Below, in pieces: positions 1-64,000 of a DNA stretch of 64,000 nt (positions are counted from its first letter, which is position 1; each line of letters begins with the position of its first letter). The stretch is taken from positions 1 through 64,000 of the forward strand of contig NZ_RAQK01000001.1 of the NCBI RefSeq assembly GCF_003610455.1, written 5' to 3'. Under the pieces are notes generated by a model that saw only the letters and a program-made list of their open reading frames with translations, was not told where the DNA came from and did no database searches. The position numbers and the translations under genes are program-made. The DNA is from Sulfitobacter guttiformis (lineage in GTDB: Bacteria > Pseudomonadota > Alphaproteobacteria > Rhodobacterales > Rhodobacteraceae).

Positions 1-168
1 GGCACCCATTCAATGCGACGCACAAAGGTCACCCAGATCTATAAGAAGACGGGCAACCTGCGTGCCGTTCAGCTTCTGCTGGGTCACACCAAGATAGACA
101 GAACTGTGCGATATCTTGGCGTTGAACTTGAAGACGCTTTAGCAATCGCGGAAGCTACTGTGATTTAA
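1..168 (+). CDS. Tyrosine recombinase/integrase, C-terminal part (cut by window edge)
   Basis: The frame is open from base 1 to a TAA stop and gives about 55 residues typical of the end of a tyrosine recombinase catalytic domain. The H-x-x-R box is seen at HSMRR, the conserved second histidine in LLLGH, and the nucleophile tyrosine in TVRYLG. The family cuts and rejoins DNA through a 3'-phosphotyrosine and is used by phages, integrative elements and plasmids. The start lies outside the window, so the type cannot be fixed. It sits beside two insertion sequences, which suggests an accessory island to the left. A short inverted repeat (GGTCC-ttaat-GGACC, 194-208) lies 26 bp after the stop and might end the transcript, although the T-run is distant. 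Confidence 0.8.
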   Translation, partial: GTHSMRRTKVTQIYKKTGNLRAVQLLLGHTKIDRTVRYLGVELEDALAIAEATVI

Positions 169-330
169 TCTAAATGGGCCCACCGGCAAGGACGGTCCTT
201 AATGGACCTTCGTGCTGGTTTTTAAAGCAACGGTGCGGCGTCCCCAAAGCTGCCATTCTTTACAAAATTCATTTCCGCTATGCGCTGCGCATTGGCGGAG
301 CATCTGCCTTCTCAAGTTCTCATCTATAGA

Positions 331-1530
331 TCAGTTAGACAGATGCGTCACCGCACTCCCCAGAACCTTCAATCCCGCTATAAGATCAGCTTCCTTAGTG
401 TCCTCATCAAAGGCATGGCTAATACCGCCGATTGATGGAACGAACAGCATGGCAACCGGCATCAAACGCGCAACGTTGGTCGCGTCATGTAGGGCGCCTG
501 ATGGAAGTGTGCGCCATTTCTCTGGCGCTACCGCCTTAGCTCCAGCTTCGAGTGCAAGACGCAAATTTGCATCCATAGTCTGTGGCTCAAGCCAAAGAAG
601 TGCACCGAATTCAACACTCATGCCTGTTTTGTCTGATACCCCATTCGCAGTGGTGCGGATAACTTGCTCCATTTCCGCCAACCTGTCGGCATCAGCATCA
701 CGCCATTGCATTGAGAATGTAACGCTGCCGGGCACAATAGAAGAGGCATTTGGGTGCAGAGCAACGTGCCCGATCGTCCAGACCGTGTGCGGCGTGACAA
801 TGTCCGCTAAACGATCATTGATTTCCACATTGAATGCCGACAGGGCCTGAAACGCATCTTTTCGCAAATGCATCGGCGTCGTGCCAGCGTGGTTTTGCTG
901 TCCTTTGAATGTGATGCGCATATCGCGAATACCAACGATGTCGCTGACGACACCGATTTGATCACCTGAACTGTCGAGTGACGGCCCCTGCTCAATATGC
1001 ATCTCGATGTAGCTTTTGAATTGCTCCGGATCGACAAAGCCACTTGCGTATTCGGCCATTCTTGCGCGTGCTTCGGCAAAAGTGACGCCATCGTGATCTG
1101 TCATTAAATCTGCGGCCTGTAGTTCCGTCTGCCCAGACCATACCGCACTGCCAGTGGTCACGCCAAAACGGCCTTCTTCGTCTTGAAAACTAACGACAGA
1201 TACCGCTGGCCCTCCTGCTTCATGGGCCGCCCTGGCCACTTCCAGCCCTGCGATGACACCCAAAGACCCATCCAGCCACCCGCCTTCAGGCTGGCTGTCG
1301 GTGTGGGAACCAAGGAGAATGGAAGGCCCCTCAGCGAGACCGAAAAGGTTCCCTACCGGATCAAAGTGAACACGTAGACCAGCGTCCGACATACGCCCTG
1401 CCAGCCATTTTCTTGCAGCAATGTCAGCATCTGAATAAGCGGGCCTGATCACACCCTTGCCAATGCCCGAGGCCCCAATTTTTCGTAACTCATGCAAATC
1501 GCACAAAAAACGTTCTGGATCAATTTTCAC
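331..1530 (-). CDS. Zn-dependent M20 hydrolase, N-carbamoyl-amino acid hydrolase / allantoate amidohydrolase type
   Basis: A 399-residue protein of the hydantoinase/carbamoylase branch of peptidase family M20, close to the usual 400-420 residues. These enzymes remove a carbamoyl group from N-carbamoyl amino acids, ureidopropionate or allantoate, releasing ammonia and CO2. Metal-binding motifs are visible: [15 protein letters not shown] (residues about 74-88, His and Asp ligands), FQDEEG with the catalytic Glu, HIEQGP, and NHAGTTPM in the dimerisation domain. The start is a GTG with AAAAGG just upstream; no better ATG exists. It is a cytoplasmic protein with no signal peptide. No allantoin or hydantoin genes are beside it, so the substrate is not defined. 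It lies between a recombinase relic and an IS, so it may be part of a mobile segment. Confidence 0.85.
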
Positions 1531-1814
1531 AGCATTTCCTTTTGGTAGCCATCAGTATTTCTCCTGACATTTGGCTTTTCTCAAACCCAGTCTGATCAAA
1601 ACTACGAACTTGCGAGTATGCAAAGATTTCAACGCTCTACGTATTTCTTAACTTCGACTGGGGTGTGGGTCTAATTGTTTTGTCAGTCGTAAAAGCCACG
1701 GAAGTGAGATGTCTGGATGCGGCTCAGTATCATGAGTTTTGTGCGTTTCCAAAGTAAAGTTTCGGCTTTCCCGAAAACCGCGTCCAACTTTTTCAGGGTT
1801 TTACAGAGATGATT

Positions 1815-2868
1815 GGCTTTGTTGCACAAATCGGCTTGATCTGGGATTCACCTCATGAATCCAGCGTGATAGCTGGCGGTCATGAGCAGCTGCACACCGA
1901 CGACATACAAGACGCAAAACTGGAAAGCGTATAGTCTTTCCTTGAAACAACGCGGATCACTGTCGATCTGGTTTGATTCTGCGATGACATTGGAGGCTGC
2001 GCCTTCCGGTCGACGAGGACGCCAGCAAGCCTATAGCGATGCGGCGATACAAGCCTGCCTGACCCTCAAAGTGGTGTTCGGTCTGCCCTTGCGGCAAACG
2101 ACTGGCTTTGTGGCAAGTCTGCTGGAACTTGTAGTGCTGGACTGGTCAGTGCCGGACTTCAGCACCTTGTGTCGGCGACAAAAAACTCTATCGGTCGCCA
2201 TCCCGTACAAAGGTTCGGCAAGGTCATTGCACCTTCTGATAGACAATACCGGCATCAAGGCGGAGGGAGAAGCCGAATGGACCGCGCGCAAACACGGTGG
2301 ACCCAAACGACGGCTATGGCGCAAGATACATAGCGGGATCGACAAGCAAACACTGAAAATACGGGCAATCGAGGTCACAAGAAGCAGCATCGGGGATGCG
2401 CCCATTCTGCCAGACCTGCTCAACCAAATCCCACCATGCCAGGAGCTCGGCGGCGTCACGGCTGACGGGGCTTACGACACCCGCAAATGCCATGATGCGA
2501 TTGCTGCCCGAAACGTACATGCCGTCATACCGCCCCGCAAGAATGCGAAGTTATGGAAGCCCGATACACCCAGGGCGAGAGCACGCAATGAAGCCGTGCG
2601 CTCCTCAAAGTATCTGGGCCGCGCATTGTGGCGACAATTGACTGGATATCACCGTCGGGGCCGCGTCAAAACCAAGATGCATTGTGTGAAGCTACTCGGT
2701 CAGCGCCTCGCAGCGCGCGACTTCGATCGGCAGGTTGCGGAGATCCAAAACCGTGCCGCGATCCTGAATGGCTTCACAGCGCTTGGCATACCGCGTACCG
2801 TAGCCATAGGCTAAATCCGTCTTGAGTAAGGGGAAAATCGACTTCAGGCCGATTTATGTAACAAAGCC
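1815..2868 (+). mobile_element. Insertion sequence, IS5 family (IS903-like ends), complete
   Basis: A 1054-bp element with 21-bp terminal inverted repeats (1815-1835 and 2848-2868) that match at 19 of 21 positions. The left end begins GGCTTTGTTGCACAAATC, which is typical of IS903-like members of the IS5 family. It carries one transposase gene. The nine bases on either side (GAGATGATT and TCGTCAGGG) do not match, so no target duplication is left; the flanks may have recombined or been deleted since insertion. Confidence 0.88.
1882..2814 (+). CDS. IS5-family DDE transposase
   Basis: A 310-residue transposase filling the IS. The family catalyses cut-and-paste movement using an RNase H-like DDE triad. 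Asp residues are visible in LLIDNTGIK (about residue 115) and VTADGAYD (about 190), and the Glu is probably in ARARNEAVR (about 235). The N-terminal part (RRGRQQAYSDAAIQACL) is the helix-turn-helix region usual in this group. No frameshift or internal stop is visible, so it may be active. The first ATG at 1882 keeps the usual length; the other in-frame start, M35 at 1984, would remove part of the N-terminal domain. Confidence 0.88.
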   Translation: MSSCTPTTYKTQNWKAYSLSLKQRGSLSIWFDSAMTLEAAPSGRRGRQQAYSDAAIQACLTLKVVFGLPLRQTTGFVASLLELVVLDWSVPDFSTLCRRQKTLSVAIPYKGSARSLHLLIDNTGIKAEGEAEWTARKHGGPKRRLWRKIHSGIDKQTLKIRAIEVTRSSIGDAPILPDLLNQIPPCQELGGVTADGAYDTRKCHDAIAARNVHAVIPPRKNAKLWKPDTPRARARNEAVRSSKYLGRALWRQLTGYHRRGRVKTKMHCVKLLGQRLAARDFDRQVAEIQNRAAILNGFTALGIPRTVAIG

Positions 2869-3237
2869 TCGTCAGGGTACTACGGCATTGCCCATGGTGC
2901 GGTGCTGTTGGGGCGCGACCCGCTCGAACGGTGGTTACAGTGATCCTCGCTTAGCCGTTTGCCCGTCCGCACCTGCCAGCACCCAGATCATCGCTTGCGG
3001 GTGACCGCCGCATGGCATCTGCGATACCGCCCCATGCCCATCTGTATCATTTGAACAGATCAGGTCCGCACTGATGCGAAAAGATACCTATTTTCAATAA
3101 CTTGGCCTCTTGCTATCCGATAACAGGAACCAAGATGGCACGGCTTCGGTTGTATTTGTGCTGCTGTCTGGCGACAAAAGTGAAGTCATATGACCCACGG
3201 CCGCCAGACAGCGAAAGCACTATGAAGGACTTCAACT
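2869..3237. other. Noncoding stretch between IS5 element and SH3-protein gene
   Basis: No convincing gene. It holds the 5' region of the SH3-domain gene with a large hairpin (3163-3212) and a Shine-Dalgarno GAAGGA ahead of the ATG at 3238. The first ten bases (TCGTCAGGGT) also occur inside the left end of the IS3-like element (4085-4094), but the match does not extend. Confidence 0.5.
3163..3212 (+). promoter_or_regulatory. Perfect 11-bp inverted repeat upstream of the SH3-protein gene
   Basis: GCTGTCTGGCG (3163-3173) is exactly repeated inverted at 3202-3212, with a 28-base spacer. The right arm ends 25 bases before the start codon and leaves the ribosome site (GAAGGA) free. It could be a leader-RNA hairpin or a dimeric protein operator; the sequence alone does not decide. 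Confidence 0.45.
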
Positions 3238-3918
3238 ATGAAACTCGTTAAAACAGGTCTGATCACCGCCCTTTTGTTTTCCACCGCCATCCCGGTTTTC
3301 GCCCAGTCCACTGACGCGATCGCCGCGACAGATCTCAACGTCCGCTCGGGCCCCGGTCCGCAGTACAGCGTTGTCGGTCTGATCCCCGGCGGGGAAGTCG
3401 CGATGGTTCAGGGCTGTCTTGATACCGCATCCTGGTGTCAGGTGACATTCGGCGAGACTTCGGGCTGGGCCAGCTCCGACTATCTCGCGGTGAATGTCGA
3501 AGAGCAGGCCATCGCGCTGACAACACGTCCAGCCGAAATCACTGTAAACTCGGTCACCTACGAGGATCTCGAGGGCACAGAGGACAACCAGCGAGAAGGT
3601 CTTGCCGTGGGTGCGACCTTGGGTGTGCTGGCGGGTGTCGCTGTGGGTGGTCCGATCGGTGGGATCGTAGCAGGGGGCATCCTGGGCGGTGCTGCAGGTT
3701 CAGCCGTCGCGGCACCCGATGAAAAAACCGTCACCTATATTACCTCCAACCCGGTAGAAACCGTGTACCTCGACGGTGAAGTGGTAGTGGGTGCCGGCGT
3801 GCCAAGCACTGTCCCGACATTTGAGCTTCCGCAGGCAGAGTATCGCTATGTCAACATCAACGGTCAGACGGTGATCGTGGATGCCGAGACAAATGCGATC
3901 GTGCGTGTCATCCGCTAA
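3238..3918 (+). CDS. Exported SH3-domain protein with DUF1236-like C-terminus
   Basis: A 226-residue protein with a clear Sec signal peptide (residues 1-22, ending VFAQ), then a bacterial SH3-type domain (about 28-85; TDLNVRSGPGPQYSVVGLIPGG is typical). A glycine/alanine-rich hydrophobic stretch follows (about 124-160; VGGPIGGIVAGGILGG), like the glycine-zipper segments of envelope proteins. The C-terminal part (EYRYVNINGQTVIVDAETNAIVRVI) resembles DUF1236, common in alphaproteobacterial envelope proteins. The role is probably periplasmic or cell-wall associated; the true ligand is unknown. The start has a good GAAGGA ribosome site. It is a single gene followed by a hairpin. Confidence 0.8.
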   Translation: MKLVKTGLITALLFSTAIPVFAQSTDAIAATDLNVRSGPGPQYSVVGLIPGGEVAMVQGCLDTASWCQVTFGETSGWASSDYLAVNVEEQAIALTTRPAEITVNSVTYEDLEGTEDNQREGLAVGATLGVLAGVAVGGPIGGIVAGGILGGAAGSAVAAPDEKTVTYITSNPVETVYLDGEVVVGAGVPSTVPTFELPQAEYRYVNINGQTVIVDAETNAIVRVIR

Positions 3919-3939
3919 ACGCTTTTTGATATGACGTTT

Positions 3940-3970
3940 GCAGGCCCAGAGACGATTGTTCTGGGCCTGC
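3940..3970 (+). terminator. Probable terminator hairpin after the SH3-protein gene
   Basis: GCAGGCCCAG (3940-3949) pairs perfectly with CTGGGCCTGC (3961-3970), a strong GC-rich 10-bp stem 21 bases after the stop. There is no T-run after it, so intrinsic termination is not certain. Confidence 0.5.
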
Positions 3971-4150
3971 GATTATCCTCCGGCGAATTATAAACTGTCG
4001 TCAATCTCTCTGCCATGGTTACGTTCGATGCAGCGATTTGACTGGCCGATGGTAGCGTCCGTCAAGCTGGTGTAAATTTGTCTGTCGTCAGGGTTTTTGG
4101 GACCAATGGCGCCTAAACTAAGAGAGAGTTTGGCTCATCTTGTTGGTTGA

Positions 4151-5169
4151 TTATGCGGCGTGCTGGCGGTGATGCAAGCGTCGCGCTTTGAGTGTCTTTC
4201 GTTTGATCCTTTCCCTTTGTTTTAGAATGGCTTTGTCACGGCCGAAGTAGACGTCGGCAGGTTTGACGTTGTTGATGCTCTCGCCCCTCTCGGTGATGCA
4301 AGCATCACCTGCCGGTCAATAGGATACCGCTGATGATTGTAGTGGTCGACGAAGGCTTCGATCTGAGCTTCAAGATCACCGGGCAGGAAGTAGTTTTCCA
4401 GCAAGATGCGGTTCTTCAATGTCTGATGCCAGCGCTCGATCTTGCCTTGGGTTTGCGGATGATATGGCGCACCGCGCGAGTGCTTCATGCCTTTGTCCTG
4501 CAACCATTCGGCCAACTCGCCAGAGACATAGCTGGATCCGTTGTCGCTCAGCAGTCGTGGTTTGTGGAGCACATGAATCTGATCACAGCCGGACGCCTGA
4601 AGGGCCAGATCCAGCGTGTCAGTTACGTCTTGGGTCCTTATGTTTTTGCAGAGTTTCCACGAGATGATGTACCGGCTGTAATCGTCCAAGATCGTGCTGA
4701 GATAGAACCATCCCCAACCAATGATCTTGAGATAGGTGAAGTCGGTCTGCCAAAGCTGGGTGATGCCAGATGTCTTGTCTTTGAACTCACTGGCCGCCTT
4801 GATCACAATGAAGGCTGGGCTGGTGATCAGGTCATGCGCCTTCAGTATCCGATACACTGTGGATTCCGAGATAAAATAGCGTTCTTGATCCGTGAACGTC
4901 ACCGCCAACTCACGCGGCGACAGTTCCGTCTCCTGCAACGCCAGTTTGATGACATCAGCCTTTATCTCGGTTGGGATACGGTTCCAGACGTGCTTTGGCG
5001 TCGGCGATCGATCCTGCAACCCAGCCTCACCGCGTTGCAGATACCGATCATACCAGCGATAGAACGTCGTGCGCGGAATACCCAGCTTGGCCAGTGTCAG
5101 GCGGGCTGACAGATGCGACTCTTCGACTAAATGGATGATCTCCAGTTTCTCTGATGCAGGGTACCTCAT
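4151..5169 (-). pseudogene. IS3-like transposase orfB (integrase core), frameshifted near the C-terminus
   Basis: The first 283 or so residues are a normal orfB: a helix-turn-helix start (KLGIPRTTFYRWYDRYLQRGE), then an rve-type DDE domain with TDFTY, LLSDNGSSYVS and the catalytic Glu in TQGKIERWHQTLK. After VDHYNHQRY the frame runs into a short foreign insert and stops at 4222. The original C-terminus is still readable in another frame beyond the insert (ESINNVKPADVYFGRDKA to a stop at 4151). So one net insertion of 38 bases broke the gene after all catalytic residues. The start ATG overlaps the orfA stop (ATGA). Confidence 0.85.
4283..4323 (-). repeat. Short palindromic insert A in orfB
   Basis: A 41-base stretch replaces about one codon of the normal orfB reading. 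On the plus strand it reads CCCCTCTCGG, then a perfect 8-bp hairpin GGTGATGC-AA-GCATCACC, then CTGCCGG. It shares both flanks with insert B (5386-5428), but the stem sequence differs while pairing is kept. Thirteen bases of it (CGGTGATGCAAGC) recur at 4167-4179 in the orfB tail. Confidence 0.75.
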
Positions 5170-5572
5170 TCGTGGTCGCCCCCACCGTCGTACATGCTTT
5201 TTTTAAGAAGACGCAGCTCAAGTGTCTGCTCGGCAACCACCTCCTTGAGGTCCTTTGCCTCACGGCGAAGCTCCTTCACCTCGTCAGTGTTTGCCGCACG
5301 CGCCGTATCACCCGCCAGACGCTTTTTACCGGCTTCCATGAAGTCCTTGGACCACTTGTAATAGATGCCCTGTGATATGCCTTCACCCCTCTCGGGATCA
5401 TGCTTTGCATGACCCTGCCGGGCAGTGGGCGGCACAGCTCAGCGATGCTGTCCTCGCCGCGCAAGCCATCCAGCACGATGCGGATCTTCTCTTCAGATGA
5501 ATAATGCTTACGGGTGGCGCGTTTGATGTCTTTGACGATCTTCTCGCCAGGGCTCTTCGCTGTTTGTCTCAT
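5166..5572 (-). pseudogene. IS3-like transposase orfA (helix-turn-helix), frameshifted in the middle
   Basis: The ATG at 5572 starts MRQTAKSPGEKIVKDIKRAT, and KHYSSEEKIRIVLDGLRGEDSIAELCR is a typical orfA helix-turn-helix. The reading then enters a foreign insert; the normal continuation EGISQGIYYKWSKDFMEAGKKRL and the leucine-rich coiled coil (about 60 residues ending GGGDHE) lie in a different frame. A net insertion of 41 bases explains the shift. In intact elements orfA supplies DNA binding and dimerisation for the OrfAB transposase. Confidence 0.85.
5386..5428 (-). repeat. Short palindromic insert B in orfA
   Basis: A 43-base stretch inserted in orfA. On the plus strand: CCCCTCTCGG, a hairpin GGATCATGC-TTT-GCATGACC with one bulged A, then CTGCCGG and GCAGTGG. 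The flanks match insert A, but the stem has changed on both arms together (GATGC/GCATC in A, CATGC/GCATG in B), so pairing is preserved. Confidence 0.75.
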
Positions 5573-5706
5573 CTTCCATTCCTCAGTGGTTACGATGAGC
5601 CAGAAACACTCTCTTATCAAATTGACCTATTTGGACCCATAGGCGATGACGTCAGACAATCCGGCGTTGAAATCTGCATCAGTTGATGTCTAAGGCTACC
5701 CTTTTT

Positions 5707-5730
5707 TGCATCAGTTGCAGGACTGATGCA
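5707..5730. repeat. Perfect 9-bp inverted repeat between IS and guaB terminator
   Basis: TGCATCAGT (5707-5715) and ACTGATGCA (5722-5730) pair perfectly around a 6-base loop. TGCATCAGTTG also occurs at 5676-5686. The T-run precedes rather than follows the stem on the plus strand, so it is not an ordinary terminator in either direction. It may be a remnant of the IS neighbourhood. Confidence 0.4.
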
Positions 5731-5754
5731 GCGTCCAGTTCTGCCTTCGTTCTA

Positions 5755-5790
5755 TGAAAAATGCCGAGCTGAATAAACAACCCGGCATCT
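5755..5790 (-). terminator. Rho-independent terminator of guaB
   Basis: Read on the minus strand, GATGCCGGG and GCTCGGCAT form a stem around a loop of roughly a dozen AT-rich bases, and a run of five T follows at once. It lies 23 bases after the guaB stop. Confidence 0.8.
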
Positions 5791-5812
5791 CATTCTCCAT
5801 ATAAATAAGGAG

Positions 5813-8359
<2,547 letters not shown>

Positions 8360-8468
8360 GCGAATTGCGCTAAATGACGCGCTTAGCCGGATTTATGACG
8401 CGGGCGACCTTTCCCTACCCGCTCGCATCACTATGTTGGCCCAAAATACACTTCAGGATGTTTGAGCC

Positions 8469-10520
8469 ATGAGCGACGATCCACTTGTCATATTTACGCC
8501 TTCGGGCAAGCGCGGCCGCTTTCCGGTCGGCACGCCCGTCCTTACAGCGGCACGCCAGCTGGGCGTGGACCTTGATTCCGTCTGCGGCGGACGCGGGATT
8601 TGCTCCAAATGCCAGATCACTCCGGGCTATGGGGAATTCTCCAAACACGGCGTAACCGTAGAAGCAGATGCATTATCGGAATGGAACTCGGTCGAAGCAC
8701 GCTATGACGAAAAGCGCGGGCTCAAAGCCGGGCGGCGTCTTGGCTGTCAGGCGACCGTGCTCAAGGATGTGATCATCGACGTGCCAGCTGAAAGTCAGGT
8801 TCACAAGCAGGTGGTGCGCAAACGCGCCGAAGTACGGGCGATCACGCTCAACCCATCCACCAAGCTGTTTTATGTCGATGTACAGCAGCCCGATATGCAT
8901 GACCCTTCCGGTGATCTGGAACGTCTGCGCAAGGCATTGCTGGAGCAGTGGGAGATGGATGACGTAACCGCCGATCTGCACATCTTGCACGTCATGCAAA
9001 AGGTCCTGCGCAAAGGCGATTGGAAAGTAACCGTAGCCGTCCATCTGGGCGATAACGAGCATAAACCGCGCATCATGCACATCTGGCCCGGTTTCTATGA
9101 CGGTACAATTTACGGCGTTGCTGTCGATCTCGGCTCTACAACCATTGCGGCGCATCTGTGCGACCTGCAAACCGGCGACGTGGTTGCCTCATCGGGGGTG
9201 ATGAACCCGCAGATCCGCTTTGGCGAGGATCTGATGAGCCGCGTAAGCTACTCCATGATGAACGACCGCGGTGCCGAGGAAATGACATTGGCCGTTCGCG
9301 AGGGCATGTGTGGGCTATTCACCCAGTTGGCCTCCGAAGCGGGCATCGACAAGCAGCTGATCGTGGATGCCGTCTTTGTTTGCAATCCCGTGATGCACCA
9401 TCTGTTTCTGGGCATAGATCCGTTCGAGCTGGGACAGGCGCCATTCGCGCTTGCGACATCGAACGCGTTGCGCCTGCGTGGCCGCGATCTGGACCTCAAC
9501 ATCCACGAGAGTGCGCGTGTATACTTCCTGCCGTGCATCGCGGGCCATGTAGGCGCGGATGCCGCCGCAGTCGCCCTCTCCGAAAGCCCGCATTTATCCG
9601 ACGATCTGGTGCTGGTCGTCGATGTTGGCACCAATGCAGAAATCCTTCTCGGCAACAAAGAAAAGGTGCTCGCCTGCTCCTCGCCCACCGGCCCCGCCTT
9701 TGAGGGTGCGCAAATCAGCTCGGGACAGCGCGCAGCGCCCGGTGCGATCGAACGTGTCGAAATCGATCCCGTAAGCAAGCTGCCGCGCTTCAAGGTGATT
9801 GGATCCGACCTGTGGTCCGACGAAGACGGATTTGACGCGGCAATTGCGCAGACAGGCGTGACCGGCATCTGCGGGTCAGGAATCATCGAGATGGTGGCAG
9901 AGATGCGCATGCACGGCATCGTCGATGCACCCGGTCTCATCGGCACCGCCGAGCAAACCGGATCAGCAGCGGTTTTCGCAGACGGACGCACCAACAGCTA
10001 CAGGGTTTATGACGGCACGGCGGAGGGCGGTCCGATGATCACTGTCACAAACCGCGACATCCGCGAAATCCAGATGGCGAAAGCAGCGCTTTATTCAGGC
10101 GCGAGGCTGCTGATGGATAAATTCGGCGTGGACAAGGTGGACCGCGTGGTGCTGGCCGGTGCCTTCGGTGCCCATATCTCGACCAAGCACGCAATGGTGA
10201 TAGGTATGATCCCCGATGCGCCGTTGGACAAGGTAACATCGGCCGGCAATGCGGCGGGCACAGGCGCACGCATCGCCTTGTTGAACCGCGAAGCACGGAT
10301 TGAAATCGAAGAAATCGTGCGCAACATCCATAAAATCGAGACAGCGATCGAGCCCCGTTTTCAAGAGCATTTTGTGAACGCCTCTGCCATGCCCAATGCC
10401 GTCGAGCCATTCCCAATTCTCAATTCGATCGTCACCTTGCCCACCCAGACATTCAACACTGGCGGAGGTGGCAATGGCACCGGTGGCGAGGGGGGCGGAC
10501 GGCGCAGACGCCGCGGATGA
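8469..10520 (+). CDS. ASKHA-domain 2Fe-2S protein, corrinoid-activation (RACo/RamA-like) type
   Basis: A 683-residue protein with an N-terminal plant-type 2Fe-2S ferredoxin domain (residues about 5-100; the cluster cysteines are in CGGRGICSKC plus a later GCQ), a linker, and a large C-terminal DUF4445/ASKHA ATPase domain (GVAVDLGSTTIAAHL at about 215, VVDVGTNAEILLG at about 380, GICGSGIIEM at about 465, LAGAFGAHI at about 560). Relatives use ATP hydrolysis to reduce inactive Co(II) corrinoid proteins so that methyltransferases can work. In Roseobacter-type bacteria similar genes accompany methylamine, glycine-betaine or other one-carbon methyltransferases, but none of these is next to this copy. 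The C-terminus is Gly/Arg-rich and low complexity. It overlaps the next gene by ATGA. Confidence 0.85.
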   Translation: MSDDPLVIFTPSGKRGRFPVGTPVLTAARQLGVDLDSVCGGRGICSKCQITPGYGEFSKHGVTVEADALSEWNSVEARYDEKRGLKAGRRLGCQATVLKDVIIDVPAESQVHKQVVRKRAEVRAITLNPSTKLFYVDVQQPDMHDPSGDLERLRKALLEQWEMDDVTADLHILHVMQKVLRKGDWKVTVAVHLGDNEHKPRIMHIWPGFYDGTIYGVAVDLGSTTIAAHLCDLQTGDVVASSGVMNPQIRFGEDLMSRVSYSMMNDRGAEEMTLAVREGMCGLFTQLASEAGIDKQLIVDAVFVCNPVMHHLFLGIDPFELGQAPFALATSNALRLRGRDLDLNIHESARVYFLPCIAGHVGADAAAVALSESPHLSDDLVLVVDVGTNAEILLGNKEKVLACSSPTGPAFEGAQISSGQRAAPGAIERVEIDPVSKLPRFKVIGSDLWSDEDGFDAAIAQTGVTGICGSGIIEMVAEMRMHGIVDAPGLIGTAEQTGSAAVFADGRTNSYRVYDGTAEGGPMITVTNRDIREIQMAKAALYSGARLLMDKFGVDKVDRVVLAGAFGAHISTKHAMVIGMIPDAPLDKVTSAGNAAGTGARIALLNREARIEIEEIVRNIHKIETAIEPRFQEHFVNASAMPNAVEPFPILNSIVTLPTQTFNTGGGGNGTGGEGGGRRRRRG

Positions 10521-11359
10521 GCACGAACAGCGACCAACGCGATTTCTGGACCGATGAGGCAGGCCCCGTCTGGATCGACCAGCGCGCTGCGATGGATGAT
10601 ATTCTGGCCGGTGTGCTGGACGGAATACTTAGGCGCGCGGAATTGGACACAGGGCACAGCGTTTTGGACATCGGATGTGGCGCTGGCACCAGTACACTGG
10701 CGATTTCCGAACGCGTCGGCGAGGCAGGCCATGTAACCGGCATCGATATCTCGCGTACTCTTCTGAAGGCAGCCCACGCCCGTCTGACAAATCAGACAAA
10801 CATTGCATTTCTGGACGTCGATGCTCAAAGCCATCCCTTTGTCACCGATAGCGCTGACAGGATCGTTTCGCGGTTCGGCGTGATGTTCTTTGATGATAAC
10901 ATCAGCGCATTCCGCAACATGGCGAGCGCCCTGCGCGCCGACGCGATGGTGTGTTTTGCCGTATGGGGGGCGATTGCCGAAAACCCGTTCTTCACCCTGC
11001 CCGCGCAAGTATCGCGCAACATTCTCGGACCGGTGCCCAAGTCCGACCCGGACGCCCCCGGCCCGTTTTCTCTGCGCGACCCCGATCATATCCACAAAAT
11101 GATGCGCGACGCTGGCCTTGAGGCGCAGATCGAGGTGGTCCAAGAGCCGCTGGTCTGCTCGGCGGGGGCACAGGCGCTGGCCGAAACGATGTGCCATATC
11201 GGTCCTGCCCACATGGCACTCGCCCACTACAACGCCGATGCGGAAATGCGTGACGCTCTGAAAGGCGCGCTGGTGGAGGCGCTAGGTGCCTACCAGAGCG
11301 GCGACACCATCACCCTCCCCGCCCAGATCAACTATGTCACGGCGCGCAAATCCTCTTGA
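10517..11359 (+). CDS. Class I SAM-dependent methyltransferase
   Basis: A 280-residue methyltransferase with the SAM-binding glycine loop VLDIGCGAGTSTLAI (about residue 50), the acidic residue of motif II in GIDIS, and a VSRFGVMFFDD segment in the place of motif IV. The substrate is unknown; the fold is shared by enzymes acting on small molecules, quinones or lipids. It is translationally coupled (4-bp ATGA overlap) to the ASKHA protein, so the two are likely made together. It ends 39 bp before the tRNA-Gly gene. Confidence 0.85.
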   Translation: MSTNSDQRDFWTDEAGPVWIDQRAAMDDILAGVLDGILRRAELDTGHSVLDIGCGAGTSTLAISERVGEAGHVTGIDISRTLLKAAHARLTNQTNIAFLDVDAQSHPFVTDSADRIVSRFGVMFFDDNISAFRNMASALRADAMVCFAVWGAIAENPFFTLPAQVSRNILGPVPKSDPDAPGPFSLRDPDHIHKMMRDAGLEAQIEVVQEPLVCSAGAQALAETMCHIGPAHMALAHYNADAEMRDALKGALVEALGAYQSGDTITLPAQINYVTARKSS

Positions 11360-11398
11360 CGCTTGTAAGGCGCCACTTTAGGTCACTAGCACTGGTGC

Positions 11399-11472
11399 GC
11401 GGGTATGGTGAAAAGGTATCACGGCAGCTTCCCAAGCTTTAGTTACGAGTTCGATTCTCGTTACCCGCTCCA
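11399..11472 (+). tRNA. tRNA-Gly (anticodon CCC)
   Basis: 74 bases fold as a standard cloverleaf. The acceptor stem GCGGGTA pairs with TACCCGC; the D-arm is GTGAAAAGGTATCAC; the anticodon loop TTCCCAA gives CCC; the T-arm is ACGAG-TTCGATT-CTCGT; the CCA is encoded. The anticodon stem has one mismatch as I fold it. The 3' end is the left attachment site of the satellite element that follows, and the tRNA sequence is kept intact. Confidence 0.93.
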
Positions 11473-11474
11473 AA
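11459..11474 (+). repeat. attL core (tRNA-Gly 3' end)
   Basis: CGTTACCCGCTCCAAA, spanning the T-stem end, acceptor 3' strand and CCA of tRNA-Gly. An identical copy lies at 20786-20801. Confidence 0.85.
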
Positions 11475-11527
11475 ACTCCTGTTAAGTGATTGTTTTTAAG
11501 TAATAATGTCATAACATAGGATGCAAG

Positions 11528-11550
11528 ACCGCCCTTCAATCCGCCCTTAA
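11528..11550 (+). repeat. 23-bp two-half-site repeat, copy 1 (left end of satellite)
   Basis: Begins ACCGCCCTT and ends GCCCTTAA with a short spacer, so it is a tandem of two GCCCTT half-sites. It matches copy 3 (20647-20669) at 20 of 23 positions. It lies 53 bp inside attL. Candidate integrase arm site or AlpA-type binding site. Confidence 0.65.
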
Positions 11551-11717
11551 AAAATGCAACCTTGTGCCAATAAAAAGGCCGGGAAGCATCGCCCCCCGGC
11601 CCCTGTTTGCACCGCGTCCACTCACACAAGAAATAGACCGCGCCTTGTCGGGGTTTACCCACTACCCGACTAACGGGGTTGCTTTGCGGCTCTCTCTAAC
11701 CGCAAGGCGCAACCTGC

Positions 11718-12704
11718 CTATAGCTTGTGCTTTAGGAACGCCAACGGCACCGCCCGGCGTTCGACAACGCGGTTCCAGTTGGTCGCCTCGCCAAGTTCGG
11801 CAATCGTCGCGCTGTCGCCAACAACACTGGATTCCTGCCAAGCAAAGCCCGCCGGGTGCATCGCCAAGTTCACGCGACTGTGCAGAACCTGTTGCCCGCC
11901 GCCGTTGCCTGCGCTCGGTTTGCTCTCGATCTCGGTTCCTTCGGCAATGCGCGGCGCTGTCATGCCCCAGCCCACGGCACCAGCCCCGAACAAAACCGAC
12001 GTATAATCGCCCGTTAGCACCGGCAACAGATCATCCACGATCAAAGCCATGCCGCGATAGGTGGCAATCATGCCGCCTTGGCTGTCTGGCACATACTCAA
12101 TCGCATCAGATTTCAGGATCACTTTGTAGGTATCGGAGTGAACCCCCATTGCGGATAGCCCGCCCATCTGGTCGCCAAGTGTACCCGCCGCGTCGATCAC
12201 AGCCGCGACGCTAAACTTGTTAGCTGCGCCCGTCTCGGCAGTGATATCTTGCAGCATGTCCCCGCTGTCGTTCGCCACGTTGTCGCCAAGGATGCCGTTC
12301 AAACTACCAATCAAGCGTCGCTGCGCCTGTCGCGTCCAATAGGCGGTTGTGCGGTTCTGGATACGCGTCAACGCATCATCGCCCGAAAGTTCGCTGGCAA
12401 GATTCATGGCGGACCATGATTTGTGCAGAAACGATTTGCGCACGATTTGCTTTCCGCTCCCCAGCTTGGCCGGTGTGCTGGACGTGTCAGGATCATCTGA
12501 AACGATATCGGCCTCATCGTCGGACAGGTCGTTCCAAAACGGAACGCTAAACGATTCTGCCCCCGCGCGTAGCTGCGCCTCGATTTCGCCATTGCGCGCG
12601 GCAACGCCGCTTTGGACAAGCGCGCTGTTCTCCATTGAATTTTGAACGGTGTAGGTGGTGAATTCTTCAGGAATTACCACGTCGGATAGTCGTGTTACGG
12701 CCAT
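11718..12704 (-). CDS. Probable major capsid protein of the satellite
   Basis: A 328-residue protein resembling phage coat proteins. It has an N-terminal extended segment (VIPEEFTTYTVQNSMENSALVQSG), an acidic middle, a long mixed alpha/beta domain with a helix TAYWTRQAQRRLIGSLNGILG, and a C-terminal part ending NWNRVVERRAVPLAFLKHKL. A closing basic, hydrophobic tail of this kind is common in coat proteins that maintain shell contacts. The placement directly after a scaffold-like gene and the terminases supports this call, though the exact capsid family is not certain. The ATG at 12704 has GAGGTG seven bases upstream; a GTG at 12713 would add three residues. It is the last gene before attL. 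Confidence 0.7.
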   Translation of the reverse strand: MAVTRLSDVVIPEEFTTYTVQNSMENSALVQSGVAARNGEIEAQLRAGAESFSVPFWNDLSDDEADIVSDDPDTSSTPAKLGSGKQIVRKSFLHKSWSAMNLASELSGDDALTRIQNRTTAYWTRQAQRRLIGSLNGILGDNVANDSGDMLQDITAETGAANKFSVAAVIDAAGTLGDQMGGLSAMGVHSDTYKVILKSDAIEYVPDSQGGMIATYRGMALIVDDLLPVLTGDYTSVLFGAGAVGWGMTAPRIAEGTEIESKPSAGNGGGQQVLHSRVNLAMHPAGFAWQESSVVGDSATIAELGEATNWNRVVERRAVPLAFLKHKL

Positions 12705-12833
12705 AGCTGGCACCTCATATTCTGAAATTTAGGGATATGACGGTGCAGCCCACAAGGCCGCGTCCGGTGCCGCATGGCGGCGATTACATCGCGCGGACAA
12801 GCCACAAGCCAAGCCGCGCAATGTGGTATTATA

Positions 12834-13334
12834 TTACCGCAAACCTAAACGCGGCGCAACCTTTTCAGCCTTTTGGGGCGGCGTCGCTGTCGCGCTCGCG
12901 CCATTGCTGCCCGGCGCACCTCCACCGCTTGGCGGTCTCATCGTCGCGGCAAGATCGGGAACGGCCATCATTGCTTGGCGCAAGTCATCTGGCGTAAAGT
13001 TTGCCGGGCGGTCGCCTAGCGATACTGGGTTGCCGTCAACATCGGACAACATCGGCTTGCCGCTTTCGTCCAGACTCAACTTGAAATGCTCCTCCACAAC
13101 CGAACGCATCACGCGCCAAGGAACCGAAAACATGCTGGCAACCGTGTTTTCTAGCGGCTCATCCAGCATGACGCGCTGCACATTTGCGGTCGCATCGTCG
13201 CGCGCAGTGTTTGCAGCGTCCCGTTCGCCTTCCAAAGTCGCAATGCGGCCCTTCAGCGTCTTGATATCGGCCAGCAACTCCGCGTTTTTCCGTAGCAGCC
13301 CTTCGATATTGTGTTCTGTGTTCTGGTCGCTCAT
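12834..13334 (-). CDS. Scaffold-like capsid assembly protein
   Basis: 166 residues. The N-terminal third is a predicted coiled coil with a heptad pattern (LLRKNAELLADIKTLKGRIATLEGERDAA). A middle domain (about 60-125) has alternating helices, and a Gly/Ala/Pro/Thr-rich tail ends in a basic stretch (KAEKVAPRLGLR). This layout, size and position between large terminase and coat protein fit phage scaffolding proteins, which nucleate the shell and then leave. The start ATG overlaps the terL stop by one base (TGATG). No protease gene is present to digest it, so if it is a scaffold it would have to exit intact. Homology to a named family was not recognised. Confidence 0.55.
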   Translation of the reverse strand: MSDQNTEHNIEGLLRKNAELLADIKTLKGRIATLEGERDAANTARDDATANVQRVMLDEPLENTVASMFSVPWRVMRSVVEEHFKLSLDESGKPMLSDVDGNPVSLGDRPANFTPDDLRQAMMAVPDLAATMRPPSGGGAPGSNGASATATPPQKAEKVAPRLGLR

Positions 13335-14743
13335 CAGTATAAACCTTTCACGGTTGAAGTTCGGCTTGTGATATCTTTGCGCTTGTCGCTTCCCAGCAGC
13401 GCCACAAGGCCCGCCGCCGCGTTCGCGCGGTCGTCGTGTCCGCCGGGTGGGTGGTCGATCAGATCACGGCCCCCGCGCGAAGTGCGGCGCTCCAACGCGC
13501 AAAGCTGGCGTTCAATCATCGGGCATGGTGGCAATTCAACGCGCGCGGCGTTCAATGCTTGGCCCATGCTTAAATAGAGTTCGGAACGGGTGCCGGGCGA
13601 ATCCAGATAAGCGACGGTGTGACGCCTGAATTCAGTGCGGACCCATTCCGCGCCGTAGCGGTCGCCATAAACCTTCGTGATACCGTAGGTTTTCAACAGC
13701 GCGCAATAATCTGCCGTGATCGCCGCCGGGTTGCCTTTGCGCCCCCGCACCGCATCAAGAATGATCGCCTCGCCTTTTTCGCGGTGTCCTATGGCAATCG
13801 TGAATTCATCGGCCCCGCCGCCGCTTGGATCCACAAAGGCCCAATACTTCACGCCACGCTGTCGCGGGATCTCCATAGGTTCTTGTCGCTGCGCCATCGC
13901 CACAAGCTCAAGCGAAAGGAAGGTTTCAATATCGCTGCGAAACTGCGCCAGATATTCAGCAGATGCCCGCGCCGCGTCGTCTTTCATCGCGTCATCAACT
14001 ACCCGTTGCGGCAACAGCGGGTTCATTGTGCGGCTCGGTGCCTGCGCGACCAATACGCGGTCGCTGTCTTGCCCATAGTGCCGCCTGTAGGTGTCCCACA
14101 AGACGCCCCGCCGCGCATAGGGTGATGAGATACCAATCAACCGGCCACCAAGCGTTGCCAGCGCCGGACGTAGCGCCGCGATGATCTCTACATCAGGGTT
14201 CGCGCCTTCACTGTGCCAAAAGGCGATTTCATCCGCGATGACTGCGGCCAGCGTGTATCCGCGCACTGATCGGTGCGATGCCGTGGTGATCTCGATCACG
14301 GTGCGGTTGTTCAACTCGATCTGTTCGGAATTTTCGCGCAAGATCATGCGCCGCAACATCGGGTTGGAATTCATCAGACCGGACGTGTAGCGCATCACGG
14401 CCCGCGCCTGCTTTCGATCAGCGGCAATGACCATCACGGTAGCAATCTCGCCCGGTGCAAGGCTGTCGCGGTAGTCATGGAACGCGGCAAGGAACACCGC
14501 CAGAAAGCCCGCTGCATAGCTTTTGCCGCCACGCCTGCCAACTGCCAGCCATAACTCATCATGCGGCCCCTGTGGCGCTGTCTGGCGTCCTGTGAGCGTC
14601 TTGAACATGTCCAGTTCGGTGGCGTCCAGTTCCAGACCGTAGAAGCCGGATAGAAGGGCGCGCCATGCGGTGAAACTGTCGCCGCCGAATGTGTCACCGA
14701 ACAAAGCCGGATCGGTCATGGCGGTGCGGATATCGACTGCCAT
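13334..14743 (-). CDS. terL: Large terminase subunit (DNA packaging motor)
   Basis: A 469-residue terminase with both enzymatic halves. The ATPase domain has Walker A GRRGGKS (about residue 70) and Walker B AAVIADE (about 167). The RNase H-like nuclease domain has acidic residues in FVDPSGG (about 290), GDRYGAEWV (about 365) and HPPGGHDDRANA (about 440). This enzyme pumps DNA into a preformed shell through the portal and cuts it. Full length, no frameshift. It starts one base inside the terS stop (TGATG). A satellite with its own TerL directs packaging itself rather than diverting the helper motor. Gene transfer agent terminase was considered, but the GTA gene neighbours are absent. Confidence 0.92.
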   Translation of the reverse strand: MAVDIRTAMTDPALFGDTFGGDSFTAWRALLSGFYGLELDATELDMFKTLTGRQTAPQGPHDELWLAVGRRGGKSYAAGFLAVFLAAFHDYRDSLAPGEIATVMVIAADRKQARAVMRYTSGLMNSNPMLRRMILRENSEQIELNNRTVIEITTASHRSVRGYTLAAVIADEIAFWHSEGANPDVEIIAALRPALATLGGRLIGISSPYARRGVLWDTYRRHYGQDSDRVLVAQAPSRTMNPLLPQRVVDDAMKDDAARASAEYLAQFRSDIETFLSLELVAMAQRQEPMEIPRQRGVKYWAFVDPSGGGADEFTIAIGHREKGEAIILDAVRGRKGNPAAITADYCALLKTYGITKVYGDRYGAEWVRTEFRRHTVAYLDSPGTRSELYLSMGQALNAARVELPPCPMIERQLCALERRTSRGGRDLIDHPPGGHDDRANAAAGLVALLGSDKRKDITSRTSTVKGLY

Positions 14744-15108
14744 CAGCCTGCGCGTCCTGCGATGTAGTCGGACAGGCTTGGCGTTACATCACGCGCGCGG
14801 CGTTCAAGCCCCAGATCGGCCAGCAGGCGGCGCATAGCGTTGCTTATGGTGGCATATTGCACCGCGTCGAATTCCTGCCCATTGGCAAGTTCCGTTTCCC
14901 GTGCCTCGGACCAGACGGCCAGCGTCGCGGCCCGTGCCAGCAGGTGCTTTTGTGCCTCGGTCAGATCGTCGCCAAGGTCGCGTTCAATGCCGGTGACGAT
15001 CTCGCGGAACCTGCGCGCCATCATCGAACGGCCATCAACGCCAGCCAATGCAACCGCACCAGTTCCCCGGCGGGTGCTAAATTCGGGCGGTGGTGGTGCT
15101 TTCGCCAT
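14743..15108 (-). CDS. terS: Probable small terminase subunit
   Basis: About 121 residues, largely helical (ALAGVDGRSMMARRFREIVTGIERDLGDDLTEAQKHLLARAATLAVWSEARE), directly upstream of and overlapping terL. Small terminases recognise the packaging site and recruit TerL. The family is too divergent to prove by eye, so the call relies on size, fold pattern and position. The ATG at 15108 (MAKAPPPP) has AAAGG upstream; an earlier ATG at 15144 would lie on the 23-bp repeat and has no ribosome site. It heads the packaging/capsid operon. Confidence 0.65.
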   Translation of the reverse strand: MAKAPPPPEFSTRRGTGAVALAGVDGRSMMARRFREIVTGIERDLGDDLTEAQKHLLARAATLAVWSEARETELANGQEFDAVQYATISNAMRRLLADLGLERRARDVTPSLSDYIAGRAG

Positions 15109-15143
15109 GCTAAGTGTAGCCTTTCTTTGTCGATCTGGCGTCA

Positions 15144-15166
15144 TTAAGGGCAGAATTGAGGGCAGT
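15144..15166 (-). repeat. 23-bp two-half-site repeat, copy 2 (ahead of terminase operon)
   Basis: On the minus strand it begins ACTGCCCTC and ends GCCCTTAA, and it matches copies 1 and 3 in both half-sites. It lies 36 bp upstream of the preferred terS start, in the promoter position for the packaging operon. Confidence 0.65.
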
Positions 15167-15480
15167 TTAAAAACGTGTACCAGATTAACGCACTGTAATC
15201 TTTATTTCATTCTGTTAATTCGGTTTCCATATTGGGAACCGAACCGCCTGACTATCGGTCAGCGCAGAAAAAAGATGCGGAAAGATCGGTTTTGCGAACC
15301 GTTCGCAACTGCTATTCACGCCCATCAAGCGATGGGGAATCCGGCCACCGTGTGACAGGTGTGACGCATGTGACGCGTTTTCTTACTGTTACCGGGTACG
15401 GAAAAAACAATGTTCTGTAGAAACATTAAATTTCCCCATGATTAGTACAGTTAGATAATGCGTCACATCCGTCACATCCG
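15145..15480. other. Noncoding control and replication segment of the satellite
   Basis: 336 bases without a gene. From left: the 23-bp repeat (15144-15166); an AT-rich stretch; a 10-bp inverted repeat with one mismatch TTCGGTTTCC-atatt-GGGAACCGAA (15219-15243); a perfect palindrome TTGCGAA-ccg-TTCGCAA (15292-15308); a perfect hairpin CCCATC-aagc-GATGGG (15321-15336); then the iteron region. The palindromes look like operator sites for dimeric regulators or structure-specific initiators. Confidence 0.6.
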
Positions 15481-15485
15481 TCACG
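15351..15485. other. Putative replication origin: two opposed iteron arrays around an AT-rich core
   Basis: Array A (15351-15377) has three abutting 9-mers on the plus strand: TGTGACAGG, TGTGACGCA, TGTGACGCG. Array B (15459-15485) has three on the minus strand: TGTGACGCA, TGTGACGGA, CGTGACGGA, and overlaps the 3' end of the primase gene. The 81 bp between is AT-rich. P4-type primase-helicases bind iterons to start replication, so this is a natural origin candidate. It lies directly downstream of the primase gene. Confidence 0.65.
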
Positions 15486-18123
15486 CCCCCCAAGCGATGG
15501 TCGTCACCTTAAGGCCCGTAACATAGCGGGTGGTTCGATCTCGATCTGCCCCAAAGCCAAGCCGCGTGAGGCGATCTCGCAAACCCTTTTGGCTCATTGT
15601 CTTGGCGATGCCGTTATCTTGCGCCCATGTCTGGTAGGCTCGGAACACGTCGCCAACCGGCGTTCGCGCACCTTCAGAACGCTGGCAGTTATCATCAACG
15701 AATTGCGCCACCTGATCGGCCTCCAGCCGCCATTCCTTCTTTGCGGCTTCGGACGATTGCGGCTGCGTAAAGCCATCGGCCAAGGCGTTGGCGTACGCGT
15801 CCAGCGTCATATTGAGGATGCCGGGGAGTTCGGTCAGCAGTTTTTCCTTCAACAGCGGATCTTGCTCGTGCGTCGCAAAGGTCCGGTTGAATTGTAGAAT
15901 CGTGGCCCGCCTGAATAGCGCCTCCGAGAAGTCGCGCGTGTGCGGCATGTGGTTCGTCCCAAACCAGCAGGTTGCGAACGGGCGCATCACAAAGGGGTTC
16001 TGGAATTTATGTTCCACCGTTGCCGGTTCCCCCGACGTGATTGCCTTCAATTCCGCATCTGCAATGACCTCACCTTGCTTCAATTCGGTGACGATATTGG
16101 CAAGCTTTTGGTGCAGGTGCGCGCGCTGGAACCTGTTTTCAAAGTTGGACGGCTGGACGCCTGCCACGTTCGTATGTCCTAGCAGCCCCTCCAGCACGGC
16201 CAACAGAACCGATTTGCCGTTCGCTCCCGGCCCTATGAGCATCACAAAGCGTTCGTGGCGCGCATGGCTCATCAGCGTATAGCCCATCAGTTCCAGCGTC
16301 GATTTGATCTTGTCGGCCTTGTCAGGGTCATCTTGAAACACTTGATCCAGAAACGCCCGGAACAGCGGCGCATCCGCGCTACGGTCATAGGCAACCGGGA
16401 TCTGCGTTGTTCTGTAGTGTTCTCGGCAATGTGGCTCAAGATGCCATCCAACAACGTCGTCCAACTCAATTTCACCATTCAGGCAATTTACCGCTTCGGG
16501 GTTGCCCCGGTTGAATTCGTGCCCCGGCTTGAAAATCTCTGATTTCAAAACGTCTGTGACGCCATTTACAAGGCTGGCGGTCACGTCAACGCCCTCGGTA
16601 TCAATCACGTTCTGCGTCGCTTGCTTTATTGCGCGGTCATCTTGTTGCGCCCACACGCCCGCATCCGACCACTGCCATATGAATGCATCCGCGCAGATTA
16701 TGTTCTCGCGCCCGATGCCGCTTAACGTGACGCGGGCAAGATCGAGATGATCCGGGTCGTCGGTTTCGCTGCCGTAGGATGATTGATCGCGCAACGTGCC
16801 AAGCGGAACCTTGGTCGCATCTTTGATCGCACGAAAGATCGCGTCCTGCCGCATGGGGTTTAGTCCGGCGGCTTCGATCACGATTGCCTCCATGTCGTCG
16901 ATCTGGCCCGGCTCTAACGCCTGCGCGGCCTCCATGAGTTCATCATAGCTGCGCGGCGCGACCCCATCGGCGCGGTTGCGGTCGCGTTCAGCTTGCATCT
17001 TTTCGGCCTCTGATCTGTTTGTTTCGGTTTCAATTGAGTAAAGGCCAAACCGCGCAAGATGCCCGGCTCTGAGGCGTCTTATCGTGTTGTGCGCGCGTTT
17101 GCGCAGTGCCGTCTGCCCGCTCGGTGCAGTCCATCGGTCATCGCCTACTGTCTCTTGGCAAAAACGTGGAAACGCCGCGTCGAAGATTTCGCCGCCAGTC
17201 GGGTCCGCGCCGTGCGCACGCTGATACTTGGCGAGTTCGGCCATCACGATATGCCGCCAAAACGCTTCGCGGCCATCGGTGACAAGGCCATCGGCGTTGC
17301 GGCTGATTTCGCCCGGCCCGCCATTGCCGCCGGTGCTGCCCTTTCCGGTCTTTGGCTGCCAGCCCGGCATAGGGGGAAGCAAAACAAGGCGACCAAGGTC
17401 TGCCTTTGGCGTTTCTTCGACTATGACCATGGTCAATTCGTCAACATAGCCTTTCGCCCGCTTTGCGGGGTCACTGATCCAGTTGACGGTGCCGCCCAGT
17501 CGTAGAATCCGCGCACTATCTCTCACTTTGTGATCGGCCCCTACATGCGCGACCAGCGCGCCAAGTGCTGCGGTGTATTCGTCGGGATCATCACAAAGTT
17601 CGCGCAGCGGTAGCCAATGGTGAACGCGTAGTTCGGGCTTGCTGCCGGTCTTGACGCGAATTGCGCCCTTGAAGTCTGCCCCCTTTATCCGTTCCGCTAC
17701 GGCTTCAGCCGCTTCATCAGCTTCACACGCTGCAAAGGCTGCGGCGTAGAAGTCCAGTGTAGAGCCGCGCTTATAACGGTTCGCGTCTGGTGTGCGCATC
17801 GCTGCGCCGATGTAGAGGTTCGCGCCCTTACCATTCTGTTCTGCGGCAAAAGAGGCTGCGGCGTCGAGTTCATCCAAACCGAACAGCCGCGCGCGGTCCG
17901 GTGCCGGGCTGCCGGGTGCAGTATAGGCGATCTCGCAAAGCCCATCCTCGAATTCTGATTGCGAAAAAGGTGCAGCCCAAGCGTCAAGATGCTGTCGGAT
18001 CGCGGTCAAGTCAGGCTTCATCAGGAAGCCCCCCAGATCATCGCTGCCAACAAATTGGCCTGCGCTTCGGTCAGCCCATGGGCGCGCATCAGTAGTTTGA
18101 TTTGCAGAATTCTCATTGCTCAT
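15481..18123 (-). CDS. P4/D5-type primase-helicase replication protein
   Basis: 880 residues. The N-terminal third looks like an archaeo-eukaryotic-type primase (RepB/PrimPol-like; GSTLDFYAAAF and RVHHWLPLRELCDDPDEYTAA). A linker follows, then a D5_N region and a superfamily 3 helicase domain with Walker A GPGANGKS (about residue 640) and the SF3 motif FGTNHMPH (about 720). The C-terminal winged-helix segment (QKGLRDRLTRLGFGADRDRTTRYV) is typical of DUF5906/P4-alpha proteins. Such proteins bind origin iterons, unwind and prime, giving autonomous replication. The ATG at 18123 has GAGGT before it; an upstream in-frame start at 18147 has none. Full length and uninterrupted. Confidence 0.88.
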   Translation of the reverse strand: MSNENSANQTTDARPWADRSAGQFVGSDDLGGFLMKPDLTAIRQHLDAWAAPFSQSEFEDGLCEIAYTAPGSPAPDRARLFGLDELDAAASFAAEQNGKGANLYIGAAMRTPDANRYKRGSTLDFYAAAFAACEADEAAEAVAERIKGADFKGAIRVKTGSKPELRVHHWLPLRELCDDPDEYTAALGALVAHVGADHKVRDSARILRLGGTVNWISDPAKRAKGYVDELTMVIVEETPKADLGRLVLLPPMPGWQPKTGKGSTGGNGGPGEISRNADGLVTDGREAFWRHIVMAELAKYQRAHGADPTGGEIFDAAFPRFCQETVGDDRWTAPSGQTALRKRAHNTIRRLRAGHLARFGLYSIETETNRSEAEKMQAERDRNRADGVAPRSYDELMEAAQALEPGQIDDMEAIVIEAAGLNPMRQDAIFRAIKDATKVPLGTLRDQSSYGSETDDPDHLDLARVTLSGIGRENIICADAFIWQWSDAGVWAQQDDRAIKQATQNVIDTEGVDVTASLVNGVTDVLKSEIFKPGHEFNRGNPEAVNCLNGEIELDDVVGWHLEPHCREHYRTTQIPVAYDRSADAPLFRAFLDQVFQDDPDKADKIKSTLELMGYTLMSHARHERFVMLIGPGANGKSVLLAVLEGLLGHTNVAGVQPSNFENRFQRAHLHQKLANIVTELKQGEVIADAELKAITSGEPATVEHKFQNPFVMRPFATCWFGTNHMPHTRDFSEALFRRATILQFNRTFATHEQDPLLKEKLLTELPGILNMTLDAYANALADGFTQPQSSEAAKKEWRLEADQVAQFVDDNCQRSEGARTPVGDVFRAYQTWAQDNGIAKTMSQKGLRDRLTRLGFGADRDRTTRYVTGLKVTTIAWGA

Positions 18124-18224
18124 TACCTCGGTGATTGCCGAAAGCAACGGGCGGTGCTATATTCAGATTGAAGCCGTCCAAGCCTCGATTATCGTATTGC
18201 CCCGCCGTTGCCTTCGGTGGGGTT

Positions 18225-18470
18225 TTACTTTTTCGGATTACTCACGATTGCGCGCAGCTTGGCTTGTGCGTCACGACGTGCGCCTTCAGCGCGCAGTGCT
18301 TCGGCCTGTTGTTGACACCACGCGCCCATATCCTCGGCGGCTTCGGCAATGGCGGGCAGTGCGTCCGGGTATTGCTCAAGGCGCATCAGCAAGAATTGAA
18401 GCTGAACGCCGGGGTTCTCCCCGGCTCTTTCCATGGTGGCGCGCACGATCTGTTTATCCCAATCAAACAT
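18225..18470 (-). CDS. Small satellite protein of unknown function (81 aa)
   Basis: MFDWDKQIVRATMERAGENP, then a helical, acidic stretch with QLQFLLMRLEQYPDALPAIAEAAEDM and a basic end. No family recognised. Its ATG overlaps the alpA stop by one base (TGATG), so it is translated with the regulator. Its position between regulator and replication protein is where satellites often carry small interference or replication-control genes; that is inference only. Confidence 0.6.
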   Translation of the reverse strand: MFDWDKQIVRATMERAGENPGVQLQFLLMRLEQYPDALPAIAEAAEDMGAWCQQQAEALRAEGARRDAQAKLRAIVSNPKK

Positions 18471-18670
18471 CACGCTGCCCCCCGCTGATCGGCTTCCCAC
18501 GCATCAAGATCTGCCAAGCGCCAATAATTCAGGCGGTTAATCTGGATCGGTTGCGGGAAGCCCAAGGCCGGGTCGCGGACCCAACGCCAGATTGTAACGT
18601 GTGATTTCTGGTAACGGGCTTGGACTTGTGGGCCAGTTAGGAATGTTTGTTGTGTTGTCGGGATCTGCAT
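18470..18670 (-). CDS. AlpA-family helix-turn-helix regulator
   Basis: 66 residues. The winged helix-turn-helix is typical of AlpA/excisionase-like proteins: LTGPQVQARYQKSHVTIWRWVRDPALGFPQPIQINRLNYWRLADLDAWEADQ. In P4 and in PICIs such proteins switch on excision and replication genes. The ATG at 18670 is preceded by AAAAGGATG. An inverted repeat lies just upstream (18672-18742). Confidence 0.85.
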   Translation of the reverse strand: MQIPTTQQTFLTGPQVQARYQKSHVTIWRWVRDPALGFPQPIQINRLNYWRLADLDAWEADQRGAA

Positions 18671-18671
18671 G

Positions 18672-18742
18672 GTGCATCCTTTTCGGATTTGCCAACCGTT
18701 GAAGCGATATGTGAGCCACTTCGGTAGGCGTTTCGGATGCAC
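18672..18742. promoter_or_regulatory. Operator-like repeats upstream of the AlpA gene
   Basis: GTGCATCC (18672-18679) is repeated inverted as GGATGCAC (18735-18742), and TTTCGGAT occurs twice in the same direction (18681-18688 and 18731-18738). The pair brackets the region where the alpA promoter must lie. Confidence 0.4.
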
Positions 18743-18797
18743 AATAAATTTCACGAAACAGCACGCAGGCTGCGACAACAACTGAAAACAGTTTCTG

Positions 18798-19289
18798 TCA
18801 GTCGTAACCCGGTTCCTGTTCGTCTCGTTTGATCCGCGCCAGTTCGACCTTTAGGGCTGCGCGGCATTCCTTGGCGCGAGACGGCGCAATCTCAGACAGA
18901 TCGCTTGCAGCCCAACGGATCAGGCTTTGATGAAAATAAAACCACCAGAATTCTATGCTGCCGTGCAAAACAGAACCTTTTTTTATGTCTCTCTCCACCG
19001 TCTTGGTTTTATCTGTTCCTTGTGCATCGCCATCACCGCGCAAAAGAACAATTTCATCAGCAGTCAACTTCCCATGTTCCGAAAGCACAAATGCGTCTGC
19101 AAACCGCTGAAAATCTCTGACTGGTTTTCGACCGTCTTTTTTTTGCCAAGGCTTTCCGCCCCGCTGGAATTCACGCGCACCATCGGCCATGAATCTTAAT
19201 AGCCATTCGGGCGGCGTCTTGCCTTCCTCTACATGCAGAATGAATAGGCGCAGTTTATCGTCGATTCGTGGGAAGTGATTTTCGTTCAT
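18798..19289 (-). CDS. Satellite protein of unknown function (163 aa)
   Basis: About 163 residues, following the integrase with a TGATG one-base overlap. No family recognised. Basic and acidic stretches alternate. A tryptophan-rich core (GSIEFWWFYFHQSLIRWAASDLSEI) suggests a buried helix, and the C-terminus is charged. The stretch at about 18900-19130 is more AT-rich than its neighbours. Position between integrase and AlpA is often used for excision or helper-response functions, but nothing in the sequence proves one. A GTG start one codon earlier (19292) is possible. Confidence 0.65.
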   Translation of the reverse strand: MNENHFPRIDDKLRLFILHVEEGKTPPEWLLRFMADGAREFQRGGKPWQKKDGRKPVRDFQRFADAFVLSEHGKLTADEIVLLRGDGDAQGTDKTKTVERDIKKGSVLHGSIEFWWFYFHQSLIRWAASDLSEIAPSRAKECRAALKVELARIKRDEQEPGYD

Positions 19290-20641
19290 CACCGCGCGCC
19301 CATCTGCACAACCTTTTCAGGCTCTTTCCCCTGCACAAAGCCGCCCCAAGCGTCCATCATGTGACGCCGCTTCTCCACCTGTTCGGCGCGATTATATGCC
19401 TGCGCAACTTTGTTTCCTACCTTGTGGAATAGCGCGACCTCGGCCAAGTCACCATCAAAGGCGGTGCGCTCCGCTACCCATGTGCGGAACGCGCTGCGCA
19501 TCCCATGTGGCACGGCTTGTTCGCCTGTCTTGGCGTCCACATAGCCCTTACCGCCTGCCCTAAGGTCAGCGTCGTGTATTGTCCGCATAGTCTTACCCAT
19601 TGCAGCATCAGACAATGCCCCGCCACGCGGCGACCAAAACACGAGGTTTGATCCGGCCAGCCTTGGCAGGCTTTCCAGCAGCGCCAACATGCTATCTGTC
19701 AGCGGAATACGCTTGGCGGTGTCGCTGGCCGGTATTTTGGACGATTGCCTCCCCGGCTGGATCGTCCAAAGGCGGTTTTGAAGGTCGATTTCATCCCATG
19801 TGGCAAAGCGTATCGCGCCGGATCGCGTCGCGGTCATAGCTTGGAAGGCCAGCGCCTTGGCCCCCATGCCTTCGCGGCCTTGTAGCGCCTGCCACCAGCG
19901 CGCCACGTCATCAAGCTGCACTGCGGGGTAGTTCTCAGCACCCGATACCTTACCGGGCGCGGCCAATACCATGTCCAGATTCCCCTTCCATCGCGCGGGA
20001 TTGTCGCCAGTGCGGTAGCCCTGCACTGTGGCGTAGGCCAGCACCTTTTCGAGCCGTTCACGCACCTTTACCGCTGTCACCGTCTTGTCGTCCCAAAGCG
20101 GGGTCAGAACGCGCAGAATGTCTTGCAAGCCTATGTCCTGCACCGCCATCTTGCCTATATCCGGCAATGCGTAAATTTCAACCGTGCGCTGCCATTGCTT
20201 CCGGTAACGATCCGTCGAGAATTCTTTGATCTTTTCGGCGGCGAATTTTTCCCATGCCTCGGCAAAGGTCATGCCCCTGCGCGCAGACGCTATAAGCGCA
20301 GCCTGTGTGGCCTTCTTCTCTGCTATGGGATCGATTCCCGCCTCAAGCTTGGCCTTGGCCTCTCTGGCCTTGTCACGTGCTGCGCCGGGCAACACATCAG
20401 GATAAGCCCCAAGGCCAAGTTCGCGCTTCTTGCGCCCCCGCTGGATCGTGCCATCTTTCAAGCGCGTCTCGGCCCATTCGCCGTATCGCGTCCGCAAGAC
20501 CCATGATTTGGCACCGCTTGGCCATATTTGGATATGAAGGCCAGAGACGCCACCGACGGCCACCCTGACGGGCTTTGTGCCGCCGGGATGCTTCAAGCCC
20601 TTGATCTGTGCCGGTGTCAATTCTTTTGCACGTGGTGGCAT
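19289..20641 (-). CDS. int: Tyrosine integrase, P4 type with DUF4102 arm-binding domain
   Basis: 450 residues. N-terminal DUF4102/Arm-type domain (SGLHIQIWPSGAKSWVLRTRYG and the LGAYPDVLPGAARDKAREAKAKLEAGIDP signature), a SAM-like core-binding domain (about 120-220), then the catalytic domain with Arg in TATRSGAIR, HGMRSAFRTW, and the nucleophile in VAQAYNR. Integrases of this group commonly use tRNA 3' ends, matching the tRNA-Gly att site found here. It catalyses integration and, with an excision factor, excision. The gene lies at the end distal to the tRNA, 145 bp from attR. Intact length; an active enzyme is plausible. Confidence 0.93.
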   Translation of the reverse strand: MPPRAKELTPAQIKGLKHPGGTKPVRVAVGGVSGLHIQIWPSGAKSWVLRTRYGEWAETRLKDGTIQRGRKKRELGLGAYPDVLPGAARDKAREAKAKLEAGIDPIAEKKATQAALIASARRGMTFAEAWEKFAAEKIKEFSTDRYRKQWQRTVEIYALPDIGKMAVQDIGLQDILRVLTPLWDDKTVTAVKVRERLEKVLAYATVQGYRTGDNPARWKGNLDMVLAAPGKVSGAENYPAVQLDDVARWWQALQGREGMGAKALAFQAMTATRSGAIRFATWDEIDLQNRLWTIQPGRQSSKIPASDTAKRIPLTDSMLALLESLPRLAGSNLVFWSPRGGALSDAAMGKTMRTIHDADLRAGGKGYVDAKTGEQAVPHGMRSAFRTWVAERTAFDGDLAEVALFHKVGNKVAQAYNRAEQVEKRRHMMDAWGGFVQGKEPEKVVQMGAR

Positions 20642-20646
20642 ATTAA

Positions 20647-20669
20647 ACCGCCCTTTATTCTGCCCTTAA
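20647..20669 (+). repeat. 23-bp two-half-site repeat, copy 3 (right end, upstream of integrase)
   Basis: Begins ACCGCCCTT, ends GCCCTTAA. It lies just upstream of the integrase start. Its second half-site TGCCCTTAA (20661-20669) is repeated inverted at 20684-20692 as TTAAGGGCA, so the site is part of a larger palindrome with a 14-base loop. Confidence 0.65.
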
Positions 20670-20785
20670 CTATGTTCTGCAACTTAAGGGCATGAAAGGC
20701 TATGAACAAGGGGGAAGCACATATACCCATGAAATAAATAGGTTTTGTGCAGATCAAAGCTTTCATGAAAGCCCATTTAGGCTCC

Positions 20786-20801
20786 CGTTACCCGCTCCAA
20801 A
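20786..20801 (+). repeat. attR core
   Basis: CGTTACCCGCTCCAAA, identical to the tRNA-Gly end at 11459-11474. The bases before it (GGCTCC) do not continue the tRNA, so only the terminal part of the tRNA is duplicated, as expected for integration into a tRNA 3' end. Confidence 0.85.
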
Positions 20802-20852
20802 TCCATCAACAAATCATCAATGAGATTTTAACCGACATTAATTAGCCCTGCA

Positions 20853-20876
20853 CAAAAAACCGCCGACCTTTCGGCG
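20853..20876 (-). terminator. Rho-independent terminator, minus strand
   Basis: On the minus strand CGCCGA-aagg-TCGGCG is followed by GTTTTTTG. It probably ends transcripts coming from the reductase side before they enter the satellite. Confidence 0.7.
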
Positions 20877-20939
20877 TGCACGCACAACCTGCTAAGGGCG
20901 TGGGACGCGTGATGTGCGCCACGGTATTTTCCCCTCATC

Positions 20940-21077
20940 CTACGCCTTGAACATCGCGTCAAATTTTCGCTCCCCTCCGCCTGCATCAAACGCTCGCAGC
21001 GGGCGCATAACGTCTTGTTTGACAGGCTGGCCCAGCTCCTCCAATATAATTTTAATGCGGATCGCGCCCCGGCCCAT
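20940..21077 (-). CDS. Possible small protein (45 aa)
   Basis: An ATG at 21077 opens a 45-residue frame (MGRGAIRIKIILEELGQPV, then an ending GGERKFDAMFKA). The composition is protein-like, and the only minus-strand terminator here lies 64 bp after it. It has no clear ribosome site and no family was recognised; it may be the relic of a larger gene. Confidence 0.3.
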   Translation of the reverse strand: MGRGAIRIKIILEELGQPVKQDVMRPLRAFDAGGGERKFDAMFKA

Positions 21078-21164
21078 GTCTCACGGGTGAAGGCTTGGGA
21101 CCGGTCAGGCGTCAAATCACCAGCTTTCCGGCCTTGTGCAAATGCTGGCCCGCATAACGCAAGC

Positions 21165-22166
21165 TCAGCAAAATCTTTCCGGTCCTGTCCATTGCGGGAC
21201 GGAGTAGCGATCCCCGTGAGCCCATCCCACTGGCAAGACAGTTTCGATGGCGCGCAGGTCAGCAGCGCTCAGCCTGCGGTCCGAGGCTTCGAGAAGTTGC
21301 GCAAAATGGGCCACCGACCGCGTGCCGGGAATCGGCAACACGTGATCGCCCTGCGCCAGCACCCATGCGATGGCCAGCCCAGCCGCCGATAGCCCCATTT
21401 CGGCGGCGAGCGCCTGAAACGGACCCACTGCGGCGATGTTAGCGTCGTAATTTGGCTGCATAAAGCGCGGATTGCCAGCAAGAAACGGCAAGGTCTGCGC
21501 CGCCTCAAACGTCAGCGGTGTATCTGTCAGAAATGAACGCCCGACAGGCGAGAAAGCAACCAAAGCCACCCCGAGTTCGGCGCAGGTCTGAACCAGCCCC
21601 AACTCAGGCGCACGCGTAGATAGAGAATATTCCGACTGCACAGCCGCCACCGGATGAACCGCATGGGCGCGCCGCAATGAAGTTGGTGCGATCTCGGAAA
21701 ATCCGATAGCCTTTACCTTACCTTGCTTCACAAACTCCGCCAGCGTGCCCGTGACATCTTCGATTGGAATTGCCGGATCACGACGGTGCACATAATATAG
21801 ATCTACGGCGTCGACCCCTAGCCGCTTGAGGCTTCCGTCCAACTCTGCTTCAAGATGCGCCGGCGAGTTGTCAAATATATTGCCGGCCCCCTCCGGATTA
21901 CGCCGTATTGCCCCTTTTGTAGCGATAAAAAAGTGGTCAAGCGCACCGCGATTGGCTGCGAGATAGCTGCCTATCACCGTCTCGGAGGTGCCCATACCGT
22001 ATATGTTGGACGTGTCGATGTGATTCACCCCCGCATCGCGGGCAGCATCCAGAATGGCATGGCTGTCCGCCTCGCTGGTGGGCCCGTAAAAATTGGAAAA
22101 TGACATTGCGCCGATCCCAACAGGATGGAGGGTGGGGCCATCGCGGCCTAATGTACGGTGCTTCAT
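21165..22166 (-). CDS. Aldo/keto reductase
   Basis: A 333-residue NADPH-dependent oxidoreductase with the TIM-barrel catalytic tetrad visible: Asp and Tyr in HIDTSNIYGMG (about 49-59), Lys in IATKGA (about 84), His in YYVHRRD (about 126). The cofactor loop PIPGTRSV lies near the C-terminus. Members reduce aldehydes and ketones of many kinds; the substrate cannot be read. Cytoplasmic, single gene, normal length. Confidence 0.9.
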   Translation of the reverse strand: MKHRTLGRDGPTLHPVGIGAMSFSNFYGPTSEADSHAILDAARDAGVNHIDTSNIYGMGTSETVIGSYLAANRGALDHFFIATKGAIRRNPEGAGNIFDNSPAHLEAELDGSLKRLGVDAVDLYYVHRRDPAIPIEDVTGTLAEFVKQGKVKAIGFSEIAPTSLRRAHAVHPVAAVQSEYSLSTRAPELGLVQTCAELGVALVAFSPVGRSFLTDTPLTFEAAQTLPFLAGNPRFMQPNYDANIAAVGPFQALAAEMGLSAAGLAIAWVLAQGDHVLPIPGTRSVAHFAQLLEASDRRLSAADLRAIETVLPVGWAHGDRYSVPQWTGPERFC

Positions 22167-22639
22167 TTCGGGATTTCCTTCATCTTCGGGCAGATCGCCT
22201 ACGTTTATATACTCTAGCGCACCATGCCCCGCGCAAGAATTGCGCGCAAACCTTGTTTAGCCCCCCCAACTTTGCCCGAGATCCCTGTGCCAATTGGTCC
22301 CACAGTCCTGCAATCGGCAGTTAGGGAGCCACTACGATCGACTTCATATGCACAAAATGAAGGGCGGCGTAGCGAGATAAGGCACAGAAAACGCTGCTAA
22401 GCACATTCAACTCTTTAAAAGCCCGCCGAAACTGTCGGGCGCAGACCCGCCGCTTTGCAAATGCCTCGGGCCGAAGACCCCAAACGATGGTGCGTTGACC
22501 ATTTGGTCCCACGGTGAGAAGAGTTCACATCGTGAGGGCGAGCCGTGCACCCGCTTTGCATTCAGCCCTACGCTGGTGTTGTATGTGCTGACTGCTGCCT
22601 GCCTCTACCCTCTGTTATTCTGACCGGAAAGCCAAAAAC
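22167..22639. other. Intergenic region upstream of psd
   Basis: 473 bases without a supported gene; the short open frames have no family signal. A 14-bp near-repeat CCAATTGGTCCCAC (22290-22303) and CCATTTGGTCCCAC (22499-22512) brackets about 220 bp, possibly a small relic. The psd ribosome site (GGAAAG) is at the end. Confidence 0.4.
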
Positions 22640-23335
22640 ATGAATATGCTGAAGATCGTCGCGGTGCCCATGCACAAAGAAGGCCGCAAATTTGTGGCGA
22701 TATTTGCCGCAATCACGCTTGTGTTAGGCTTCATCTGGGAACCGCTTTTCTGGCTTGGATTGGGTGCAACGATTTGGTGTTATTATTTTTTCCGTGATCC
22801 GGTGCGCAGTATTCCCCAACAGGATGGCCTCGTTATTTCGCCCGCCGATGGTGTGGTGTCCCTGATAGAGCAGGTCGTACCACCCGCCGAGATGGGCCTC
22901 GGGACTGCACCGCTGACACGGGTATCGGTATTTATGAATGTGTTTAATTGCCATGTGAACCGTGCACCGATTGCGGGCAAGGTAGTCGATATTACCTATC
23001 ATCACGGTAAATTCCTCAACGCGTCACTCGACAAGGCCAGCATCCACAACGAGCGTAACAGCGTCACGCTCGAGGCTCGCGATGGCACACGTATCGGAGT
23101 GGTCCAGATTGCCGGACTCGTTGCGCGCCGCATTGTGTGTTTCACCGAAGAGGGCGAAACCCTCGAGGCAGGTCACCGCTTTGGCTTGATCCGCTTTGGC
23201 AGCCGCCTCGACGTGTATCTGCCCGAAGGCATCGCGCCGCTGGTCGATGTGGGCCACACCGCCGTTGCAGGCGAGACAATCCTTGCCGATCTGAAAGCGC
23301 TCACGCAGCTCCAGCGCTTTGGCGTACCTGAATGA
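22640..23335 (+). CDS. psd: Phosphatidylserine decarboxylase (short, archaeal-type)
   Basis: Converts phosphatidylserine to phosphatidylethanolamine at the inner membrane. The 231 residues match the short form common in alphaproteobacteria. The N-terminus has two hydrophobic segments (about 18-50), then [32 protein letters not shown] and HGKF signatures. The self-cleavage site is [11 protein letters not shown] (Gly-Ser, about 192), producing the pyruvoyl-bearing alpha chain. It overlaps pssA by 4 bp (ATGA), so the two steps of PE synthesis are coupled. Confidence 0.96.
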
Positions 23336-24063
23336 CCGCGCCCTCCCGGATCAAGCTACGCCACATCGTGCCAAGCATGGTAACGGTCTTTGCGATCTGC
23401 GCAGGCATGACAGCGGTGCGGATGAACCTCGAAGGACGGATCGAGTTGTCACTCTACTTCGTTTTGCTGGCCGTATTTCTGGACGCCGCTGACGGTAAGC
23501 TGGCACGTTTTCTCGACAGTGCCAGCCCGTTTGGCGCCGAACTTGATACGCTGGCGGACTTTTTCAACTTTGGCATCGTTCCAGGCATGTTGCTGTACAA
23601 TACGCTTTATATCGGCACGGCCTACGCCAGTCTGGGATGGCTGGCAATTCTGGTTCTGGCGGTCTGTTGCGCGTTGCGGCTGGCACGGTTCAACCTGTCG
23701 CTGCGCAGCGATGCAATCGCGCTCAAGCAGGATGACTATTTCGTCGGCGTGCCTGCACCTGCCCTCGCCTGTTTGGCGTTGATGCCGGTTTTCATGCATC
23801 TCAACGGTTGGGAAAACACCAATCTGCCTGTGCTGCGGGCGCTCTACATCATTGGTGTTGGCCTGCTCGCCGTGAGCACGATCCCGACAATTTCGATCAA
23901 ACACGCCAGCATAAAACGCGCGCATCTGCCCTTTGTCATGGTCGCTGCGGTTCTTCTGGTGGTCGGGCTGATGGTCTATACGTGGCCCACAATGATTGCG
24001 GTAAATTGTCTCTATCTGCTTTCCCTGCCTGCGTTCTACTGGTCCCAGCACAAGAAAAGCTGA
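23332..24063 (+). CDS. pssA: CDP-diacylglycerol-serine O-phosphatidyltransferase
   Basis: Makes phosphatidylserine from CDP-diacylglycerol and serine. 243 residues, multi-pass membrane protein. The CDP-alcohol phosphatidyltransferase motif D-G-x2-A-R-x8-G-x3-D-x3-D is exact: [19 protein letters not shown], then TLAD (about residues 50-70). Several transmembrane helices follow. Second gene of the psd-pssA operon. Confidence 0.96.
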
Positions 24064-24199
24064 GGCTACTGACCGCAGGTTGGCGCCAGACGAGGGGCAA
24101 GCAGATATTCGCCACCCAAACCAGTAGCATCCACGACGTGCCTGTTTTGAGGTCAGGGCAGATGCTATAACCATACCTGTCCTACACAAGGAAACCGCG

Positions 24200-25585
24200 A
24201 TGCGTTTTGACCCACAACTGGCCGACATCCGCTTTGGTTGTGGCTTGTCGCCCAGCATTGCACCTGCGCAATCCGCGCAGGAAATGCTGGACACATTGGC
24301 CAGCCCAGATGACATCGCCACCCGCTTCAAGGTAGAGACATCCGAACAATTTTCACTGCGCATCGCCGAGCGGATGAGGCTGACTAAAATCCGCCGCCAG
24401 AACCGCGGCAGTGAGGAAGGTCTGGCCGCGAAAAAAGCGGAGCGGCTGCAAAACCGTGATGCCCGCATCGCGCAGGCGGCCTGGATGGGCGAGCACCTCA
24501 ACAGGTGGGTCTGGACAACGGCCCCCCTGCGAGAGCGCCTGTGTGTGTTTTGGGCTGATCATTTCACGGCCACTGGCAAGGCCGGCCTTTTGCGCCGTGC
24601 GGCCACGCCCTATGTCGAAACGGCTATCCGCCCTAATATCGCAGGCCGCTTCGAGGATTTGCTCCTCGCGGCTGTATTGCACCCGCTGATGCTCCATTAT
24701 CTGGATCAGGAACGCTCTGTGGGTCCAAACTCTGTCGAGGCGGCGCGGGGCGGCAGGCTGACAGGTCTGAACGAAAACCTTGCCCGCGAAGTCATCGAGT
24801 TGCACACGCTAGGCGTGGGAGCACCCTATACCCAGACCGATGTGACGCAACTGGCAGAATTGCTGACGGGTCTGTCGATTGCCCCCCCCATGCGCCTGCA
24901 TTTTCGTAAACGCCGCGCTGAGCCCGGCGATGAAACTGTGTTGGGCAAGACATATGGCGGCGACAATCCCCATATCCGCGACATACAGGCAGTGCTGGGC
25001 GATCTGGCGCGCCATCCGGCCACTGCCCGTCATATCGCCCGCAAACTTGCGGTGCATTTTGTGGCGGATGTTCCCGACCCCGATCTTGTAACCACCCTCG
25101 AGACACGGTTCCTTGAGACGGACGGTGATCTGCGCGAGGTGACGCTAGCGCTACTGAGCCACCCTGCCGCCCACACGCCTCAGCGCACCAACGTCAAACA
25201 GCCCTTTCATTTTATGGGCTCAGCCCTGCGCGCACTCGGCGTCCCGCCGGAAGGCATATCCGCCCTGCCAGAGCGAGATGCTCGCCGTATAATCGCAGCC
25301 CCGCTGGTTCAGATGGGGCATATTTGGGAAAAACCCGCAGGCCCCGATGGCCTGCCCGAAGCGGACAGTGCGTGGATTGTGCCGCAGGGCATCGCTTCGC
25401 GCTTACAATGGGCCATCACTGTGCCAAACCTGCTGATGCAGGAACTCCCGGACCCGCGTGAATTTGTTGACACCGCATTGGGCAACTTCAAGACACCCGC
25501 TGTCAGCTTCGCCGCCACCGCTGCCGAAACCCGTTGGGACGGGATTGGCCTTGTGCTGGCCTCGCCAGCGTTTCAAAGGACTTGA
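24200..25585 (+). CDS. DUF1800 family protein
   Basis: 461 residues matching DUF1800: repeated helical segments, the LRERLCVFWADHFTATG box (about 110), and LTGLNENLAREVIELHTLGVGAPYTQTDVTQLAELLTG (about 195-230). No signal peptide is evident. The biochemical role is unknown; DUF1800 and DUF1501 genes are almost always paired, and some members are linked to exported or surface-attached complexes. The start ATG has AAGGAAACCGCG before it. The next gene begins 5 bp after the stop. Confidence 0.88.
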   Translation: MRFDPQLADIRFGCGLSPSIAPAQSAQEMLDTLASPDDIATRFKVETSEQFSLRIAERMRLTKIRRQNRGSEEGLAAKKAERLQNRDARIAQAAWMGEHLNRWVWTTAPLRERLCVFWADHFTATGKAGLLRRAATPYVETAIRPNIAGRFEDLLLAAVLHPLMLHYLDQERSVGPNSVEAARGGRLTGLNENLAREVIELHTLGVGAPYTQTDVTQLAELLTGLSIAPPMRLHFRKRRAEPGDETVLGKTYGGDNPHIRDIQAVLGDLARHPATARHIARKLAVHFVADVPDPDLVTTLETRFLETDGDLREVTLALLSHPAAHTPQRTNVKQPFHFMGSALRALGVPPEGISALPERDARRIIAAPLVQMGHIWEKPAGPDGLPEADSAWIVPQGIASRLQWAITVPNLLMQELPDPREFVDTALGNFKTPAVSFAATAAETRWDGIGLVLASPAFQRT

Positions 25586-25590
25586 ACACC

Positions 25591-26826
25591 GTGACCGACC
25601 TCATGAACCGCCGCGCATTTCTGACACGCACAGCCCTCATCGGCTGCTCGCTGGCGGCCAGTCCCTTGATGACGCCTGTCAGCTTTGCCGCGACACCGGG
25701 CGAAAACCGACTTGTCGTAATCTTGTTGCGCGGAGCGATGGACGGGCTGGATGTTGTGCGCCCTTACGGCGATCCCGCCTATTCGGCCCTGCGCGGCGAT
25801 GCAGGGATAAACGACACCGATGGCGCGGCCGATCTGGACGGTTATTTCGGCCTTCACCCCGCGCTTCGTTCGCTGTTGCCCTTATGGCAACAGGGCCAGC
25901 TTGGCTTTGCCCATGCTGTTTCTACGCCCTACCGCAACAAGCGCAGCCATTTCGACGGTCAGGACATGCTGGAAGCAGGGATAGGAAGTGAGGCATTGAC
26001 CAATTCCCGCGATGGCTGGCTCAACCGTGTATTGCAAAACCTACCCGGTGCGCGCGCCGAAACGGCCTATGCTATCGGCGGCGACCAGCTCCGCATCATG
26101 GGCGGACCTGCCAAATCACAGCGCTGGTCGCCTGACACGGATCTGGTGCTAAGCCCGCAAGCGATCGAGTTGGCGCAGCTTATCATGGCGGAGGACCCCG
26201 ATTTCGATGCCGCCTTCCGGCAGGCAATGTCTATTGCTGACAATGACGGCGACGGTGTCGCACTATCAGGCAACCGCAGAGATATGATGCAAGCGGTCAA
26301 CCAGAACGCCAAACACGATAAAAATAACAGCGCTGAGCGGCGGATCGCAGAGTTTGCCGGCAAACGCCTGCGCGAAGAGACCCGCATCGCGTCTTTTTCA
26401 ATCAATGGTTGGGATACTCACCAAAATCAGGATCGCACGCTTATCCCTGCGCTGGGGCGGCTGGCAGAAACAATCCTGACTTTACAATCGACACTGACCG
26501 GACCGATCTGGAACAAGACGACTGTGGTTGCGGTAACAGAATTTGGCCGCACCGCGCGTCTGAACGGCTCTAATGGGACGGATCATGGCACCGGCGGGCT
26601 GATGGTAATGGCGGGTGGCGCCTTACGCGGCGGGCGCGTCATAGGCGACTGGCCCGGACTGGACGAAGGCCAACTCTTCGAGCGGCGCGATTTAATGCCC
26701 ACCCGTGATTTGCGCGCCTATATCGGCTGGTTGTTGCACAGCCAGTTCGGTCTGGACTTTTCAACCATTGAAAATGCAATTTTCCCCGATCTCGATATGG
26801 GCAAAAATCCTGGCTTGATACTCTGA
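25591..26826 (+). CDS. DUF1501 family protein, Tat-exported
   Basis: About 411 residues. The N-terminus carries a twin-arginine signal (NRRAFLTRTALIGCSLAASP, cleavage near SFA), so it is probably exported folded to the periplasm. The body is a sulfatase/alkaline-phosphatase-like DUF1501 fold (LVVILLRGAMDGLDVVRPYGD, FSINGWDTHQNQ, VVAVTEFGRTARLNGSNGTDHGTG). The GTG at 25591 with AAAGGA ten bases upstream is preferred; ATG 25603 is an alternative that still includes the twin arginines. Operon with the DUF1800 gene; substrate unknown. Confidence 0.85.
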   Translation: MTDLMNRRAFLTRTALIGCSLAASPLMTPVSFAATPGENRLVVILLRGAMDGLDVVRPYGDPAYSALRGDAGINDTDGAADLDGYFGLHPALRSLLPLWQQGQLGFAHAVSTPYRNKRSHFDGQDMLEAGIGSEALTNSRDGWLNRVLQNLPGARAETAYAIGGDQLRIMGGPAKSQRWSPDTDLVLSPQAIELAQLIMAEDPDFDAAFRQAMSIADNDGDGVALSGNRRDMMQAVNQNAKHDKNNSAERRIAEFAGKRLREETRIASFSINGWDTHQNQDRTLIPALGRLAETILTLQSTLTGPIWNKTTVVAVTEFGRTARLNGSNGTDHGTGGLMVMAGGALRGGRVIGDWPGLDEGQLFERRDLMPTRDLRAYIGWLLHSQFGLDFSTIENAIFPDLDMGKNPGLIL

Positions 26827-26842
26827 GCGCATTCTTGGCCCA

Positions 26843-26872
26843 ATAAAAAAGGGCCGCCCGCAGACAGCCCTT
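26843..26872 (-). terminator. Rho-independent terminator of ndk
   Basis: On the minus strand AAGGGC and GCCCTT enclose a 12-13 base loop, followed by a T6 run. It sits between convergent ndk and the DUF1501 gene and may serve both. Confidence 0.75.
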
Positions 26873-26895
26873 GATCCTGACAAAGCAGTAAAAGC

Positions 26896-27318
26896 TTAGC
26901 CAACCAGCTCAAGGCCGGAAAAGAAATACGCGATCTCTTCTTTTGCAGTCTCGGGTGCATCGGAGCCGTGTACCGAGTTTTCGCCAACTGATTCCGCGAA
27001 ATCGGCGCGGATGGTGCCGGCTTCTGCGTCTGCTGGGTTGGTTGCACCCATAACTTCGCGGTTTTTCGCGATTGCGTTTTCGCCTTCAAGCACTTGTGCA
27101 ACAATCGGGCCGGAAGCCATAAATTCGCACAGCTCGTCATAGAACGGGCGCGCGGAGTGCACTTTGTAGAACTCGCCCGCTTGGGCTTTTGTCAGGTGAA
27201 TACGCTTGGATGCGACGATGCGCAGGCCTGCATCCTCGAATTTCTTTGCAATAGCACCTGTCAGGTTGCGTTTTGTTGCGTCTGGTTTGATGATTGAAAA
27301 TGTGCGCTCGAGAGCCAT
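26896..27318 (-). CDS. ndk: Nucleoside diphosphate kinase
   Basis: Transfers the gamma phosphate from ATP to other NDPs through a phosphohistidine. The 140-residue length is standard. [15 protein letters not shown] is the N-terminal kinase signature, and the active histidine is in [16 protein letters not shown] (about 117). The ATG at 27318 has GGAGA upstream. Single gene. Confidence 0.97.
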
Positions 27319-27422
27319 GGGTCGTCTCCGGTTTGGTGTTAAATCCGGCGCTGCCTAGCATGGCCCCTGCCCTATGAAAAGCGGCGATTGACGCCACCCG
27401 CTATCTGGGTCAAACCCCGCCC

Positions 27423-29285
27423 ATGTTACGTATATCCGAGATCAACTATTCCGTCGAAGGCCGCCCTCTGTTCGAAGAGGCCAGTGCTGTCATTCCCGAA
27501 GGTCACAAGGTGGGCCTTGTCGGGCGCAACGGGGCTGGAAAAACCACGCTCTTTCGCATCATCCGCAAGGAATTGGGGCTGGACGCAGGTGAAATATCCC
27601 TGCCCAGCCGCGCCAAGATCGGCGGCGTTGCCCAAGAGGTCCCGTCCTCCGAGACATCGCTGATCGAGACAGTGCTTGCGTGCGACACCGAACGCGCCGC
27701 GCTGTTGATCGAAGCGGAAACCGCTAAGGATCCGGGCCGCATCGCGGACATTCAGGCGCGTCTGGCCGATATCGACGCATGGTCCGCCGAAGGTCGCGCA
27801 GCGTCGATCCTCAAGGGCCTTGGCTTTGACGATTATGACCAGCAACAGCCCTGCTCGGCCTATTCGGGTGGTTGGCGCATGCGTGTGGCCCTTGCGGGGG
27901 TGCTGTTTGCGGAACCTGATCTGCTGCTGCTCGACGAACCGACAAACTACCTCGATCTCGAGGGCGCGCTCTGGCTCGAGAATTACCTAGCGAAATATCC
28001 CCATACGGTCATTATCATCAGCCACGACCGCGGCCTGCTGAACCGTGCCGTGGGCGGTATCCTGCACCTCGAAGACAAAAAGCTTACCTATTATCAGGGC
28101 AACTACGACCAGTTTGCCAAAATGCGCGCCGAAAAGCGCGCACAGCTGAGTGCTGCCGCTAAAAAGCAACAGGCCCACAAGGCGCATATGCAAGCCTTCG
28201 TTGACCGCTTCAAAGCAAAAGCTTCTAAGGCCAAGCAAGCACAATCACGGATGAAAGCCATCGAGAAGATGGTGACCATCACCCCGCCAGAGGAAGCCGC
28301 GCGCAAGGTCTTCACCTTCCCGCAACCAGACGAGCTGTCACCTCCTATCATCAGCATCGAGAACGGCTCGACCGGTTATACCGAGGGTCAACCTGTGCTG
28401 AGCCGACTGAACCTGCGCATTGATCAGGACGACCGCATCGCCCTGCTGGGTAAAAATGGTCAGGGTAAATCGACCCTCTCCAAGCTGCTGTCGAACCGTC
28501 TCGTCCTGTTCGAGGGCAAGGCCGTAAATTCCAATAAACTGCGCATCGGCTTTTTCGCCCAGCATCAGGTTGACGAACTGATGATCGACGAAACACCGCT
28601 GCAACACATCATCGCTGCACGGCCCGGTGTGATGCAGTCAAAACTGCGCGCACAGCTGGCTGGTTTCGGCCTTGGCCCCGATCAGGCCGACACCGCCGTA
28701 GGGCGTCTCTCGGGCGGGCAAAAGGCGCGCTTGTCGCTACTGCTGGCCACACTCGATGCGCCACATCTGCTGATCCTCGACGAGCCGACAAACCACCTCG
28801 ACATCGAGAGCCGCGAGGCGCTGGTCGAAGCGCTGACACGGTATTCAGGCGCTGTCATTTTGGTGAGCCACGACATGCACCTGCTGTCTATGGTCGCGGA
28901 CCGTTTGTGGCTTGTGTCAAATGGCACTGTGGTGCCTTACGAAGACGACCTCGAAGCCTACCGCAAAATGCTGCTGACCGTGGAAAAACCTGTAAGTAAA
29001 AATGCACGCCCCAAGGTCGAGGCACCCAAGGAAAAGAGAGCCAGCCGCGAAGACATTTTGGCCCTCAAGGCCGAGGTCCGAACCTCGGAGGCGCGCGTAA
29101 CCAAGATCAACGATATGCGTGACAAGCTTGCAAAGAAGCTCGCTGATCCTGCTCTCTACGAGAAGGACAAAGTGGGCGAACTGGAAGTCTGGAACAAAAA
29201 ATACGCCGAAGTCATGGGCGCACTTGAGCGTGCCGAAGGTCTGTGGATGGATGCCGCGGGCAAACTTGAGAAAGCGCAGAATTGA
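27423..29285 (+). CDS. ABC-F family ATPase (ribosome-associated type)
   Basis: 620 residues with two ABC domains and no membrane part. First domain: Walker A GRNGAGKT (about 37), signature YSGGW (about 148), Walker B LLLLDEPTNYLD. Linker (about 240-320) is basic and helical, the region that contacts the ribosome in this family. Second domain: Walker A GKNGQGKS, signature LSGGQ, Walker B LLILDEPTNHLD. The C-terminus is a charged coiled coil as in Uup/YheS-like members. ABC-F proteins act on stalled ribosomes; the subgroup is not certain. It overlaps marC. Confidence 0.9.
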   Translation: MLRISEINYSVEGRPLFEEASAVIPEGHKVGLVGRNGAGKTTLFRIIRKELGLDAGEISLPSRAKIGGVAQEVPSSETSLIETVLACDTERAALLIEAETAKDPGRIADIQARLADIDAWSAEGRAASILKGLGFDDYDQQQPCSAYSGGWRMRVALAGVLFAEPDLLLLDEPTNYLDLEGALWLENYLAKYPHTVIIISHDRGLLNRAVGGILHLEDKKLTYYQGNYDQFAKMRAEKRAQLSAAAKKQQAHKAHMQAFVDRFKAKASKAKQAQSRMKAIEKMVTITPPEEAARKVFTFPQPDELSPPIISIENGSTGYTEGQPVLSRLNLRIDQDDRIALLGKNGQGKSTLSKLLSNRLVLFEGKAVNSNKLRIGFFAQHQVDELMIDETPLQHIIAARPGVMQSKLRAQLAGFGLGPDQADTAVGRLSGGQKARLSLLLATLDAPHLLILDEPTNHLDIESREALVEALTRYSGAVILVSHDMHLLSMVADRLWLVSNGTVVPYEDDLEAYRKMLLTVEKPVSKNARPKVEAPKEKRASREDILALKAEVRTSEARVTKINDMRDKLAKKLADPALYEKDKVGELEVWNKKYAEVMGALERAEGLWMDAAGKLEKAQN

Positions 29286-29920
29286 CCCTCGACACCGCGT
29301 ATATGGTCACAGCATTCGTGACGATGCTGGTCGTGATCGACCCTGTGGCGATCGTGCCGATCTTTCTGGCTCTCACGCCTGGCATGAACAGCAAGCAACG
29401 CGCCCGCATCGCCTTGCGGGCCGTATTGGTGGCGGGTCTGCTGCTGGCGCTGTTTGCCTTTTTCGGCAAGGCGGTTCTGGGGTTTATCGGCATTTCCATG
29501 CCTGCGTTCCGCGTAGCGGGTGGCATTTTGCTCTTCCTCACTGCGATGGACATGCTCTTTGAGCGGCGTACAAAACGCCGTGAAGACAGCTCTGAAGTCG
29601 AAATAGAGCTTCACAATGATCCATCGGTCTTTCCCATGGCAATTCCGCTCATCGCGGGCCCCGGTGCCATAGCCTCGGTAATCCTGCTCGTCGGGCAAAA
29701 GCCCGGTGGCGAAGGGCTTGTTTCAATCCTTGGCATCACAGCAGTGATCCTTTTTATTATGTATGTATTTTTGCGGCTGTCCGGCGTCCTTGAGCGGTTT
29801 ATGGGCAAGGTCGCGATCAATGTGGTTACCCGTGTGCTGGGCATGCTTCTGGCCGCACTTTCGGTGCAGTTCGTCCTTGATGGCCTCGCCGAATTCGGGT
29901 TTGTCGCCTCTCTTGGATAG
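29282..29920 (+). CDS. MarC/UPF0056 family integral membrane protein
   Basis: 212 residues, six hydrophobic segments, with the family motifs FVTMLVVIDPVAIVPIFLALTPGM and FPMAIPLIAGPGAIASVILLVG. The function is unproven; the old link to multiple antibiotic resistance in E. coli is not supported. A TTG at 29282 overlaps the previous stop; an ATG at 29303 (MVTAFV) is the alternative, just 21 bp later. Confidence 0.88.
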   Translation: MTLDTAYMVTAFVTMLVVIDPVAIVPIFLALTPGMNSKQRARIALRAVLVAGLLLALFAFFGKAVLGFIGISMPAFRVAGGILLFLTAMDMLFERRTKRREDSSEVEIELHNDPSVFPMAIPLIAGPGAIASVILLVGQKPGGEGLVSILGITAVILFIMYVFLRLSGVLERFMGKVAINVVTRVLGMLLAALSVQFVLDGLAEFGFVASLG

Positions 29921-29964
29921 TTGGCGTTAACGCCTATATTAGCGTCGACACATAAGGAGCGCGC

Positions 29965-30546
29965 ATGTCCGGAGATAACATTGCAAGCCTGATCTATCTC
30001 GGCCTGCTGGGCCTCGCTATCGGTGGCTGGTTTTTTGCCGCAGGGCGCGAGGGGGTTGGAAAAACCCTCCAAATGGCGATGATTTGGGGATTTATCTTTC
30101 TTGGTGTGGTTGCGGGCTATGGTCTGTGGAACGACGTCCAGCGCCAGACAATGCGTGACCAGGTGCAGCAGATCGGCACCGGTCAGATCGCTGTGCCACG
30201 ACAGCAAGACGGGCACTACTATCTAACATTAGCACTCAACGGCGAAAACATCCGATTTGTCGTGGATACCGGTGCGACCGACATGGTACTGACCCGTGAG
30301 GACGCCCGCCGCGCAGGCCTGGACCCCGACAAACTCAATTTCATCGGTACCGCCAATACTGCAAATGGAACCGTGCGCACAGCGCCCGTGCGTCTTGATA
30401 CCGTGCGCCTTGGCGGGATTACCGATACGGATGTATTTGCTTCCGTCAATGGCGGTGCGATGGAAGGCTCCCTGCTGGGTATGGGCTACCTTGAAAAATG
30501 GGGCCGGATCGAGATCTCAGGCGGCGAATTACGCCTGACACGGTGA
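29965..30546 (+). CDS. Membrane-anchored retroviral-type aspartic protease (TIGR02281)
   Basis: 193 residues. Two N-terminal transmembrane segments (about 10-27, 40-55), then a clan AA aspartyl protease domain with the active-site VVDTGATDMVLTREDARRAGL (about 98-118) and the flap/closing motif GSLLGMGYLEKWGRIEISGGEL. Such proteins work as dimers; the target is unknown, and the domain may face the periplasm. ATG with GGAG upstream; single gene. Confidence 0.87.
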   Translation: MSGDNIASLIYLGLLGLAIGGWFFAAGREGVGKTLQMAMIWGFIFLGVVAGYGLWNDVQRQTMRDQVQQIGTGQIAVPRQQDGHYYLTLALNGENIRFVVDTGATDMVLTREDARRAGLDPDKLNFIGTANTANGTVRTAPVRLDTVRLGGITDTDVFASVNGGAMEGSLLGMGYLEKWGRIEISGGELRLTR

Positions 30547-30560
30547 TACGCAATAGCATC

Positions 30561-31139
30561 TCACAGCGTAAATAACTTGTAGAGACCCCAGCCTAACACC
30601 AGCACCCCTGCGCCCCAGAACACAACCTTGTGTCGCGGCACGCTAAGATGTGCCAAGCGGTTGCCGACACTCTGTGCAACAATTGCCAGCCCGAAATAGC
30701 GAAGCCCCCTGCTCAGCGCGATCGCCGCCAGAAATACGATATAGTTGCCGCCCGCTGCACCTGCCCCCAACGTAGCAAGTTGCATCGGAAGCGGAAGGAA
30801 AGACACGGCAAACACCGTCCAGAACAGGCCGCCCTCCTCCAGATCAGCAATCATATCGTCGAACAGCGCCCTCTGGCCCAAAACGTCGAGCACCGGAAGA
30901 ACGACAGGATCTCGCAGCCAAAGCCCCACAAGATAAAAAACCGTCGCACCGACAAGAGAGCCGATCCAGATCCAGAATGCGATTTTCAATGCGCGTTTTG
31001 GATGTCCCACCATGAGCGGCACAATAACCGCCTCGAGGGGGAGTGGCACAGCAGTGCTTTCGGCAACGGACATCGCCAGAAGACCCGTGCGGTGGCGCAC
31101 AAGGCGCTCCATCCAGTTCTGCTGATCTGTCTCACTCAT
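30561..31139 (-). CDS. DedA/YqaA-like VTT-domain membrane protein
   Basis: 192 residues with the SNARE-associated/VTT fold (ESTAVPLPLEAVIVPLM, GSLVGATVFYLVGLW, LPLPMQLATLGAGAAGGN). Family members act in lipid translocation or membrane-potential maintenance, but this group is uncharacterised. The start at 31139 (MSETDQQ) has GGAAA upstream; a longer frame to 31196 would overlap holC's end. Third gene after pepA-holC on the same strand. Confidence 0.8.
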   Translation of the reverse strand: MSETDQQNWMERLVRHRTGLLAMSVAESTAVPLPLEAVIVPLMVGHPKRALKIAFWIWIGSLVGATVFYLVGLWLRDPVVLPVLDVLGQRALFDDMIADLEEGGLFWTVFAVSFLPLPMQLATLGAGAAGGNYIVFLAAIALSRGLRYFGLAIVAQSVGNRLAHLSVPRHKVVFWGAGVLVLGWGLYKLFTL

Positions 31140-31197
31140 GTTATTTCCATACTTCGGGACCGTCCCGAATGGTCGCAAGCTGCGCCGCCTTGCCATC

Positions 31198-31656
31198 TCA
31201 TGCTTCTGCCTTCTTCTCCCACCGGCCCGACTCTTCGGACCAGTATTGCGCGCTCACCCCCGCACCTGTCAGCGTTTTCCACTGGCCACGCGCATGATTT
31301 AACTGCTCCTCGTCATAACCGTCGAAAAGTATGCAAACACGCTCCATGGCCGCAGCATCCTGCGCGGTGATCGGGGCAGAATGGACTGCCATAAGGCATT
31401 GCGCATTATTGGCGTTTGACCCATCAGTCCCCAGCAGAACCGGCTGCAACCCATCATGTGCCCCTCCCGCGATACCGTGCGGTAAAAAGCTGTCCTCGCC
31501 CCCGAGCCAAAGTGCAGCATCAAGCGCCTCCAGACCGGCGGGGTCGGTACCCCGCACCGACACCCGCCAGCCCGCAGTCAGCGATTTCTCTATCAGCATA
31601 CGCAGCGTGTCGGTCAACGGGCGCTGGGTAAGATGATAGAACATCACCGCACCCAT
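31198..31656 (-). CDS. holC: DNA polymerase III chi subunit
   Basis: 152 residues matching HolC: FYHLTQRPLTDTLRMLIEKSLTAGWRV at the N-terminus and ERVCILFDGYDEEQLNHARGQWKTL near the end. Chi joins the clamp loader to SSB at the replication fork. The ATG at 31656 has AAGGTGA before it and lies 3 bp after the pepA stop; this pepA-holC pair is conserved in many proteobacteria. Confidence 0.9.
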   Translation of the reverse strand: MGAVMFYHLTQRPLTDTLRMLIEKSLTAGWRVSVRGTDPAGLEALDAALWLGGEDSFLPHGIAGGAHDGLQPVLLGTDGSNANNAQCLMAVHSAPITAQDAAAMERVCILFDGYDEEQLNHARGQWKTLTGAGVSAQYWSEESGRWEKKAEA

Positions 31657-31659
31657 GGA

Positions 31660-33135
31660 TCATTCACCTTCATAATTATCCGCGATCAAGCGATTCAGCG
31701 CGGCCACACCCCAGCCTGTAGCCCCAACGGGCGCGAGCGCCGTCTCCGATTTCACAGATGCTACACCAGCAATATCGAGGTGAATCCACGGACAGTCCTC
31801 TTTCACAAAGCGCTGCAAAAATTGCGCTGCTGTTATGGAGCCTGCCGCAGGTCCGCCGATATTCTTCATATCTGCGATCCGGCTTTTCAGCAGGTCGTCA
31901 TAAGCCCGTCCCATCGGCATGCGCCACGCACCCTCGCCCTCGGCCTCGGCTGCCTTCAGGAAATCATTGCAAAAAGAGGTATTGTTGGAAAAGACGCCAG
32001 CATTCTCGTGGCCCAGACTGGTGATAATCGCCCCCGTCAGAGTTGCGAGGTCAATCATCGCGGCGGGTTTATACTGCTCTTGGGCATACCACATGACATC
32101 GCACAAAACCAAACGCCCCTCCGCATCGGTATTGAGGTTCTCGATAGTGTCGCCCTTCATCGAGACGACCACATCCCCGGGCCGTGAAGCGGTCCCGGAA
32201 GGCATGTTTTCCACGATCCCGACAAGGCCCACAACGTTGGCCTTTGCCCCGCGTAGCGCCAGCGTGCGCATCACACCTGCCACCACCGCTGAGCCGCCCA
32301 TATCCATGGTCATATCACCCATATTCGCGCCCGGCTTGAGTGAAATGCCTCCCGTGTCAAATACTACGCCCTTACCAACAAGCGCGAGCGGCGCTTCGTC
32401 CTTTTTGCCGCCGTCCCAGCGCATAACCACCACATATGAGGGGCTCGCAGATCCCTGCCCCACAGATAAAAGCGTTCTCATACCGAGCTTTGTAAGCGCA
32501 TCTTCATCCAGAACCTCGATCTTGAGGCCGAGGCTCTCCATCTCTTTCAAACGCTCTACATAGGTGGTGGTCGTAAGGATATTTGCGGGCTCGTTCGTCA
32601 GATCGCGGCACATATGCGCGCCCTCTGCCACAGCCATAAGCGTGGCACAGGCGGCCTCAACTTCGGCTATTTTTCCATGCATCACCTTCAACGCGCCGCT
32701 GCGGGTTGACTGGGCGCTTTTGTGATCTTCAAATACATAATCACGCATCGCAAATCCGAATACGACCTCCTGTGGCTGGCGCAACGGACCGCACAGCATC
32801 AGCAAATCGGCCGAACCGCCACGGGTTTTAGCCAATGCAGCGCCCGCTTTGCGCGCATCCATACCTTTGGCCCCACGCTCAAGCCGGACCACATCCACAG
32901 CATCCGCTTTCATCCCCGCCGGATACGACAGGCTCACAACATCGGCGTCTTTCATCTTGGCCCAGCGATCGCTCTCGACCAGCCGTGCAATCGCGCCCTT
33001 TGTCTGCCGGTTCACACGCCGCGCGGCAAGATCGAGCTTGCCCTCCGCATCTACAAATACGGCAACGCGCCCCGCGTGCTCCGCAATGGCATCAAGATCG
33101 GTCTCGGCAAAGGATATCGGGGTCAGTGCGGTCAT
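31660..33135 (-). CDS. pepA: Leucyl aminopeptidase (M17)
   Basis: 491 residues. The N-terminal macro-like domain precedes the M17 catalytic domain. Metal ligands are in LVGKGVVFDTGGISLKPG (about 255-272, Lys and Asp) and the signature NTDAEGRL (about 335-342). It removes N-terminal residues from peptides with two Zn/Mn ions. In other species it also binds DNA for recombination at plasmid sites. Divergent from lptF, with a shared 141-bp promoter region. Confidence 0.95.
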   Translation of the reverse strand: MTALTPISFAETDLDAIAEHAGRVAVFVDAEGKLDLAARRVNRQTKGAIARLVESDRWAKMKDADVVSLSYPAGMKADAVDVVRLERGAKGMDARKAGAALAKTRGGSADLLMLCGPLRQPQEVVFGFAMRDYVFEDHKSAQSTRSGALKVMHGKIAEVEAACATLMAVAEGAHMCRDLTNEPANILTTTTYVERLKEMESLGLKIEVLDEDALTKLGMRTLLSVGQGSASPSYVVVMRWDGGKKDEAPLALVGKGVVFDTGGISLKPGANMGDMTMDMGGSAVVAGVMRTLALRGAKANVVGLVGIVENMPSGTASRPGDVVVSMKGDTIENLNTDAEGRLVLCDVMWYAQEQYKPAAMIDLATLTGAIITSLGHENAGVFSNNTSFCNDFLKAAEAEGEGAWRMPMGRAYDDLLKSRIADMKNIGGPAAGSITAAQFLQRFVKEDCPWIHLDIAGVASVKSETALAPVGATGWGVAALNRLIADNYEGE

Positions 33136-33276
33136 GTGTCAGGCCTTTTTGCTATGTGTCGTCCCATGACCTAGCGCGGCAAGTCGGCCATGGCCAGATA
33201 TGAGTTTAAGGTCCCGCGTGTTTAGGCTATTATCCGTAAAAAGCCGAAAGAGCGCGCGCAGTGGAGAGGAATCACA

Positions 33277-34407
33277 GTGGCAAAGTTTGACCGCTATATG
33301 CTGTCCCAGCTGCTGATCCTTTTCGGCTTTTTCGCACTGGTTCTTGTAGCGATTTTCTGGATCAACCGGGCGGTTGTCTTGTTTGACCGGCTCATCGGAG
33401 ATGGTCAGACAGCCCTTGTTTTTCTTGAATTTACAGCGCTCGGCCTGCCCCAGTTAATCGCGACGGTCCTGCCCATTGCATCTTTTGCAGCTGCGGTTTA
33501 CGTGACAAATCGCATGACCTCGGACAGCGAACTGACGGTGCTACAGGCCACAGGTTCCAGCCCGTGGAGCATCGCCCGTCCGGTTATGGTTTTTGGCCTG
33601 TGTGTGGCGCTTTTCATGGCAACGCTAAGTAATTTTCTGGTACCAATGGCGACTGCCCAACTCAAGGAACGCGAGCAGGACATCGCACAAAACGTCACCG
33701 CCCGCCTGCTAACCGAAGGGACATTCCTGCACCCGACGGATCAGGTCACCTTCTATACCCGCATCATCGATCAAGACGGCGTTTTACGCGATGTCTTTTT
33801 GTCAGATCGACGCAATCCCGAACAGGGTATCATCTATACGGCCTCCGAGGCCTATCTGCTGCGCAACGGCGATGCCACCACCCTGATCATGGTCGACGGG
33901 TTGGCCCAGCGGCTCGAACAATCAGGTCTTCGCCTCGCCACGGCGAAATTTGCGGATTTTTCGTTCGATATTTCTACACTTATGCGCTCGGAAACGGTGC
34001 AGCAAACGCGTATCGCAAATCTTACCACACCCGAACTTATTGCGGGTTGGGACACCCTTGCGGAGGCATCGGGGCGCAGTGAGGGCGCTATCGCAGAGGA
34101 GTTTCATTCGCGTTTCGCCCAGCCGCTGTTTTGTATCGTGGCCGCGCTGATCGGATTTACCACCTTGTTGATCGGCGGGTTTTCACGTTTTGGTGTCTGG
34201 CGGGAGATCATTATTGCTTTTGGCCTTTTGATCTTGCTGGACGGTGTACGCGGCACGCTATCGTCCCAAGTCTCCGATAATGCCGCCTTGTGGGCACTGC
34301 TTTATGTGCCGTCCTTGATCGGCGCACTGATTGCGTTGGTTATGTTAATGCACGCGGCAAATCCGGGCTGGCGCGCACGGCTCAAGCGGCGCGGGGCTGC
34401 CGCATGA
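33277..34407 (+). CDS. lptF: LPS export ABC transporter permease LptF
   Basis: 376 residues of the YjgP/YjgQ family: three N-terminal and three C-terminal transmembrane helices around a periplasmic beta-jellyroll (about 120-260). With LptG and the LptB ATPase it extracts LPS from the inner membrane. It starts with GTG (ribosome site GGAGAGGAA) and overlaps lptG by 4 bp (ATGA). First gene of the lptF-lptG-lptD-surA-pdxA-rsmA block. Confidence 0.94.
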   Translation: MAKFDRYMLSQLLILFGFFALVLVAIFWINRAVVLFDRLIGDGQTALVFLEFTALGLPQLIATVLPIASFAAAVYVTNRMTSDSELTVLQATGSSPWSIARPVMVFGLCVALFMATLSNFLVPMATAQLKEREQDIAQNVTARLLTEGTFLHPTDQVTFYTRIIDQDGVLRDVFLSDRRNPEQGIIYTASEAYLLRNGDATTLIMVDGLAQRLEQSGLRLATAKFADFSFDISTLMRSETVQQTRIANLTTPELIAGWDTLAEASGRSEGAIAEEFHSRFAQPLFCIVAALIGFTTLLIGGFSRFGVWREIIIAFGLLILLDGVRGTLSSQVSDNAALWALLYVPSLIGALIALVMLMHAANPGWRARLKRRGAAA

Positions 34408-35501
34408 TCCTGCATTTCTATTTTGCGCGGCGTTTTGCCTTGAGCTTTTTGCTGATTACGCTGGTTCTATTCCTTCTGATCGCCCTCACCGGCCTGCTGG
34501 AAGAAGCGCGAAGGTCATTTGCAGATACGGTTACTTTTGGTGATCTGGTGACCCTGACGTTGTTGGACGCGCCGCAAAAAATTAATCTGATCCTGCCTCT
34601 CAATATGGTGCTGGCGACTGTGGTGCTGTTTTTGTCGATGGCACGCTCGTCGGAGATGGTTATCACGCGCGCATCGGGTCGCTCCGCGCTCAATACGCTG
34701 CTGGCGCCGCTGGTTGTGGCATTTTTAATCGGGCTGTTGGTGGTGGGCGTATTCAACCCCATCGTTGCCGCCACGTCCAAGCGCTACGAGGTCCTGTCCG
34801 ATCAATACGCCAGTGGCGGTCGCGCGGCGTTGTCGATCTCGGCCGAAGGCCTTTGGCTGCGGCAGGGTACTGACGAGGGGCAAACGGTCATCCGCGCGTG
34901 GCGCTCCAACAACGACGGGTCTGTGCTTTATGATGTGACCCTGATCACTTATGCACCAGAAGGGGGGCCCGTGCGCCGAATTGAAGCGCAAAGTGCGACT
35001 TTGGGGCCAGACGGATGGAACCTGCGCAACGCAAAATCATGGCCCTTACAGGCCGGTGTCAACTCCGAAGGCAATGCCGAGAAATTCGAGACGCTCGCCA
35101 TTGCCTCATCGCTGACCCCCGAACGCATCCGCGACAGCTTTGGCAAAGCGGGGGCGATTTCGATCTACGAGCTGCCCGATTTTATCCGCCAGCTTGAATC
35201 CTCGGGCTTCTCGCCGCGCCGTCACAAGGTCTGGCTACAATCGGAACTTGCGCGCCCTCTGTTCCTGATCGCGATGGTTCTAGTTGCGAGTGCGTTCACC
35301 ATGCGGCATACCAGATCAGGAGGGACCGGCATTGCCGTCCTCACGGCAATCTTATTGGGGTTCGGCTTGTATTTCATTCGCAGTTTTGCGCAAATTCTGG
35401 GCGAAAACGGCCAGATCCCCGTGCTATTGGCTGCATGGGCGCCGCCGATGGCCGCGATCATGCTGGCCCTCGGGCTGCTGCTGCACCGCGAGGACGGCTG
35501 A
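34404..35501 (+). CDS. lptG: LPS export ABC transporter permease LptG
   Basis: 365 residues, same fold as LptF: MILHFYFARRFALSFLLITLVLFLLIALTGLLEEAR starts the first transmembrane segments, a periplasmic domain follows, and three helices close it. The ATG lies on the lptF stop. A longer frame opens upstream at 34290, but it would read through lptF and has no ribosome site. Confidence 0.94.
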   Translation: MILHFYFARRFALSFLLITLVLFLLIALTGLLEEARRSFADTVTFGDLVTLTLLDAPQKINLILPLNMVLATVVLFLSMARSSEMVITRASGRSALNTLLAPLVVAFLIGLLVVGVFNPIVAATSKRYEVLSDQYASGGRAALSISAEGLWLRQGTDEGQTVIRAWRSNNDGSVLYDVTLITYAPEGGPVRRIEAQSATLGPDGWNLRNAKSWPLQAGVNSEGNAEKFETLAIASSLTPERIRDSFGKAGAISIYELPDFIRQLESSGFSPRRHKVWLQSELARPLFLIAMVLVASAFTMRHTRSGGTGIAVLTAILLGFGLYFIRSFAQILGENGQIPVLLAAWAPPMAAIMLALGLLLHREDG

Positions 35502-35505
35502 AATC

Positions 35506-37635
35506 ATGCGCATACTCCTGATCCTCTTCCTCGCTCTGATGCCCCTGCGTGCCGCAGCACAGGATGCTGCCCTGCTGGTTGCTGACGAACTCTACATCAC
35601 CCGCGCGCGGGAACTGGTTGCCTCGGGAAATGTCGAAGCATTCCAGAACGGCGTTCGTCTGCGTGCCAGTATGATCCGTTATGATCAAGACACCGGCGCG
35701 CTCAGCATCGAAGGGCCGATCACCCTGACCCAGCAGGACGGTACGGTAATCACCGCAACCGCAGCTGAACTGGACGCCGACCTGCGCAATGGTATTCTCA
35801 AGGGCGCGCGTCTGGTTCTCAACCAGCAACTGCAACTGGCAGCCTTCCAGATCGACCGCGTCGACGGGCGTTATAGCCAGCTTTATAAAACTGCGGTGAC
35901 TTCGTGCCATGTCTGTGATGACGGCAGCGCCCCACTGTGGCAAATCAGGGCTAAAAGAGTGGTCTACGACGCGCTCGAAGAGCAGCTTTATTTTGACGAG
36001 GCCCAGTTCCGCATCGGACGAGTGCCCGTTTTCTGGCTTCCACGTCTGCGGCTGCCCGGACCAACAGTAGAGCGCGCTTCAGGCTTTCTGGTTCCGTCTG
36101 TCAGGACCACTTCGAACCTCGGCATCGGGATTAAAGTGCCCTATTTCCTGCGGTTGAGTGAAAAGCGTGACCTTACGCTTACGCCTTATCTGTCGAGCTC
36201 AACCAAAACACTGGAGTTCAGGTACCGTCAGGCCTACAGGACAGGCCGGATCCAGTTTGATGGGGCGTTTACCCGTGATGACATCTTCGCAGAGGACAAT
36301 CGCGGCTATCTGTTCGGGCGTGGCCTGTTTGCCCTGCCCCGCGATTACACCTTATATTTTGCGATCGAAGCAGTAAGTGATGATGGGTATCTCGACACCT
36401 ATGGCTACTCCGATGCGGACAGGCTTCGCTCGGAGCTTACAGTGAGCCGAGCGCGCCGTGACGAATACGTCCGTGCAAGTTTCTACAACTTCCAGTCTTT
36501 GCGTGATGACGAGCCGAATGAGACACTGCCGACACTTATCCTAGACGGCGAATACGAGCGGAGGTTTTTCCCGCGCGCGATCGGTGGCGAAGTTCGCGCC
36601 CGTCTTGTCGCCCACAGCCACCGGCGCCTGTCGGATGTCTCGACAGACGAGGACGGCGATGGCAATGCCGATGGCCGCGATGTGGCACGCCTGAATGCTC
36701 AGATCGACTGGTTGCGCAGTACGACCCTGCAAATGGGATTGCGAACCGATACCGAAATCGGGATTGCCTTTAACACGTTTAACATCTCGCAAGATGATCT
36801 GAACACGAATGATCCCTCCGAGGTCACCCCCCATGCCGCTTTCACTCTGCGGTATCCTCTCTCCAGAAGTGGCTCAACGGGTGTAAGCCACGTTCTCGAA
36901 CCTGTGGTGCAGCTGAGTTGGACCGGTGGCAACCGCCTCGACATCCCCAACGAGGAAAGCACGCTGGTCGAATTCGATCAGGGCAACCTATTGAGCTTGT
37001 CACGTTTCCCTCGTGCCGATCGCCGCGAGCGCGGGACCATGGCCGCTTTTGGTGTCGGATGGTCGCGGTTCAATCCCACAGGTTGGGATGCACAGCTTAG
37101 CGTTGGACAGGTATTTCGCAAAGAACTCGACAGTGACTTTACCACCAGCTCCGGCCTTGACGGTCTGTCCTCAGACATTCTGCTTGCAGGCCAGATCAGC
37201 TCCGGAACGGGGATAAGTTTCACCGGACGCAGCCTGTTTCAGGACGACTTGAGCCTGTCCAAAGCGGAAGTTCGTGGCGATTACGCATTTAAGCGTGGCC
37301 GCATCGGAGGCTCCTATATATGGCTCCAGCAGGATCTGGCCGAAGACCGCACAACGGAAGTTTCTGAGCTGACCGTTGATGGCAGCTACCGGATTAGCAA
37401 TTCATGGACTGCTTCGGCTAACTGGCGCTATGATGTTGCATCCGACCTTGCAGCCACAGCAGGCGCAGGATTACGTTATGAAAACGAGTGTGTGACACTC
37501 GATCTAAGTGTCAAACGCCGCTATACGACCTCAACAAGTGTTGAGCCCTCGACCGATTTCGGATTTAACGTCGGTCTGCGGGGCTTTTCCGCTGATACCG
37601 GAACAGAAAGATACGTGTCCTCATGTTCAAACTAA
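35506..37635 (+). CDS. lptD: LPS-assembly outer membrane protein LptD
   Basis: 709 residues. Signal peptide (1-18, ending AAAQ), LptA-like OstA domain (about 25-110; NVEAFQNGVRLRASMIRYDQDTGALSIEGPI), then the beta barrel with alternating strands to a C-terminus ending in aromatic/serine-rich strands. Two cysteines lie close together at about 130 (TSCHVCDDG) and others near the end (ENECVTLDLS, VSSCSN), consistent with the disulfides needed for maturation. It delivers LPS to the outer leaflet. The ATG at 35506, 4 bp after lptG, is preferred over an upstream open frame. The stop overlaps surA by 13 bp. Confidence 0.95.
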   Translation: MRILLILFLALMPLRAAAQDAALLVADELYITRARELVASGNVEAFQNGVRLRASMIRYDQDTGALSIEGPITLTQQDGTVITATAAELDADLRNGILKGARLVLNQQLQLAAFQIDRVDGRYSQLYKTAVTSCHVCDDGSAPLWQIRAKRVVYDALEEQLYFDEAQFRIGRVPVFWLPRLRLPGPTVERASGFLVPSVRTTSNLGIGIKVPYFLRLSEKRDLTLTPYLSSSTKTLEFRYRQAYRTGRIQFDGAFTRDDIFAEDNRGYLFGRGLFALPRDYTLYFAIEAVSDDGYLDTYGYSDADRLRSELTVSRARRDEYVRASFYNFQSLRDDEPNETLPTLILDGEYERRFFPRAIGGEVRARLVAHSHRRLSDVSTDEDGDGNADGRDVARLNAQIDWLRSTTLQMGLRTDTEIGIAFNTFNISQDDLNTNDPSEVTPHAAFTLRYPLSRSGSTGVSHVLEPVVQLSWTGGNRLDIPNEESTLVEFDQGNLLSLSRFPRADRRERGTMAAFGVGWSRFNPTGWDAQLSVGQVFRKELDSDFTTSSGLDGLSSDILLAGQISSGTGISFTGRSLFQDDLSLSKAEVRGDYAFKRGRIGGSYIWLQQDLAEDRTTEVSELTVDGSYRISNSWTASANWRYDVASDLAATAGAGLRYENECVTLDLSVKRRYTTSTSVEPSTDFGFNVGLRGFSADTGTERYVSSCSN

Positions 37636-38840
37636 AACCTGCTCTTGCCGCCCTCGGCCTTGCCGCTGTCCTTGCTGGTCCTGTTGCTGCGCAGAACCTC
37701 TTTGCCCCTGTGGCCACAGTCAACAACAGTGTTGTGACGGAATTCGAAGTCCAGCAGAGGGTGCGGTTCTTGCAGATCCTCAATGCACGCGGTGCAACGC
37801 GCAGTGCAGCTATTGAAAGCCTTATTGACGAGCGGCTGCGCGATGAGGCAATCAAAAGTGCGGGACTGGAAATCACCGACGAAGGCGTAGACGACTCACT
37901 TGAGGAATTCGCAGGCCGCGCCAGCATGACCCGAGCCGAGTTTACAAAAGCACTGGCAAGTGCCGGCGTTGAGGCAGGGACATTTCGCGATTTTGTTATC
38001 AATGGCGTGGCATGGCGCGATCTGATCCGTGCGCGCTACAATAGCCGTGTTACGGTATCCGAAGCAGAGATCGACCGTGCTTTGGCGAGCCAAAGTTCAG
38101 GCGGCTCCAGCATTCGTGTGTTGGTCTCCGAAATCATTATTCCCGCACCGCCCCCTCAGGCCGCGCGCGTTGGAGCATTGGCCGAGCAGATCGCACAGAG
38201 CACAACAACCGACCAATTTTCCAGCTTTGCGCGTCAGTACTCCGCCACAGCAACGCGCGGGGCTGGTGGACGTCTTCCTTGGCAGAACCTCAGTGACCTG
38301 CCTCCCGCATTGCAGCCACTTATCCTCGCGCTCTCACCGGGTGAGGTGACCCAGCCGCTTAATATTCCCAATGCCGTGGCATTGTTCCAGTTGCGTGACA
38401 TCGAAGAGACCGGCACCGCCGCGAAAACCTACTCCGCGATTGAATATGCTGCGTATTACATGACCGGTGGCCGCTCGGAGGCCACGTTGCAACAGGCCGC
38501 CAACCTCAAAACACAGGTGGATGTCTGCGACGACCTCTACGCTTTTGCAAAGGGCCAGCCCGAAGGCGTGCTGGAGCGCGAAACCACAACGCCAGATAAA
38601 CTGCCACAGGATTTCGCAATCGAGCTAAGCAAGCTGGACGAGGGCGAAGTCTCCACTGCGCTGACCCGCTCCGACGGTCAGGCACTGGTATTTCTGATGA
38701 TGTGTGGGCGCACCGCCGAGCAAAACGCCGAAGTTAGCCGCGAGGATGTCGCAAGTTCGATCCGTCAGCGCCGCCTGTCGGGCTTTGCCGATAGCCTATT
38801 GGCAGAATTGCGCAGCAACGCACGCATCAGCGTAAAATGA
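37623..38840 (+). CDS. surA: Periplasmic peptidyl-prolyl isomerase SurA
   Basis: 405 residues. Signal peptide (1-23, GPVAAQ), SurA N-terminal helical chaperone domain (about 30-150), one clear parvulin domain (about 165-260; FSSFARQYSATATRGAGGRLPWQNLSDLPPAL), and a less conserved C-terminal region. SurA chaperones outer-membrane proteins, including LptD, so the neighbourhood fits its client. It overlaps lptD by 13 bp and pdxA by 4 bp. Confidence 0.92.
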   Translation: MFKLKPALAALGLAAVLAGPVAAQNLFAPVATVNNSVVTEFEVQQRVRFLQILNARGATRSAAIESLIDERLRDEAIKSAGLEITDEGVDDSLEEFAGRASMTRAEFTKALASAGVEAGTFRDFVINGVAWRDLIRARYNSRVTVSEAEIDRALASQSSGGSSIRVLVSEIIIPAPPPQAARVGALAEQIAQSTTTDQFSSFARQYSATATRGAGGRLPWQNLSDLPPALQPLILALSPGEVTQPLNIPNAVALFQLRDIEETGTAAKTYSAIEYAAYYMTGGRSEATLQQAANLKTQVDVCDDLYAFAKGQPEGVLERETTTPDKLPQDFAIELSKLDEGEVSTALTRSDGQALVFLMMCGRTAEQNAEVSREDVASSIRQRRLSGFADSLLAELRSNARISVK

Positions 38841-39796
38841 AACCGGTTATCCTGACCTGCGGCGAGCCCGCAGGGATCGGTCCCGAAGTTGCAGCCCGTG
38901 CGTGGGCAGCGCTGTGTGACGCCATACCGATGGTCTGGCTGGGCGATCCTCGCCACCTGCCCGCAGGCACACCGCACCGCATTGTTGAGAGCATCGCACA
39001 GGCGGAGGGTATTCAAACCGGTGCGCTGCCTGTTTTGCCCTATCCTTTCGCCGGTAATGCAATCGCTGGTCACCCTGACATGGCCAATGCAGCGGGCGTG
39101 ATTGCGGTCATCGCCCGCGCTGTCGAATTGGTCACTTCGGGCGCTGCATCCGCCATTTGCACCGCCCCGATCCATAAAAAGGCTCTTAAAGACGGAGCGA
39201 ATTTTGCCTACCCCGGTCATACGGAATATCTTTCCGCGCTGGCTGGTGGTGTCGATGTGGTGATGATGCTCGCCTCAGAGCAATTGCGCGTTGTTCCTGC
39301 GACAATCCACATCGCCCTGTCGCAGGTGCCTGCGGCCCTCACCCCGGCGCTGCTGCGCCGCACAATAGAGATTACGCATACTGGCCTCCAGAACCAGTTC
39401 GGCATCCCTTCACCACGCATCGCAATCAGCGGGTTAAACCCCCATGCAGGCGAAGGCGGTTCTATGGGTCAAGAGGAGGTTGCCTGGATCGCATCATTGG
39501 TGCGTGATATGCAATCCGAGGGATACACACTTCAGGGTCCTCTGCCTGCTGACACAATGTTCCACGCCGCCGCCCGCGCCCGCTATGACGCGGCCATCGC
39601 CATGTACCATGATCAGGCATTAATCCCGATCAAAACCCTTGATTTTGATCGCGGCGTTAATGTTACGCTGGGCTTGCCGTTTATCCGCACCTCGCCGGAT
39701 CACGGCACGGCCTTTGACATCGCAGGCACAGGCGCCGCCAACCCTACAAGCATGATCGAGGCGATCCGCATGGCCCACAGGATGAGCGGATCATGA
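38837..39796 (+). CDS. pdxA: 4-hydroxythreonine-4-phosphate dehydrogenase
   Basis: 319 residues, standard length. EPAGIGPEV at the N-terminus, metal-ligand histidines in PGHTEYLS (about 135) and [14 protein letters not shown] (about 255-269), and [15 protein letters not shown] near the end. NAD-dependent step of pyridoxal phosphate synthesis. The ATGA overlaps on both sides show it is cotranslated with surA and rsmA. Confidence 0.95.
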
Positions 39797-40635
39797 GCGC
39801 GATCGACACATTGCCAACCTTGCGTCAGGTGATTGACACTCACGGCCTTCAGGCGCGCAAATCGTTGGGCCAGAACTTTTTGCTCGACCTAAACCTTACG
39901 GCGAAAATCGCGCGGCAAGCGGGCGATCTTACCTGTTGTGATGTCCTCGAAATCGGGCCCGGCCCCGGTGGTCTGACGCGTGGTCTGTTGTCCGAAGGCG
40001 CGCGCCGCGTGCTCGCCATCGAGAAGGACAGCCGCTGCATCCCCGCACTGGACGAGATCGCCGCCGCCTATGAGGGCCGCCTCCAAATCATCGAGGGTGA
40101 CGCACTCGAGGTAAACCCCTTGGCCTATCTGACACCGCCGATCCGCGTGGCCGCCAACCTGCCCTATAACATTGGCACAGAGCTTTTGGTACGCTGGCTC
40201 ACGCCGCCTGAATGGCCACCCTTCTGGGAGAGCCTCACACTGATGTTCCAACGCGAAGTGGCCGAGAGGATTGTGGCCAAGCCCGGCTCAAAGGCCTATG
40301 GTCGTCTGGCCCTGCTGGCCCAATGGCGCGCGGATGCGAAAATCGTGCTGCACCTGCCCCCGGAGGCCTTCACCCCGCCGCCGAAAGTCTCCAGTGCCGT
40401 TGTCCATCTGACAGCCCTTGCGCAGCCCCGCTTTCCCGCAGATGCTGCTATTCTCTCGCGCACAGTTGCGGCCGCGTTTAACCAGCGGCGCAAAATGCTG
40501 CGATCTGCGCTTAAGGGCACTGCACCCGACATCGAGGACCGCTTGATCGCCGCAGGTCTGAAACCGACCGACCGTGCCGAACAGGTACCGCTCGAAGGTT
40601 TTTGCGCCTTGGCCCGCGAATTGGCAAAGCCCTGA
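39793..40635 (+). CDS. rsmA: 16S rRNA dimethyladenosine transferase
   Basis: 280 residues. SAM-binding [14 protein letters not shown] (about 55-68), catalytic [11 protein letters not shown] (about 122-132), and the C-terminal helical domain. It dimethylates two adjacent adenines at the 3' end of 16S rRNA during 30S maturation; formerly called ksgA. Last gene of the lpt block, followed by a terminator. Confidence 0.96.
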
Positions 40636-40741
40636 GACCAGATCGGCACTTCCTGGATTTCCGCCCAGATCGTGATGATCTGTCAGCATGGAGTGGTGGC
40701 AGAGATATATTCCGCTGATCGCACCTGAACCTGCCGCGAAC

Positions 40742-40778
40742 AAAAAAAAGCCCCGCTTGCGCAGGGCTATTTTTATTT
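40742..40778. terminator. Bidirectional rho-independent terminator between rsmA and the DUF4167 gene
   Basis: AGCCC-cgcttgcgca-GGGCT with A8 before and ATTTTTATTT after. It can end both convergent transcripts, and it abuts the DUF4167 stop. Confidence 0.85.
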
Positions 40779-41376
40779 ATTCTGCCGCTTCGGGCTGGTC
40801 GCCGCCACCATTGGGGGCGTCGGCACTATCTTCTTTAGGCTTGGGCTTACGGCGCGGTGCACGGCGGGCTTTCGGTTTCGCCTCGGGTGTCTCGACCAGC
40901 GTGCTGACCTCGTCCTGTGAATCAGGCTCGGCGTCGGGCTGCGGTTGCTCACTTGCGTCTTCTACAGCGGGCTGTTCTGCGGATTCGCGTTCCTGACGCT
41001 CGGCGCGCTCACGGTCACGCTCCGACTGGCGCTCCCGATTAATACGGTCCTGCTCGTCGCGCTCCGCCTGCCGCTCGCGGTTGGCTTTTTCCTGCTCTTC
41101 GCGCTTAGCGTCGATTTCTTTCTGCGCCTCGCTCAGCATCCGTAGATAATGCTCGGCGTGCTGCTGGAAGTTCTCCATGGCAACACGGTCGTTACTCAGC
41201 TGGGCATCACGGGCCAGCTGGTTGTATTTCTCGATCACCTGACTGGGCGTGCCGCGCACCTTGCCTTCGGGACCCGAGCTGTCAAACACACGGTTGACGA
41301 CATTGCCACCTTGCGTATTGCCACCGCTACGGTTGCGGTTTTTGTTATTACGCGAGCGCGATCTTTGAGGTTTCAT
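40777..41376 (-). CDS. DUF4167 protein, probable RNA/ribosome-associated
   Basis: 199 residues. N-terminal basic Arg/Asn-rich segment (KPQRSRSRNNKNRNRSGG), the DUF4167 core (FDSSGPEGKVRGTPSQVIEKYNQLARDAQLSNDRVAMENFQQHAEHYLRML), then a long charged coiled-coil repeat of E/R/Q (about 95-150) and an acidic-basic tail. The domain is common in alphaproteobacteria; function unproven. The charge pattern suggests nucleic-acid or ribosome contact. It is near prmC-prfA on the same strand but separated by 197 bp. Confidence 0.85.
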   Translation of the reverse strand: MKPQRSRSRNNKNRNRSGGNTQGGNVVNRVFDSSGPEGKVRGTPSQVIEKYNQLARDAQLSNDRVAMENFQQHAEHYLRMLSEAQKEIDAKREEQEKANRERQAERDEQDRINRERQSERDRERAERQERESAEQPAVEDASEQPQPDAEPDSQDEVSTLVETPEAKPKARRAPRRKPKPKEDSADAPNGGGDQPEAAE

Positions 41377-41573
41377 AGAGGGGGTCAGCCTTTTGGTGCT
41401 GTTGTATCGGTCAGGCCATTCATGCGCATGGCGCAGATGAGAGGCACGTTGAGATGTTGGGCATAAGCCGCGCGGGAACGTAAATTACGTTCATCGCTGC
41501 AACATCCTAACTTTACCCTTCTTCACACCTCAGGGGCAAGAGAGAATACACCAAAAAACGATTCAAAATCGCA

Positions 41574-42410
41574 CTAAGCGGGATTTCTGGCACATATAAC
41601 ACGGTCCCGACCGTCCAGATCAGGCAGAATCGCCACATCCGCCCATCCGGCAATCCGGAAAATATTCTGAACCGCCTCGCCTTGTGACGCGCCTATTTCT
41701 GTCAGAACGCGACCTGTCGCGGTCAGATATCCCTGCGCTTGAGCAGCGATAACGCGGTACACACTGAGCCCGTCAGCGCCATCCGTCAGCGCCATCGCTG
41801 GCTCGTGAAGCGCCAATTCAGGTGCAACACCGCTCATCTCGGCTATGGCAAGATAGGGCGGATTACTCACGATCAGATCAAACCGTCCCTCAACAGAGGC
41901 AAGCCAGTCGGACTTGATGACATCCGCGCGCGCAGCTACTCCGTGCAGAACAGCATTGGCGCTGGCCTGCAGACACGCACTCTCGGACAAATCGACCCCC
42001 ATTCCAGTGGCGCTCGATCGCTCTGCCAGTAGCGTGACAAGAATGCATCCCGATCCTGTCCCCAGATCCAGAAGACGCTCGAACGGTTCGGCCAATGCCG
42101 CCTCTATCAGGCTCTCTGTTTCGGGCCGCGGGTCTAGCACCTCGCGGCTGATCTTGAACTTGCGTCCGTAAAACTCTCGCTCGCCCACAAGCTGGGAAAC
42201 AGGAACACGCACAGCGCGCAGTGCGATCAAATGCTCGTAACGCTCTGATATCTCGGGGGCAATTTCCTCAGGCGCAATAAGTGTGACGCGCGCGGCATCC
42301 ACGCGGGCGGCATGGGCCAACAGAAGCCGCGCATCACGGGCGGGATCAGGCACGCCAGCCGCCCGCAATTTCGCGGTCGCCGCAGCCATAGCAACAGCCG
42401 CCGTGGTCAC
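41574..42410 (-). CDS. prmC: Peptide chain release factor glutamine methyltransferase
   Basis: About 278 residues. N-terminal helical domain (AVAMAAATAKLRAAGVPDPARDARLLLAHA), REFYGRKFKISREVLDPRPETESLI, SAM loop DLGTGSGCILVTLL, and the glutamine-binding NPPY in LIVSNPPYLAIAE. It methylates the GGQ glutamine of RF1/RF2, and it lies directly after prfA, its substrate gene. The GTG at 42410 (10 bp after the prfA stop) matches the family start; the open frame upstream to 42458 would overlap prfA. Confidence 0.93.
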   Translation of the reverse strand: MTTAAVAMAAATAKLRAAGVPDPARDARLLLAHAARVDAARVTLIAPEEIAPEISERYEHLIALRAVRVPVSQLVGEREFYGRKFKISREVLDPRPETESLIEAALAEPFERLLDLGTGSGCILVTLLAERSSATGMGVDLSESACLQASANAVLHGVAARADVIKSDWLASVEGRFDLIVSNPPYLAIAEMSGVAPELALHEPAMALTDGADGLSVYRVIAAQAQGYLTATGRVLTEIGASQGEAVQNIFRIAGWADVAILPDLDGRDRVICARNPA

Positions 42411-42420
42411 GCGATTACCC

Positions 42421-43470
42421 TCACTGGCCCATCTCCGCCAACATCTTTGCCTGTGCATCCGCCGTCAGCGCGTCCACAATTTCGTCCAGATCGCCCTGCA
42501 TCACAGCATCAAGCTTATAAAGTGTGAGGTTGATGCGGTGATCGGTCATGCGGCCTTGGGGAAAGTTGTAGGTCCGTATCCGCTCGGAGCGATCCCCACT
42601 CCCGACCTGTGAGGCGCGGCTGTCGGACCGCTCTGTATCAATCCGCTGCCGCTCGGCATCATAAAGGCGGGTCTTGAGGACTTGCATCGCGATCTCGCGG
42701 TTGCGGTGCTGGGACTTCTCGGAGCTTGTTACGACAATTCCTGTGGGAATATGCGTGATACGAACAGCGGAATCAGTGGTGTTCACATGCTGCCCGCCAG
42801 CGCCGGAACTGCGGTAGGTATCAATGCGGATGTCCGTGGTCGCGATCTGGATGTCTACATCCTCCGCCTCCGGCAGCACAGCAACCGTTGCGGCAGAGGT
42901 ATGCACGCGACCTTGGCTTTCAGTGCTCGGAACACGCTGCACACGGTGGACGCCACTCTCGTACTTCAGACGCGCAAATACATTCTCGCCGGTAATATGC
43001 GCCACCACTTCCTTGATCCCGCCCAGCTCGGTCATCTGTTGCTCTATCAGATCGACCTTCCAGCCGCGTCCCTCTGCGTAACGGATATACATCCGCAGCA
43101 GATCACCCGCAAAAAGTGCCGCCTCGTCGCCGCCGGTTCCGGGCCGTATTTCCAACATCGCAGGCCGTGCATCCGCCTCGTCGCGGGGCAAAAGCGCCAG
43201 TTGCAGGCTCGCTTCTGCAGCGGGTATCGCGCTCTCGATCTCGTAGATCTCTTCACGGGCCATAGAGGTCATCTCGGGATCGCTCAGCATTTCGCGCGCG
43301 CCTTCAAGATTTTCGAGAAGCACGCGATAAGCCGCGATCTCCTCTACTACAGGTCGCAGATCGCTGTATTCCTTGGCCAACTTGGAAATATCCCCACCGC
43401 CCGTGCTCATTGCCGCCTCGAGGTACTCGAAACGGGCGGAAATTTGGGCGAGGCGATCCATGGGTATCAT
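42421..43470 (-). CDS. prfA: Peptide chain release factor 1
   Basis: 349 residues. [24 protein letters not shown] is the conserved domain 1-2 region, and the GGQ catalytic loop is in [17 protein letters not shown] (about 227-243). Releases peptides at UAA and UAG. Cotranscribed with prmC. Confidence 0.96.
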
Positions 43471-43532
43471 GGATTGGGAAGTGGCCTATGAAATCACTTT
43501 GGTCAAGGGCGGCGTCATGGTATACTTTGGGC

Positions 43533-43838
43533 ATGAAACGCTTTGCAGCCATCTTCGCCTTTTGCACCCTGACTGGGGCCGCGCAAGCGCAGACCAAAAC
43601 CATCGATTGCTATTGCACCGACACCAGCGGCGCCCGCGTTGAGCTGGGCGAGTCGATCTGCCTTCAGGTCGGCGGCCGGATGTTCACGGCACAGTGCCAG
43701 ATGTCACTCAATGTGCCGATGTGGCGCGAAACGCAGAACGGCTGTCTCAGCTCAGAGGCCGTTCTACCGTTCAGCCCGCTTGGCGCGGGCACGCTCGATC
43801 AACCCGTCCAGACGTTTGCCGTTGACGCCCATATCTGA
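43533..43838 (+). CDS. Small secreted cysteine-containing protein of unknown function
   Basis: 101 residues with a signal peptide (MKRFAAIFAFCTLTGAAQA). The mature part has six cysteines (CYC, C, C and a GCLS), suggesting disulfides in the periplasm. No family recognised with certainty; similar short proteins occur beside prfA in related genomes only as far as I can guess. Its 3' end overlaps the convergent DUF1499 gene by 75 bp. Confidence 0.65.
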   Translation: MKRFAAIFAFCTLTGAAQAQTKTIDCYCTDTSGARVELGESICLQVGGRMFTAQCQMSLNVPMWRETQNGCLSSEAVLPFSPLGAGTLDQPVQTFAVDAHI

Positions 43839-44177
43839 TTTGCCAAACCGCAGCCTTGCATAAAGCTTGATCTGGTCGCCGTCCTGCTCGATCGTGGTGT
43901 AATCCGGAAAGCCCATCAGTTTCGAGCGCGTGATATAGGTCAAACGCCCCTCGCCCACGCCACCGGACAGCAACTCCGTGCGCGGCAGCGCCAGCATGCC
44001 CTGATGCAGGTCCGACAGCAGCCCCGGCGATGACTGCACCACACGCCCTGACCAGCCTTCGCCATCGGTGTTCTCTGCTTCACCGATGGGCCTGTGCCAG
44101 CGCGACACGTCCGAGGGCGCAAGCCGGATAAAAGCCATACCTGCAACGACAGCCAAAACCAAAATTAACCAAACCAT
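43764..44177 (-). CDS. DUF1499 family protein
   Basis: About 137 residues. An N-terminal membrane helix (MVWLILVLAVVAGMAFIRLAP) and the DUF1499-like domain (LTYITRSKLMGFPDYTTIEQDGDQIKLYARLRFGKSDMGVNGKRLDGLIERA). Function unknown. The ATG at 44177 has GGGATG six bases upstream; ATG 44186 is an alternative. The 3' end runs 75 bp into the opposite gene. Confidence 0.8.
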   Translation of the reverse strand: MVWLILVLAVVAGMAFIRLAPSDVSRWHRPIGEAENTDGEGWSGRVVQSSPGLLSDLHQGMLALPRTELLSGGVGEGRLTYITRSKLMGFPDYTTIEQDGDQIKLYARLRFGKSDMGVNGKRLDGLIERARAKRAER

Positions 44178-44227
44178 TATACGCATCCCTTTTTTACACC
44201 CGTCACTATGGCCCCGCGGGCCAGGCT

Positions 44228-45175
44228 CTATCTGTAAGCAACCCCAGGCAGGATGCACAGTATTTCGTAGAGTAAATTTGCCGCGGTCAGCGCGGTATTG
44301 CCACTGGGATCATAGGGCGGAGACACTTCTACAATGTCCGCCCCGACGATATTCAGCCCTTTGAAACCTCTAATAAGCTCCAGTGCTTGTGGAGTCGTGA
44401 GCCCGCCAATTTCGGGTGTGCCCGTGCCCGGCGCATAGGCGGGATCAAGACTGTCGATGTCATAGGTGATATAGGTTGGCGTATCTCCGATATCGCGACG
44501 GATTTCACCTGCAAGCTGTGCAAGGCTGCGATTCCACAGCTCCTCGGCGGGCCATTGCTGGAACCCCCATCCGACTGCTTCGGAGAAATCGGTCGCGGCA
44601 TAACCGGTACCGCGAATACCGATTTGGTAGGTTTTTTCAGGCCTGATCAGCCCCTCCTCGTAAGCACGGCGAAACACTGTGCCATGCGTCTCTTTCTCGC
44701 CGAACATCTCGTCGTTTACGTCCGCGTGTGCATCGATGTGGATGAGAGCAACAGGCCCGTGCCGCTTTGCCATGGCACGCAGGATCGGCAGCGTGATTGA
44801 ATGATCCCCCCCCATCGCTAGAGGCATGGCATCATACTTTAAAATCTCGTCGTAACTCTCTTTGATAATTGACAAACTATCCTTCAGCGAAAAAGTATTG
44901 ATCGCCAGGTCGCCAATATCAGCCACCTGCAAGCTGTCAAAAGGAGCAGCACCGCTGGCAAGGTTATAGGGGCGCAACATCGCAGATTCAGCACGGATTT
45001 GCTTTGGTCCGAAGCGGGTGCCCGACCGCCACGAGGTGCCGATATCCATCGGAATGCCCAAAACTGCCACATCCAGCCCCTTGAGATCATTGACCGAAGG
45101 CAGCCGCATAAACGTCCCCGGCCCGGAAAAGCGCGCCAGTTCGTTCCCGCCAATGGGTTGGTTCTTTTGGCTCAT
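44228..45175 (-). CDS. speB: Agmatinase-family ureohydrolase (copy 1)
   Basis: 315 residues, standard length. Mn ligands are visible in GGDHSIT (about 125), HIDAHADVND (about 150-159) and YDIDSLDPAYAPGTGTPE (about 235-252). Relatives split agmatine or guanidinobutyrate to urea; the exact substrate is not determined by sequence. The preferred start is ATG 45175 (MSQKNQP) with GGAGAG upstream; an earlier ATG at 45205 exists. Follows copy 2 on the same strand with a 71-bp gap. Confidence 0.9.
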   Translation of the reverse strand: MSQKNQPIGGNELARFSGPGTFMRLPSVNDLKGLDVAVLGIPMDIGTSWRSGTRFGPKQIRAESAMLRPYNLASGAAPFDSLQVADIGDLAINTFSLKDSLSIIKESYDEILKYDAMPLAMGGDHSITLPILRAMAKRHGPVALIHIDAHADVNDEMFGEKETHGTVFRRAYEEGLIRPEKTYQIGIRGTGYAATDFSEAVGWGFQQWPAEELWNRSLAQLAGEIRRDIGDTPTYITYDIDSLDPAYAPGTGTPEIGGLTTPQALELIRGFKGLNIVGADIVEVSPPYDPSGNTALTAANLLYEILCILPGVAYR

Positions 45176-45246
45176 TCCTAGCTCTCCACACCCTTTAGGG
45201 TTCATTTTATCTGCGCCGCTGATATGGCGAAAATTTTAACGCCCCC

Positions 45247-46215
45247 TTAGGAAGCGCCCCGCATTCTTGCGCCCAGAAGGCAGCAAATTTCCGTCGCCAC
45301 ATGCGCGCCCGCAATCGCGGTTGCCCCAGTGGTATCAAAGGGCGGCGATACTTCGACAATATCGCCGCCGCGAATATTAATCCCCGCCAGATCGCGTAGC
45401 ATTGCCGCTGCCTGCCAGCTCGCCAATCCACCCCAGACAGGTGTGCCGGTTCCGGGAGCGAAAGCAGGATCCAACGCATCTATATCAAATGTGAGGTATG
45501 TGGGATTAGTCCCTAATATTTTCTTAATCTTTTCGACCGCTGCCGCCGTTCCCTTTTCATGTATCTCACGGGCATCAATCGTAGTGACGCCCATCGTGTC
45601 GTCGTTATGCGTGCGGATGCCCACCTGAACGGATGTCGCTGGATCGATCAGCCCCAGCTTGATCGCCTTGTAAAACATCGTGCCATGGTCGATCCGCTCC
45701 ATATCATCATCGACCCAAGTGTCTGAGTGGGCATCAAAATGCAGCAAACTCATCGGCCCGAACTTCTCGGCATATGCTTTGAGGATCGGAAAGCTGATGT
45801 AGTGGTCGCCGCCAAGCGCCACGCTGGCCACGCCCGCATCAAGAATGCCCTTGATGTGCGCAGTCAGGGTGGCGGGAAATTCCGACACACGCGCATAATC
45901 AAACGCCAGATCTCCGTAGTCGATGATCGCTCGTTCGCTGAGCACATCGAAATCCCAGCCATAGGGCGGATCATAGGGCTGTAATGTGCTTGCCTCGCGG
46001 ATCGCGCGCGGACCCAAACGTGTGCCCGTGCGGTTCGTTACCGCCTGATCGAACGGCACGCCCGTGATCGCAATGTCCACACCGGTTAGGTCCTTGGTGT
46101 ATCTGCGCCGTAAAAACGATGTCGCCCCACCAAATGCGTTCTCGAAACTGTGTCCCTTTAGATCGTTGCGGGTAAACGCTTGATCCACTTGGGATTTTGC
46201 ATCTTCCAGACCCAT
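45247..46215 (-). CDS. Agmatinase-family ureohydrolase (copy 2)
   Basis: 322 residues. GGDHYIS, HFDAHSDTWVDDDMERIDHG and FDIDALDPAFAPGTGTPV carry the metal ligands. It differs enough from copy 1 (for example DAHSDTW against DAHADVN) to suggest another substrate. The ATG overlaps the stop of the M20 amidohydrolase by one base (TAATG), so the two are cotranslated. Confidence 0.9.
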   Translation of the reverse strand: MGLEDAKSQVDQAFTRNDLKGHSFENAFGGATSFLRRRYTKDLTGVDIAITGVPFDQAVTNRTGTRLGPRAIREASTLQPYDPPYGWDFDVLSERAIIDYGDLAFDYARVSEFPATLTAHIKGILDAGVASVALGGDHYISFPILKAYAEKFGPMSLLHFDAHSDTWVDDDMERIDHGTMFYKAIKLGLIDPATSVQVGIRTHNDDTMGVTTIDAREIHEKGTAAAVEKIKKILGTNPTYLTFDIDALDPAFAPGTGTPVWGGLASWQAAAMLRDLAGINIRGGDIVEVSPPFDTTGATAIAGAHVATEICCLLGARMRGAS

Positions 46216-47381
46216 TATTTCACCGCCGGTTGCATCTGCTCGACGAGCTGCGCAAAGAATGACGCACCCACGGGCGAGATCGCATCGTTGAAGTTGTATT
46301 TAGGATGATGCAGCCCTGCACCTGCGCCCGCACCCAAAAACAGGTAGGAACCTGGACGCTCTTCCAGCATGTAGGAAAAATCCTCGGCTCCGGCAACTTT
46401 GGCGAATTCATCCTCCACCATGTCCGCGCCCACCAGTGAGCGTGCCACGCCTGCGGCAAAAGCCGTCTGCGCGTCTGAGTTGATCGTTGCAGGATAGCCT
46501 TCTTCGTAATCAAGTTCTGCCTCGACGCCGTAACTGGCCGCTTGGCCTTGTACGATTTCTGTCATCCGCTTGATAATTGTATCACGGGTTTCTTTGTCAA
46601 ACGTGCGCACGGTGCCGTTGATCATTGCGGTATCGGGGATCACGTTACTGGCGCTGCCTGTGTGAATTTGCGTGACCGAAATCACCTTTTCCGCCCCTGA
46701 ATGGACGTTGCGACTGATAATCGTCTGGATTGCGGTGACCATGCCACACGCCGCCACCACGGGGTCCGCCGTTTCGTGCGGCATCGCCCCATGGCCGCCC
46801 CGCCCGTTGATCGTAATCGTGAACGAATCCACCGCCGCCATGATCGCACCGGGACGGGTATAGAACGCCCCCTCGTCGGCTCCGGGCAGGTTGTGGATGC
46901 CATATACTTCAGAGATGTCGAAACGGTCCATCATCCCTTCGGCGCACATCACTTGCGCGCCGCCACCCTCTTCCTCGGCTGGTTGGAAAATCAGCGCAAC
47001 ACGGCCCGCAAAATTGCGCGTCTCAACCATATATTTCGCCGCACCGAGCAACATCGCGGTATGTCCGTCATGCCCGCAGGCGTGCATTTTTCCGGCATGT
47101 GTCGAAGCATAATCGACGCCAGTTGCCTCCTCGATGGGGAGTGCATCAAAATCGGCGCGCAAGCCAATGGTTTTCCCCGCGCCGCGCCCGTTGATGATTG
47201 CTACAATACCCGTCTGCGCGATGCCCTCATGGATCTCGTCGACGCCGAACTCCTGCAACCGCTCCTTGATAAAAGCCGCTGTTTTCGGACAGTCAAAGCT
47301 GAGCTCGGGGATGGTATGCAAATGGCGCCGCCATGCTGTCATGTCTTCTGCAAAATCGGCAATACGGTTGATTACGGGCAT
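46215..47381 (-). CDS. M20 amidohydrolase (hippurate hydrolase / N-acyl amino acid deacylase type)
   Basis: 388 residues. Metal site HACGHDGHTAMLLGAA (about 100-115), PAEEEGGGAQVM, and HNLPGADEGAFYTRPG, all typical of the HipO/IAA-amino acid hydrolase branch of M20. It cleaves the amide of acylated amino acids. The ATG at 47381 has CAGGAG upstream. It leads the block with the two agmatinase-like genes, hinting at one pathway for guanidino or N-acyl compounds, but that is inference. Confidence 0.88.
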   Translation of the reverse strand: MPVINRIADFAEDMTAWRRHLHTIPELSFDCPKTAAFIKERLQEFGVDEIHEGIAQTGIVAIINGRGAGKTIGLRADFDALPIEEATGVDYASTHAGKMHACGHDGHTAMLLGAAKYMVETRNFAGRVALIFQPAEEEGGGAQVMCAEGMMDRFDISEVYGIHNLPGADEGAFYTRPGAIMAAVDSFTITINGRGGHGAMPHETADPVVAACGMVTAIQTIISRNVHSGAEKVISVTQIHTGSASNVIPDTAMINGTVRTFDKETRDTIIKRMTEIVQGQAASYGVEAELDYEEGYPATINSDAQTAFAAGVARSLVGADMVEDEFAKVAGAEDFSYMLEERPGSYLFLGAGAGAGLHHPKYNFNDAISPVGASFFAQLVEQMQPAVK

Positions 47382-47437
47382 GGGTGGACTCCTGTCTGCT
47401 GTTATCCTTATCTGACACCGAACGAGGGAGACCCGCA

Positions 47438-48259
47438 ATGCCAGATGACCTGATCCATGATGAAACCGCTGGCATTGAGCGCCTGCTTGAAATCATGCGC
47501 CGCTTGCGCGATCCGGACACTGGCTGTCCATGGGATATCGAGCAGGATTTCGACACCATCGCCCCCTACACCATCGAGGAAGCTTATGAAGTTGCAGACG
47601 CCATTGCGCGGCGCGACTGGCCCGAACTTGAAGGAGAGTTGGGCGATCTGCTGCTCCAGTCTGTTTATCACACTGCTATAGGTTCAGAGGCAGGGCATTT
47701 TACCTTCCAGTCCGTAGTGCGCAACATTTCCAACAAAATGGTCGCCCGTCACCCCCATGTTTTCGGGGACGAAAGCCGTGAGAAATCCGCCGACCAGCAA
47801 ACCGCCGATTGGGAAGCGATCAAAGCGACCGAGCGGGCGGAAAAATTCCAGCAGGGTGCGCTTGATGGTGTGGCCATCGGCCTGCCCGCGCTTTTGCGCG
47901 CCTACAAACTGCAAAAGCGCGCTGCACGCGTAGGATTTGACTGGCCAGACACTTCGGATGTGATTGCAAAAATTCAGGAGGAAGCCGCCGAGTTGGTGGA
48001 GGCCCGCGATACGCTCACGCCCGCAGAGCAGTTCGAGGAATTCGGTGATCTGATGTTTGTGATGGCCAATCTAGGAAGGCATCTGGGCATTGAGCCAGAG
48101 GCCGCATTGCGTGCTGCCAACGCCAAATTTACCCGCCGCTTTTCGGGTGTCGAGGAAAAGCTGCGCAAGATCGGAAAAACCCCGCAAGAAAGCGACCTGA
48201 CCGAGATGGATGCCCTATGGGATGCTGTCAAAGCGGACGAAAAAGCCGCAAAATCCTAG
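47438..48259 (+). CDS. mazG: Nucleoside triphosphate pyrophosphohydrolase MazG
   Basis: 273 residues with two MazG domains. The first has EEAYEVADAI (about 47-56) and the second EEAAELVEARD (about 185-195), plus CPWDIEQDFDT at the start. It hydrolyses NTPs to NMP and PPi and lowers (p)ppGpp levels in E. coli. The ATG at 47438 has GGGAG upstream; an earlier ATG at 47384 has none. Its stop overlaps the convergent sulfotransferase-like gene by 4 bp. Confidence 0.94.
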   Translation: MPDDLIHDETAGIERLLEIMRRLRDPDTGCPWDIEQDFDTIAPYTIEEAYEVADAIARRDWPELEGELGDLLLQSVYHTAIGSEAGHFTFQSVVRNISNKMVARHPHVFGDESREKSADQQTADWEAIKATERAEKFQQGALDGVAIGLPALLRAYKLQKRAARVGFDWPDTSDVIAKIQEEAAELVEARDTLTPAEQFEEFGDLMFVMANLGRHLGIEPEAALRAANAKFTRRFSGVEEKLRKIGKTPQESDLTEMDALWDAVKADEKAAKS

Positions 48260-49143
48260 CGTAACAACATCACCGCTGGCATTAATTCGATCTCGTCAAG
48301 GTGTTCTTTATATCGCCCCTCAAGGATCCGCGTCTGGCGTTTGGTAAACTCCGAGACGCCGCGACTTGTTATGTCATCTCGGTGCGCTGCAATGATTTGT
48401 TGCCATGCCTCGCGCTCCAGCGTCTCACCCGCGCTGTACCTTTCCTGCAGGGCCAGCAGGGCCGCATCGGTGGCAGAATGGTTCATCCGCCGTGCAGGCT
48501 CGCGCAGCGGCACTTCGGCCAGTTCAGGCACCAGCATGCCCAGAATATCCACACTTCGTCCGCGTCGTGGATAATCGATCACAACCAACTCCTGCACTTT
48601 GAGATACTGGAACACCAGCCGCACCAGATCGGGCCATCCACGATCCATGTGCAACATATTATGCCGCCCTTCAGCGAAGGCAGGAGATTTGTTATCCTCC
48701 GCCCGCTTGCGGTAGGCAGAGATATAGAGATCTGTATAGTCGCGCACCACCAGCACAGCGCGCAAAACGGGCGCTCCGGCCGCCGCCGCAAGCGTTTGCA
48801 GCCGCGCTTCGGCGGCGGGATAAAACTGACCGGCGGGAAAATGGATCATACGGCCGGGTATATTTTCCTCGGAAAGGATCATCGCATGGCTGTCGGGCGT
48901 CACAAACCGCTGCAGTTCGGTCGCGGCAGCAGGCAGGAACCTGCGCTCCCATTGGCCCATGTTGCGCGGATCAGGCAGCTTGAGGCGCAAATCCCCCTGC
49001 GGAATGTCATCGCGCCCCGGATAGGCAAGGTCATAGCCCTGCGCCGCCAGCAGGTCACGGTTCTCGGCCAGCATCATCTGGAACGATGATGTGCCCGTCC
49101 GGTGCGCGCCCAAATGTACATAAAGTGGCTTACCTTGTGTCAT
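48256..49143 (-). CDS. Sulfotransferase-like P-loop protein
   Basis: About 295 residues. The PAPS-binding P-loop is GAHRTGTSS (near residue 12), followed by a typical alternating alpha/beta body with VLVVRDYTDLYISAYRKRAED in place of the 3'-phosphate-binding motif. Family members move sulfate onto glycans, lipids or tyrosines, but many bacterial ones are uncharacterised. The ATG at 49143 is used; a TTG six codons earlier is possible. Confidence 0.75.
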   Translation of the reverse strand: MTQGKPLYVHLGAHRTGTSSFQMMLAENRDLLAAQGYDLAYPGRDDIPQGDLRLKLPDPRNMGQWERRFLPAAATELQRFVTPDSHAMILSEENIPGRMIHFPAGQFYPAAEARLQTLAAAAGAPVLRAVLVVRDYTDLYISAYRKRAEDNKSPAFAEGRHNMLHMDRGWPDLVRLVFQYLKVQELVVIDYPRRGRSVDILGMLVPELAEVPLREPARRMNHSATDAALLALQERYSAGETLEREAWQQIIAAHRDDITSRGVSEFTKRQTRILEGRYKEHLDEIELMPAVMLLR

Positions 49144-49251
49144 GTTCAAAGACTTACCCAATCAGCGCGCCCCAGCGCAAGCCGTCCTGACTGCTGGACA
49201 AGGGTGCATTGGCTTGCGATTGTGCGCAAAAGAGTGATGACAGGAAAACGG

Positions 49252-50193
49252 ATGCCACCGCGCAAGATTATTATTGATACAGATCCCGGTCAGGATGATG
49301 CCGTCGCGATCCTGCTGGCCCTCGCCAGCCCCGAAGACGTCGAAGTGCTGGGCATTACCTGTGTCGCAGGAAACGTACCGCTGCCGCTTACCACACGAAA
49401 TGCGCGTATTATATGCGAGTTGGCAGGCCGCCCCGATATGCAGGTATTTGCGGGCTGTGACCGCCCTTTAGGCCGCGATCTGGTCACCGCCGAGCATGTT
49501 CACGGCAAAACCGGCCTCGACGGCCCTACGCTGCCGGAACCTGTAATGCCTATGGCAGACGGTCACGCCGTTGACTTCATCATCGAGCAATTGCGTAAGT
49601 TCGCTCCCGGCACCATCACGCTTTGCCCGCTGGGACCCCTCACCAACATCGCCACAGCGTTGCAAAAAGCGCCCGACATCGCAGGCCGCATCGCGAAAAT
49701 CGTGCTGATGGGTGGCGGGTATTTCGAGGGGGGCAACATCACTCCAGCTGCTGAATTCAACATTTATGTCGATCCGCAAGCTGCTGATATTGTATTTAAA
49801 TGTGGTGCATCAATTGTTGTGATGCCCCTTGACGTCACCCATAAGGCCCTTGTCACACGTCCTCGCAATGATGCCTTCCGCGCGCTTGGCACGCCCGCCG
49901 GAATTGCCGTGGCCGAGATGACCGATTTCTTTGAGCGGTTTGACAAGGAGAAGTACGGCTCTGCAGGTGCACCGCTGCATGATCCTTGCGTTACCGCCTA
50001 TCTGATCCAGCCCGACCTTTTCAAGGGACGCCACATAAACGTCGAGATCGAAACCCTGTCGGAGTTGACGATGGGCATGACCGTAGCCGATTGGTGGGGC
50101 GTAACCGGACGGCCCCCCAACGCAACCTTTATGGGAGATGTCGACGCTGACGGCTTCTTTTCCCTGCTGACCACGCGGCTGGCCCGCCTGTGA
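49252..50193 (+). CDS. Inosine-uridine preferring nucleoside hydrolase family protein
   Basis: 313 residues. The Ca-binding N-terminal motif DTDPGQDDA (8-16), LMGGGYFEGGNITPAAEFNIYVDPQAA, and HDPCVTAYLI near the end. Hydrolyses ribonucleosides to base and ribose for salvage. The ATG at 49252 has AGGA six bases upstream and directly gives the conserved N-terminus; earlier starts add an unconserved tail. It overlaps the GNAT gene by 4 bp (GTGA). Confidence 0.93.
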   Translation: MPPRKIIIDTDPGQDDAVAILLALASPEDVEVLGITCVAGNVPLPLTTRNARIICELAGRPDMQVFAGCDRPLGRDLVTAEHVHGKTGLDGPTLPEPVMPMADGHAVDFIIEQLRKFAPGTITLCPLGPLTNIATALQKAPDIAGRIAKIVLMGGGYFEGGNITPAAEFNIYVDPQAADIVFKCGASIVVMPLDVTHKALVTRPRNDAFRALGTPAGIAVAEMTDFFERFDKEKYGSAGAPLHDPCVTAYLIQPDLFKGRHINVEIETLSELTMGMTVADWWGVTGRPPNATFMGDVDADGFFSLLTTRLARL

Positions 50194-50639
50194 GTGCAGC
50201 GCTCACCCTCGCAGGGCCTGACCAGCTTGAAAAAATCCTGCCCCTTGTGGCGTCTTATCACCTTGAGGCGGGGATAGATTCTACCGACGCGTCGCGTATG
50301 ACGGGCATCGCCCCGCTGCTTGACGGTATCCCGCAGGGGTGTGCCTATCTGATCGGGCCGCCCCGTGCGCCCATTGGGTATATTGTCATCACCTTCGGCT
50401 GGTCAGTGGAATTCGGCGGCCTCGATGCAATCATAGACGAGCTTTATGTCCGCCCTGGCGTGCGCGGCCGTGGCATTGGATCAGAAGCACTGATCGCCCT
50501 GCCGCGCGCCCTCGCCAGCGGCGGTTTGCGCGCCATCCATCTTGAAGTTGATCGCAGCAACGAACAAGCGCTCAAACTCTATCAACGTGCTGGCTTCACC
50601 CCGCGAAACAATTCTGTTTCCCTCTCCAAACGCCTCTGA
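50190..50639 (+). CDS. GNAT family N-acetyltransferase
   Basis: 149 residues; the acetyl-CoA loop RPGVRGRGIGSEALIAL (about 90-106) and the C-terminal beta bulge ALKLYQRAGFTPR. Substrate unknown. Starts at GTG on the nucleoside-hydrolase stop, so it is part of that operon. Confidence 0.88.
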   Translation: MSAALTLAGPDQLEKILPLVASYHLEAGIDSTDASRMTGIAPLLDGIPQGCAYLIGPPRAPIGYIVITFGWSVEFGGLDAIIDELYVRPGVRGRGIGSEALIALPRALASGGLRAIHLEVDRSNEQALKLYQRAGFTPRNNSVSLSKRL

Positions 50640-50650
50640 CGGAGCTAAGC

Positions 50651-52060
50651 ATGCAGATCCCCTTTAACAACAGTTTTGCCGCGCTGCCCGATGCATTTTA
50701 TACCAAACTGGCGCCAACATCAGTTTCAGCACCCAAGCTATTGGCTTTCAACGAGGATCTTGCAAAACTTCTAGGAATTGCCTACGATGATAGCAAAGAG
50801 CTGGCAGAAGCTTTTAGCGGTAACAAAATACCCCAAGGTGCCGATCCGTTGGCTCAGCTTTATTCCGGTCACCAGTTCGGGAATTACAATCAGCAGCTTG
50901 GCGATGGTCGCGCAATTCTGCTTGGTGAAGCCATAGACTTCAATGGTATACGCCGCGATATTCAACTAAAAGGTTCGGGCCGCACTCCTTATTCACGGGG
51001 CGGTGACGGGCGCGCATGGTTGGGCCCGGTGCTCCGCGAATATGTCGTATCCGAAGCGATGCACGCTCTTGGTATTCCTACCACCCGCGCACTCGCTGCG
51101 GTCAGCACCGGCGAAGATATCCTGCGCGAGCAAGGTATGCTGCCCGGTGCTGTGCTGACCCGCACGGCCCGCAGTCACCTCCGTGTTGGAAGCTTTCAAG
51201 TCTTTGCACACAGGGGTCAGACGGACGATCTGCAAACCCTCACCGATTATGCCATCGCGCGCCACTACCCCGATGCAAATGGCCCGATGGACCTGTTGCG
51301 CGCGGTATGTACCGCACAGGCAGATCTAATTGCCAAATGGATGTCCGTAGGTTTTATCCACGGTGTGATGAATACCGATAATTGTGCTATTGGCGGCGAA
51401 ACAATTGATTATGGCCCATGCGCCTTCATGGATAATTTCCACTCCGGCCGCGTATTTTCAAGCATCGACCAACAGGCCCGCTATGCCTACGGCAATCAGC
51501 CTGACATCGCAGTCTGGAACATGGCGCAACTGGCCACTGCACTGATTCAGTTATTTCCGGATAAAGACGCCGCAATTGAGGAGGCCACAGAAATCATCCA
51601 CGCCATGCCCGCCCAGTTGGAAGCAGCATGGTTGACCCGTTTCGCCGCCAAAATCGGCATTACCCATCCCACTGCACCGGACGCAGAACTGATCCAATCT
51701 TTGCTGAACCTGATGCAAAAAGACGGGTCGGATTTTACCAATACATTCCGTGCCTTGGGCACTGCTTCTGCCAGCGACCAGTTTACCGAACGCGATGCGT
51801 TTGCCGCCTGGGCAACCGAGCACGCTGCGAGGGTTAAAAACATTCCTGATGCCGCTGATATTATGTTAAAAAATAATCCTGCAGTGATTCCGCGCAACCA
51901 CCGGATCGAGCAGATGATCGAAGCCGCAGTCGCAGGCGACATGGCCCCGTTCGAGCGCCTGATCCAGGCGTATGCAACACCTTATACCCATACCGATGCT
52001 GACCTCGCCACACCGCCAACATCAGCGGAAATCGTGCCCGCAACCTTCTGCGGAACCTAA
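50651..52060 (+). CDS. selO: Protein adenylyltransferase SelO (YdiU)
   Basis: 469 residues. Pseudokinase-like fold with the hallmark QLYSGHQFGNYNQQLGDGRA and the KGSGRTPYSRGGDGRAWLGPVLREYVVSEAMHALGIPTTRAL block, plus HGVMNTDNCAIGGETIDYGPCAFMD. It transfers AMP to Ser, Thr or Tyr on redox-related proteins. It ends FCGT, the spot where many eukaryotic copies carry selenocysteine; here it is cysteine. Full length; the last 4 bp overlap a convergent transporter gene. Confidence 0.95.
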   Translation: MQIPFNNSFAALPDAFYTKLAPTSVSAPKLLAFNEDLAKLLGIAYDDSKELAEAFSGNKIPQGADPLAQLYSGHQFGNYNQQLGDGRAILLGEAIDFNGIRRDIQLKGSGRTPYSRGGDGRAWLGPVLREYVVSEAMHALGIPTTRALAAVSTGEDILREQGMLPGAVLTRTARSHLRVGSFQVFAHRGQTDDLQTLTDYAIARHYPDANGPMDLLRAVCTAQADLIAKWMSVGFIHGVMNTDNCAIGGETIDYGPCAFMDNFHSGRVFSSIDQQARYAYGNQPDIAVWNMAQLATALIQLFPDKDAAIEEATEIIHAMPAQLEAAWLTRFAAKIGITHPTAPDAELIQSLLNLMQKDGSDFTNTFRALGTASASDQFTERDAFAAWATEHAARVKNIPDAADIMLKNNPAVIPRNHRIEQMIEAAVAGDMAPFERLIQAYATPYTHTDADLATPPTSAEIVPATFCGT

Positions 52061-52986
52061 ACCCTCTTGGGCTTGCGATTGATCAATGTGATCCCCGCAG
52101 CAACCAGCACCAGCGCCACCCAGATTGACGCCGCGATCTGTTCCCCCAGCAGGATCCAGCCGAGGAGTACCGAAGCCACAGGCGAAATAAAGCTGAAGGA
52201 AGCGACCGAGTTTGCTGGATACCGCTTCATCAGCCAGAACCAAGCCAGAAACCCGAGGCTCGCAACCGCGATAATCTGGAACGCCATGCCAGCAACATGG
52301 ATTGGCTGGATATCGCGCAACAATGGCCCGAAGAAAGGCGCCAGTAGCAGCAGGATTGGCGCGGAAACAAGAACCTGACTGATAAGCTGTTGTTCGGGCG
52401 GCACATCGGCCAGCGGCGTCACCCGCACCACCAGCGCAATGCCAGCCCAACACATCGCCGAGCAGACGGCCAGCAAATCGCCCGCCCAACTCACCTGTCC
52501 TCCGCCGCGTTCCGCGAGGGCGATGACCACACCAGAAAACGCCAACGCCAGCCCCAGTGCCTTGCGCCGTGTCATACGCTCCTCGGGGAGCAAAACGATA
52601 CTGGCCAGTGCAAGCCACAGGGGCATGGAATAAAATATGACCGAGCTTCGGCTTACCGTGCTAAGATCAAGTGCGTTATACAAGCACATGAATTCAAACG
52701 CGAACAATAGCCCGGACACCACCGCCCATGGCAGTGCCGCGCGCGGCATTCTCCACGATACGCCGCGTAAATACATCCACACTATCAGCACCAGAACCGC
52801 CCCTGCAGAACGTATGCCAGCCGCAAAAACCGGACTGAACCCGCCTGCGGTTACCTTGATGACCACCTGATTGAACGCGAGATGGAGCGCAAAAGCGGTC
52901 AGCGCTGCCGCCCCGAAGGCGTCCATGTCCAATTTGCGTTCCATGGCCTGATCAACGCCTTGGGCAGTGCTGTTGTCAATGCGCAT
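52057..52986 (-). CDS. EamA/DMT family transporter (1)
   Basis: 309 residues with about ten transmembrane helices in two EamA repeats (about 18-150 and 165-300; RSAGAVLVLIVWMYLRG and FSFISPVASVLLGWILLGE). Probably exports or imports a small metabolite; substrate unknown. The start has AGAGG upstream. Confidence 0.88.
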   Translation of the reverse strand: MRIDNSTAQGVDQAMERKLDMDAFGAAALTAFALHLAFNQVVIKVTAGGFSPVFAAGIRSAGAVLVLIVWMYLRGVSWRMPRAALPWAVVSGLLFAFEFMCLYNALDLSTVSRSSVIFYSMPLWLALASIVLLPEERMTRRKALGLALAFSGVVIALAERGGGQVSWAGDLLAVCSAMCWAGIALVVRVTPLADVPPEQQLISQVLVSAPILLLLAPFFGPLLRDIQPIHVAGMAFQIIAVASLGFLAWFWLMKRYPANSVASFSFISPVASVLLGWILLGEQIAASIWVALVLVAAGITLINRKPKRV

Positions 52987-53068
52987 GAGTGCCTCTTTTT
53001 CCCCCAGCTTGACCCACCTATATGTGCAAGGTTGAGAAAGTTGAATTTAACCTAAGGGGTTCTCGAAG

Positions 53069-53941
53069 ATGAGCTTGATGAAAACATTGGCCAAAGTGGC
53101 TGTCGGCGTTGCAATTGCAAAAGGAGCGGGTGCGGTGATTAAGAGCAGCCAGCGCGGCGGCAGCACGCAGGCCGGTGGTCTGGGCGGTTTGTTAGGCGGC
53201 CTGTCAGGTGGCACCGGCACCGCAGGCAGTTCTGGCGGCTTGCAGGGCATGCTGGGCGGGTTGCTTGGCGGAAGCGCGGGCGGTGGCGCAGCAGGCGGCG
53301 GCTTGGGTGGCCTGCTTGAGAGTCTCGGCGGTTCCGGCACACGGCAGGCGGGCGCTGCTTCGGGCGGCCTTGGCGGATTGCTGGGTGGTTTGACCGGTGG
53401 CGGTGGATCAGGCGGCTTGCAAGGTATGCTCGGTGGTCTTGCGGGCGCGGCCGGTGCAGGCGGCCTACTTGGCGGTCTAAGCAGTACAATGAATAAAGCT
53501 CCCGAGCAAAACGACGAAAGCTTTGGCGCTGTGCTGAACTCTCAGTTCGACGAAAGCCCGCAGCCCGCAATCGAGCCCTCGCAGGAGCAGGAAGCGATCG
53601 CAGCATTGATGTTGTCGGCGATGATCCAAGCAGCAAAGTCCGACGGCGTTTTCGACGATACCGAAAAGGAAAAGTTGCTGGGTCATCTGGGTGACATCGA
53701 CCCCGAAGAGGCCGCATTTGTTCAGGAGCGGATGCAGGCGCCCGTTAACATCGAAGCGCTTGTTGCAAATACGCCCGAAGGAATGGGCCCGCAGGTCTAT
53801 ACCATGAGCGTAATGGCCATTGATCTGGACACACAAGACGAGGCGAAATACCTGCACAAACTGGCAACTGCCTACGGAATGCAGCCAGCGCAGGTAAACG
53901 AGATTCATGCTCAACTGGGTGTGCCGTCGCTCTACACCTGA
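53069..53941 (+). CDS. DUF533 (TerB-like) protein with glycine-rich repeats
   Basis: 290 residues. After an N-terminal helix, residues about 35-140 are low complexity made from GGLGGLLGGL-type units repeated many times, then a TerB/DUF533 helical domain (about 175-285; IAALMLSAMIQAAKSDGVFDDTEKEKLLGHLGDID). Function unknown; the helical domain is a metal-binding-type bundle in TerB. The repeats are part of the frame, not an assembly fault, since the downstream frame stays open. A strong terminator follows. Confidence 0.85.
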   Translation: MSLMKTLAKVAVGVAIAKGAGAVIKSSQRGGSTQAGGLGGLLGGLSGGTGTAGSSGGLQGMLGGLLGGSAGGGAAGGGLGGLLESLGGSGTRQAGAASGGLGGLLGGLTGGGGSGGLQGMLGGLAGAAGAGGLLGGLSSTMNKAPEQNDESFGAVLNSQFDESPQPAIEPSQEQEAIAALMLSAMIQAAKSDGVFDDTEKEKLLGHLGDIDPEEAAFVQERMQAPVNIEALVANTPEGMGPQVYTMSVMAIDLDTQDEAKYLHKLATAYGMQPAQVNEIHAQLGVPSLYT

Positions 53942-53956
53942 TCAAAACCGTTTATC

Positions 53957-53995
53957 CGATAAAAAAAAGGCGCCTCTTGGGGCGCCTTTTTTCAA
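53957..53995. terminator. Bidirectional terminator between the DUF533 and DEAD-box genes
   Basis: AAAAAAAAGGCGCC-tcttg-GGCGCCTTTTTT: a GC-rich 6-bp core with paired A and T runs. It can end both convergent genes. Confidence 0.92.
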
Positions 53996-54024
53996 TCTTT
54001 CGTACGGCTGGTGTGGTTCGGCGC

Positions 54025-55353
54025 TCAGGCCGCACCACCTCCAGGCTTGCCCGCACCGCCACCGCTGCGCCGTCTGCGCGCGCCAGCGGGTTTCCCCGCG
54101 CCACCGCCCGCTGGTTTGGCCGCACCGCCGCCACCTTGGGGGCGACCGCCACCACCGCCGCCGCCACTGCGGCCGCGTCCGCCACGCCCTTGCTGCTTCG
54201 GCTTTGCCGGAATTTCATGGGTTTCCCAAACACGCCCCGATGCCACGGGAATCCGGATTCCCATTACCTTTTGAATGTCGATCAGTTCGGCCATCTCGTC
54301 GGGAGCACAAAACGCAATAGCAGCGCCATCCTTGCCTGCCCGCGCTGTGCGGCCAATCCGGTGGACATAGTTGTCGGGCACGTTCGGCAATTCATAGTTA
54401 TAAACATGCTTCACATCCGGGATATCCAGCCCCCGCGCGGCCACATCCGTCGCCACGAGAACCGTAATATCGCCCTTCTTGAAGGCTTCGATCGCACGGT
54501 CACGCTGGCCTTGTGATTTGTTGCCGTGAATCGAGGCGGCCTCGAAACCTTCTTTCACAAGATCCTTCATAAGCTTTTCACAGCCGTGTTTTGTCCGGCC
54601 AAACACAAGTGCCCGCTCGTCCTTATGCTTTTCCAGCAGCTCCACCAGAAGGGCCTTCTTCTCCGCCTTGGCGATGAAATGCACTTCTTGTGTCACTTTG
54701 TCCGCCGCCTTGCCTGGAGGCGAGACTTCGATACGTATTGGCGACTGCAAGTAGCTGTTGGCGATTTCGTTCATCAGCTTGGGCATCGTGGCCGAGAACA
54801 GGAAGGTCTGGCGCGACTTGGGGATGACTTGCGAAATCTTGCGCAGATCATGGATAAAGCCCATGTCCAGCATCTGGTCTGCCTCGTCGAGGACCAGAAA
54901 CTTTGCCTCGTCCAGACGCACAGCGCGGCGGTCCATCAGATCAAGCAAACGGCCCGGCGTCGCCACCAGAATATCCACACCAGGGTGCAAACGCTTGATC
55001 TGGGTATTAATATTCTGTCCGCCCACAACCATCGCCACCTTGATCGCTGTACCTTCGGCAAAGCTGCGCAGGTTGACGCTGATCTGTGTTGCCAGCTCGC
55101 GGGTAGGCGCCAGCACAAGACCGCGTACAGACTTGGGGTTTGGCCGCCCTTCCATCTGCAACATCTGTGCAATCAGCGGAATGCCGAAAGCTGCGGTTTT
55201 GCCGGTGCCAGTCTGTGCCAGTCCCATAACATCACGGCCATTGAGGCCATGGGGAATCGCCTGCTTCTGGATCGGTGTCGGGTCTTTCAGACCCATGGCC
55301 GCCAACCGCTTTACCAGCGAGGAAGGCAGGTCCATCATATCGAAATCGCTCAT
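54025..55353 (-). CDS. DEAD-box RNA helicase (RhlE-like)
   Basis: 442 residues. Q-motif at the start (GLKDPTPIQKQAIP), motif I AQTGTGKT (about 45), PTRELA, DEAD (VLDEADQMLDMG), SAT, and HRIGRTARAG. The C-terminal 75 residues are a Gly/Arg/Pro-rich low-complexity tail common in RNA-binding helicases. Roles include rRNA maturation and cold adaptation. The ATG at 55353 gives the conserved MSDFDMMDLP; an upstream extension to 55491 is not family-like. Confidence 0.93.
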   Translation of the reverse strand: MSDFDMMDLPSSLVKRLAAMGLKDPTPIQKQAIPHGLNGRDVMGLAQTGTGKTAAFGIPLIAQMLQMEGRPNPKSVRGLVLAPTRELATQISVNLRSFAEGTAIKVAMVVGGQNINTQIKRLHPGVDILVATPGRLLDLMDRRAVRLDEAKFLVLDEADQMLDMGFIHDLRKISQVIPKSRQTFLFSATMPKLMNEIANSYLQSPIRIEVSPPGKAADKVTQEVHFIAKAEKKALLVELLEKHKDERALVFGRTKHGCEKLMKDLVKEGFEAASIHGNKSQGQRDRAIEAFKKGDITVLVATDVAARGLDIPDVKHVYNYELPNVPDNYVHRIGRTARAGKDGAAIAFCAPDEMAELIDIQKVMGIRIPVASGRVWETHEIPAKPKQQGRGGRGRSGGGGGGGRPQGGGGAAKPAGGGAGKPAGARRRRSGGGAGKPGGGAA

Positions 55354-55579
55354 GTATAACTCTTTTTCCGCACACAGGGGTTCAAATCCCTGCATACTCA
55401 TCTTCGTGGTGCGCAACAGCAGATCGCGCAGGCGGGCCAAATGCCCACATACGTCCGGTTGCGTCTGCCCCACGCGTGATTTTGGGAACAAAGGTCGGCC
55501 TTGCGTATGCGGATCAAATCCACAGCCTGCTCACGCGGCAGAAGGCACGCCTTGGACGTCACATGGGGGTTATGACCCG

Positions 55580-56638
55580 CTATGTCAACGGGCGATGCTG
55601 CCCTGCGCCGCTTCGCGCCATCAGCGGAAGCAGCACGCTCAGGACCATCAGGCGGGTAATGTGGCACGCAGCGACAAACCCCGGCAGGACCCCCATGACC
55701 ATCCCCATCGCGATCATTGTCTCCAAGCCACCCGGCGCAAAAGCCAGCAAAACATGGGCCTGCGGCATCTCCAGCGCCCACGCCACCCCAAGGGCGGCAG
55801 CCCCCGAAAAGACAACCGCGACGCCGGTGATGGCAAGCCCTGCCCCCAGATTGCGCAGCAATTCAGCAGCCGTCACACCGGCAAACCGCGTGCCGATAAG
55901 CGCGCCCAGCACCAGATAGGATGGCATCACCAGCCAGTCCGGCATCACACCGGCCTGCACCCCGCTCAGCTGCCAAAGGCCAGCGACCAACATTGCGCCG
56001 ATAAGCAAAGGCGCAGGCGTTCGCAAGTGACCGAGCCCGCGCGCAGCAACAACCGCAAGCAAGGCCAAGCATGCCAGCACCCAGATTGACCACGCCTGCC
56101 CTTGTGGCAAAACAGCGCCCGCCAGATCAATGCCCATTGCAACAGCCACAAACGGCACAACCAGCGTCAGCAGTAGCAACCGCACCGATTGCGTTACGGA
56201 GATGCGCACCACATCGCGCCCGTTCCCTTCCGCCATCGCTATTACAAAGCTCAGATGCCCCGGTGCGCCAGCAAGTAGCGCGGAATCGCGTGCAAAGCCA
56301 AAACCCCGCACAAGTACCGACCGGCAAGCCACCATCACTCCCCATGTCAAAACGGCCATGACCACAAAGGCAAGTGGCCAGCGCATCATCGTCTCCAATG
56401 CATCCGCGCTGAACCCCGCGCCCACCGTCAGACCCAGAACCACAAAACAGCTGTCACGCAGCCGCGGGGCAATATCAACGCGCAGTCCCGCGACTCCGGC
56501 AAGGCTCACGGCGACGGCTGGGCCTGTCAGCATGTGCACAGGCGCGGAAATGCTCCACGCCAGCACAGCACCAACACCAGCCACAGCAAGCGTAGCTCCA
56601 GTACGCCCTAAAGCATGTTTCACCCAATACCCGTCCAT
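55580..56638 (-). CDS. AbrB family membrane protein
   Basis: About 352 residues with eleven or so transmembrane segments in two related halves. AbrB_dup-type repeats: GPAVAVSLAGVAGLRVDIAPRLRDSCFVVLGLTVGAGF and FAPGGLETMIAMGMVMG near the end. Thought to be an ammonia monooxygenase-like or regulator-type transporter, but the role is unproven. The ATG at 56638 is chosen; there is no strong ribosome site. Confidence 0.8.
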   Translation of the reverse strand: MDGYWVKHALGRTGATLAVAGVGAVLAWSISAPVHMLTGPAVAVSLAGVAGLRVDIAPRLRDSCFVVLGLTVGAGFSADALETMMRWPLAFVVMAVLTWGVMVACRSVLVRGFGFARDSALLAGAPGHLSFVIAMAEGNGRDVVRISVTQSVRLLLLTLVVPFVAVAMGIDLAGAVLPQGQAWSIWVLACLALLAVVAARGLGHLRTPAPLLIGAMLVAGLWQLSGVQAGVMPDWLVMPSYLVLGALIGTRFAGVTAAELLRNLGAGLAITGVAVVFSGAAALGVAWALEMPQAHVLLAFAPGGLETMIAMGMVMGVLPGFVAACHITRLMVLSVLLPLMARSGAGQHRPLT

Positions 56639-56719
56639 AGCCAAATCGCTACCACCCCGCCCCTTGCACAGCCAGCACGAAAGGCGCAAACCGCGCGCAA
56701 CATAAAACAGGAGGCACCC

Positions 56720-57622
56720 ATGGACAATCTGCGCGGCGCGACTCTGATGGTGCTCGCCATGTTGGGGTTTGCGATTGAGGATAGCTTCATCAAGTTGATG
56801 GGTGATGCACTGCCTGTTGGACAGATCCTTGCGATGCTTGGCGTCGGCGGCTCTGCGGTCTTTGCGATTGTAGTGCTGGGCCAGCGGCGTGCCCTGTTCG
56901 AGAAGGCGATGCTCGCGCCGCCTGTCCTGACCCGTGCCATGGGAGAAATCATCGGCACCGTCTGCTTTGTATCGGCCATTGTCTTCACCCCGCTTTCCAC
57001 TGCGTCCGCTATCCTTCAGGCTACCCCGCTGGTCGTCACGCTGGGGGCTGCACTCTTCTTGAAGGAGGCGGTCGGCTGGCGCCGCTGGGCCGCGATCAGT
57101 GTGGGATTTATCGGCGTGCTCATGATTATCCGTCCGGGTCTTGAAGGGTTCTCGCCGCTATCGCTTTTTGCGGTGGGCGGGGTTTTCGGCCTTGCCCTGC
57201 GCGACATCTCCACCCGCAAAATATCCACCAGCCTGTCTTCTATGCAGCTAAGTTTTTTGGGGTTTCTGGTCCTTATCCCCGCAGGACTGATGCTCATGGG
57301 TGTCACTGGGCAATCTTTCGCGCCGTTGGATGCACGCCTCTGGGCGCTCATCGTTGCGGCCATCACCATTGGTGTCTTCGCCTATTACGGCATCGTCGCG
57401 GCCATGCGTGTGGGCGAGGTAAGTTTTGTCACGCCTTTCCGCTATTCGCGGCTCATCTTTGCGATGGTGATCGGCATGTCCTTTTTCGGCGAGCGCCCCG
57501 ATGTAATGACATTGTTGGGGGGAGCCGTCATCGTAGCCTCCGGCATCTATACCGTCCTACGTGAGCGCAAACACCGGATCAAAGTCGCGGCGAGCCTTTC
57601 AAACCCCGTGAGCCGCCTGTAA
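56720..57622 (+). CDS. EamA/DMT family transporter (2)
   Basis: 300 residues, ten transmembrane helices in two repeats (ATLMVLAMLGFAIEDSFIKLMGDALPVGQIL; SFVTPFRYSRLIFAMVIGMSFFGERPD). Substrate unknown. The ATG at 56720 has CAGGAGG upstream. Divergent from the AbrB gene; eno starts 42 bp after. Confidence 0.88.
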   Translation: MDNLRGATLMVLAMLGFAIEDSFIKLMGDALPVGQILAMLGVGGSAVFAIVVLGQRRALFEKAMLAPPVLTRAMGEIIGTVCFVSAIVFTPLSTASAILQATPLVVTLGAALFLKEAVGWRRWAAISVGFIGVLMIIRPGLEGFSPLSLFAVGGVFGLALRDISTRKISTSLSSMQLSFLGFLVLIPAGLMLMGVTGQSFAPLDARLWALIVAAITIGVFAYYGIVAAMRVGEVSFVTPFRYSRLIFAMVIGMSFFGERPDVMTLLGGAVIVASGIYTVLRERKHRIKVAASLSNPVSRL

Positions 57623-59534
<1,912 letters not shown>

Positions 59535-59538
<4 letters not shown>

Positions 59539-60041
59539 CATTGATCCGCCCTGTAACGACGTCCGCTGACCTTGATGCTGTGCGCCAGCTATGCTGGGAT
59601 TACCGCAGCCACATTGCATCAGCGTCACCCCAGGATGCGAAATTGACCGAGATATTTTACCCTGTCCCGAAATATACCACGCTCATGGAAGGTCTTGCGC
59701 GGACCCATGCCCGCCCGCACGGGATGATCCTTATCGCTGTACACGACGCAATGTCCGCGGGTTGCGCCATGTCACACGCCCTGGATCCTGAAACCTGCGA
59801 GATCAAGCGCATGTATGTCACGCCACGCGCGCGCGGCAACGGGATCGCCCGCAAGCTTTTGGAGGTATTGCTCGACCAGGCCCGCAAAGACGGATTTTCG
59901 CGCGTCCAACTTGATACTTCCAAAAATCTTGTGCCTGCCCGCGCCCTTTATGCCAGTATGGGATTATCCGAACGCGGCCCTTACGGGGACATCCCCGCGA
60001 TTGCCTTGCCCCATCTGGTTTTCTTCGAGGCCTCCCTATGA
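59535..60041 (+). CDS. GNAT family N-acetyltransferase
   Basis: 168 residues; acetyl-CoA loop RMYVTPRARGNGIARKLL (about 94-111) and ARALYASMGLSERGPYGD. Substrate unknown. Overlaps its neighbours by 4 bp on both sides. Confidence 0.88.
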
Positions 60042-60460
60042 CCGATCTCACCGCTGACGACATTATAGCCTGCCTTGACCTCGCGCCGCATCCCGAGGGC
60101 GGCCACTACCGGCAAACATGGGTTGCAACAAACAAGGGCCGCCCGTCAGGGACCTGCATCTATTTCCTGCTCAAAGCGGGCGAGCGGAGCGATTGGCACC
60201 GCGTCGATGCGACCGAGATCTGGCTTTACCATTCCGGCGCGCCGCTTGTCCTCGGTATGGCGGAAACACACAAGGGGCCTGCGCGGGATTATTTGCTGAC
60301 CCCCGACCTGACCAAAGGCGCGCCACAGATCATCGTACCCGAACAACACTGGCAGCGTGCGCACACGACAGGCGCCTATACTTTGGTCAGTTGTACCGTT
60401 TCACCTGGATTTATGTTTGAGGGTTTCACGCTCGATCCCACCCTCGAAATACCCGTATGA
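60038..60460 (+). CDS. Cupin-like DUF985 protein
   Basis: 140 residues. LAPHPEGGHYRQTW (about 15-28), TCIYFLLKAGERSDWHRVDATEIWLYHSGAPLVL and SCTVSPGFMFEGF match the DUF985/cupin_5 beta barrel. The conserved His and Glu could bind a metal. Function unproven. Confidence 0.88.
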   Translation: MTDLTADDIIACLDLAPHPEGGHYRQTWVATNKGRPSGTCIYFLLKAGERSDWHRVDATEIWLYHSGAPLVLGMAETHKGPARDYLLTPDLTKGAPQIIVPEQHWQRAHTTGAYTLVSCTVSPGFMFEGFTLDPTLEIPV

Positions 60461-60795
60461 GCAAAAAACAGACAATCGCCCTCACAGGCATCGCTCTGGT
60501 CGGCACGCTTTTCTTGATCGAACGTGCGACCAGCAGTGTCACCCTCATACCCGCGAATGTTGTGAGTGTCGCGCAAATCCCAGCCAATGACGGGCCGGAC
60601 CAGTGGACCGTAACTTTCGAACTATCGAGCCGCGACGTCTTTGAGACGCAGCCGCGGTATGTTCGGCCGGACCTATCGCTGGGTGATCCGATTTGTGTGG
60701 CTGCCCGCGCCCGAAGCTGGGCAACAACCAGATATGATCTGACCGGTCAGACTTCCTGCTGGATCGGAGCTGTCACTCCGCTGCGCGGTCCGTAA
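60457..60795 (+). CDS. Hypothetical membrane-anchored or exported protein (112 aa)
   Basis: 112 residues with one N-terminal hydrophobic helix ([16 protein letters not shown]) and a soluble part with two cysteines ([19 protein letters not shown]). No family recognised. Starts on the previous stop (ATGA). Its end overlaps the convergent anmK by 23 bp. Confidence 0.65.
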
Positions 60796-61900
60796 GGTCA
60801 GGCACGCTCACGGTGCCCCCACCCACAGCCGCACGCACACCCGTGGTCCCTGCGCAACTGGTCGGCATTCCGCGTGCCACACGCACGGCGAGATAAGCAA
60901 AGGCCTGCGCCTCGAGCATATCACCATCAAGGCCCACCTCCTCAATCGCCACGACCGGACAGTCGAGCGAGACCTCAAGCATTTGCATCAACACCGGATT
61001 ACGCCGCCCGCCGCCTGTCACAAGCACCTTTGAGGGTGCACATGGGCAATGCTGCATCGCCTCTGCCACACCTGCCGCGCACATCGCCGTCAAAGTCGCC
61101 GCAGCGTCGCTGTCTGACAACTCCCTCACCAGCGCAACAATTTCGTCAAAGTCATTGCGGTCCAGTGACTTGGGAGGCATCCGCGCGAAATATGGCTCCG
61201 CCAGAAACAACTCCAGCGCGCCGGTCTCAACTGTGCCACCGCGTGCCACAGCGCCGTCCTTGTCGTAGGCTAGCCCAAGGCGTTCCTGCATCAAATCATT
61301 CACCGGCGCATTCGCAGGACCGGTATCAAAGGCCAGCAGCGCCCCCTCCAGATGCGGCTCGGGGATGCTGGGATCGACCCATGTCAAATTGCCCACACCG
61401 CCCAGATTGAGGAAGGCCACCGGCCCGTCCGCCTTGATGTAACGCGCACAGGCATGGTGGAAAAACGGGGCCAGCGGCGCACCCTCCCCGCCCAGCTCCA
61501 CGTCGGCCGTACGAAAATCCCAGACTACCGGCACGCCAAGCTCCTGCGCCAGCATCGCGCCGTTGCCCACCTGTAGGGTGCCGTGCACGCGTGGCGCATG
61601 GGCCAATGTCTGGCCGTGAAACCCGATCAGATCAACATCCGTAAAATCGCGCAATATCTCAAGGTGCGCTGCCTCAATCACCGCGGCCGCTTCTTCTACA
61701 GCATTCCCTGCCCACAGCCCGAATCCCGCAGCGATCTGTTTGCGCTCCGACGCTGAATACGCCCTGAATGAAGAGCGTCCGAAGCCCGCGATATCACGCC
61801 CGTCCGTGTGCAGTACTGCGACGTCGACACCGTCCAGTGACGTCCCCGACATCGCACCCGCAGCTGTCACCACACCTGTCTTTGCTATGGCTTTGCTCAT
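60773..61900 (-). CDS. anmK: Anhydro-N-acetylmuramic acid kinase
   Basis: 375 residues. N-terminal ATP loop [16 protein letters not shown] (about 16-31), [11 protein letters not shown] and [15 protein letters not shown]. It phosphorylates and opens 1,6-anhydro-MurNAc during cell-wall recycling. The ATG at 61900 gives the conserved start; the longer open frame to 62131 overlaps tyrS and is not conserved. Divergent from tyrS. Confidence 0.95.
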
Positions 61901-61969
61901 ATTCTTGTCTTTTCCTTTGGCCTTGCCCGCCCTATAGATGCCCTGCAATTCAAGCCGAGGGCAAGCGCC

Positions 61970-63220
61970 ATGACATACCATCCCAAATCCGAATTCGTCA
62001 CCGTGATGATGGAGCGTGGCTATCTCGCCGATTGCACTGACTATCAGGCACTTGACGATGCCCTTCTCAAAGGCGCACAGCCAGCCTACATTGGCTATGA
62101 CGCGACCGCAAAGTCGCTGCACGTGGGTCACCTGCTCAACATCATGATGCTGCGTTGGTTGCAGAAATCGGGTAACAAACCGATCACCCTGATGGGCGGC
62201 GGCACAACAAAGGTTGGCGATCCTTCGTTTCGCGCGGATGAACGTCCGTTACTTTCCTCTGAACAAATCAACGCCAACATCGAGGGGATGCAGCAGGTTT
62301 TCGCAAAATACCTCACCTACGGTGACGGGCCCTCCGACGCGATTATGCTCAACAATGCCGAATGGCTGGACGGCCTGAACTACCTCGATTTCCTGCGCGA
62401 CATCGGGCGTCACTTCAGCATCAACAGAATGTTGTCGTTTGAATCGGTCAAGTCGCGCCTCGACCGTGAGCAATCCCTGTCCTTCCTCGAATTCAACTAC
62501 ATGATCCTTCAGGCTTACGATTTTATGGAGCTTCACCGCCGCTACGGTTGCATCCTCCAAATGGGCGGCAGCGATCAGTGGGGCAATATTGTAAACGGCA
62601 TCGACCTTACGCGCCGCGTAATAGATGGCGAGGTTTACGGCCTCACCTCACCGCTATTGACCACCTCGGACGGCAAGAAGATGGGCAAATCCCAGGGGGG
62701 CGCGATCTGGCTCAATGGCGATATGCTCTCCCCCTACGAGTTCTGGCAGTTCTGGCGCAACACCACCGATGCTGATGTAGGCAGGTTCCTAAAGCTCTAC
62801 ACAGAACTGCCCGTGGATGAATGCGAGCGCCTCGGAGCACTTGAAGGCTCCGAGATCAACGAAGCCAAGATCAAGCTGGCCAACGAAGTGACCGGCCTGT
62901 TGCACGGTGTAGAGGCTGCGCAGGCGGCAGAGGCGACCGCGCGCGAGGTTTTCGAGAAAGGCGGCGTCGGAGACGACCTGCCCACGCTGACGCTAACCGC
63001 GGCCGATGTGGCGGGTGGTATCTCTATCGTGCAGCTGATCGTGAAATCCGGCCTTGCCGGATCGGGCAAAGAAGCCAAGCGCCTGATTACCGAAAACGGT
63101 GCGCGCCTCAATGACGAGCCCCTCACCGATGCTTCGTTGATGATTGACGCCTCCGCACTGGCAACGCCGATCAAACTGTCGGCAGGTAAAAAACGTCACG
63201 CTCTTATCCAGCTTGGGTAA
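61970..63220 (+). CDS. tyrS: Tyrosyl-tRNA synthetase
   Basis: 416 residues. HIGH variant HVGHLLN (about 51), tyrosine-binding [17 protein letters not shown] variant KKMGKS (about 240), and a C-terminal S4 RNA-binding domain ([29 protein letters not shown]). Charges tRNA-Tyr. Followed by a hairpin. Confidence 0.97.
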
Positions 63221-63225
63221 TTATG

Positions 63226-63252
63226 AAGGGGGGCATCGGTTAAGCCCCCCTT
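63226..63252 (+). terminator. Probable terminator hairpin after tyrS
   Basis: AAGGGGGGC-atcggttaa-GCCCCCCTT, a perfect 9-bp stem a few bases after the stop. There is no T-run after the stem, so the strength is uncertain. Confidence 0.5.
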
Positions 63253-63277
63253 AACCACAGCGGGCGCATCGTCTTGC

Positions 63278-64000
63278 ATGTTTGACGCGAATCCGCCGCC
63301 CGCCTCCCATGCCTTGATGCAAGATCGCGCTTTTGCCGCTGCGCTCCGGCTGTGCGGCGAAGAGCCGGTGATGCTATCCTCAGGCTTGCTATTGCTCAAC
63401 CGGCGGATTCTAGGCCTACGGGTTTTGATGCTGCCTCGTGCGCTGCCACCGCCAGATTTCTACGTCCAGCTTGGGCAGGCGGGACTACACCGTCGCCCGC
63501 TAATCCTGTCACCAGACGCACCGCATTCTGTCAATGGAGCATGCGAAATCGCTGCGCCCCGCTGCCTATTTAACCTTGATCTGACCCCGACCAAACCGGC
63601 CCGCCGCGCCAGATTGCATCAAAACTGGCGCCATCAGCTCGGGCAGGCCGAGCAGGGACCTTTACGCGTGCTGCAACGCCCGATGACAGCCGATCACCCG
63701 CTGCTGGCCCTTGATACTGCGCAGTCACGCAAAAGGCGCTACAGAAACTGGCCTGGCGCGCTTACCTCAGCCTTTGTTACCGTCGCACCGGATCAGAGCC
63801 AGCTGTTCACTGCGATGTTGCGCGGTCATCCTGTTGCCCACATGCTGATTCTGACACATGGCAGCCGCGCAACCTATCACATCGGCCATACGACCCAACA
63901 GGGGCGCAGCCTGCATGCGCACAATCTGCTGCTGTGGGAGGCTATGACGGTGCTTGCGGAGCGCGGCATAACCACCCTGGACCTCGGGCCGACGACAACT
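63278..64000 (+). CDS. FemAB/GNAT-like acyltransferase, truncated by window end
   Basis: Open from the ATG at 63278 (MFDANPPPASHALMQDRAF) to the window edge, at least 241 residues. The segment YHIGHTTQQGRSLHAHNLLLWEAMTVLAERGITTLDLG is typical of FemAB-like GNAT-fold proteins, which use aminoacyl-tRNA or acyl-CoA donors. The N-terminal half is less conserved. The end, substrate and partners are outside the window. Confidence 0.65.
   Translation, partial: MFDANPPPASHALMQDRAFAAALRLCGEEPVMLSSGLLLLNRRILGLRVLMLPRALPPPDFYVQLGQAGLHRRPLILSPDAPHSVNGACEIAAPRCLFNLDLTPTKPARRARLHQNWRHQLGQAEQGPLRVLQRPMTADHPLLALDTAQSRKRRYRNWPGALTSAFVTVAPDQSQLFTAMLRGHPVAHMLILTHGSRATYHIGHTTQQGRSLHAHNLLLWEAMTVLAERGITTLDLGPTTT

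Follow-up and report, generated by a model that had tools for sequence, protein, structure and literature searches.

Tailed phages usually have the scaffold, shell, portal and terminase of their heads as one matched set, and a small element at a tRNA-Gly gene of Sulfitobacter guttiformis raises the question of how a head could be built when the portal is missing from that set. The element lies in the window, the 64,000-nt stretch of DNA analyzed here. The earlier note had called it a capsid-encoding satellite, and this description holds: it carries its own capsid genes, and no tail or lysis genes were recognized. From its gene content and that of its relatives, the element is probably a phage satellite, integrated in the chromosome, whose lineage provides shell and packaging motor itself but makes no portal.

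Borders and genes of the element

The 9.3-kb element is bracketed by exact 16-bp repeats at tRNA-Gly, as first described (Table 1). An 18-mer containing the repeat has two sites in the 64 kb at up to three mismatches (0 and 1 mismatch), where 0.03 sites are expected and two sites occurred in 0 of 100 shuffles. In 13 of 19 other loci of the same genus, a methyltransferase gene adjoins the same tRNA-Gly (a comparison that is not base-exact), and the sequence downstream of the tRNA varies among the 19. The major capsid protein (MCP) gene was found in 0/19 of their fetched flanks, which reach MCP in the window's own locus and would leave the integrase outside. Integrase and a specific att site, listed for PICIs in PMC6092414, are present in the window element.

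Table 1. Features of the element and its integration site, with the evidence for each
Feature	Position	Strand	Size	Evidence or remark
tRNA-Gly (ccc), integration site	11399-11472	+		ARAGORN; 3' end overlaps left att copy
att repeat, left, CGTTACCCGCTCCAAA	11459-11474			Exact match; in tRNA 3' end
Major capsid protein (MCP), Gp13-like	11718-12713	-	331 aa	phrog_247 3.3e-95; Gp13-like 1.8e-6
Short head scaffolding protein	12834-13334	-	166 aa	phrog_206 2.9e-11
Terminase large subunit (TerL)	13334-14743	-	469 aa	phrog_2 1.4e-24; motifs
Terminase small subunit (TerS)	14743-15144	-	133 aa	Position and same-place homologues
Origin-like inverted array of GTGACG iterons	15351-15484			Directly 3' of primase gene
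P4/D5-type primase-helicase	15481-18126	-	881 aa	Pfam DUF5906, D5_N, Pox_D5; phrog_864 3.7e-76
orf4, no function assigned	18225-18470	-	81 aa	Pfam, PHROGs
AlpA/excisionase-like regulator	18470-18670	-	66 aa	phrog_4745 5.4e-8; phrog_66 3.9e-6
orf2, no function assigned, variable gene adjoining integrase	18798-19292	-	164 aa	
Tyrosine integrase	19289-20641	-	450 aa	phrog_1 4.6e-38; Pfam; HGMR + C-terminal Tyr
att repeat, right, CGTTACCCGCTCCAAA	20786-20801			Exact match

All named genes lie on one strand, and profile matches bore out the functions proposed in the earlier note for integrase, AlpA-like regulator, primase-helicase, TerL, scaffold and MCP. The AlpA-like protein scored only 0.0025 against Pfam HTH_17, failing the family cutoff. 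The TerS call stands by position and by four homologues in the same place (37 to 83% identical); it gained no library match in Pfam or PHROGs, and its predicted fold, of low confidence (pLDDT 66), had none in the viral library at E ≤ 0.001. Catalytic motifs were found in the integrase, the primase (Walker A GPGANGKS) and TerL (Walker A GRRGGKS, Walker B AVIADE and acidic motifs). By profile, MCP matched the solved coat proteins 4an5/6r3a at 5.6e-65; we take 4an5 to be SPP1 gp13. The original gene list omitted orf2 and orf4. Most elements have a different gene in the orf2 place (2/66 pairs clearly related among 12 sequences), and the predicted orf2 fold had no viral-library match at E ≤ 0.001. 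Overlap, which had been claimed for all genes, applies to four pairs (int/orf2, alpA/orf4, terS/terL and terL/scaffold) but not to primase-terS or scaffold-MCP, which are separated by gaps of ∼336 and 120 nt. Judged by sequence, the head genes are intact, and comparison with the nearest relative, L008, shows purifying selection on them (dN/dS of 0.098 for MCP, 0.161 for scaffold and 0.152 for TerL), and TerS is likewise under purifying selection in the one pair tested.

The arms of the iteron array are 38 nt long and 84% complementary, and its commonest 6-mer occurs 5 times, above 200/200 shuffles. Among seven relatives read 3' of the primase gene, three exceed all shuffles (L053, L032 and L017), two have arrays that do not (L008 and L020) and two have no iteron array (L012 and L022). 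P4 has iterons at its origin. PICIs in general are described as carrying a replication gene with the origin just 3' of it (PMC6092414); with its putative origin, the window element would resemble in this the PICIs that have a capsid-protein homologue.

The portal and neck

No portal was recognized in the window element with Pfam, PHROGs or phmmer. Known portals have at least some 300 aa, and the largest unassigned ORF of the element has 164 aa on the coding strand and 216 aa antisense, none being large enough for a portal; the argument for the portal's apparent absence rests on this difference in size. Six portal queries of 373 to 544 aa, run by phmmer against all ORFs of the loci compared below, matched the controls (three of the six only themselves) and the portal of the related prophage G086, and no gene inside any element. 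When 52 unassigned ORFs of >230 aa from 19 elements and 4 circular contigs were scanned, no family named portal was among the matches listed (the 25 commonest families for Pfam and PHROG each; 9 further Pfam and 70 further PHROG families were all rarer). Single re-scans of 12 of the 52, plus 4 in separate scans, gave no portal match. Portals diverge strongly: that of a tRNA-Met element in the same genome scored only 0.0018 in PHROGs. Because of this divergence, sequence searching alone leaves room for a portal in other members of the lineage.

In gene order, TerL abuts the scaffold gene at the place where related phages have the portal, with a gap of -50 to +18 nt in all 14 loci that have TerL upstream. 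A portal-size gene stands upstream of the scaffold-MCP pair in 13/13 phages viewed and is annotated as portal in 9. Features of a complete prophage (portal, tail, lysis) were all unrecognized in 11459-20801, tail and lysis genes being sought with Pfam and PHROGs; the same libraries gave no head maturation protease, head-tail connector or HNH among the nine proteins. The idea that only tails and lysis are borrowed therefore needs widening: with no portal or neck recognized, the element would have to get both from elsewhere too.

The earlier note had named portal, connector and tail genes elsewhere in the genome, belonging to the same prophage, as evidence against a satellite. The portals found, with PF04860, PF05133 and PF05136 as the only families sought, sit in a gene transfer agent (GTA)-like cluster (L063, away from the window element), a 44-kb prophage and two further small elements with capsid genes. 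All are separate from the window element and have other MCP families, the 44-kb prophage having a different head family, and the three mobile ones have their own tRNA sites; we therefore rejected a portal located elsewhere in the same prophage. In the genome, neither TerL nor MCP of the window element had a second match. A search of the genome for a G086-type portal gave no match and, run without a control, is uninformative.

Against the reading without a portal, a 95-aa ORF just outside the right repeat (20828-21115) has a weak portal match (36 residues, 2.8e-4).

Relatives of the element

We compared 50 loci, 49 relatives and the window. A full-length MCP (ORF of ≥880 nt) is present in 41, of which 36 have TerL; the nine without a full MCP ORF (L034, L035, L038-L043 and L056) were left out of the MCP counts. 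TerL is lacking in L028, L036, L037 and L048 and was not recognized in circular L055 and L056. In L036 and L037, which were retained in the counts, MCP is in two pieces, and the second piece suggests that these loci are broken. Repeat-bracketed elements of 9.3 to 11.4 kb were found at 19/21 testable loci, 18 of them at tRNA genes of eight kinds; at L033, the repeat lies at a contig end and no tRNA was found. The two left out were L026, where neither a repeat nor a tRNA was found, and L008, with a 15-bp repeat spanning 13.3 kb and another integrase. At L015 and L021 the longest repeat falls outside the tRNA, and a shorter one inside it was chosen. At L016 and L031 two repeats begin in the tRNA, and the shorter was chosen; the longest would give 12.9 and 11.4 kb.

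The elements occur in Pseudomonadota and Acidobacteriota, with relatives in Halomonas, Marinobacter, Pseudomonas, Lysobacter, Rhodoferax and Terriglobus, and so are not specifically alphaproteobacterial as first supposed. A scan of IMG/VR that used just the window MCP gave no confirmed locus; alignment A1 yielded 13 loci, and TerL yielded 4 distant loci (40 to 42%) that were used in the TerL profile and kept outside the family counts. The module is also present on L044 and L051, two circular contigs of IMG/VR, and circular L056 has a 491-aa ORF without an assigned family. The lineage did not turn up in the literature searched.

In the MCP tree, the 41 satellite sequences group in a single clade (100/100), and the 14 MCPs of phages or prophages fall outside it. 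Among 723 matching phage records none reaches 60% identity, the best full-length row having 42%. Homologous loci that are larger prophages, the other finding named beforehand as contrary, were not encountered except for one distant complete prophage, G086 (46% MCP identity); the patterns used to retrieve the clade came from its own members, so that prophages of an intermediate kind may have escaped.

Known satellites and the probable source of the portal

A gene transfer agent is a head-tail cluster without integrase or att, both of which are present here. P4 takes its capsid protein and terminase from the helper, whereas the window element brings its own MCP and TerL; with P4-type satellites it shares integrase, AlpA/Vis-type regulator and primase-helicase (PMC6092414). 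It had been proposed to be a smaller capsid-forming PICI (cf-PICI). PMC10690885 counts portal, head protease, connectors and HNH among the defining features of that group, and because none of these was recognized, the element is not a small cf-PICI. The two are alike as satellites of a similar size class (cf-PICIs average 14 kb; PMC10803314) with their own MCP and TerS/TerL (the window TerS by position only) and no tail genes. They differ in that the window element has a Gp13-like MCP with a separate scaffold, whereas the cf-PICI and cf-PISP capsids in the tree of PMC13230959 are PF05065. The capsids that cf-PICIs make are small and receive helper tails. The satellites MulchRoom and MiniFlayer also encode scaffold, MCP, TerS and TerL but, unlike the window element, encode a portal and head-tail adapter and no obvious replicase (PMC10690885).

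Since the element has its own capsid and motor genes and no recognizable portal gene, its head is probably built around a helper's portal. We lean toward the view that a satellite lineage of ancient origin, found in at least two phyla, sets its own shell, scaffold and motor on the portal ring of an unrelated helper. Taken jointly with this view, and held with the same moderate confidence, the portal, as the link between head and tail, would be separable from shell and motor. Helper infection or induction would turn AlpA on, and the element would excise and replicate from the iterons adjoining the primase gene. MCP and the shortened scaffold would assemble on the helper-supplied portal ring, probably into a small shell; the satellite TerS/TerL would dock on that portal and package satellite DNA, and helper neck, tail and lysis proteins would finish and release the particle. 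A helper's portal, if used, would guarantee the fit to helper neck and tail and leave fewer portals for helper heads. The portal is generally regarded as the head assembly nucleus, and SaPIbov5 procapsids contain the helper portal (PMC8569155); phage-dependent induction, interference and packaging into phage-like particles are listed as PICI features (PMC6092414). A widespread lineage with shell, scaffold and motor and no portal seen makes nucleation on a foreign portal and acceptance of a foreign motor directly testable. It is also a satellite group that searches requiring a portal or protease could miss, and it bears on how satellites can be compatible with tails from different helpers.

An unlikely alternative is co-assembly of the satellite MCP with the helper's capsid protein and portal, which would force small heads for the satellite TerS/TerL to fill with satellite DNA. 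SaPIbov5 and PmCI172 likewise carry an MCP homologue (PMC8569155, PMC6092414), and that of SaPIbov5, Ccm, fills pentamers of otherwise helper-made heads. The plasmid satellite PISP TG93 also has a capsid protein and TerS, with no mention of a portal (PMC13230959); it differs from the window element in its capsid E and protease, its plasmid location, its restriction to Vibrio and the lack of any mention of TerL. Whereas Ccm acts inside helper-made heads, the window element adds its own scaffold and TerL, and its MCP falls in a deep clade separate from 14/14 phage or prophage MCPs, with 0/723 phage records at 60% identity. The clade spans two phyla; a subunit that co-assembles should follow the MCP of its helper.

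It is more doubtful that an unrecognized small protein of the element serves as portal. Portals can diverge strongly, and orf2 and orf4 have no assigned function; however, at 164 and 81 aa they fall far from the 373 to 544 aa of the portal queries, and the gene in the orf2 place is variable where a portal should be conserved. Slightly less probable again is a use of the head genes in interference or another role outside transfer, as portal-soaking defense shells or empty containers. Portal depletion would indeed harm the helper, but TerL is kept beside the head genes in 36/41 loci, TerL and TerS show constraint in the single pair compared, and circular forms occur among the IMG/VR contigs. A deletion remnant of an ordinary prophage, suggested by the phage head order TerS-TerL-(portal)-scaffold-MCP, which here lacks its portal, and by the related prophage G086, is very improbable and was rejected, since 19 repeat-bracketed elements, 18 at tRNAs, share the same core genes, the satellite MCPs form a single clade, and the window element has intact motifs and head genes under purifying selection.

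Gene content of the element

As the earlier note had read, exact 16-bp repeats bracket the element, and the left copy overlaps the 3' end of a tRNA-Gly gene; these repeats are beyond chance expectation. All element genes lie on the minus strand, ordered from integrase to coat. Most of the gene identities proposed earlier were borne out: the integrase, an AlpA/excisionase-like regulator (with a weak Pfam match), the primase-helicase, the large terminase subunit (TerL), the scaffold, and the major capsid protein (MCP) were backed by Pfam, PHROGs, and solved-structure searches. Catalytic motifs are kept in the integrase, primase, and TerL. The small terminase subunit (TerS) had no match in the libraries searched and is named from its position. 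In the solved-structure search, the MCP matched the coat protein 4an5/6r3a, which we take to be SPP1 gp13. Pfam and PHROGs searches gave no function for two small genes, orf2 and orf4. Nor did they recognize a portal, minor head protein, protease, connector, HNH, tail, or lysis gene among the element proteins, in agreement with the claim that tail and lysis genes of its own are lacking.

Immediately 3' of the primase gene is an inverted GTGACG iteron array that exceeds 200 of 200 shuffles; PMC6092414 counts an origin placed just 3' of the replication gene among PICI features. Among seven relatives read, three (L053, L032, and L017) carry iterons that differ in sequence from those of the window and exceed all shuffles, two (L020 and L008, the Pelagivirga locus nearest to the window) have similar arrays not exceeding shuffles, and L012 and L022 have no array in the stretch read, which was chosen approximately for L022.

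The element has unassigned ORFs of 164 and 81 aa and an antisense maximum of 216 aa; there is therefore no space for a portal of known size. For comparison, we hand-picked 13 related phages from 723 records; several of their scaffolds are annotated as hypothetical and were identified by position. A portal-size gene lies upstream of the scaffold-MCP pair in all 13, annotated as portal in nine and as "structural protein" in four, of which the one tested (ART) matches the XAJ2 portal (6e-111). This gene follows TerL in 12 phages, the TerL of Eta being outside the stretch viewed. At the place where phages carry the portal, the TerL and scaffold genes of the window overlap by one base. MCP matches occurred in two of 394 genomes of the family; besides the window, only a distant prophage (G086) has one, in a phage-like order of portal match, minor-head-sized gene, weak scaffold match (7e-4), and MCP, with many more genes alongside.

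Related loci and the search for a portal

We compared 50 loci: the window, 36 from a genome_contigs scan, and 13 from IMG/VR. In 41 of them the MCP ORF reaches 880 nt or more, and 36 of these 41 have TerL: window-type upstream of the scaffold (7), second type upstream (7), or second type downstream of the MCP (22). Because TerL varies in type and position around the scaffold-MCP pair, the terminase is exchanged as a TerS-TerL cassette. TerL is absent in the other five (L028, L036, L037, L048, and L055), some on short contigs. In two Acidobacteriota loci (L030 and L033), the scaffold lies downstream of TerL. Direct repeats could be set as the ends of 19 of the 21 loci with integrase and MCP both labelled, giving lengths of 9.3 to 11.4 kb at tRNA-Gly, -Ser, -Val, -Leu, -Cys, -Thr, -Arg, and -Glu; no tRNA was found at the repeats of L033. 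Identical ends (L051, L055, and L056) or a near-end recurrence (L044) are as expected of circular molecules of 7.8 to 9.8 kb. A wide protein search returned 876 relatives of the MCP.

Two circular IMG/VR contigs of 7.8 to 7.9 kb, L055 and L056, carry scaffold and MCP genes, and no tyrosine integrase was recognized in them; L055 has an ORF resembling a DNA invertase and encodes a Rep_1 replication protein, and L056 encodes a protein weakly similar to TerS and has a 491-aa ORF without assignment.

In the tree, the 41 satellite MCPs formed a single clade (support 100/100, stem 0.63) separate from the 13 phages and the G086 prophage, whose MCPs are 26 to 46% identical to that of the window. This result is subject to retrieval bias, since patterns drawn from the clade itself were used to fetch the satellites. 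Between the window and Pelagivirga, dN/dS was 0.098 for MCP, 0.161 for scaffold, 0.152 for TerL, and 0.190 for TerS, ratios that are approximate because dS is 0.65 to 1.23. Across 44 satellite scaffold ORFs, of which some are truncated at contig ends and three exceed 250 aa, the median length is 177.5 aa; the scaffolds of the 13 phages span 227 to 292 aa, and a satellite scaffold profile matched 9 of these 13. The shorter scaffold would fit a smaller shell.

For a portal, we scanned 52 unassigned ORFs of >230 aa from 19 elements and four circular contigs. The 25 commonest families per library (9 Pfam and 70 PHROG families were rarer) were terminases, replication proteins, DNA-binding domains, unknowns, and cargo, with none named portal; 17 of the 52 ORFs are the second TerL type. 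Neither 12 ORFs re-scanned singly (Pfam and/or PHROGs) nor four scanned on another occasion gave a portal match, and the 491-aa ORF stayed without assignment. When six portals were searched with phmmer against all ORFs of the loci, a method of limited reach in that the XAJ2, R9Y1, and ART portals found each other and the other three recovered only themselves among controls, the hits were the controls and one further ORF (2.8e-4). This 95-aa ORF lies outside the element, and 36 of its residues weakly resemble the portal that the host's tRNA-Met element carries, a similarity that could be fortuitous or could mark the remnant of an earlier element.

Possible helpers and known satellites

Apart from a portal, the element brings its own genes for integration, replication, and the head, and shows constraint; a helper would supply portal, neck, tail, and lysis. 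The earlier note had asked whether a portal elsewhere in the genome belongs to the same prophage. Host portal matches sit instead in a cluster that we call GTA-like from its gene order, in the tRNA-Met and tRNA-Cys elements, and in a 44-kb prophage. Five of the 10 proteins scanned in this prophage, a candidate helper, had no match. No tail gene was seen among seven ORFs scanned in the tRNA-Cys element. With the tRNA-Met and tRNA-Cys elements, the window element makes three small capsid-encoding elements in one genome.

Features and their coordinates (C1 and C2, host contigs; L-numbers, loci compared)
Feature	Location	Content
Satellite at tRNA-Gly	window 11459-20801	16-bp repeats
ORF with weak portal match	window 20828-21115	95 aa, just right of right att repeat
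GTA-like cluster	C2 ~630-644 kb	portal-family match
cf-PICI-like element, tRNA-Met (L065)	C2:178202-189203	21-bp repeats; TerL, HNH, MCP, protease, divergent portal of its own (weak portal match), integrase
Lambda-type 10.9-kb capsid element, tRNA-Cys (L066)	C1:502191-513109	47-bp repeats; integrase, decoration, MCP-protease, portal, TerL, TerS
44-kb prophage	between two tRNA-Asn	80-bp repeat; portal, MCP-protease, weak match to major tail (2e-4), match to tail-lysozyme/endolysin, integrase
Cargo	L025:13160-14155	MamI-type restriction endonuclease
Cargo	L015:12833-13735	SRAP protein
ORF after MCP, Rhodobacteraceae satellite	L011:11548-13029	493 aa; C-terminal part matches several tape-measure families
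ORF after MCP, Rhodobacteraceae satellite	L022:11131-12807	558 aa; C-terminal part matches several tape-measure families
Tail-assembly-like ORF	L027:6004-6810	268 aa; C-terminal match to tail assembly protein (phrog_32 1.1e-29)

A satellite capsid protein can share a head with a helper portal, as described for SaPIbov5 Ccm in PMC8569155; the element differs from it in its set of shell, scaffold, and motor and in its independent MCP clade. Instead of a small head, satellite DNA could possibly travel as concatemers in a larger one, by analogy with PICMIs (PMC10803314). The earlier reading as a capsid-forming PICI (cf-PICI) is excluded by the definition in PMC10690885, since no portal, protease, connector, or HNH was recognized. 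Among satellites that we met, the nearest with a capsid and without a portal are PISP and Ccm-type PICIs. We met no portal-less satellite with MCP, scaffold, and TerL in the literature searched; the founding cf-PICI, SatelliteFinder, or VEIME papers may mention one.

The tape-measure-like ORFs of L011 and L022 are possibly satellite-encoded short tail-length rulers. A homologue of tail assembly protein I is likewise described in satellite AH14b (PMC4936722), alongside which the tail assembly match of L027 can be set.
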